Assembly (NCBI GenBank): GCA_014727815.1
Contig: WJMS01000018.1
Location: forward strand, 1 to 35,189
Source of the DNA: a candidate division GN15 bacterium
Lineage (GTDB): Bacteria > Zixibacteria > MSB-5A5 > GN15 > FEB-12
DNA length: 35,189 nt
Direction of reading: 5' to 3'
Both the position numbers and the translations under genes were made by a program. Below are positions 1 to 35,189 of the stretch, one piece after another (the stretch's first letter is position 1; every line of letters begins with the position of its first letter). The notes under the pieces are model-generated. The model was not told the origin of the DNA. It searched no databases and was given only the letters and a program-made list of their open reading frames with translations.

Positions 1-34
1 CAAGTAATCACTAAATCGAGACAGGAACTACATC

Positions 35-448
35 ATGAGCGGCTGGAGCCTGGAATTTTCAATCGATGTCGATGAGCAGCGGCGGCTGGTCCGGGCGAAA
101 GTCTTCGGCATATGGAAGGGCAGTCATGCGGAGGCATATCACGCCGAGTTCGAGGAAAAGGCGGCAGTCCTGTTTGGTCAGCCGTGGGCCAAAGTGGTCG
201 ATCTTACCAATTGGAAGACCTCGTACCCGGATACGATCGACCGCATTGCCGAGCATATGCACTGGTGTCATGAGCATGACAATGTGCTCTCGCTGTATGC
301 CGTAAACAACCCCAGTACCTTTCGTCAACTTCGGGAAATGATCGACCGTGGAGGTATCGGTCAGGAGGCCAAGGTCTTTCGGACGGTGGCTGAAGCCGAG
401 TCGTTTCTTGACGCGAATTGGATGCCAGCGAAAAAACGGGCGAGGTGA
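35..448 (+). CDS. hypothetical protein, possibly STAS/SpoIIAA-like; paralog of 579..992
   Basis: ATG ORF; protein aligns over its full length with the downstream ORF (WAKxVDLTxWKTSYP, NNPSTFRQL). Confidence 0.8.
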   Translation: MSGWSLEFSIDVDEQRRLVRAKVFGIWKGSHAEAYHAEFEEKAAVLFGQPWAKVVDLTNWKTSYPDTIDRIAEHMHWCHEHDNVLSLYAVNNPSTFRQLREMIDRGGIGQEAKVFRTVAEAESFLDANWMPAKKRAR

Positions 449-578
449 GGGTCGCGGTCGGTTTTCGAGCTTGATACCGGCCCTCCAATAGTCTATGTTG
501 ATAGCACCGACATCTTAGCGCACTTCACTCACTGCATCTGCAAACAGTAGAATCATAAGAATCGGGAGGGCTACGCAC

Positions 579-992
579 GTGGTCGGCTGGAGCCTGTATT
601 ATTCGTTTCGGGTCGATACTGACAATCGCGTCGTTTACGAGAAGATCCACGGGATCTGGCAGGCAAAGACCGCGCGTGATTACCAGCAGGATTTTGAGAC
701 CGAAGTGCAGCCGCTGATCGACCGGCCGTGGGCCAAGCTGGTTGATTTGACGGGTTGGAAGACGTCGTATCCGGAGGTCATCAACATTATCGGCGAGCAC
801 CTGGCCTGGTGTGTTGACAACAACCTGGCCCTGTCACTCAATGTGCTGAATAATCCCAGTACCTTCCGGCAGTTGCTGAAGATGTTCACCGGCGGCGCCA
901 CCCGAGACATCTCACACACCTTCCGCACTACGGTCGAGGCCGAGCAGTTCCTCCGAGAGAACTGGATCAACAAGCTGTCCGATCAGGGGTAA
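579..992 (+). CDS. hypothetical protein, possibly STAS/SpoIIAA-like; tandem paralog of 35..448
   Basis: GTG start with GGAGGG upstream; same motifs as the first paralog. Confidence 0.8.
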   Translation: MVGWSLYYSFRVDTDNRVVYEKIHGIWQAKTARDYQQDFETEVQPLIDRPWAKLVDLTGWKTSYPEVINIIGEHLAWCVDNNLALSLNVLNNPSTFRQLLKMFTGGATRDISHTFRTTVEAEQFLRENWINKLSDQG

Positions 993-999
993 TGACAAA

Positions 1000-1025
1000 G
1001 GCCCGCAGGATGCGGGCCCTTTTCG
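1000..1025. terminator. Rho-independent terminator (likely bidirectional)
   Basis: GGCCCGCA-GGA-TGCGGGCC followed by CTTTTC, between convergent CDSs. Confidence 0.8.
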
Positions 1026-1046
1026 TGTTACGCTATACGATCAAAA

Positions 1047-3071
1047 CTACCGTTTCAAGTAGCGATCAAACCACTTCAGCATCCACTCGAGGCGGGCGAT
1101 TCGCCGGTCGGGCCGGCCATGCCGGGAGAGGCCGTGCGGTTCTTCGGGAAAGCGCACCATCTCACACGTCTTCCCGAGCATCTTCAGCGTGACAAACATC
1201 TGTTCAGCCTGTTCGATCGGGCAGCGCAGATCCTGTTCGGAGTGGATGATCAAAACCGGTGTTTTGACATTCTTCATGTACGTCAGCGGTGAGCACTTTT
1301 CGTAGTTCTCCGGATTGTTCATCGGGGTGCCGTCGAACTCCCGCTCCAGCGCCCAGCCGATATCCGACGAACCGAACATCGATTCCAGATTAACGACCGA
1401 GCGCTGGGTAATCGCCGCCCGGAAGCGATTGGTGTGCCCGATCATCCAGTTGGTCATCCAGCCGCCGTAGGAGCCGCCGGTGACGCCGATGCGTTTGGTG
1501 TTGACGTACTTCTGTTTTTCCAGCCAGTCGGCGGCGGCCATGCAGTCTTTGTAATCGAGTTCGCCCCAGCCGCCGGCGATCGAGCCGGCCCAGGTTTCAC
1601 CGCGACCGGTGCCGCCGCGCGGGTTGGTGTAGAAGACGACATAGCCCTGGGCAGCCAGGTACTGCATCTCGTGGAAGAAGGTGTAGGCGTACTGGGCGCG
1701 GGGGCCGCCGTGAATCTGGAGGACGGCCGGGTATTTGCGGGTTTTTTTGAAGTCGGGCGGGGTGACCACGAAGCCCTGGACTTTTGTGCCGTCGAACGAG
1801 GAGAACATCAGCTCGCGCGTGCGGCCGAGTTTGATTTCATCGCGTATGAAGCGGTTGAGATCGGTAATTGTCTTTGCCTTCTTCTCGGCGCCGTAGTTGG
1901 TCGGGCAGGTGATGATGTCACCCGGGGTGGTCAGGTCGGAACGCACACATACGGCGAGTCTGGTCTTGCCGTTGATGGAGAAGCCTTTGATATGGCAGTC
2001 ACCGCGATAGATACGGGTCGGTTTGCCGGCGCTGCGGGTGATGTAGAAGAGGTTGGTGACGCCGGTATCGGAGGCGGTGAAGTAGATCCGTTTGCCGTCG
2101 GCCGACCAGGCCGCCGCGCCGCTTTCGCCGAACTCACCCATGTCCGAGATGGAGTGGTCAACCGCCATTCGATCCCACCCGGGCATGAGGTCGCGTGCTT
2201 TCGGGCTGCCTTTGACGCCAACAATCCAGATGTGGTAATTGGTCACACCCCAGGCATCGTTTGGGTTGTCGTGCCCCAGATAGGCGATCGTTTTGCCGTC
2301 GGGAGAGAACTTCGGGACAGCGATCGGGCCCGGCGGAGTGGCGATTTTCTTTTCCTTGCCGCCGCCGAACGGGATGATGAAGAGATCGTCGCGCAGGCTG
2401 TCGACATCGGGGTTCTTGCTCCGGTTGGAGTGATAGACAATCCACTTGCCGTCGGGGGAGACATCGGGCGACTGATTGTCCCGCTTGCCGCTGGTGATCT
2501 TTTTCAGGACGCCGTCGCGGAGGGCCATCGAGTAGACCTGGAAGGTGTCGTTCGGCAGGAATCCCTGTGCATCAAACTTGTACTGCAGCCGGGTTATGTG
2601 CCGGTAGACCGGCGGCTTTTTCTTCTCCTCGTCATCGTCGATGAAATGTGAGTCGTTGTAGCGAAGGCAGAAAACCAGGTGCCCGCCGTCGGGATGGAAC
2701 TGTAAGGAGCCGATGGCGCCGTCGATTTCGGCCAGTCGTCGTTCGGCGCCGCCCTCGACCGGCATGACGTAGATCCCGGTCTTTTTGTCGCGGGTGGAGA
2801 CGAAGGCAAAGGAGCGGCCGTCGGGGGCCCAGGCGACCTGGCGATCGTTGTTGTCGCCGAAGGTGAACTGGCGCGATTCGCCGCCGGAGAGGTCGTGCAT
2901 CCAGATGTTGGTGAAGTATTTCTTCTTGTCGCGGTCCATCCGTTCGACCGTGTAGGCGACGTACTGCTCATCGGGCGAGAGCTTCACCGCGGTGGGCAAG
3001 CGCAGGCGGTAGAGGTCTTCGGCCGAGATCGGCCGTTTGCGGCTGGTCGATTTGCGGGTCCGTTTCTTCAT
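1047..3071 (-). CDS. S9 family (prolyl oligopeptidase-like) peptidase / acylaminoacyl peptidase
   Basis: N-terminal PD40-like repeats, GGSYGGWMTNW nucleophile elbow, HSEQDLRCPIEQ and EEPHGLS near the C-terminus; GGAGG upstream of ATG. Confidence 0.92.
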   Translation of the reverse strand: MKKRTRKSTSRKRPISAEDLYRLRLPTAVKLSPDEQYVAYTVERMDRDKKKYFTNIWMHDLSGGESRQFTFGDNNDRQVAWAPDGRSFAFVSTRDKKTGIYVMPVEGGAERRLAEIDGAIGSLQFHPDGGHLVFCLRYNDSHFIDDDEEKKKPPVYRHITRLQYKFDAQGFLPNDTFQVYSMALRDGVLKKITSGKRDNQSPDVSPDGKWIVYHSNRSKNPDVDSLRDDLFIIPFGGGKEKKIATPPGPIAVPKFSPDGKTIAYLGHDNPNDAWGVTNYHIWIVGVKGSPKARDLMPGWDRMAVDHSISDMGEFGESGAAAWSADGKRIYFTASDTGVTNLFYITRSAGKPTRIYRGDCHIKGFSINGKTRLAVCVRSDLTTPGDIITCPTNYGAEKKAKTITDLNRFIRDEIKLGRTRELMFSSFDGTKVQGFVVTPPDFKKTRKYPAVLQIHGGPRAQYAYTFFHEMQYLAAQGYVVFYTNPRGGTGRGETWAGSIAGGWGELDYKDCMAAADWLEKQKYVNTKRIGVTGGSYGGWMTNWMIGHTNRFRAAITQRSVVNLESMFGSSDIGWALEREFDGTPMNNPENYEKCSPLTYMKNVKTPVLIIHSEQDLRCPIEQAEQMFVTLKMLGKTCEMVRFPEEPHGLSRHGRPDRRIARLEWMLKWFDRYLKR

Positions 3072-3234
3072 CGGCGGGCTCCTCCGTGGTTGGCGATAGG
3101 TCAGGTTGCCGGAAAGTACGCCCAGACGGTGCCCGGCTCAAGTCCAATCTAAACTGGCCTTGTCGGCCCCACGATATCCCCGATTTGGCTTGCCTTTTCG
3201 GTTTCGAGTGCGCACATTGGGCGGCAGAATTGGT

Positions 3235-3262
3235 TTGCCTTTTGGTCCGAAAACCGTATCAT
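3235..3262 (+). promoter_or_regulatory. putative sigma70-type promoter of the E1 gene
   Basis: TTGCCT - 16 nt - TATCAT. Confidence 0.45.
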
Positions 3263-3361
3263 ACCGGGAGCTTTTTTCCCGCTCGACTGTTGTAGGCACA
3301 AAGGTAATAATCAGTCAAAGTGTATCGTGTGTAGATAGATAGAGCCCAAGGAGGTTGCCCG

Positions 3362-5656
3362 TTGGAGGTCGTCGCTCTCATCGATAAGGTTCGCAAGTAT
3401 GACGGCAAGCGGCCGTCGAAGCTCAAAGACACCGAGCCGCTGGAAGCATATTCCGGCAAAACGCCCGAGCAGCTCAAGAACATCATGAAAACCATGCTCA
3501 CCGCCCGCCGGGTGGAGCGCGAAGAGAAGCTGCTTTTGCGCAAGGGCTACAACCGCTTTTTCATCGGCTGTGGCGGCAAGGAACTGGCCGACTGTTGTTT
3601 CGCCGACGAGTTGCGCCCGACCGACCCGTTTGTCGGATACTACCGCAACAAGGCCTTTGATATCCACCGTGGATCGACTCTCTGGGACAAGATGCTGGAG
3701 GCAATCGGTGATGCGCGCGGCATCAACAAAGGCCAGCAGATCCCGGCCCACCCGGGCTATCCGCACCTGAGTATCGTCACGCAGTCATCGCCGACCGGCG
3801 GCCATGCGCTCGAAGCGGCCGGTATTGCCGAGGCTACGGCGCATCCGACACCGATTTCAGAGCAGTCCTGGACCCCGGGCGGCCGGTATCCGAGTGATTC
3901 TGTCACTCTCTGCTGCATCGGCGAGGGCTCGACCTCGGAATCTGAATTCGGCCGGGCGGTCTTCAATACGGTCTTTTTCAAGGCGCCGTGTGTGTTTGCG
4001 ATTTACAACTGCGGCTGGGCGATTTCAGTCTCGGTCGAGGAGCAGTTCCCGGGTGGTGATCCGACCAGTCCGTTCCGGGGCTACGAACAGTTCGGCCTGA
4101 AGATCATGCATGTCGACGGTACCGATATCAAAGAGATGCTCAAGGGCGCCCGCGAGGCGATCGAGTACGCTCGTGAAAACAGTATGCCGGTGCTGATGGA
4201 TATCCGGACCACGCGCGAGGGCTCGCACTCAGGCTCCGATGATCAGTCGTTCTATATGGATCCGGTCGAGCAGGACTGGCATACGTACAACGATTGTATC
4301 CTGAAGACGGCCAATTCGTTCCTCGAGGACGGGGTGATGACGCCTGACGAAATCGGCCAGATGTGGGATGACCTGGACAAGGAGGTATCGGCCGAGTCCA
4401 AGAAAGCGGTGGACTCCTTCACGCCGAAAGATACCGAGTTCATCAAGAACCTCGTCTATACCTACGATTTCGAGGAGGTCAAAAAGACGTGGAAGCAGTA
4501 TCGCGATGCGTACCCGCACGATCGCGCCGCCCGCTACAAAGAGTGGCACGAGAAGGGCTATTTCAATAAGCCGGATATCCCGGAGCAGATCGGTCCGATG
4601 ACGATGCGGTTCGCGCTCAACTACACGCTGTTCGACCTCTTTGATCTCTCCGGTGATGTGCTGCTGTTCGGTGAGGATGTCGCCGACTTTTCCGGTCACA
4701 TGATTGAAGAGAAGGAAAAGCAGGAGAAGTTGAAGGGTAAGGGAGGCGTGTTCCTGGTGACCAAAAATCTGCAGCGGGAGTTCGGTAACGATCGCTGTTT
4801 CAATACGCCGCTGGATGAGGCGGGTATTCTGGGGCGCGCCTCGGGTCATGTCTACCAGGGTCGCCGGGTAATCCCCGAGATTCAATTCCTCGACTACATG
4901 TCACCGGCCTACCAGGTGCTGAAGGATCGTGTCTGCACGACCTATCAGCGCTCCGGCGGGGTGTACAAGATGCCGATGTTGATTCGCACGACATACGGTG
5001 GCTACAAGCAGGGCGCAGGTGCGTTCTGGCATTCGGAAGGGAACCTGGGGACGTGGATGAACATTCCCGGCCTCCTGATTGCCGTACCGTCGAACGCCTA
5101 CGATGCGGCCGGTCTGCTCAAGACGGCCTGGGCGTGTGATGACCCGGTGCTGTTCTGCGAATCGGTGGCGCTGTACAACCGTCGGGACTGGGAGGGTATC
5201 CCGATGGAGACGGAGATTCCGCCGATCGATGAACTGATTCCGTTTGGCGTGGCGAAGGTCTACGACGAAGAGCACACCGACCTGGGCATCATCACTTACG
5301 GTGCGACTTTCCAGATGGCGCGACGGGCATCGGAGATGCTCAAAGAGAAAGGCATCCACGCTCGCGTGGTCGACCTTCGGACGCTCAAGCCGATGGATGA
5401 AGAGGCGATTCTGCAGACCGCCAAAGACTGCGGCAAGGTGCTGGTGGTGACCGAGGATCGGTTCCCCGGCGGCGCCGCTGCGACGATTGCCTCGGTGATC
5501 ACGCGCGGTGAGGGGCTGTTCCATCTCGAGGCGCCGGTCAAGCTGGTGACGGCGATCGACGCCCGTGTTGCCTACGGCATGGACGGAGATGCTTCCTGTC
5601 TGCCGACGGTTGACAAGATTGCCGCGGCGGCCGAGGAATTGCACGACAACTACTAG
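3362..5656 (+). CDS. fused alpha/beta 2-oxoacid (branched-chain/pyruvate-type) dehydrogenase E1
   Basis: TTG start with AAGGAGG upstream; alpha half has GEGSTSESEFGRAVF...CGWAISVSVEEQ; beta half has LFGEDVADF...FNTPLDEAGILGRASG...VTEDRFPGGAAATI. Confidence 0.9.
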   Translation: MEVVALIDKVRKYDGKRPSKLKDTEPLEAYSGKTPEQLKNIMKTMLTARRVEREEKLLLRKGYNRFFIGCGGKELADCCFADELRPTDPFVGYYRNKAFDIHRGSTLWDKMLEAIGDARGINKGQQIPAHPGYPHLSIVTQSSPTGGHALEAAGIAEATAHPTPISEQSWTPGGRYPSDSVTLCCIGEGSTSESEFGRAVFNTVFFKAPCVFAIYNCGWAISVSVEEQFPGGDPTSPFRGYEQFGLKIMHVDGTDIKEMLKGAREAIEYARENSMPVLMDIRTTREGSHSGSDDQSFYMDPVEQDWHTYNDCILKTANSFLEDGVMTPDEIGQMWDDLDKEVSAESKKAVDSFTPKDTEFIKNLVYTYDFEEVKKTWKQYRDAYPHDRAARYKEWHEKGYFNKPDIPEQIGPMTMRFALNYTLFDLFDLSGDVLLFGEDVADFSGHMIEEKEKQEKLKGKGGVFLVTKNLQREFGNDRCFNTPLDEAGILGRASGHVYQGRRVIPEIQFLDYMSPAYQVLKDRVCTTYQRSGGVYKMPMLIRTTYGGYKQGAGAFWHSEGNLGTWMNIPGLLIAVPSNAYDAAGLLKTAWACDDPVLFCESVALYNRRDWEGIPMETEIPPIDELIPFGVAKVYDEEHTDLGIITYGATFQMARRASEMLKEKGIHARVVDLRTLKPMDEEAILQTAKDCGKVLVVTEDRFPGGAAATIASVITRGEGLFHLEAPVKLVTAIDARVAYGMDGDASCLPTVDKIAAAAEELHDNY

Positions 5657-5683
5657 TTGTTATTCTAAGAAAGACCGCAATAT

Positions 5684-5716
5684 ACGGCGGAGGCGTTTGG
5701 CGCCTTCGCCGTTTTT
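5684..5716. terminator. Rho-independent terminator
   Basis: ACGGCGGAGGCG-TTTGG-CGCCTTCGCCGT followed by TTTT. Confidence 0.85.
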
Positions 5717-5737
5717 CTGTGTTGGTTTGTTGTGCGG

Positions 5738-7300
5738 TCAGGCGCGGCCGAAGGTGAGCCATCGCCGGAGGCGGGCGCGGTCGGTCGGTTCGAGTATGAG
5801 GATGTAGAAGCCGGCGAATGCGACCAGGCTGACAATCACGACATTGACAATCAGGTGAAGCCAGGACTGCTCGGGCAGGACGCGGCCGAACGCCCAGGCC
5901 ATCGGCCCGGTAATCGCGGCGCCCAGCGCACCGGCGACGATTTGCGTGTGCCAGATCGTCCTGATACGAAGTTGCAGAGCCCGGCCCATGAGGATCGGGT
6001 AGATGGTTATCGAGAGCAGGGCCTGCGGGAGAGCGGCGGCGCTGGCCATGAAGATGACGGCGAGGTCAGGGCGTTCAGTCAGCGACTCACCATTGATATC
6101 GACGCCGAGGCCGGCGAGCAGGGGGATGGCGACACCGAGTTTGATGGCAATCTCGAGCAGGAGGATCCAGAGCAGGTAGCCGTGCTTCTCGATACCGAAC
6201 AGGACGGCATTGCCGATGATCTGGGGCAGAAAGACGGTACCGCTGATGCCCAGGATGAACATGACGTAGTAGGCATCGTGGAACTCCGGCTCGAGCCAGA
6301 GGCCGACAAATCGTTCGGAGTAGGCGATCAGGCCGACGCACAAAAAGACGCCGAGGTAGGCGACGTACGTGAGCAGGCGGAGGTAGACTTCGCGGACTTT
6401 CTCGGGTGAATCCTTGGCGTCGACATGCGCGATCACCGGGGTGAGCGGGCCACCGATAGCGTTGATCAGGTGGCGGATGTACAGCATCACCTGGGCGCCG
6501 GGGGCATAGACACCGACGGCGGCCGACGAGACCAGGGCGCCGAGCAGGATCGAGTCGGAGTTGAACAGGATCATCCAGCAGACGGCGACACCGAAGGAGA
6601 TGCGCGAATAGCGAAAGAGCATGCGTACGGTGGTCTTGTTGATGAAGGCGGGCGAGAGGCGCACTTCCGGCACCAGCCGCTTGAGCCAGGCGACACCGGC
6701 CAGGTTGCGGGCCAGGGAGAAGGCGACCATCGTGATAGCCAAAGCGATCAGGCCGTAGCCCTGTGAAAGCAGGATAACATAAACGATGGTGCGGCCGATC
6801 TCCTCGACGATCTCGAGCCCTTTGGCGATATCGAATCGGTGCACGGCGCCCAGCGAACCGCCGAAGGGGAAGAAGAGGAATCGGAGCGCGACAAACAGCC
6901 CGACCAGGAAGAGGGCAATCTGTCCCTCGCGAAGCAGCGCCGGATCACTCACGCTGAAGATGGGGAAGACGTACTGTGCGACCAGCGCGGCGGCGATGAT
7001 CGTCACGGCGGCGATCGTTCCGTACATGGCGGTGGCGGTGTTGAGGACCCTGTTCAGCGAGTCGTAGTCATCGAGTCCGAGAAAACGGGGCAGGTAGCGC
7101 GACAGGGCGCGTTCGAGGCCGATATCAAAGAGGAAGAAGTAGTTGACGATCTGGAAGACGAGGATCCAGATGCCGTAGCGAGCATCGCCCAGCACCATGG
7201 TGACGTAGGGTACGAACAGGAATGCGATGACGATTCGAATCGCGAAGCCGACCCACGAGGAAAAGACGTTGGTCAGCAACCGGCTGATCGGCGAGATCAT
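5738..7300 (-). CDS. oligosaccharide flippase / polysaccharide biosynthesis (Wzx/MOP-like) membrane protein
   Basis: ~12 hydrophobic segments; N-terminal pattern typical of the flippase family (LLTNVFSSWVGFAIRIVIAFLFVPYVTMVLGDARYGIW). Confidence 0.82.
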   Translation of the reverse strand: MISPISRLLTNVFSSWVGFAIRIVIAFLFVPYVTMVLGDARYGIWILVFQIVNYFFLFDIGLERALSRYLPRFLGLDDYDSLNRVLNTATAMYGTIAAVTIIAAALVAQYVFPIFSVSDPALLREGQIALFLVGLFVALRFLFFPFGGSLGAVHRFDIAKGLEIVEEIGRTIVYVILLSQGYGLIALAITMVAFSLARNLAGVAWLKRLVPEVRLSPAFINKTTVRMLFRYSRISFGVAVCWMILFNSDSILLGALVSSAAVGVYAPGAQVMLYIRHLINAIGGPLTPVIAHVDAKDSPEKVREVYLRLLTYVAYLGVFLCVGLIAYSERFVGLWLEPEFHDAYYVMFILGISGTVFLPQIIGNAVLFGIEKHGYLLWILLLEIAIKLGVAIPLLAGLGVDINGESLTERPDLAVIFMASAAALPQALLSITIYPILMGRALQLRIRTIWHTQIVAGALGAAITGPMAWAFGRVLPEQSWLHLIVNVVIVSLVAFAGFYILILEPTDRARLRRWLTFGRA

Positions 7301-7350
7301 GCAAAAAACCCTTTGTGCGAGATTCGGCGTAAGTATACTTTCAAGTCAGT

Positions 7351-8544
7351 ATGGCAGCAACGTTTAAACAACGCATGGCGCCACGCTGTCGCCTCTTGCT
7401 GGTAAGTGTCCTGGCGGTGTTCCTGCTGGGCGGCATCACATCCGCCGAGACGCCGCGCCCGGGCTATCTCGGCTTTGAGCCGGCCTATCCGCTCGAGCCG
7501 CCCTCGTCGTTTCGACATGATTTCGAGTACGGTTTTGCGACGGACTCGATCCGTCTGATGACGCTGAGCGTATCGGCCAACGGTCGCTATGTCTCGGTGC
7601 AGTTGCCACGCGATCGGGATACGGCCGACCTTCCGCTGGTGCAGAGCCTGGTGTCGTGGCTGGGGCCGGTCGATTTCGAGCCGGCTCGCCTGCATGGTGA
7701 ACCGGTGGCCTCGCTGGTGCCGGTGTGGATCCGTTTTCGTCCCGACGGAGTCGTGCCGGAAATGCACTTTGTGGTCGACCACAATCGGGAAGTCCGTGAC
7801 TATGATCTATACCGGTTGATGTTGATCGTAAACGAGGTCGAGCCACCGTCGCTGGTTACGTTTCCGCCGTACCACGCCATTGTCGAGCTGGAGGATTCTC
7901 TCGATATCTATCCGTACATGTTGTTGCGGCTGGAACTGGACACGAGCGGTCGGGCGATATCGATTGAGCCGGTTCGCAATACCCTGCCGGGGTTCACCGA
8001 CCAGATTGTGCATGCCTGCAACTGGGCCGAGTTCGAGCCGGCGCGTGTGAACGGTGAGGTGGTGGCGGCGCCGGTGTACGTGATGCTTTCGTTTTTCCGG
8101 GCCGTTTCGTATCCGACTCAGCCGTGGCAGCACCCGCCCGATGATTCGCTCCTGCTGCAGCGTCGCATGGCCGTCAGTGTTCGGGCGGATACGCTGGGAT
8201 TGCTGGCCAAACCGATTCCGCGAAACGTCTACACGGGTCGCTTCACGTTGACGGAACTACCCGGGGCGTCGTTTAGTAGTGCGACGATCTGGACCGAGGT
8301 CGACACGCTGGGCATGGCGCGCGGGTTACGCGTCTCCAGCCCGTATGACCAAACGGTGCGGCGTTTTCGAACAATGGTTGACCAGCTTCGCTTCTACCCG
8401 GCGCTGGATCAATCCGGGGAGCCGGTTCGGTTTGTGGGGCCGATGTCGGCGCGCTTTGCGGGTAGTGCAGATGTACGAATTCGCTTCTTGTGGCTGCTCT
8501 GGGACAATCCTGTCCTGTTCTTCTATTGCGATAATTATCAATGA
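7351..8544 (+). CDS. secreted protein with three degenerate TonB-C-like repeats
   Basis: Signal peptide (LLLVSVLAVFLLGGITSA); repeats ending VDFEPARLHGEPVASLVPVWIRF, AEFEPARVNGEVVAAPVYVMLSF, LRFYPALDQSGEPVRFVGPMSARF. Confidence 0.75.
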   Translation: MAATFKQRMAPRCRLLLVSVLAVFLLGGITSAETPRPGYLGFEPAYPLEPPSSFRHDFEYGFATDSIRLMTLSVSANGRYVSVQLPRDRDTADLPLVQSLVSWLGPVDFEPARLHGEPVASLVPVWIRFRPDGVVPEMHFVVDHNREVRDYDLYRLMLIVNEVEPPSLVTFPPYHAIVELEDSLDIYPYMLLRLELDTSGRAISIEPVRNTLPGFTDQIVHACNWAEFEPARVNGEVVAAPVYVMLSFFRAVSYPTQPWQHPPDDSLLLQRRMAVSVRADTLGLLAKPIPRNVYTGRFTLTELPGASFSSATIWTEVDTLGMARGLRVSSPYDQTVRRFRTMVDQLRFYPALDQSGEPVRFVGPMSARFAGSADVRIRFLWLLWDNPVLFFYCDNYQ

Positions 8545-8660
8545 GTTAGCGGCTATCCGGTGGGGCTGGTGGAACGCGCTGACGCACTTTTTGCGTCGTG
8601 ATTGTCGACCGGTGTTCTGTCCAGTCGCCAGTGATCAGGCTAACTTGCTGCGGCGTGATC

Positions 8661-8805
8661 TGTTAGGTGGCGCCTCCCGGGGCCGGTCAATTTCCGGCAC
8701 AACCGTTGATCCTAACACAATCTGAACGGTGAACCTCGCGACAGCGGTCTGAACGGGTTTTGGAAGATGCCGGCCGCTGTCGTGTATAAAGGGAGGTAAT
8801 ACACG
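8661..8805 (+). promoter_or_regulatory. candidate structured leader upstream of a small membrane protein gene
   Basis: Complementary segments TGTTAGG/CCTAACA, ACCGTT/AACGGT, CGACAGCGG/CCGCTGTCG and CGTGTAT/ATACACG; the last encloses GGGAGG. Confidence 0.5.
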
Positions 8806-9003
8806 ATGCTACCCAAGGTGACGCGCATGTTGAATCTGTTTTCGGTGGTGATGTTGATGTTGACGGCAGGTTATCTGATCATGACCTTCTCTCACATCTT
8901 GTCGGCCGCTGTCGAAGTGACGGTGCTGGCCGGCGCCGCCGGCTGCGGGTTCGGGTACGCTCGAACAGTGTCAACTGTAAGTGCCCAAGAGCCTAGCGAA
9001 TGA
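8806..9003 (+). CDS. small (65 aa) membrane protein, hypothetical
   Basis: ATG with GGGAGG 9 nt upstream; two hydrophobic segments. Confidence 0.6.
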   Translation: MLPKVTRMLNLFSVVMLMLTAGYLIMTFSHILSAAVEVTVLAGAAGCGFGYARTVSTVSAQEPSE

Positions 9004-9027
9004 GAAAGACGACCAAAATATATTTGC

Positions 9028-9055
9028 TTGACAACGGGTCTCTATCTCTTATTTT
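9028..9055 (+). promoter_or_regulatory. putative sigma70 promoter for the TPR/TonB cluster
   Basis: TTGACA (9028-9033) - 16 nt - TATTTT (9050-9055). Confidence 0.6.
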
Positions 9056-9090
9056 CGTTTGTCTTTTGGGAGAAGTATGAGGGTTTAACG

Positions 9091-10986
9091 GTGAAACGTA
9101 GATTTTTCAGCCTGCTTTTGGCGTTTGTGCTTGTCTTTGCCGCTTCCGGCGTTCGTGCCGACTGGCTTCAGGAAGAGTTTACCAGAGTTAGTGATGACGT
9201 CGTGACGGCGGTCAACAACGGGGATACGACCCGGGCAATCGATCTGCTGAAGCAGGAGATCGACATGGATCCCGGTTACCACTCCAATTACTACTCCCTG
9301 GGCTACATTTATTACCAGCGGGAGGACTACCCCCGGGCAATTGTCCAGTTTGAGAAGGCGCTCGATGAAAAGAGCAAACACTGGGAGTCGATGTACCTGT
9401 TGGCCCGCAGCCTGATCCACCAGGAGAAGTACGAAGAGGCCAAAGAGTACATGGAGCGCGGCCTTGATCGCGACAGGGACAACAAAGCCGAATGGGAAAA
9501 TGGGCTCGGCCTGGCCCTGATGGGGCTGGAGCAGTATGCCGAGGCCGATGCAGCCTTTCGTCGTGCGTTGGTGATTGATGACGAGAACGCACAGTATCAC
9601 ATTAACCTAGGTGATGCCAACTTCGCGCAGGGGATACCGTCGCTTGCCGTCATGGAGTACGAGCGGGCGCTGGAACTGGACACGGCCGGCAAGGAGGTCT
9701 ATTTCCACTGGGCCGAGGCATGTCTGGAGATGCGCGATTACGCCTGTGCGATCGAGAAACTTCGGATCGTCCTGACCAAGGACTCGTCGTACGCGCCGGC
9801 CTGGAACCGCGCCGGGCACATCTATTTCCGGGCGGCTCGCTCGAGCCGCAACCGTCAGGACCGCATCGACCGCTATCGCGACGCGATCGGTTCGTACAAG
9901 CAGTACCTCGAGCTTTCGGGGATCGAGCCGGATTCATCGACGGTCCGTCCGTATTTCGAGCTGGCCATGTCCTACGCGGAGATTTACGGTTTTGAAGATG
10001 CGGTCGATTATTTCGAGAAGGTGTTGTCGATTCCATACGAGCCCCGCGATATCTATTTCTACTATGCCAAGTCTCTCTGGGGTGTGAAGCAGTACGAGAA
10101 GGTCACCGAGATGCTCGAGAAGCAGGTGGCCTGGCAGGAGCAGCAGCCCAGCGAATACAACCAGACGTATGCCGACGCCGAGTTCCATCAGTTGATGGGT
10201 GACGGCTATTACTATCGTCAGCCGCACGACTTCTCCAATGCTATCAGGTGGTACAAGAAGTCGCTGGCCGAGTATCCTGATCAGAAGCGGCTGTTGCAGA
10301 ACGTGGCGTTGTCGAATCACCAGCTCGGTCGCTATCGCGAGGCGATCGACTTCTACGATCGCCGGATCGAGCAGGGGATCGATTCGAATTCGGCGACGAT
10401 TCTCAAGAACGCCGGTTCCTGCGCCTTGAATATCGCCAACCGCGAGGCGGAGGGCGAGGACGACATGATGATCGAGGACGAGATGCTCGACATGGCGCCG
10501 CTGCCGGAGGATACGATCAATTACTACGAGAAGGCGGTAGAGTATTTCACCCAGTATCTCGAGTACCAGCCCGAGGACGAACGAATTCTCGAACTGGCGG
10601 CAAGCACCCAGCTGTTCCAGCTGGCGGACTGCCAGAAGGGGGTCGCATTGTTCGAGCGTCTGCTGGCGGTGAACCCGAACAGCTGTATCGCGAAGCGCTC
10701 GCTCGGTTATGCATATTTCGGGGGCATTTGCACGAAGAACTACACCAAGGCGATCAACTACCTGTCTGACGCCTACGAGTGCATGGTCAACCGTGGTGAC
10801 GGTCAGTGTGCCGATGTCACGCTGGTGCTGTATATCGCGCAGGCCTATCATCTTCGCGCGGCCGAAGAGAGCAAAGCAAAATCTGACTTCAAGAACGCTT
10901 TTGAGTGGTACGGCAAGGTGCTCAAGTGTGAGCCGGGCAACGCGGAGGCCCAGAAGGGTCGCAATGATACCCAGTTCGAGTTCTGA
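9091..10986 (+). CDS. TPR-repeat secreted/periplasmic protein
   Basis: GTG start giving signal peptide VKRRFFSLLLAFVLVFAASGVRA; multiple TPR motifs. The track start at 9028 lies in the -35 box. Confidence 0.88.
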   Translation: MKRRFFSLLLAFVLVFAASGVRADWLQEEFTRVSDDVVTAVNNGDTTRAIDLLKQEIDMDPGYHSNYYSLGYIYYQREDYPRAIVQFEKALDEKSKHWESMYLLARSLIHQEKYEEAKEYMERGLDRDRDNKAEWENGLGLALMGLEQYAEADAAFRRALVIDDENAQYHINLGDANFAQGIPSLAVMEYERALELDTAGKEVYFHWAEACLEMRDYACAIEKLRIVLTKDSSYAPAWNRAGHIYFRAARSSRNRQDRIDRYRDAIGSYKQYLELSGIEPDSSTVRPYFELAMSYAEIYGFEDAVDYFEKVLSIPYEPRDIYFYYAKSLWGVKQYEKVTEMLEKQVAWQEQQPSEYNQTYADAEFHQLMGDGYYYRQPHDFSNAIRWYKKSLAEYPDQKRLLQNVALSNHQLGRYREAIDFYDRRIEQGIDSNSATILKNAGSCALNIANREAEGEDDMMIEDEMLDMAPLPEDTINYYEKAVEYFTQYLEYQPEDERILELAASTQLFQLADCQKGVALFERLLAVNPNSCIAKRSLGYAYFGGICTKNYTKAINYLSDAYECMVNRGDGQCADVTLVLYIAQAYHLRAAEESKAKSDFKNAFEWYGKVLKCEPGNAEAQKGRNDTQFEF

Positions 10987-11029
10987 TGCCGGGCAACAAA
11001 CGATGTAGCTAAGCTGTCCAGGAGTCTCA

Positions 11030-12025
11030 ATGACGGACAAAGAAAAACAGCAGGAGTCGAAGAAACCCTCCGGAGGAAAAGACGCTTCCGGGGGGCCAGT
11101 GAAACCGATAGACGAGAACCAGCGTTTTCGTTATATCGGTTTCGAGGTTTATCCGGGAAAACCGAAGGATCTGTTTAAGTCCGACGCCGAGCGTGACTTG
11201 CTGGTCAAGCGTCTCGCCGAGCGCCGGGAGCGCGGCGAGATTATCCGTGAGCACAACACGCTTCTCGAGGAGCGGGTCTCCTGGGGCGAGCGTATTGTGC
11301 TTGCCATCGCGTGTCTGATAGTGCTCGGGTCGCTCTTCCTGCCATGGTATTCGGCCTACACTGAAGTGATCGAAACCCCGCCGGCATCGGAGCAGGCGGT
11401 GGTCACCGATGCGCCGGAGGGCGTGACGATGATCGATTCGTTGGCCGACACGGTGGTGGTGCCGGATTCAGCAACCGCGGCCGCGGTGGCCGATCCGGAT
11501 ACGACCGTCACCGAACCCGACACGGCGGCTGCCGGAGCGGCGGCGGCGGGTGGTGATGACGGAGAGGAGATCATCCACGGTGGTATCGCCCGGCAGAAGG
11601 TGCACAAGGAGACGGAGACGGTTTCCTGGTTTGGCGCCATTTTCTCGCTGGGGAGCTTTGCAGGCTATGTCTTCTCGTCGGGGATGCTGGCGATTTCCGC
11701 GATTCTGATGATCCTGTACATGCTTCTGGCGATTGTCCTGCCGTTGTTTACGCTCTACTTGCTGTTTGGCAGCAAGGCGCGCGGCGATGACCTGGCGTTG
11801 CAGCTGAAGCGCGCCCTGAAGCTGAACTGGGTGCCGGTTATTCTCTTCATCGTTGTCGGCATCCTGTCGTTCTTTGGTGGTTCGTACTCGTTTGATGCGG
11901 CGTCGCTGTACGACAGTCTCGGCGACTCCTACGGGATCATGGCATTTGCCAATGCACTTTCCTGGGGTGTTTTCGTCTCTCTAGCGATGTTCATCATGGT
12001 CGCGGTCAAGAGTAGTGAGATATAA
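11030..12025 (+). CDS. hypothetical membrane protein in TonB/ExbBD cluster
   Basis: Hydrophilic N-terminus, several TM segments, Ala/Asp-rich linker; co-directional with ExbB. Confidence 0.75.
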   Translation: MTDKEKQQESKKPSGGKDASGGPVKPIDENQRFRYIGFEVYPGKPKDLFKSDAERDLLVKRLAERRERGEIIREHNTLLEERVSWGERIVLAIACLIVLGSLFLPWYSAYTEVIETPPASEQAVVTDAPEGVTMIDSLADTVVVPDSATAAAVADPDTTVTEPDTAAAGAAAAGGDDGEEIIHGGIARQKVHKETETVSWFGAIFSLGSFAGYVFSSGMLAISAILMILYMLLAIVLPLFTLYLLFGSKARGDDLALQLKRALKLNWVPVILFIVVGILSFFGGSYSFDAASLYDSLGDSYGIMAFANALSWGVFVSLAMFIMVAVKSSEI

Positions 12026-12057
12026 TGATAGTGTTGGAAATTGGAGGTTAATCTCAG

Positions 12058-12813
12058 GTGAAACAGACACTCTTCGTAACCCTGAACGCGCTGGTCGCGT
12101 TCGGCATCGGCTTCGGGCTCTGGTACGGCGTGTTCCGGACGTCGGAGAACCCGATCGTGCACTCGATCTACCAGGGTGGCCCGCTGGTCGTGTTGCTGAT
12201 CATGATTTTTGTCATGTGCCTCGTCTTCGCGATCGAGCGCTACATCTCGCTCTATGGCAACGCCAAGGGCAAGAGTTCTGTGCAGGTCTTCTTCAAGAAG
12301 CTGATCACCCTGTTGCAGCAGGATGATTATGATGGCGCGCTGGCTGCCTGTGACAAACAGCGCGGCACCACCGCGAACGTGCTTCGGGCGGGTATCGAAC
12401 GCTACCGACAGTTGAAGGGCGATGACTCGATCGATGCCGAGAAGCGAATCCAGATGACGCAGTCGGCGATCGAGGAAGCCAACGCGCTCGAGGGACCGCT
12501 GCTGGAGCGGAACCTGATTGCGCTGTCGACGATTGCGTCGATTGCCACCATGGTGGGGCTGCTCGGGACGACGATCGGTATGATCCGTGCGTTTGCCGCC
12601 ACCGGTAACGTCGAGGGCGGCGTGATTGACGCCCAGCAGCTGGCGGTCGGTATTTCCGAGGCGCTGGTGAACACTGCCGGCGGTCTGGCCTCCGGTATTC
12701 TCGGCATTTTCTTCTACAACTTCTTCGTCAACAAGGTGGACTCCTTCAACTATACCACCGACGAAGCCACCTTCGAGGTGATGCAGCTGCTTAAGGAAAA
12801 AGAAGGAAAGTAA
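12058..12813 (+). CDS. exbB: MotA/TolQ/ExbB family proton channel protein
   Basis: GTG start; LLERNLIALSTIASIATMVGLLGTTIGMIRAF and VGISEALVNTAGGLASGILGIFFYN. Confidence 0.92.
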   Translation: MKQTLFVTLNALVAFGIGFGLWYGVFRTSENPIVHSIYQGGPLVVLLIMIFVMCLVFAIERYISLYGNAKGKSSVQVFFKKLITLLQQDDYDGALAACDKQRGTTANVLRAGIERYRQLKGDDSIDAEKRIQMTQSAIEEANALEGPLLERNLIALSTIASIATMVGLLGTTIGMIRAFAATGNVEGGVIDAQQLAVGISEALVNTAGGLASGILGIFFYNFFVNKVDSFNYTTDEATFEVMQLLKEKEGK

Positions 12814-12816
12814 GCG

Positions 12817-13290
12817 ATGCAGGTTAAGAAGAAACGGCGGGTAGCCATCCGGATCGACATGACCCCGATGGTTGATATCGCCTTTTTGCTGCTCATCTTC
12901 TATATGGCGACGACGCAGTTCAAACCACCGGAGGCCCGGGCTGTTGACCTGCCGGAATCGCACTCGCAGATCGAGTTGCCGGACAAGGGCGTCATCTTCG
13001 TCACGATAACCAGCCTGGACTCGATCTACGTCGATTATGTAGAGAAGGTCGAGATCGAGGTGGAAGGGCGGCAGGTCGAAACCAGCGCCCGAATCGTCCG
13101 CAAGGCCACGCCCGAGACGGTGGCCTCGGAGATTATCCGGGTGCGTACGCGCAACCCGCGTGCCCTGGTCGTGGTAAAGGCCGATGAAAAGGCGAGGTTC
13201 GGGACGATGCAAAGCGTGATGAGGCAGATGCAGGCCAACTTCATGGAACGCTTCCTGATCATCACCGATAACGAACAGGAAGAGGCGTAG
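12817..13290 (+). CDS. exbD: ExbD/TolR biopolymer transport protein
   Basis: RIDMTPMVDIAFLLLIFYM motif, single N-terminal TM. Confidence 0.92.
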   Translation: MQVKKKRRVAIRIDMTPMVDIAFLLLIFYMATTQFKPPEARAVDLPESHSQIELPDKGVIFVTITSLDSIYVDYVEKVEIEVEGRQVETSARIVRKATPETVASEIIRVRTRNPRALVVVKADEKARFGTMQSVMRQMQANFMERFLIITDNEQEEA

Positions 13291-13330
13291 CGATGCGCTG
13301 CGCTCGGTGTGAAAGGAGAGTGATGACGGT

Positions 13331-13987
13331 ATGGCTGGTGAAGTAGCAGAACGGGCACCAAAAGGCGGAAAGCAGGGCCTGCGACGGCCAAAACGCCGTA
13401 TCGCCATCCGTATCGATATGACCCCGATGGTCGATATCGCATTTCTGCTGCTCATCTTCTATATGGTGTCGACGGTGTTCTCCATGCCTCAGGCGATGGA
13501 GATCAACCTGCCGCCGGAAGAGGAGCAGGAGACCGAGATCGAGGTCAAGGAATCGAACCTGCTGACTATTCGGGTTGACCCCGAAGGCCGGTACTGGTAT
13601 CACCTGAAGACGGCGACGCCGGAGAATCTGCCGATCCTGTTGCCATCGGATCCGGAGATCCCGGACACGGCCGGGTATGTCTTCTGGGAGGATACGCTGC
13701 GCAGTGTCCTGGTGAACGAAAACCGGGCGAACCCGAAGCTGAACACGCTGATTCTCATTCACGAGGACGCCAATTACGCGGATATGGTCAATATTCTCGA
13801 CGAGATCGACCTGATCGAGCGGTCGTTCAATCAGTATACCGCCGATCAGCTCGATATCGACGTCGAGGACCTGACAACCGAACAGGGTAAGTTCTCCTAC
13901 CGCTACGCGATTGGTGAGTGGGAGGACCGTGATGATAGAATTCTGGATTTCGCCATTCGTGGCGCACAGGAGAAAGGACAGTTGTAA
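13331..13987 (+). CDS. exbD: ExbD/TolR biopolymer transport protein, second copy with extended C-terminus
   Basis: RIDMTPMVDIAFLLLIFYM motif identical in core to the upstream copy. Confidence 0.9.
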   Translation: MAGEVAERAPKGGKQGLRRPKRRIAIRIDMTPMVDIAFLLLIFYMVSTVFSMPQAMEINLPPEEEQETEIEVKESNLLTIRVDPEGRYWYHLKTATPENLPILLPSDPEIPDTAGYVFWEDTLRSVLVNENRANPKLNTLILIHEDANYADMVNILDEIDLIERSFNQYTADQLDIDVEDLTTEQGKFSYRYAIGEWEDRDDRILDFAIRGAQEKGQL

Positions 13988-13990
13988 GTC

Positions 13991-14734
13991 ATGGGCATGT
14001 GCCGTACGTATTCACCGTACGGCGCTTGGGAGCTAAAGAGGAACTATCAGCGCAACCTGCTGATCGCCAATGGACTGACCGTCCTGATCGCAGTTGTACT
14101 TGTCGCCATCCCCTCGATGGTGACCGGGCCGTCAGAGGCCGGGCCGACCACGGTCGGACCGCCGCCGGAGCCCATCGAGACGACGATTAACTGGAGCCCG
14201 CCACCGGTGGTGACACTGGAAGGGCCGACCGTAACGACACCGGGGATGACACGAGAGGAGCTGTTGGGACGGATTCCGACTCCCGTTCCCGATGACCAGA
14301 TACAGGATGACAATGTCGTCATTGCCACGCGGGATGAGATCATCGAGTGGTCGAATATCTACGATCCCGGCGATGGCGGCGGCGCCGAGTTTGAGGGTAG
14401 CGGCGGAAGCGATGTCGACCGGGACTTCCCGGCGCCAGATTCGTTTGTGTCCGTCGAGATCGAACCGAAGCTGATATACCAGGCGATGCCGGCGTATCCA
14501 AGGCTGGCCAAGCAAGCCGGGATTGAAGGTGATGTCTGGGTGAAGGTGTTGGTTGATATCGACGGCAGCGTTCGGGAGGCGATAATCGGGCTGAGTTCCG
14601 AGTCGGCGATGCTCGATGAGGCGGCCGTCGCGGCGGCCTATCGGAACCGCTTCAGCCCGGCGATACAAAACGGACGACCGATTCCGGTCTGGGTGACTTA
14701 CAAGGTTGAGTTTCGATTGAATAGCGGTCGGTGA
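13991..14734 (+). CDS. tonB: energy transducer TonB
   Basis: N-terminal TM, TonB-C domain (YPRLAKQAGIEGDVWVKVLVDIDGSV...FSPAIQNGRPIPVWVTYKVEF). Confidence 0.9.
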   Translation: MGMCRTYSPYGAWELKRNYQRNLLIANGLTVLIAVVLVAIPSMVTGPSEAGPTTVGPPPEPIETTINWSPPPVVTLEGPTVTTPGMTREELLGRIPTPVPDDQIQDDNVVIATRDEIIEWSNIYDPGDGGGAEFEGSGGSDVDRDFPAPDSFVSVEIEPKLIYQAMPAYPRLAKQAGIEGDVWVKVLVDIDGSVREAIIGLSSESAMLDEAAVAAAYRNRFSPAIQNGRPIPVWVTYKVEFRLNSGR

Positions 14735-14785
14735 AATCGGCCGGAGCGATCAGAAAATTGGGAAGAACGACTTATCTCGTTTGTA

Positions 14786-14794
14786 TGTTATAAT
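14786..14794 (+). promoter_or_regulatory. possible extended -10 promoter for the second tonB
   Basis: TGTTATAAT in the 94-bp intergenic gap; no good -35. Confidence 0.4.
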
Positions 14795-14827
14795 AGAAGA
14801 GAGAACGAGTAGACGAGGTACCTGGCA

Positions 14828-15568
14828 ATGGCCAACAACACATACAATGCATTGTACTCGCCGTATGGCGCGTACGAACTGAAAGCCAAATATCAGCGTA
14901 ATTTCGGTTTCAGCTCGCTGATTGTGGTCGGTTTCGTTCTTCTCATTCTGGGCGTGGCCTGGGTTATCGCCAACTGGGAAGACGAGCCGGAAGTGGTCTA
15001 TTCGGCGCAGAAGGTCATTAAGACTGTGGCCGAGCTGGGGCCGCCGCCGGCGATTGCCAAGAAGCCGCCGCAGGTGAAAGTTACGCAGCCGAATGTTGCG
15101 GCGCCGAAGGTGGGTATTCCGAAGCCGGTCGCCGACGAGGAAGTGGTCGACGATGATGTCGTGCTGGCAACCCGTGAGGAGTTGGCCGAGATTGTGGCGC
15201 CCGATGTGACCTCGGCATCGGCCGGTGAAGGTGATATTGTGGTCGATATCCAGGAAGAGGATTATCTGCCGTCGCCGACCGAATTTGTCCCGGTGGAAAT
15301 CTATCCTGAGATGATTTATCAGGAGCAGCCGGACTATCCGCGCCTGGCCCGTCAGGCCAGCCTCGAGGGTGATGTGGTGGTGCAGGTGCTGGTCGATAAG
15401 GATGGCACCGTGCGCGACGCCATTGTCGCCAAGTCTTCGGGGACGGCGTCGCTTGATGAGGCGGCGATTGAAGCGGCCAAGGAGTGCCGGTTCAAGCCGG
15501 GCATTCAGAACGGTCAGCCGGTTGCCTGCTGGGTGTCGTTTACCTACAATTTCCGTCTGAACCAGTAG
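14828..15568 (+). CDS. tonB: energy transducer TonB, second copy
   Basis: TonB-C domain (YPRLARQASLEGDVVVQVLVDKDGTV...FKPGIQNGQPVACWVSFTYNF). Confidence 0.9.
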   Translation: MANNTYNALYSPYGAYELKAKYQRNFGFSSLIVVGFVLLILGVAWVIANWEDEPEVVYSAQKVIKTVAELGPPPAIAKKPPQVKVTQPNVAAPKVGIPKPVADEEVVDDDVVLATREELAEIVAPDVTSASAGEGDIVVDIQEEDYLPSPTEFVPVEIYPEMIYQEQPDYPRLARQASLEGDVVVQVLVDKDGTVRDAIVAKSSGTASLDEAAIEAAKECRFKPGIQNGQPVACWVSFTYNFRLNQ

Positions 15569-15590
15569 CAGCTATCAAAGTCTTTCAAAG

Positions 15591-15622
15591 ACGGTCCGGG
15601 TGAGCGCCCGGGCCGTTTTTTT
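15591..15622 (+). terminator. Rho-independent terminator
   Basis: ACGGTCCGGG-TGAGCG-CCCGGGCCGT followed by a T run. Confidence 0.9.
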
Positions 15623-15701
15623 GTGCCTGGGTCTTCCCCCTGATTGACAAGAGGTTATCGAAATATCCCGCCAATTCGAGTGGGTTTTCGATGAAATCTG
15701 C

Positions 15702-15730
15702 TTGACAGGGGCACAAATGTGCAGTATGCT
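15702..15730 (+). promoter_or_regulatory. near-consensus sigma70 promoter
   Basis: TTGACA (15702-15707) - 17 nt - TATGCT (15725-15730). Confidence 0.75.
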
Positions 15731-15776
15731 GGATCACTCACGGGAGAAACCCACCACAACCAGAGGAGTGCACACA

Positions 15777-16019
15777 ATGGCCGAATTTGACAGGGACAGT
15801 TATCTCCGGGAGAGTCTCGGTGAGACAAGTCTGGAGAGCGGATATAGCGCTGAATTGGTGGCCTATGAAGACGCTGCGTTCATCCAGGTGGAGCGCTCGC
15901 AGTTCGATGAGTGCTGTTACCACAATGCCGGGACCTGCCCGGATTGTGCTTCGGGAATGGTCCGGCTCGGCAGCTGTTTCAGTTGCCCGACCTGTGGTTA
16001 TCAGTCCTGCGGGGGATGA
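15777..16019 (+). CDS. 80-aa zinc-ribbon protein resembling the C-terminal Cys-rich tail of class II (B12-dependent) ribonucleotide reductase
   Basis: ATG with GAGGAG upstream; C-terminus CPDCASGMVRLGSCFSCPTCGYQSCGG. The track start at 15702 lies in the promoter. Confidence 0.7.
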   Translation: MAEFDRDSYLRESLGETSLESGYSAELVAYEDAAFIQVERSQFDECCYHNAGTCPDCASGMVRLGSCFSCPTCGYQSCGG

Positions 16020-16080
16020 CCGGGAAGGTACCGCGGGAGATTATCGGTAGGCGATAACAATCGTTTTCGGGGAGTTATTT

Positions 16081-18780
16081 GTGATGCAGTTACGTGATCT
16101 CGAAAGAGAGGGGATTCCCGCCCGGGTGGTTGAACTCTGGCGGGCCGATCAGGGGGAGTCGCTGCTGCCAGTGCAGGACCGGGCGCTACGGGCCGGACTG
16201 CTGGCCGAGGGCGTCCGTTCGGGGACCTCGAACGCGTCAGGACCGCGCCATTTGCTGATAATGGCGCCGACATCGTCGGGCAAGTCGTTTTGCGCTGAGA
16301 TGGCCGCTATGAAAGCGCTGGCGCACCGTCAGCGGGTAGTCTGGCTGGTACCACTGAAATCACTGGCTGAAGAGGTCAGCCGTACGCTTCGGCGACGCTA
16401 CCAGCCGCTGGGGATCGAGGTGATCGTAGTGACGGGTGACCATCCGGAGAACGACCGGGCATTCCGTCAGGGCGCCTTCCAGCTCGCCGTGGTAATCTAT
16501 GAGAAGCTTGATTTGCTGTTGACGGCCGAGATGGACCGGCTCTGCGGCATTGGGCTGGTCGTGGTCGATGAGTTGCAGATGATCGCTGAGCCGGGCCGTG
16601 GGCCGATTCTGGAGCGTCTGCTGCTCAAACTGCTGCGGGGCGCTTATCGACCCCGGTTGCTGACCCTGTCGGCGTCGTTGGGCGATACCGCCGCTCGTGA
16701 GCTGGCCGGGTGGTTGGGAGCGGAACTGGTCCAGGAGAATCACCGTCCGGTCGATCTCTATCGCGGGGTGGCTGCCGATGGTTCCTATCGCTACCGGAGT
16801 TTCAATAGCGGGGCTGACGGCTGCGAGCCGTTTTACGAGCTGGAGTCGGGCGATGATCGATTGGACGCTTTTCTCGCGCGACTGCAGGACTCCGAGGGGT
16901 CCACGCTCGTCTTTTTGAAGTCACGGCAGGATACATTGAATCTGGCGTTTCGTCTGGCGGCCCAGGTCAACTGGCCATCGGCGGCCTTGGCGCTGCAGTC
17001 GCTGGAGAGCGCGGAGCGATCGTTTCTGACCCGAACGCTTATGCAGACACTTCGGCGCGGGGTGGCGTTTCACAATGCCGACCTGACGCCGGAGCAGCGA
17101 CGGGTGGTTGAGAAGGCCTTCTATAACAAGGAGGTAAGGGTAGTCTTCTCAACCACCACGTTAGCTATGGGGGTCAATCTCCCGGCCGACACGGTGTACC
17201 TGGAGACGGTCAAATACGTGTCGGGGGCATACGATGGCCGTCCCGGCCTGGTGCCGATTTCGCGGGCCGAGTTCGACAACATGACCGGCCGGGCGGGTCG
17301 GCTCGGCCTGGTTGACGGCCGGATTGGGCGAGCGATTATTCTGGCCGATTCGGAGTTTGACCGGGATGTGCTCTGGGAAACTTACATTGCACCGGTCGAT
17401 TCCAGTCTGCCCGGTTCGTCATTAGGTGAGACGCCGGTAACCGATTTTGCGCTGAATTTCATCGCCTGTGGTCTGGCCGACTCGGCAACGGATCTGATGG
17501 GGCTTTTCGAAGGCAGCTTGTACGGGCGGCTTGGCGGCGCAGCGCCGGATTTTGCGGCTGCTCTGAGTGAATTGGTGACGGTCGGGCTCATTGCGGAGAC
17601 GGGAGGGGCTGGTCGGTGGTCGGTCACGCCGTTGGGGCGGGCGGTGGCGGCGAGCGGGCTGAGCGTGGTTGATGCCTGCGCATATCTTCGCTACCTGGCC
17701 GATGGCTACCCGCAAAGTGATTTTGGCTGGACGGCGCTGGCTCTCACCGGGCAGGGGTGGCATCGGCCGCCCGGTCTTTTGACCCGTGCCGAGCAGGCCG
17801 GGCAGGCGCCGCTGCGGATGTTGTATCAGCGCGACGATCATGCGGTAGTCGAGGCGGCCTGGCTGCTGCCGACAGAGCCGCGTCAGCCGCTCAGCTACCA
17901 GCAGGCGCTGGCGGTGAAGGCGCTGCTGTTGCTGGATGAGTGGGCGCGGCTGGTGCCGGCGGCTCGGCTCGAGGAGCGTTTTCAGGTGCACCTGGGACAG
18001 ATTCGGAGTCTGGCTGAGAGCGTGGGGCATCTGCTGACCGCGCTGGCCGGGCTGGTGGAGGCGACCGATCAGGGTTCGCCGGCAATAGGAAAGCTTCGCG
18101 ACCGCGCCTTCAGTATCCGCCATGGCCTGCCGGTGTCTTTGCGGTCATTACATGAGGCATTCGATTGTCGGTTGAATCGAAGTGAGTTGACGGCGCTTCG
18201 CGGACTTGGCGTGGAGCGCCCGAACGAGCTTCGGACGTTGTCCTCCGAGGATGGTGAGCGGGTCACGACGAGCAAGAGTAAGTTGTTGATGATCAATGAG
18301 AAAATACAATCTGCGAAAGAAGAGGTTGAGATGAAGTCAGTTACTGTTGACGTGGACCCGACGGTGGTCGGGGAGCCGGAGATTGTCGAGATCGACGGGT
18401 CGCAGGAGCGAGAGCGGTTTGTCGTTCGGATCAACGGTTGTCCGGTCCGGCTCACCGGGAAGTCATTCAAGTATTTTGCCAAGCTGGCCTGGTCACGGCG
18501 CCATGCCGAGTCCGGCTGGATGTACAAGGAGGATATCGAGGCGGGATTCAACCAGGCCCGGTATCTGTACCGGATGAAGAACGAGGTCAATGCCGGTCTG
18601 GGTTCGGATTGGCCGGTGGTGGAGAACAACCGGCTGGGGTATTACCGTCTCGATGTTGATCCGTCGAAGATCCGGTTCAACCGCCGCAACCTGAAAGACC
18701 ATCCGGACTGGGAAGTTCGATCGTTGTTTGAGGCGGTTCCGGAGCAGACGGGTGCGGCGGGGTCGGACCTGGTCAGCTGA
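16081..18780 (+). CDS. Ski2-like superfamily II helicase with C-terminal winged-helix (OmpR/PhoB-like) domain
   Basis: APTSSGKS (I), VVDELQMI (II), TLSASLGD (III), STTTLAMGVNLPADTVYL (V), NMTGRAGRLG (VI); C-terminus INGCPVRLTGKSFKYFAKLA...NNRLGYYRLDVD. Start GTG 16081 or ATG 16084. Confidence 0.85.
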   Translation: MMQLRDLEREGIPARVVELWRADQGESLLPVQDRALRAGLLAEGVRSGTSNASGPRHLLIMAPTSSGKSFCAEMAAMKALAHRQRVVWLVPLKSLAEEVSRTLRRRYQPLGIEVIVVTGDHPENDRAFRQGAFQLAVVIYEKLDLLLTAEMDRLCGIGLVVVDELQMIAEPGRGPILERLLLKLLRGAYRPRLLTLSASLGDTAARELAGWLGAELVQENHRPVDLYRGVAADGSYRYRSFNSGADGCEPFYELESGDDRLDAFLARLQDSEGSTLVFLKSRQDTLNLAFRLAAQVNWPSAALALQSLESAERSFLTRTLMQTLRRGVAFHNADLTPEQRRVVEKAFYNKEVRVVFSTTTLAMGVNLPADTVYLETVKYVSGAYDGRPGLVPISRAEFDNMTGRAGRLGLVDGRIGRAIILADSEFDRDVLWETYIAPVDSSLPGSSLGETPVTDFALNFIACGLADSATDLMGLFEGSLYGRLGGAAPDFAAALSELVTVGLIAETGGAGRWSVTPLGRAVAASGLSVVDACAYLRYLADGYPQSDFGWTALALTGQGWHRPPGLLTRAEQAGQAPLRMLYQRDDHAVVEAAWLLPTEPRQPLSYQQALAVKALLLLDEWARLVPAARLEERFQVHLGQIRSLAESVGHLLTALAGLVEATDQGSPAIGKLRDRAFSIRHGLPVSLRSLHEAFDCRLNRSELTALRGLGVERPNELRTLSSEDGERVTTSKSKLLMINEKIQSAKEEVEMKSVTVDVDPTVVGEPEIVEIDGSQERERFVVRINGCPVRLTGKSFKYFAKLAWSRRHAESGWMYKEDIEAGFNQARYLYRMKNEVNAGLGSDWPVVENNRLGYYRLDVDPSKIRFNRRNLKDHPDWEVRSLFEAVPEQTGAAGSDLVS

Positions 18781-18832
18781 TAGCCGGGTCGGTGGGGGGG
18801 TCGGTATCGCCGGTTCATGATTCTTTGGACCG

Positions 18833-18883
18833 TCGGACAGGTTTGCGTGGTTTAAGGTATGGACAATCCGCGCAAACGTCCGA
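18833..18883 (+). repeat. inverted repeat upstream of the Lon-like gene
   Basis: TCGGAC-AG-GTTTGCG / CGCAAACGTCCGA: 13 complementary positions, 2-nt bulge, 23-nt loop. Confidence 0.7.
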
Positions 18884-18910
18884 TATAGTAGTAGATACGG
18901 CGATACAACG

Positions 18911-21394
18911 ATGCTGATACCTAGTCACAATCGAACTTCCGGCCTCAAAACCGGCCCGGAAACCACCTGTCCCGTCCTGCCATTGATGACGGGCGTTCTT
19001 TTTCCGGGGACGGTGCTGACTGTCCAGGTCGGTCGATCGGACAACCTGAGCCTGATCGAGGAGCTCAGCAAGTCGGGGCGGGAGTTTGTTGCGACCTATT
19101 CCCGCACGGAAGTCCAGACGCCGACCAGTTTGCCGATTCATGAAATCGGTGTTTTTGCGGTGATTCGGGACTGTACCGATGGTCCGGCCGGATCGAAGAT
19201 GGTGACGGTGGAGGGCCGCGGGCGGGCGTTTCTCAAGGAGATTGCGCACACGACGCCGTATGTGACGGCGGTGGTGCGGCAGATCGAGCCGCCGGCGTAT
19301 ATCGAGAAAGATATTCGCAAGAAGATGGAAGAGGTGATTGCGGTTGTCTCCAAGATCACCCATCTTGATCCGACCTACTCGCCGGAGCTTTCCAATGTAT
19401 TCCGGCTGAATGTCGAGAATCCTGCCATGCTGGCCGACCGGGTCGCCTCGGCCTTTCATTTCTCTCTGGCTTCGAAGCAGGAGATTCTCGAGGCGATAGC
19501 GATCGATCTGCGCTATGAGCGCCTGCTCTATCATCTCAATATCGAGCTCAACCGCGTTACGACGCTGCTGAATATCAACGAGAACGTCAAGCAGCGGATC
19601 CAGGAGGAACAGCAGCGCTATTTCCTGCGGCAGCAGCTGCATGAGATCAAGCGTCAGCTGGGTGAGGATTTCGCGGAGGAGCGTGAGGCGGCGCATTTCC
19701 GGGATGTCGTCAAGGACTCGCCAAATCTGCCGCCGGAGGTCGTCTCGCGGGCAACGATCGAGATCGATCGACTCGGCCAGTTATCGCCGGCGTCGGCCGA
19801 GTACGGGGTGACCCGGAATTACCTCGACTGGCTGCTGAATCTGCCGTGGAATATCACCCGTCAGTCGAGTATCGACATGAACGAGGTCGAGCGCATTCTG
19901 AGTTCCGACTACTACGGACCGGTCACGCTCAAAGAGCAGATCATGCAGCGGTTGTCGGTACGCAAGCTGCTCGGCGGCAATGACGAGGGGCCGACGTTGT
20001 GTCTTGTCGGGGCGCCCGGCACCGGGAAAGCCTCGCTGGCCAAGGCGATCGCGAAGGCCCTGGGCAAGGAGTTTATCCGGATCAGTGTTGGCGGGATCGC
20101 CAATGTTGAGGAGATCAAAGGGACGCCCCGGACATTCCTGGGCGCGTATCCCGGGCGTATTGTCCGGACGCTTCGCGAGGCCGGCACGTGCGAGCCGCTG
20201 GTGCTGATTGAGGATATCGACTATTTCAACCTGGAGAACGACGCGACGGTCAACATGTCGCTGCTGGACGTGATCGACTCGCGCCGTAATGCGCGGTTTC
20301 TCGATCAGTACATCGGGGTGCCGTTCGACCTGAGCCGGGTGCTGTTTATATGCTCGGTGCGATCTTACGAGGAGATTCCGGAGCAATTTGTACCGCGCCT
20401 TGAGATTCTCGAGTTGCCGGGCTATATCGAGCGTGAGAAGATCGTGATTGCCAAGCGGTATATCATGCCGAAGATGCTCAAGCGGCACGGGCTGCTGAAG
20501 TCGGAATTGAAGATGGCCGACAAGACGCTGTCGCGGGTGATCAATGCGTACACGCAGGAAGCCGGGCTGCTTGGTTTTTCACAGCAGATCGAGAAGATCT
20601 GTCGGAAGGTTGCGCTCGAAAAGGCCGACACAAAGAAGCAGTCCTGGACGATCAGCGAGAAGAATCTCGAGTCGTATCTCGGCACGCCGCAGTTCATCCC
20701 CGAGAAGGCCGAGAATATGCCTGAGATCGGTATTGCGACCGGTCTGGCCTGGACCGGCGCCGGGGGTGAGTTGATGTTTATCGAGGCGCTGAAGATGAAG
20801 GGGGAGGGGCAGATCATCACCACCGGATCGCTGGGCGAGGTCATGCGGGAGTCGATTCACGCGGCGCATTCGTATGTTCGTTCCAAGGCGGACATGCTGG
20901 GGATTGACTTTTCCGATTTTAACGAGTTTGATATTCACGTGCACTTTCCGTCGGGGGCGATTCCCAAAGACGGTCCGTCGGCGGGTGTAACCGTTACCCT
21001 GGTAATCGCTTCGGTCATGTCGGAGCGTCCGATTCGCAACGACATCGCCCTGACCGGTGAAGTTACGTTGCGGGGCAAGGTGCTGCCGGTGGGGGGGATC
21101 AAAGAGAAGGTGTCGGCGGCTTACCGGGCGGGCATTTATCACGTGGCGCTGCCGAAGGAGAACGCCAAGGATATCAAGGACTTGCCGCGGGAGATCGTTC
21201 GCAAGACCAAGTTCCACTACATTGAGCGCGTAGACGATTTGTTTGAAATGTGCCTGCTCGATTTCACCCCGTCCAGCTTTACACTCGAAAAGATCTTCGC
21301 CGAGGAGATCGCGCGGGCCAAGAAGAAAAAGAAGAAGCCCTCGCCGCGGCGCTCGCCGGCTGCGGCCGCCCGCTCCAAACGTCGATCTAAGTAG
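18911..21394 (+). CDS. Lon-like (S16) protease with degenerate AAA+ module
   Basis: N-terminal [23 protein letters not shown]-like core, S16 motif [18 protein letters not shown] and [11 protein letters not shown]; basic C-terminal tail. Confidence 0.92.
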
Positions 21395-21463
21395 TCCCCA
21401 TTCCGCCTCATTTCATGACCGGCACGAGCCGCGTTACGTGTTGGTTAGATCCCGATTAACCTC

Positions 21464-21492
21464 TTGACACATTCAGACATCGGGAATATTTT
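21464..21492 (+). promoter_or_regulatory. near-consensus sigma70 promoter
   Basis: TTGACA (21464-21469) - 17 nt - TATTTT (21487-21492). Confidence 0.75.
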
Positions 21493-21539
21493 ACCGATAG
21501 GCACTGTCCACACGGTTCCAGCGAATTACACCTGATAAT

Positions 21540-21578
21540 CTGATCGTATGCGGCATTCCAGGAGTGCCGGCCGATCAG
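21540..21578 (+). promoter_or_regulatory. long stem-loop in the 5' leader of the dockerin gene
   Basis: CTGATCG/CGATCAG outer stem with inner CGGCATT/AGTGCCG stem. Confidence 0.55.
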
Positions 21579-21712
21579 TGAGAGTCCTAAGGGAAGCACG
21601 TCACACACATATGTTACCGGGTCACGGCGAATACTCGTGCGTCTTCGGCACGGTCCGTGCACCGGGGGGAATGCAAGTCACTAGGTCAGTCATAACGGCA
21701 TGGAGGCAACTG

Positions 21713-24067
21713 ATGAAGATGAGACTGTTCACGGTCGTATTCTGTTTGCTTGTGATCGGAGCCCTGCCGGCGCAGGCACAGTTTCAGCAGGATCCGCTTG
21801 ATGACGGGGTAGCAGATACGGTTGATATGGTCCTGACTGTCGCGCCGGACGCGACCACCAATCAACTCAACGTACAGTTCGACCTGTGGGTGTTCAATGA
21901 CAGTAACGAACTGGCGGGCGCCACGATGGGGTTCAACTGGGACAACTCCAACATGCAGATGGACAGCGCGGTGGCGACCACGCTGGTAACCGACGCGTTT
22001 AACCTGTTTCTCACTCTGTACGAAAACAACAATCTGGCTGTCACCAATACCAACCAGCGGTTCAATCTGGCGGGCACGCGCTCACCCGGCAACCCGGGGA
22101 TCTTGCCGGATCCGAATCGTCGACAGTGGGCTTCGTACTACTTTACGCTGTCGGACTGGAACGTCTCCGACTCGATCGTGCTGGACACGAATGAGTACAG
22201 CCCCTCGATCAAACTGCAGTTCACTCGTCCGGACGCCCAGCCGTACGTACCGTACTGGACCGGTGCGATCATTGTCCGCGATACGGCTGTGCCGTCGAAC
22301 CTGCTGCTGAGTGAAGATACGCTGTTCTACTCAGCCGAGGAGGGTGGCGCCTTTCCACCGAGTCAGACGTTTGATGTGCTGTCGGACAACGCGCCGCTGA
22401 ACTTCACCCTCGATGAAGATGCGGGCTGGATTGTCAAATCACCATCGTCGGGAACGACGCCGGAGAATGTGACGGTGAGTATCAACACGACGGCGCTGCC
22501 GGCCGGTGTTTACTTTGATTCGATTGAGGTTGCGGCGCCGCAGGCGGCAAACTCGCCGCAGTATTTGTATGTCCAGCTCGATCTGCAGCAACCGCCGCCG
22601 GTGATTGCAGTCGATCCTTCGTCGTTTATTTTCAACGCCGTTGCCGGTGGCAGCAACCCGCCGACGCAGGATCTTGATATCTCGAATATCGGCGGTTCGA
22701 CGCTGAACTGGACTGTTTCCAACAGCGAGTCTTGGCTGAGCCTGAGCCCGATGTCGGGCAGCGGTGATGGCACGGTAACGCTCTCGGTCGATATCACCGG
22801 CCTGGCGTTCAACGACTACTTCGACACCGTGGTGGTGAGTGACCCGACGGCTGAGAATGACCCGGTACGGGTGCCGGTGCGGTTGACGGTGGGTTCGGAT
22901 CTGCCGATTATCGCGGCCGACTCGGCGTTCAACTATGTCGTGGTGGATCTGCCCGATGCGATCGTGCCGCCGCGCGATTTCGAGATATTCAACGACGGCG
23001 CCGGGCAGATGACGTTGTCGCTGAGTACGAACTCGCCGCGCATTACGCTGTCGGATACGAGCGGGACGGCGCCGAAGGTCTTCACGGCGACATTCGACCT
23101 GGTCGGAGAAGGCAGCAACGGCGATGACATCTATGATACGGTCTGGGTGAGTTCGGACGAAGCGATCAACTCGCCCTTCCCGGTTGTCTTCCGTTTCCAC
23201 TTCGTCGATATCCCGGCGAGGGTGAATGCCAGTCCGGCGACCATTGAGTTTGACATCTACGAGTGTTACGAGGGCTTCAGTGGGGCGCCGTTCGCACGCA
23301 ACGTGTCGGTCATCAATGGTGGTGGCGACAATCCGATGCAGGCGTATCTGGTTTACGAGTCCGATCTGTTTACGGTCAACCGTGATACGATTCAGACTCC
23401 GGGAACGTTTACTGTCACGCCGAACATTCTCGACTGGCCGGTCGGGACCTACGAGGATACGATTCTGGTGGGCGCCAACAACGCCATCAACAGTCCCGAT
23501 ACAGTCATTGTGGTGTACAACCTGCTCGAGGGTACTGAGCCGCCTGAGATTCTGCTCAGTCGGCAGGTAGTCATAGATCCGCTCAAGGAAGATGCCGGAC
23601 CGGTCGCGCTGACCGGTTTCGAGGTGAGCAACGCTCAGGACGGCTGTATGGAGTGGTATCTCGAGGAGGATGCTCCGTGGGCGTTTGTGCAGGACACCTC
23701 CGGAATCAACGGCGATGTCGTCAGGTTGATATTCGATCCAACCGGTTTCCCGCTGGGTGAGTACGAGGATACTATCTTCGTGTACTCCGATGAAGCAGTC
23801 AATTCGCCGCAGACGGTACGGTTAATCATGCGGGTGTGGAGTTTCAACGGTGATGTGAACTGGGATGGGAACGTCGACCTGGCCGATGCGATTTACCTGG
23901 TTGCGTATCTGTTCAACTCCGGTCCGTTTCCGCAGCCGGAGTTTATTGTCGGTGACGTCAATTGTGACAACGACGTCGATCTCGAGGACGTGATTTACCT
24001 GGTGAACTATCTTTTCCTGGCCGGCCCCGAGCCGTGCGGGAATCCCTTCAAGTCAGCCGAGTCATAG
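21713..24067 (+). CDS. secreted multi-BACON-like repeat protein with C-terminal dockerin type I-like repeats
   Basis: GGAGG upstream of ATG, signal peptide MKMRLFTVVFCLLVIGALPAQA; repeats of L.....GG..P.....(V/I)...(W/L)..; C-terminus GDVNWDGNVDLADAIYLVAYLF...GDVNCDNDVDLEDVIYLVNYLF. Confidence 0.85.
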   Translation: MKMRLFTVVFCLLVIGALPAQAQFQQDPLDDGVADTVDMVLTVAPDATTNQLNVQFDLWVFNDSNELAGATMGFNWDNSNMQMDSAVATTLVTDAFNLFLTLYENNNLAVTNTNQRFNLAGTRSPGNPGILPDPNRRQWASYYFTLSDWNVSDSIVLDTNEYSPSIKLQFTRPDAQPYVPYWTGAIIVRDTAVPSNLLLSEDTLFYSAEEGGAFPPSQTFDVLSDNAPLNFTLDEDAGWIVKSPSSGTTPENVTVSINTTALPAGVYFDSIEVAAPQAANSPQYLYVQLDLQQPPPVIAVDPSSFIFNAVAGGSNPPTQDLDISNIGGSTLNWTVSNSESWLSLSPMSGSGDGTVTLSVDITGLAFNDYFDTVVVSDPTAENDPVRVPVRLTVGSDLPIIAADSAFNYVVVDLPDAIVPPRDFEIFNDGAGQMTLSLSTNSPRITLSDTSGTAPKVFTATFDLVGEGSNGDDIYDTVWVSSDEAINSPFPVVFRFHFVDIPARVNASPATIEFDIYECYEGFSGAPFARNVSVINGGGDNPMQAYLVYESDLFTVNRDTIQTPGTFTVTPNILDWPVGTYEDTILVGANNAINSPDTVIVVYNLLEGTEPPEILLSRQVVIDPLKEDAGPVALTGFEVSNAQDGCMEWYLEEDAPWAFVQDTSGINGDVVRLIFDPTGFPLGEYEDTIFVYSDEAVNSPQTVRLIMRVWSFNGDVNWDGNVDLADAIYLVAYLFNSGPFPQPEFIVGDVNCDNDVDLEDVIYLVNYLFLAGPEPCGNPFKSAES

Positions 24068-24092
24068 GCGGCATACGAGGCAACGAAGACAG

Positions 24093-24125
24093 GCGCCGTC
24101 CCCGCATTGGGGGCGGCGCTTTTTT
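24093..24125 (+). terminator. Rho-independent terminator
   Basis: GCGCCGTCCCC-GCATT-GGGGGCGGCGC followed by TTTTTT. Confidence 0.9.
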
Positions 24126-24180
24126 GTGAGCCGGGCTTGCCCCGGCCGGATCAGACCGCTCGCTGGGGAAGAGTTTTTGT

Positions 24181-24208
24181 TTGCATTTGGGGGGCAATCC
24201 CGTATCAT
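24181..24208 (+). promoter_or_regulatory. putative sigma70-type promoter of miaB
   Basis: TTGCAT - 16 nt - TATCAT. Confidence 0.45.
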
Positions 24209-24256
24209 ATCGCCGTCACCCGGGCGCAAACGAGTACCTGCCATCTGGGTTATGTC

Positions 24257-25576
24257 ATGCATAAGCAAGACCGCGTACGCACTTTTCACATATCGACTTA
24301 CGGATGCCAGATGAACCTGGCCGACTCCTCCACGCTGGCTTCGACCCTGACCACCCGCGGCTACCGCCGGGTGGCCGAAGAGGCCGAGGCTGACCTGATC
24401 ATTCTCAACACCTGTTCGGTACGGGAGAAAGCCGAGGACCGGGTGTACGGGCGGTTGGGGGAGATCTACAAGTTCAAGAAACGTAAGCCCCATCTCAAGG
24501 TGGCGGTAGTGGGCTGCATGGCCCAGCGACTTGGCCCGGAGTTGAGCCAGCGAGTACCTCACGTCGACTACGTGCTGGGCACCGACCGGGTTTTTGAGTT
24601 GCCCGATGTGCTCGAGGGGCTGGAGGGTACCTCGCCGATCATGACGGCGTTCGGCCACGAGAATATGGATTTGATCGAGCCGATCAAAGAGACGCCGTAT
24701 TCCGGATTTATAACGATCTCGCGTGGCTGCGACAACTACTGTACCTACTGTATCGTGCCGTTCGTGCGGGGCCGCGAGCGGGAGCACTCCGATGACTACA
24801 TCGTTGATGCCGCAAAGAAGATGGCCGACGAGGGTGTAGTGGAACTGACTCTGCTCGGCCAGAATGTCAACAGCTACAAGTACAACGATACTGACTTCCC
24901 GGGCCTGCTTCGCCGGGTGGCACGCGAAACGGGTATCCGGCGAATCCGCTACATGACGTCGCACCCGAAGGATCTCTCCAAGCGGCTGGTCGAGGTGATG
25001 GCTGAGGAGCCGAAACTGATGCCGCATATTCACCTGCCGCTGCAGTCCGGCGCCAATCGAATTCTCAATCGGATGGGGCGAATCTATACGATCGAACACT
25101 ATCTGAAGATCATTGACTACATTCGGTCCAAGCTCGAATATGTTTCGATAACCACCGACCTGATTGTCGGTTTTCCGTCGGAAACCGAGGAGGAGTTTGA
25201 GCTGACGCTGGAGGCGGTACGTCGGATCGGCTATGATTCGGCTTTTATGTTCCGCTATTCGGTACGCCCGGGGACGACCGCCGCCCGATACGCTGATGAT
25301 GTTCCGGAGGAGGACAAGATTCGCCGGCTCAACAGGCTGATTGAGTTGCAGCAAAGTATCGCCTATGAGCGTAACCAGCGTGAAGTCGGCCAGGTGCGGG
25401 AGAGCCTGGTCGAAGGTTACTCGCGGCGCAGCAAAGAGCACATGCGGGCCCGGACGGATGGCAACAAGACGATTTTGTTCCCGGCCGGCGATGTCGCGGC
25501 GGGGACGGTGCTGCCGATCCGGGTAACATCGGCGGACGCCTTTACACTCCACGGAGAGGTTGCGGGGGTGCATTGA
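24257..25576 (+). CDS. miaB: tRNA-2-methylthio-N6-dimethylallyladenosine synthase
   Basis: YGCQMNLADS, LNTCSVREKAEDRVYGRLGE, radical SAM SRGCDNYCTYCIVPFVRGRERE, C-terminal TRAM-like domain. Track start 24107 overlaps the terminator. Confidence 0.95.
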   Translation: MHKQDRVRTFHISTYGCQMNLADSSTLASTLTTRGYRRVAEEAEADLIILNTCSVREKAEDRVYGRLGEIYKFKKRKPHLKVAVVGCMAQRLGPELSQRVPHVDYVLGTDRVFELPDVLEGLEGTSPIMTAFGHENMDLIEPIKETPYSGFITISRGCDNYCTYCIVPFVRGREREHSDDYIVDAAKKMADEGVVELTLLGQNVNSYKYNDTDFPGLLRRVARETGIRRIRYMTSHPKDLSKRLVEVMAEEPKLMPHIHLPLQSGANRILNRMGRIYTIEHYLKIIDYIRSKLEYVSITTDLIVGFPSETEEEFELTLEAVRRIGYDSAFMFRYSVRPGTTAARYADDVPEEDKIRRLNRLIELQQSIAYERNQREVGQVRESLVEGYSRRSKEHMRARTDGNKTILFPAGDVAAGTVLPIRVTSADAFTLHGEVAGVH

Positions 25577-28518
25577 TGCCGCAAGCGTTGTCGGCGATTC
25601 TGGCGCCGGTCATAGCAATTCTGGCAGTCGTATTTCTGGTAATACGACTGCGCTTCTTTTCTGATGAGCGCCCCGACGGCGGTGTCTTGATGGTCCTTGG
25701 CGGGGTACTGGTTATCGCCGCGGCCCTGTGGGAAACGGTCAAGCTGGCCGGTGAGTACGAACACTGGTTTGTGGCCAATGCCTACGCTTACATCGATCTC
25801 ACGCAAATCCTCGTATTGACTGCCGGGGTGCTGCTGATAACTGCGGCCCTGGCGTTGTATCATGATTTCTGGCAAACCCGCCACGACGAGCTGGGTGAAC
25901 GTCAGAGCAAGCTCGGTATTCTGGAACAACTGCAGGAGGACGCTCGGCAGCCATACCAGGTGGTTGACCTGCTCGGGATGGGGCTGCGCGAGATTATGCT
26001 GCACTGGTCCGATTGCGCGGGAGTGGTTTTCCTTATTCATCGCCAGCGCCGTCAGTTCATCCTGATCGACTCGGTCCGTCTTGACAAGAACGAAACGGCG
26101 CTGATGGAATACCTGCCGCTCCGGCGGAATGTCGTGGCTGAGGCGCTGGAAGAAGGCGCACCGATGATTGGCGGAGGCTTCCAGTTTATCGACCGTGAGG
26201 GCACCGTGGTGCCGTCGCGTTTTCGATCCACGCTGGTCCTGCCGCTGGTGTCGGGGATGGAGAAGCTGGGTGGCATTATGCTCTTCTCCGAGGAAGAAAA
26301 AGCGTTCTCACGGACCGACATTCGTGTACTCGGGCCGGTCGCCGGCTGGCTTGCGGAGCGAGCGAGAGGCACTCGTCTCGGCCGCGAACTCAGCACGGCC
26401 CGGACCGAATTACAGCAACGCACCAACCAGCAGTCATCGGTTCTCCATCGCCTGTCGGCCACAGTTGCCGCGCTGAGCGGCAGTGATGTGGTAGCGGAGT
26501 ACTGCCGCAGCCTGGTGGGGGCGGTGTCGGCGGAATCGGTCCATCTGTGCGGGCTCAGGCATGGGTCGCTGCACATCTATGGCGGCAGCGAACCGCTTCT
26601 GGAATTGTCCGAGAATTTCCGGACGGCGCTGGTCGATGCGATCGATCGCAAGAAGCCGCTCATCCTGAATCAGGAAGCGGTCGATAACGATGGCCGGTCA
26701 CGTGTCGTCATGTCGACTCTCATGTATCCCCTGCCCGATACGGACAGTCGCGATGCGCTTCTGTTTCGCAAGGAAGCGCCGCCCTTTGCCGTCGATGAAG
26801 CAACGCTCAAACGGCTGGAGCTGTTTGCAACGATGGGTCGGTTGGCGCTGGCCAGAACGGACAGCCGTAAACTGGATCTGGCCCGACGGATCGGTTTTGA
26901 CCGGGTGCTGCAGTTACTGACCTCGGAGGGCGAGTTCGAGAAGTCTGAACAGGCTCTGTCGTTTTTCATTCGGCAGATGGCCGACATTGCGTCGGAGCAG
27001 ACGGCTGCGGTTGCGCTGACTCGCCGCGACGGGGGAGTATTGACGGGTTTCGACGGCATCCGCGTGCAAACGTCGCCCGAGGAGATCGTCGTGCAGCCGG
27101 GCGAGGGGACTATCGGGCAGAGCCCGATCTCGCGTCAACCGCATTTCATTGTCGGTCGGGCGCAGGTCAGTGCCGAGTTATCAGTCTATCGCCCGGAAAC
27201 ACAGACATCGTTGTCGCGGCTTTACGGCGAGCGCGGCCTGCCGACCATGCTGGCCTGCTGTCCGCTCATGCGTCTTGATGAGCCGATCGGAGTGGCGCTT
27301 TTTCTTATTCATGATCTGGAGGGTGACCGCCAGGCCGAATGGCAGCGACTGCTCACCCTTGCCACCGGTCTGTTCTCGCTTCGCCTGTCGGTTCTGGCCC
27401 TGCAACAGCAGCAGCTGATTGCTGACGGGGCGGAGGTGGCAGCGGCCGCGCCGGCCGGACTTGTGAATCAGATCAATAACGCGCTCTCGGGGATCATGGG
27501 CAATGCCGAGCTTGCGGCCAGTCGTGACGACATTTCCGGTGAGACGCAGCGACAGTTGCGAAGTATCGTGGTGGAGACCGAGCGGCTGGCCAACCTCGTG
27601 AAGTCATCGCTGATCGACAAGCCCGAGCCGAGTCAGGCGGGGGCGTCGCCGCCCGTATCAGAGACTGCTGGCCTCGCCGGAGTCATCATCGGCGTCCTCG
27701 AGGAGGCCCGGATATCCGGTGACACTTTCATGGCGGGGGGGCGTCCCCGTGAGATCGATCTGCGGCTGGAGGCGACCGAGTCGGCGATGATTGCTGATGA
27801 GGAAATCCGTTCTCTGTTCGAGAGCGCCCTGAATCGGTTTGCTGCCCTGGCTCGTGAGGAAGAGGTGCTGACAGTCGCGGTGTACCAGCGCGATGACTAT
27901 GTGTTTCTGGACCTGTCCCGGCATCCCAGAAACTTCCCGCCGGTCCGTCCGGTGGCCGGGTTTGGCGACTACCGGATTGCGGCCGAGGCATTCCGGGAAC
28001 GGCCGGGGGATGTATTCCTGTCGCGATTGAAGGATGACCCGGCGTACTACGCCCATGACCGACACAGCGATACCCCGAGTTTCCTCTCGTTCAAGTTCCC
28101 GGCGAGTCGCGCCGGAGAATCTGCACCCGCTGCTGCTTTGGCCGGGGCTGGACAGTTTGCCGTGCTGGCGATTGACGATGAGGCGATTATCCTCGACCTC
28201 ATCGTGGCCATGTGTCAGTCGCTGGGCTTTTCGGTCCGGACGGCATCTTCGGGCGAGGCCGGGCTTCAGCTGGCCCGGCAGCAGCACTTCGACCTGGTCC
28301 TGACCGATCTGGCTATGCCCGGGTTGTCCGGGCTGGAAGTAGCCCGGGAGCTGCACAAAGCCCAGCCGGATTTACCGGTCATTCTGGTTACCGGCTGGCA
28401 GGCATCGCTCGACCAGGCCGATCTCGACCGGGCTGGGATTGAGCATGTGCTCTCCAAGCCGTTCCGGATCGAGCAGCTGACCGATATTGTCCGGTCGATT
28501 GCGTCACAATCCGGCTAA
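25576..28518 (+). CDS. membrane GAF-domain sensor with degenerate histidine-kinase core and C-terminal receiver domain
   Basis: N-terminal TM helices, GAF-like regions, DHp-like GLVNQINNALSGIMGNAEL, REC VLAIDDEAIILDLI...LVLTDLAMPGLSG...SKPF. ATG overlaps the miaB stop (TGATG). Confidence 0.82.
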   Translation: MPQALSAILAPVIAILAVVFLVIRLRFFSDERPDGGVLMVLGGVLVIAAALWETVKLAGEYEHWFVANAYAYIDLTQILVLTAGVLLITAALALYHDFWQTRHDELGERQSKLGILEQLQEDARQPYQVVDLLGMGLREIMLHWSDCAGVVFLIHRQRRQFILIDSVRLDKNETALMEYLPLRRNVVAEALEEGAPMIGGGFQFIDREGTVVPSRFRSTLVLPLVSGMEKLGGIMLFSEEEKAFSRTDIRVLGPVAGWLAERARGTRLGRELSTARTELQQRTNQQSSVLHRLSATVAALSGSDVVAEYCRSLVGAVSAESVHLCGLRHGSLHIYGGSEPLLELSENFRTALVDAIDRKKPLILNQEAVDNDGRSRVVMSTLMYPLPDTDSRDALLFRKEAPPFAVDEATLKRLELFATMGRLALARTDSRKLDLARRIGFDRVLQLLTSEGEFEKSEQALSFFIRQMADIASEQTAAVALTRRDGGVLTGFDGIRVQTSPEEIVVQPGEGTIGQSPISRQPHFIVGRAQVSAELSVYRPETQTSLSRLYGERGLPTMLACCPLMRLDEPIGVALFLIHDLEGDRQAEWQRLLTLATGLFSLRLSVLALQQQQLIADGAEVAAAAPAGLVNQINNALSGIMGNAELAASRDDISGETQRQLRSIVVETERLANLVKSSLIDKPEPSQAGASPPVSETAGLAGVIIGVLEEARISGDTFMAGGRPREIDLRLEATESAMIADEEIRSLFESALNRFAALAREEEVLTVAVYQRDDYVFLDLSRHPRNFPPVRPVAGFGDYRIAAEAFRERPGDVFLSRLKDDPAYYAHDRHSDTPSFLSFKFPASRAGESAPAAALAGAGQFAVLAIDDEAIILDLIVAMCQSLGFSVRTASSGEAGLQLARQQHFDLVLTDLAMPGLSGLEVARELHKAQPDLPVILVTGWQASLDQADLDRAGIEHVLSKPFRIEQLTDIVRSIASQSG

Positions 28519-28603
28519 ATCAAGCCATTTTTCTCCCCTGTGACGGTAAGGAAATCAGGCTCCGTCGCCGATACCTTGGATAGGCAACTAAACCGGGGTA
28601 CCG

Positions 28604-29935
28604 ATGGATAAACTGAGTATCATCGACCAGATTCACAAGAGCAACGACCTGCTGTCCATGCCCCAGGCGATCTCCGAGATCCTTGGTGAGATGGACAAGC
28701 CGGAATTCTCCTCCGAAGCCCTGGCCAAGATCATTCTCAAAGATGCTTCTCTCACAGCGCGTATTCTTCAGTTGGCCAACTCGCCGTTCTACCATCGGCT
28801 AAACGACATCAAGAATGTCAACCAGGCGATTCAGGTCCTCGGTTCGACTACGGTCAAGTGCCTGGCCCTGTCGTCATCGGTGCTCAATCCCACGCTGATT
28901 GAAGAGGCCTCCGGGATCAACGTGAAAAACTTCTTCTCGTCGATTCTGACCGTAGCTGCGGCGGCGGAGAAGATTGCCAAGGCGGTGGGATACAAGTCGC
29001 CTGACGTAGCGTTCATAGCCGGCCTGCTGCATCATGTCGGCATTCTGTTTTTCATGCACCACTATCCGGGCGCGTATCGTCGGGTGGTGGGCAAGCAAGT
29101 GCAGGCGTTGACGCTTATAGATGCCGAGCGGGAGGTGTTCGGGATCGATCATGCTGAGGTCGGTTTCCAGCTCTGTGAGCGCTGGCACTTGCCGTCGGAG
29201 ATCTGCGTGTCCGTGAGGGATCACCATTCGTTCACGACGCTCAACGAGCAGGATACGTTGCAGAATGTGATCCGCCTGGCGAGTCTGCTTACCGACGACG
29301 CCGTAACGACGTATGAGTCGGACTTGCAGGATCGGATCATTCGCGTCAACGCGGTTGCTTACTCCCTCGGCCTGGACAAGCCGCAGGTGGATGAACTGAC
29401 GTCATCGCTGCTGGCCGAGACATTGCGGATCGCCAAGTACCTGGATATCGACATCGGCTCGATCGAAGAGGTGATCACGCGCGCCAACAAGGAGATCTGG
29501 AAGACGTACCTGATGGTCGAGAACCTGTTCAAGGAACGGCAGGAGTTGTCGGCCAAGTTGCTCAAGGAGGAGCGGGCGCGGGGCGCCATCCTCTCCAAGA
29601 ACATTGCCATCGCGACCATGTCGCATTACCTGAACAACGCGACCATGGCGATCTACGGTCGGGCTCAGATCATGCGCAAGTGGCACGAAGACGAGTCGCA
29701 TGACAAGTTGCTCGAGAAGCTACCGGCGACACTCGATGTGATCGAGAACTCCATTCGCAAAATCAAGGCGGTGCTGCTCGAGATCAAGGACATTTCACCG
29801 ATCGACGAAGTGAAGTTCTACGACATGTCACAGGCGCTCAATCTCGACGAACGCATTGCCAAGCGAATGGCGACACTCGACGAGGAATCCGGACTGGTGC
29901 TGCCCGAGGAAGCAGTAGATATCCAGCAATCGTAG
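28604..29935 (+). CDS. HDOD-domain protein with C-terminal DHp-like helix
   Basis: HDOD features (LLSMPQAISEIL, DASLTARILQLANSPFY, AIQVLGSTTVKCLAL, AFIAGLLHHVGILFF); C-terminal IATMSHYLNNATMAIYGRAQIM. Confidence 0.87.
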   Translation: MDKLSIIDQIHKSNDLLSMPQAISEILGEMDKPEFSSEALAKIILKDASLTARILQLANSPFYHRLNDIKNVNQAIQVLGSTTVKCLALSSSVLNPTLIEEASGINVKNFFSSILTVAAAAEKIAKAVGYKSPDVAFIAGLLHHVGILFFMHHYPGAYRRVVGKQVQALTLIDAEREVFGIDHAEVGFQLCERWHLPSEICVSVRDHHSFTTLNEQDTLQNVIRLASLLTDDAVTTYESDLQDRIIRVNAVAYSLGLDKPQVDELTSSLLAETLRIAKYLDIDIGSIEEVITRANKEIWKTYLMVENLFKERQELSAKLLKEERARGAILSKNIAIATMSHYLNNATMAIYGRAQIMRKWHEDESHDKLLEKLPATLDVIENSIRKIKAVLLEIKDISPIDEVKFYDMSQALNLDERIAKRMATLDEESGLVLPEEAVDIQQS

Positions 29936-29940
29936 ACCGC

Positions 29941-29967
29941 GCGGGCGCTTGCGCCCGGCCCGCCTTT
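29941..29967 (+). terminator. possible weak Rho-independent terminator or attenuator
   Basis: GCGGGC/GCCCGC with nested GGGCG/CGCCC, followed by CTTTT. Confidence 0.45.
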
Positions 29968-29983
29968 TCGTTACTATCGCATC

Positions 29984-31186
29984 ATGCTAACCTACCTGAC
30001 ATCAGGGGAGTCCCACGGGCCCCAGCTGACGGCTATTGTCGATGGCCTGCCGGCCGGGCTGACTGTCGCAGTCGATGAGTTAAACTTCCAGATGGCGCGG
30101 CGTCAGAAGGGTTATGGTCGCGGCGGGCGAATGAAGATCGAACAGGATCAGGTGGAGTTTGTCTCCGGCCTGCGGCACAGTCGAACGCTGGGCGGACCGG
30201 TTACGATGGTCATCCGCAACCGGGACTGGGAGAACTGGGTCAATATCATGGATCCGGTGTCGCCGCTACCGGACGATCTACATCTGCGCGAGCAGCGTCT
30301 GGCCCATGAGACGACCATGCCGCGTCCGGGCCATGCCGATCTCGCGGGTGGTATCAAGTACAATCACAAAGACCTTCGCAATGTGCTCGAGCGCGCCTCG
30401 GCGCGCGAGACGGCCGCCCGGGTGGCGGTGGGGTCGTTGTGTCGGCAGTTGCTGGAGCAGTTCGGGGTGCGATTCGCCTCGCATGTGGTGCAGATCGGCG
30501 AGGTCGCGGTGGCACGAGAGCGGTACACGATTGAGCATATCGATGACATCATCGAAAGATCGGAAGCATCCGAGGTGCGCTGCCTGGTTTCGGAAGTGGA
30601 AGCGAAGATGATCGAGGCGATCAAGACGGCAAAGAAGAAGCGCGATTCCCTGGGTGGTGTGGCCGAGGTTATTGTCACCGGTTTGCCGGTTGGGTTGGGC
30701 GGTTTCTCGCAGGGACGGCATCGGCTCGACTCGCAACTGGTGGGGGCGCTTATGTCGATACCGTCAGCGAAAGGCGCCGAGATCGGTCTCGGCTTCGCCG
30801 CGGCGGCGAGGCGCGGTTCGGAGGTGCATGACGAGATCTTCTACGATACCGAGGGTGATCCGCGGAAGAAGAAGTTCGTGCGAAAGACCAATCGGGCCGG
30901 GGGGATCGAGGGTGGTATCACCACCGGTGAACCGATAGTTGCGCGGGTGGCGGTCAAGCCGATCTCTACTTTGAATCGTCCGCTGCAGACGGTCGATGTC
31001 GTGACGAAAGAACCGGCCGAAGCAATGGTGGAACGTACCGACAACTGCGTGGTGCCGGCCGTGGCGGTAATCACCGAGGCGGTGATGGCGATCGAGTTAA
31101 CCGAGGTGTTTCTCGACAAGTTCGGCCGTGACAACATGGCTGAGATCACGCGCAATGTTGAGTCGTTTCTGGCTACTGACTACTAG
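29984..31186 (+). CDS. aroC: chorismate synthase
   Basis: LTSGESHGPQLTAIVDGLPAG, RRQKGYGRGGRM, RPGHADLAGGIKY, ERASARETAARVAVG. Confidence 0.96.
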   Translation: MLTYLTSGESHGPQLTAIVDGLPAGLTVAVDELNFQMARRQKGYGRGGRMKIEQDQVEFVSGLRHSRTLGGPVTMVIRNRDWENWVNIMDPVSPLPDDLHLREQRLAHETTMPRPGHADLAGGIKYNHKDLRNVLERASARETAARVAVGSLCRQLLEQFGVRFASHVVQIGEVAVARERYTIEHIDDIIERSEASEVRCLVSEVEAKMIEAIKTAKKKRDSLGGVAEVIVTGLPVGLGGFSQGRHRLDSQLVGALMSIPSAKGAEIGLGFAAAARRGSEVHDEIFYDTEGDPRKKKFVRKTNRAGGIEGGITTGEPIVARVAVKPISTLNRPLQTVDVVTKEPAEAMVERTDNCVVPAVAVITEAVMAIELTEVFLDKFGRDNMAEITRNVESFLATDY

Positions 31187-31287
31187 ACCTGCGGCGCCTG
31201 CCGCTCCCCGGAAAATTGTTGCCCCACAGCCCGTTATCTCATAGGTTGAAGCATCTATAGAAACGCCAGCATGGGAAAGGAACGGCT

Positions 31288-32781
31288 ATGAACGTGCAGG
31301 TAACCGCCAGTCGGCCCGAAGATATCGCGGTCGACACGCTCGTTGTTTTCACTACCAGTTATGATGCGATACCTCGCGGTGCAATGAAATCGCTTGATGA
31401 TGCGTCCGGGAATATCCTCTCGACGCTGCTTGATTCCGAGGAATTCTCCGGCGCCTCCGGGGAAACCGTGACATTGTACCGTCCCGACGGCTATAGCTGC
31501 GGACGGGTAATCGTGGCGGGACTCGGCGCCAAGCAGGATGTCGATGCCGATTCGTTCCGTCGGGCCATGGGCGTGGTTTCGCGGATGAAGGGGATTCGAT
31601 CGGTTGGTCGCGCGGCATTGTCGTTTGACGCGCATCTCGAGCCGGCCAACGTCGGAGCGGCTGTCGAGGGTTATCTGCTCGGTTCGTTCAAGCTGCTCAA
31701 TTACAAGACGGGTGATGACAGCAGTCTCGACACCAAGCTGGAGTCGCTGGAGATCCTGGTCGACAAGAAGTCCGGTGCCCGCAAGTTCGAAAGTGCGGCG
31801 GAGCGGGGTAAGATCATTGCCGAAGGGCAGATTCTGGCGCGACGGTTATCGGCGACGCCGGCAAACGACCTGACGCCGAAAAAGTACGCCAAAGAAGCGC
31901 AGCGACTGGCCAAAGAGTTCGGCTTCTCCTGTACGGTGCTGGATGAGAAGGCTATCGCGAAGGAGAAGATGGGCGGGGTGATTGCGGTCGGTCAGGGTTC
32001 GGCCGAGCCGCCGCGGTTTCTGATTCTCGAGCACAAAGGGCGCAACGACAAGCAGGCGCCGATCGTGCTGGTCGGCAAGGGCGTGACCTTTGATACCGGT
32101 GGTATCTCTCTTAAGCCGTCGCTCAACATGCACGAGATGAAACAGGATATGACCGGCTCGGCGGTGGTGCTGGCGACTCTGGTGACGGCGGCGCGGCTGG
32201 GGGTCAAGCGCAATATCGTCGGACTGATTCCGGCGACCGAGAACATGCCCTCGGGGACGGCTATAAAGCCGGGCGATATCATCACCATGCGCAAGGGCAA
32301 GACGGTCGAGATCATCAATACCGACGCCGAAGGGCGATTGATCCTGGCCGATGCGCTCGACTATGCCAACAAGTACAAGCCCCAGGCGGTGATCGATATC
32401 GCCACGCTTACGGGCGCCTGCCTGTTTATTCTGGGTTATGCCGGGGCGCCGTTTGTGGGCAACAACAGCAAGCTAACCGACCTGATCCGGGAGGCAGCGG
32501 CCAACACCGCCGAGCGGGTATGGGAAATGCCGCTCTGGGATGACTTCAAGCAGGCCATGAAGTCCGATATTGCCGACCTCGTCAACTCGGGAGGGAGACC
32601 GGCCGGGACGTTGACGGCTGCGGGATTCCTGTCCAACTTTGTCGGTGACTGGCCCTGGGCGCACATCGATATCGCGTACATGGATATGGAGCCAAAGGGG
32701 ACGCCGTACACACCGAAAGGAGCTTCGGGGTTTGGTGTCCGGCTGCTGGTCGATGTGCTCGCCAACTGGAAAAAGGTCTGA
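31288..32781 (+). CDS. pepA: leucyl aminopeptidase (M17)
   Basis: VGKGVTFDTGGISLKPS..MHEMKQDMTGSA, NTDAEGRLILADAL, IDIATLTGAC. Confidence 0.95.
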   Translation: MNVQVTASRPEDIAVDTLVVFTTSYDAIPRGAMKSLDDASGNILSTLLDSEEFSGASGETVTLYRPDGYSCGRVIVAGLGAKQDVDADSFRRAMGVVSRMKGIRSVGRAALSFDAHLEPANVGAAVEGYLLGSFKLLNYKTGDDSSLDTKLESLEILVDKKSGARKFESAAERGKIIAEGQILARRLSATPANDLTPKKYAKEAQRLAKEFGFSCTVLDEKAIAKEKMGGVIAVGQGSAEPPRFLILEHKGRNDKQAPIVLVGKGVTFDTGGISLKPSLNMHEMKQDMTGSAVVLATLVTAARLGVKRNIVGLIPATENMPSGTAIKPGDIITMRKGKTVEIINTDAEGRLILADALDYANKYKPQAVIDIATLTGACLFILGYAGAPFVGNNSKLTDLIREAAANTAERVWEMPLWDDFKQAMKSDIADLVNSGGRPAGTLTAAGFLSNFVGDWPWAHIDIAYMDMEPKGTPYTPKGASGFGVRLLVDVLANWKKV

Positions 32782-32800
32782 GTGGGATCAGCGAGTATAC

Positions 32801-32832
32801 AAAAAGCCGGTCGCTGTTGCGGCCGGCTTTTT
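32801..32832. terminator. Rho-independent terminator (bidirectional)
   Basis: AAAAAGCCGG...CCGGCTTTTTT between convergent genes. Confidence 0.9.
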
Positions 32833-32857
32833 TCATTACTTGTGTTGTCTCGAGAAG

Positions 32858-33883
32858 CTACCTGGCGGTTGGCTTGGACCAGGCGGGCGCCTTGTCGTTG
32901 CCCGGGACGGTTATCCGGCGGGCGTTGTTGCCCATGATATCGACAATCCAGATTGATCCGTCGGTCGTGGCGAAAGTCAGCCACTTGGAGTTGGGCGAAA
33001 AGGACGGCGCCAGCGTGCGCGGGTAGACATTGACCGGCGGCTCCCAGACCAGATAGTGCTCGCTCAGGTCCGGCGTGGCAACATAGACGCCGGCTTTAGA
33101 CATGTCGTTGTACACGTAGGCCAGCCATTTGCCATCGGGCGAAAAGGACGGGGCGACGCGTTTGATATTCCGGGTCGAGATATCGCGGACACTGTCCAGC
33201 GGCACCATGAAGTCGTCGGCCGGCAGGACCGCAATGCCCTGTGGTTTAAGATCAAAGAAGTGGACGAAGGCGATATCACCGGTTCTGGTGTTCATGGTCG
33301 GATTCATCATGAACTCAGACATGTTCTGCCAGTCCTTGCGGAGCAATTCCTGGCTGCCACCGTTCTCGTCGGAGATGACGATCTGGTAGTTGGGCATGGC
33401 GGCGTTGACCCGGTTAGCGTTCATATCTTTGGTGAAGATAATCCGGCCGTCGGGTTGCCATTCCGGGTCGCGGCTGCCGAGATCATCGGTGATCCGCATC
33501 CACCACATCGAATTGCCGACCTCGACCGAATCGAGAAAGGCGAGGAAGAGGTCATAGACTTTGTGGCGACCGCCGAGCATATCGGGGCCGCGCAGGTCGA
33601 CCTCGCCGGATCGCGTGAAGACGATCTTGCGATTGTCGGGCGAGAAGCTCAGTCGACCATCTGCGTTGGATACCTCGCTGACGGCCTGCTGGCCGCTGCC
33701 GTCGGCGTTCATGATCCAGACGTTGCCGGCGCGAATGAACGCAATCTGGCCGGTCGGCTGGCCGATTTCCCCGACCTGGTCGACCGTCAGTTTGCTCTGT
33801 GCTGAGGCCAGCGTGGCGAGCATCAGCACGCACGAAACAAGGACTACGATTTTCGTCGAGCGAATACGCTGCTCCGTTTTCAA
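32858..33883 (-). CDS. TolB/PD40 beta-propeller-like secreted protein
   Basis: Repeats FSPDGKWLAYV, FSPNSKWLTFA, FSPDNRKIVFT; TTG start at 33883 preceded by GGAG gives MKTEQRIRSTKIVVLVSCVLMLATLASA. Confidence 0.82.
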   Translation of the reverse strand: MKTEQRIRSTKIVVLVSCVLMLATLASAQSKLTVDQVGEIGQPTGQIAFIRAGNVWIMNADGSGQQAVSEVSNADGRLSFSPDNRKIVFTRSGEVDLRGPDMLGGRHKVYDLFLAFLDSVEVGNSMWWMRITDDLGSRDPEWQPDGRIIFTKDMNANRVNAAMPNYQIVISDENGGSQELLRKDWQNMSEFMMNPTMNTRTGDIAFVHFFDLKPQGIAVLPADDFMVPLDSVRDISTRNIKRVAPSFSPDGKWLAYVYNDMSKAGVYVATPDLSEHYLVWEPPVNVYPRTLAPSFSPNSKWLTFATTDGSIWIVDIMGNNARRITVPGNDKAPAWSKPTAR

Positions 33884-33920
33884 AATACAAACTCCGTTGT
33901 TGGCGTCGTGAGTCTTCGCC

Positions 33921-33948
33921 AAGATATCGTATCTCTGCCGCCTGTCAA
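33921..33948 (-). promoter_or_regulatory. sigma70 promoter of the TolB-like gene
   Basis: On the minus strand TTGACA - 16 nt - TATCTT; overlaps the track ATG at 33922. Confidence 0.7.
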
Positions 33949-33979
33949 CCCATGTCGGGTTGATTGATCCGGAGTTGGC

Positions 33980-34831
33980 TTACCAGTTGAAGAAGCGTTT
34001 CACTTCGATTTTTCCGCGCACCCCGGACAGGGCCAGATCGACTCGGCCATCTTCGGTATCGTTGTAGGTCGCAACGATTTCTTCGTCCTGTGCATTATAC
34101 CACGAGACGTTGTTGAAGTTCAGATAGAGATAGCTGAGATCGACGCCGAGGGCCATGTTCCACAGGTTGATCGGGTAATCCGCCCCGACACCAAACGAGA
34201 AGCCGGGCGCGGCGCCGGTATAGGTCTCGTTCTGGGCGACCGGATTGGCGGTCGTCAAGTTCAGGTTCTGGTATTCCGGGAAGAGGTCCCAGTTGACGGC
34301 ATAGTAGCCGACCGTACCGTTGACCCGCACCGCGAGATTGGTCAGCAGATCCTGGCGGGTCGGCGGGTTGACAAAGTAGTACTGGAAGCCGGTATAGGCG
34401 CCGTACACTTTGACTTCGCTTTTCGGGTCGGTGATCGTGGTCGGCACGCCGCCGGACGGATTGTAGGTAAACTCGCCGGAGAGATTGGTACCCTGCTTGA
34501 GCCAGTATTCACCACCGAGCAGCCAGGTGAAGCGATCGTTGAAGACGACTCCGAAATCGGCGCCAACGGAGAAGGCCTGATCGAGCCAGGCAACCTCGCC
34601 GCCCTGGATATCGGCCGAGATATTGGTGGCGAAGCTGTTATAGTCGTTGTTCCGGTTGATCCGGTTGCCGTTGAAATGCAGTGACGCCCAGCCGAGCTTG
34701 GTGACTTTTTCTTTTTCCGACTTCTGCAGATACCGGTTGACGATATCCTGTTCGGTTTCCTGAGCGATTACTGCCGGGGCGCCGATGAGAGCCACAAGCG
34801 CCACGATAAGCAGACTACGAAGCGAGCGCAT
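33980..34831 (-). CDS. outer membrane beta-barrel protein, hypothetical
   Basis: Signal peptide MRSLRSLLIVALVALIGAPAVIA from ATG at 34831; alternating hydrophobic strands, terminal aromatic ...VKRFFNW. Confidence 0.8.
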   Translation of the reverse strand: MRSLRSLLIVALVALIGAPAVIAQETEQDIVNRYLQKSEKEKVTKLGWASLHFNGNRINRNNDYNSFATNISADIQGGEVAWLDQAFSVGADFGVVFNDRFTWLLGGEYWLKQGTNLSGEFTYNPSGGVPTTITDPKSEVKVYGAYTGFQYYFVNPPTRQDLLTNLAVRVNGTVGYYAVNWDLFPEYQNLNLTTANPVAQNETYTGAAPGFSFGVGADYPINLWNMALGVDLSYLYLNFNNVSWYNAQDEEIVATYNDTEDGRVDLALSGVRGKIEVKRFFNW

Positions 34832-34928
34832 AGAACCTCCTGGGATAATTGCTTTTTGCCCTTGTTCTTTGGAGTTATCGGAATAGTCGCGGGTTTGCTT
34901 GACGTTGTTTTTATGGGCTCGGGAGAGC

Positions 34929-34961
34929 AAAAAAACAGGGCGGATCGGGATGATCCGCCCT
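34929..34961 (-). terminator. Rho-independent terminator for the minus-strand PFOR gene
   Basis: AGGGCGGATC-GGGAT-GATCCGCCCT with A7 on the + strand side, i.e. T7 on the minus transcript. Confidence 0.9.
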
Positions 34962-34988
34962 GGGGAATAGGCTGAGTTGACCGGAGGA

Positions 34989-35189
34989 TTAGCTCTGGCC
35001 GATTGCGCTGGAATAGTCCATACCGGCCAGCTGGCGGTAGAGGTTCCAGCGACGGTCGCAGTCCTGCTGACCGAGTTTGAGCAGCATTGCCGCCCGTTCC
35101 GGATTCTGCGCCTTGAGCGAACGGAACCGGTTCTCGGCGTAAGCATACTCCTTGAACGGGATCGAGGGCTCCTTGCTGTCGAGCGACAG
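34989..35189 (-). CDS. nifJ: 3' end of pyruvate:ferredoxin (flavodoxin) oxidoreductase, truncated by window edge
   Basis: Minus-strand translation LSLDSKEPSIPFKEYAYAENRFRSLKAQNPERAAMLLKLGQQDCDRRWNLYRQLAGMDYSSAIGQS* resembles PFOR C-termini; no ORF in the track. Confidence 0.75.
   Translation of the reverse strand: MSLDSKEPSIPFKEYAYAENRFRSLKAQNPERAAMLLKLGQQDCDRRWNLYRQLAGMDYSSAIGQS

Follow-up and report, generated by a model that had tools for sequence, protein, structure and literature searches.

In HisKA histidine kinases the residues around the phosphorylated histidine have separate roles: the acidic residue next to it (H+1) is required only for the kinase reaction, and the Asn or Thr at H+4 only for the phosphatase reaction (PMC3510030; also PMC8292422). 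The histidine itself is largely dispensable for phosphatase activity in CrdS, whose H371A variant gave CrdA~P a half-life of 2.6 min compared to 53.5 min unaided (PMC3510030), and it is needed for this activity as well in PleC (cited in PMC3510030), while the DHp domain alone is stated to be enough for phosphatase activity in NtrB and EnvZ (PMC3510030). Kinase-derived phosphotransferases with dead ATP domains have been described as ChpT (PMC3433190) and PhyT (PMC5898713), and the Caulobacter pseudo-histidine kinase DivL has Tyr550 at the histidine site (PMC4211667). Pseudo-histidine kinases are known mainly from such single cases as DivL; a literature search for RcsD-type pseudo-kinases gave nothing in the open set.

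The window (the whole stretch of 35,189 nucleotides analysed here) carries four genes on one strand, encoding a MiaB-like methylthiotransferase, the two regulators P0001 and P0002, and chorismate synthase. They look like one transcription unit, as the first two overlap in TGATG: the ATG of P0001 at 25576 shares bases with the stop codon of the methylthiotransferase gene. The first-pass annotation had placed P0001 at 25576..28518 and P0002 at 28604..29935, and both reading frames are open there. A MiaB/RimO-like gene also precedes P0001 in one locus of family f9 (L149), and in f11 (L136) aroC directly follows the P0001 homologue. A large ORF at 21548-24067 of the window encodes BACON-type and dockerin type I domains; its product is probably secreted. 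The features of the locus are as follows.

24107..25576, plus strand: MiaB/RimO-like radical-SAM methylthiotransferase gene (Pfam); its stop overlaps the P0001 start (TGATG)
25576..28518, plus strand: P0001, membrane-anchored hybrid pseudo-histidine kinase, 980 aa (three hydrophobic segments, GAF domains, pseudo-DHp, pseudo-CA, REC)
25576..25875, plus strand: three hydrophobic (predicted transmembrane) segments of P0001, near residues 1-31, 33-58 and 70-98 (hydropathy)
25975..26358, plus strand: GAF domain of P0001, residues 134-261 (Pfam GAF_2/GAF_3)
27328..28149, plus strand: DHp and CA-like region of P0001, residues 585-858 (AlphaFold pLDDT 85.9)
27466..27480, plus strand: NQINN of P0001, an NxxNN motif, with Asn631 at the phospho-His position and Asn635 at H+4
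27709..28101, plus strand: pseudo-CA domain of P0001 with the conserved non-ATP motifs RISGDTFMAGGRPRE; FLDLSRHPRNFPPVRPVAGFGDY; DRHSDTPSFLSFKFP; no N/G boxes
28162..28491, plus strand: REC domain of P0001, residues 863-972, with acceptor Asp911 (codon 28306-28308), acidic pair DD 867/868, Thr939 and Lys961 (Pfam Response_reg)
28604..29935, plus strand: P0002, HDOD protein with an orphan DHp hairpin, 443 aa
28652..29230, plus strand: HDOD domain of P0002, residues 17-209 (Pfam PF08668, E 3.1e-52; Foldseek 3hc1, E 5.5e-11)
29462..29794, plus strand: long signalling helix and DHp hairpin of P0002, residues 287-397 (helix 287-362, helix 366-397), no CA after it (AlphaFold model)
29624..29638, plus strand: HYLNN motif of P0002, with His341 (CAT, 29624-29626), Tyr342 at H+1 and Asn345 at H+4
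29984..31186, plus strand: chorismate synthase (aroC; Pfam), 48 bp after P0002

The replacement of the phospho-accepting histidine of P0001, read earlier from the letters of a single gene, proved to be a fixed trait: the position of Asn631 is Asn in 47 of the 48 aligned order-level orthologues, which makes it the second most conserved of the 274 columns of the DHp and CA-like region, and the phospho-acceptor of HisKA kinases is thus missing. The Asn residues at H+3 (46/48) and H+4 (47/48) are kept as well, while column +1 is variable (rank 124 of 274). Profile alignments place the VAHELN or VAHDFNN of three further kinases from this phylum (L139, L140, L141) at this site; Gly stands at position 0 in two P0001 orthologues (L079 and L167), and NxxNN is present also in the class-level homologues of families f7-f12. 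HisKA was matched by P0001 itself below threshold (residues 628-677, E 3.6e-5) and by 32 of the 48 orthologues. The N and G boxes of the ATP-binding HATPase_c domain, which had been reported missing, are indeed absent, none of the 48 orthologues matching this domain at E<0.1. The REC domain was intact as described, with a Response_reg match at residues 863-972 (E 1.2e-25) and a complete D, D, D, T/S, K receiver pocket.

For the region behind the pseudo-DHp the lack of ATP boxes stood, but the stretch, which has no Pfam match in P0001, is not featureless: it has a predicted kinase-like CA fold and conserved motifs of its own (HISGxLYMxxGRPRE, YLDISRHRxNFPPVxxVAGFGxY and DRxSxxPxYLSFRFP). The AlphaFold model of residues 585-858 (pLDDT 86) consists of a DHp hairpin with an alpha/beta domain behind it, and Foldseek aligned it over nearly its full length to histidine kinases, including DivL and LvrB, at E about 1e-6 to 1e-5 (best 8.8e-7) and at a low whole-chain TM of about 0.3-0.37, which is probably due to the interdomain angle or hinge. 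The PDB sequence search with the profile of this region gave weak matches only (LvrB E 0.011, DivL E 0.019). The model is that of a predicted kinase fold, DHp plus a Bergerat-like CA, without the ATP site. Among the proteins read in f7, f8, f12, f14, f18 and f19, no active-kinase ancestor with a phospho-His and the same N-terminus of three transmembrane segments and GAF was found.

Several members of the P0001 family depart from this architecture. In L190 (f8) and in L191, L194 and L199 (f12) a GAF-(PAS)-NxxNN hairpin-REC order occurs with no CA domain, while L192, L193, L196 and L200 (f18, f19) have no DHp and have lost the REC acceptor Asp (Ser, Gly, Asn or unaligned), which leaves pseudo-receivers on a stalk of three transmembrane segments and GAF. 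In G034:C44 (L064, L017) the P0001 frame is interrupted between pseudo-CA and REC by an in-frame TGA or some other defect, and the acidic pair of its REC shows a D to N replacement. The single-contig genome G057:C1 has P0001 at two distant sites, 2207707-2210106 (L146) and 2603337-2604158 (L072), of which one is joined to a different reading frame and the other contains a stretch of N, indicating either rearrangement or assembly error.

The predicted fold bears directly on a reading of P0001 after the example of DivL, where a core without chemistry would bind a response regulator in its phosphorylated form, be it the REC of the same chain or a separate one, and relay that state through the fold, with P0002 as the effector. 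It is favored by the conserved non-ATP surface motifs of the CA-like domain and by Foldseek, which matched the entire DHp and CA-like region to kinases, among them DivL (4q20), and the principle has been demonstrated by DivL (PMC4211667). However, the H+4 Asn, needless for a pure reader, is preserved, and in f8 and f12 the CA domain is missing and the NxxNN hairpin runs directly into REC; we consider this reading unlikely.

P0002 corresponded to its earlier description as an HDOD protein ending in a DHp helix that keeps its histidine and lacks a CA domain: the HDOD match is strong (E 3.1e-52), HATPase_c was not found by Pfam, and the position of His341 is His in all 104 full-length HDOD-DHp proteins. 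A HisKA-like match covers residues 333-401 (E 2.6e-4), and among the P0002 orthologues HDOD was matched by 55/55 and HisKA by 24/55. The AlphaFold model shows the HDOD domain, a helix of 76 residues and an antiparallel helix, followed by short helices only and nothing CA-like. Within the 104 proteins, a set that includes a second paralogue of about 30% identity located beside a YprB-like gene, H+1 is always aromatic (Y, H or F), H+3 is always Asn and H+4 is Asn in 103. Since H+1 is never acidic, autophosphorylation of His341 by the HisKA mechanism is unlikely. The second paralogue (L095, L096-L104; NHYINN or SHYINN motif) is widespread, beside a conserved gene for a YprB-like RNase_H_2 protein and genes for HEAT-repeat proteins; in the genome of the window it is present only as a contig-end piece (G000:C310, L105:11443-12165). 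A single scan of the genome contigs with P0002 as query gave one close relative only. In L185 the HDOD-DHp gene next to P0001 is tandemly duplicated (G079:C416:554-1861 and 2019-3326).

In related genomes, where co-occurrence of the two genes had been proposed earlier as a check, their linkage was strict in seven families (f1-f5, f9, f10): in all 81 loci with both as neighbours they are adjacent and on the same strand, mostly 15-150 bp apart. Neither of the results named beforehand as refuting the idea was obtained: ATP-binding boxes are absent, the key residues are invariant or nearly so and the genes are linked. The observation on P0001 and P0002 is confirmed and is more strongly conserved than the first-pass annotation could know, both genes carrying a reduced histidine-kinase core that was strictly maintained throughout a bacterial phylum. 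An ordinary decay, with a dying hybrid kinase lying beside an HDOD gene and neither Asn nor His having any meaning, is hardly credible: the loss of the ATP boxes does resemble decay, but the Asn column ranks among the most conserved, the His is present in 104/104, conserved motifs of a separate kind mark the CA-like domain and the linkage persists across families, a conservation that already contradicts this reading.

The conserved linkage suggests that the two proteins do meet, but each also occurs without the other. HDOD-DHp was not found at E<=1e-60 in f7, f8 and most of f12, although NxxNN-REC proteins are present there, and in f11 the HDOD gene is missing from its slot beside the P0001 homologue; conversely, P0001 was not detected in f15-f17, where HDOD-DHp keeps its His. 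In f5, g44 and g41 the receiver of P0001 has lost the acceptor Asp or the pocket (D to E or G in f5), and the adjacent HDOD-His is unchanged; the His is kept beside damaged P0001 in L069, L070, L079, L150 and L151. In g44, where the pseudo-DHp has been deleted, and in f5, which no longer has it, P0002 keeps its hairpin. The suggestion that the two hairpins, both of the HisKA kind and encoded by adjacent genes, form a mixed four-helix bundle is contradicted by these cases, namely by the occurrence of either hairpin alone and by the loss of the pseudo-DHp next to a kept partner, and has very little probability left.

The same cases weigh on the proposed split relay, where the P0001 REC and the P0002 DHp would exchange phosphate between His341 and Asp911, with P0002 as a phosphotransferase similar to Spo0B, ChpT and PhyT and with HDOD as the output. 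The strict linkage in seven families, the intact REC pocket of most P0001 proteins together with the invariant His341, and the precedents of ChpT (PMC3433190) and PhyT (PMC5898713) with their dead ATP domains are all in its favor. On the other hand, His341 is invariant beside a dead receiver (f5, g41, g44) and where P0001 was not detected (f15-f17), and NxxNN-REC proteins occur without HDOD-DHp. The relay is therefore disfavoured, although a His-Asp exchange between the two keeps some probability in the families where both are intact. Of the complementary losses that the relay was built on, the substitutions and their linkage are real; a mutual complementation of the losses within a single relay is not borne out, since the HDOD-His stays invariant without P0001 or with a dead receiver, and NxxNN is lost with its own REC.

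The last point was followed in 74 P0001-family proteins scored for NxxNN and for five REC residues, three borderline ones (L080, L092, L167) being counted as NxxNN by hand. The REC pocket was intact in 62 of 62 proteins with NxxNN, while in the 12 proteins without NxxNN it was damaged in ten and intact in two (f14). On an IQ-TREE tree of the 74 proteins, restricted to their N-terminal part (345 residues), there are five changes of NxxNN and four losses of REC (f5; f18+f19; g44; g41), and each of the four REC losses coincides with an NxxNN loss. When four losses were distributed randomly with weights by branch length, this coincidence arose at p about 1e-5; the independent-pairs sign test gave p 0.125 and, having only four independent REC losses, cannot reach 0.05. 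Because NxxNN and REC are lost jointly while the neighbouring HDOD-His persists, the simplest reading is that NxxNN serves its own REC and the HDOD-His serves something else. The main alternative is that the joint decay may reflect the loss of a whole signalling role rather than of a contact.

We favor, with slightly less than even confidence, an explanation where the hybrid P0001 is dead as a kinase and uses its NxxNN hairpin to dephosphorylate or to read the REC~P of the same chain, and P0002 is a separate, co-transcribed kinase-dead DHp/HDOD module. Both proteins lack a conserved H+1 acid and have the H+4 Asn. With no phospho-His, no conserved H+1 acid and no ATP site, the core of P0001 would have lost the autokinase function, while NxxNN would have kept the receiver-facing surface and with it the H+4 Asn on which the phosphatase activity of HisKA proteins depends; it is because of this pair, the H+1 acid not conserved and the H+4 Asn kept, that P0001 is best taken for a protein without kinase activity that acts on its REC~P as phosphatase or as reader. 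Its natural client would be the C-terminal REC of the same chain, phosphorylated by something else, and the hairpin would act on REC~P under GAF/membrane control. The forms without CA in f8 and f12 fit the phosphatase reading because the DHp alone is enough in NtrB and EnvZ (PMC3510030), and NxxNN without HDOD-DHp (f7, f8, most of f12) and HDOD-His without P0001 (f15-f17) are counted for it as well. P0002 would be an HDOD output protein dimerised by its kinase-dead DHp (HYxNN), which may act on, or be phosphorylated by, response regulators at large, as phosphotransferase or phosphatase, and not specifically the P0001 REC; its His could take part in phosphotransfer with response regulators, after the example of ChpT or PhyT, or assist a phosphatase reaction. 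The observations underneath are sequence features, conservation, linkage, predicted folds and correlated losses; the co-transcription, the REC~P chemistry, the phosphodonor of REC and the docking target of P0002 are what we infer from them.

Against action on the own REC it counts that phosphatase chemistry alone does not explain Asn in particular at position 0, that the His of PleC is needed for phosphatase activity too, that f14 has an intact REC without NxxNN, and that P0001 is linked with P0002. Still, the evolutionary losses suggest that the histidine-less P0001 has the receiver of the same chain as its target, perhaps in the role of a built-in off-switch, and does not form one split relay with its neighbour. 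Extended to the whole phylum, the proposal becomes more tentative: histidine-less hybrid kinases might use an NxxNN hairpin, sometimes without CA, as a dedicated built-in phosphatase or phospho-reader for their own REC, commonly beside an HDOD protein with the opposite, His-keeping and CA-less DHp.

The NxxNN-REC and HDOD-HYxNN families each seem to be a variant of two-component parts that are already known, and no description of these variants was found in the literature searched, the architecture of HDOD plus a HisKA-like hairpin included (open literature). In the present case many families share a fixed Asn at the phospho-site, the REC partner belongs to the same polypeptide and the two are tied together by natural losses, which makes a His-less DHp hairpin as stand-alone off-switch or phospho-sensor a directly testable question. 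As an output design the HDOD-DHp fusion is unusual: its DHp comes without kinase or receiver and yet has an invariant His.

The best profile and Foldseek relatives of P0001 are HisKA hybrid histidine kinases (LvrB of Leptospira, 8vc9; CrdS-type, PMC3510030), with which it shares the DHp plus CA fold and a helix of the HxxNN type; in contrast to them, it has no phospho-His, no conserved H+1 acid and no N/G boxes. Similarly to DivL, P0001 keeps the kinase fold with the phospho-His replaced and would be used around a response regulator; it differs in having Asn instead of Tyr, in lacking ATP boxes, in carrying a REC itself and in conserving the H+4 Asn, and at the sequence level the profile of its DHp and CA-like region matched DivL weakly. 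P0002 resembles Spo0B, ChpT and PhyT in its kinase-derived DHp hairpin with His and without a working ATP domain, but it has an HDOD output domain, an aromatic H+1 and no CA remnant, whereas a degenerate CA follows the hairpin in Spo0B and ChpT, and phosphotransfer is only putative here. Residues 17-209 of P0002 are those of HDOD proteins (PF08668; 3hc1, SadB 9qzk), to which P0002 adds the C-terminal HisKA-like hairpin.
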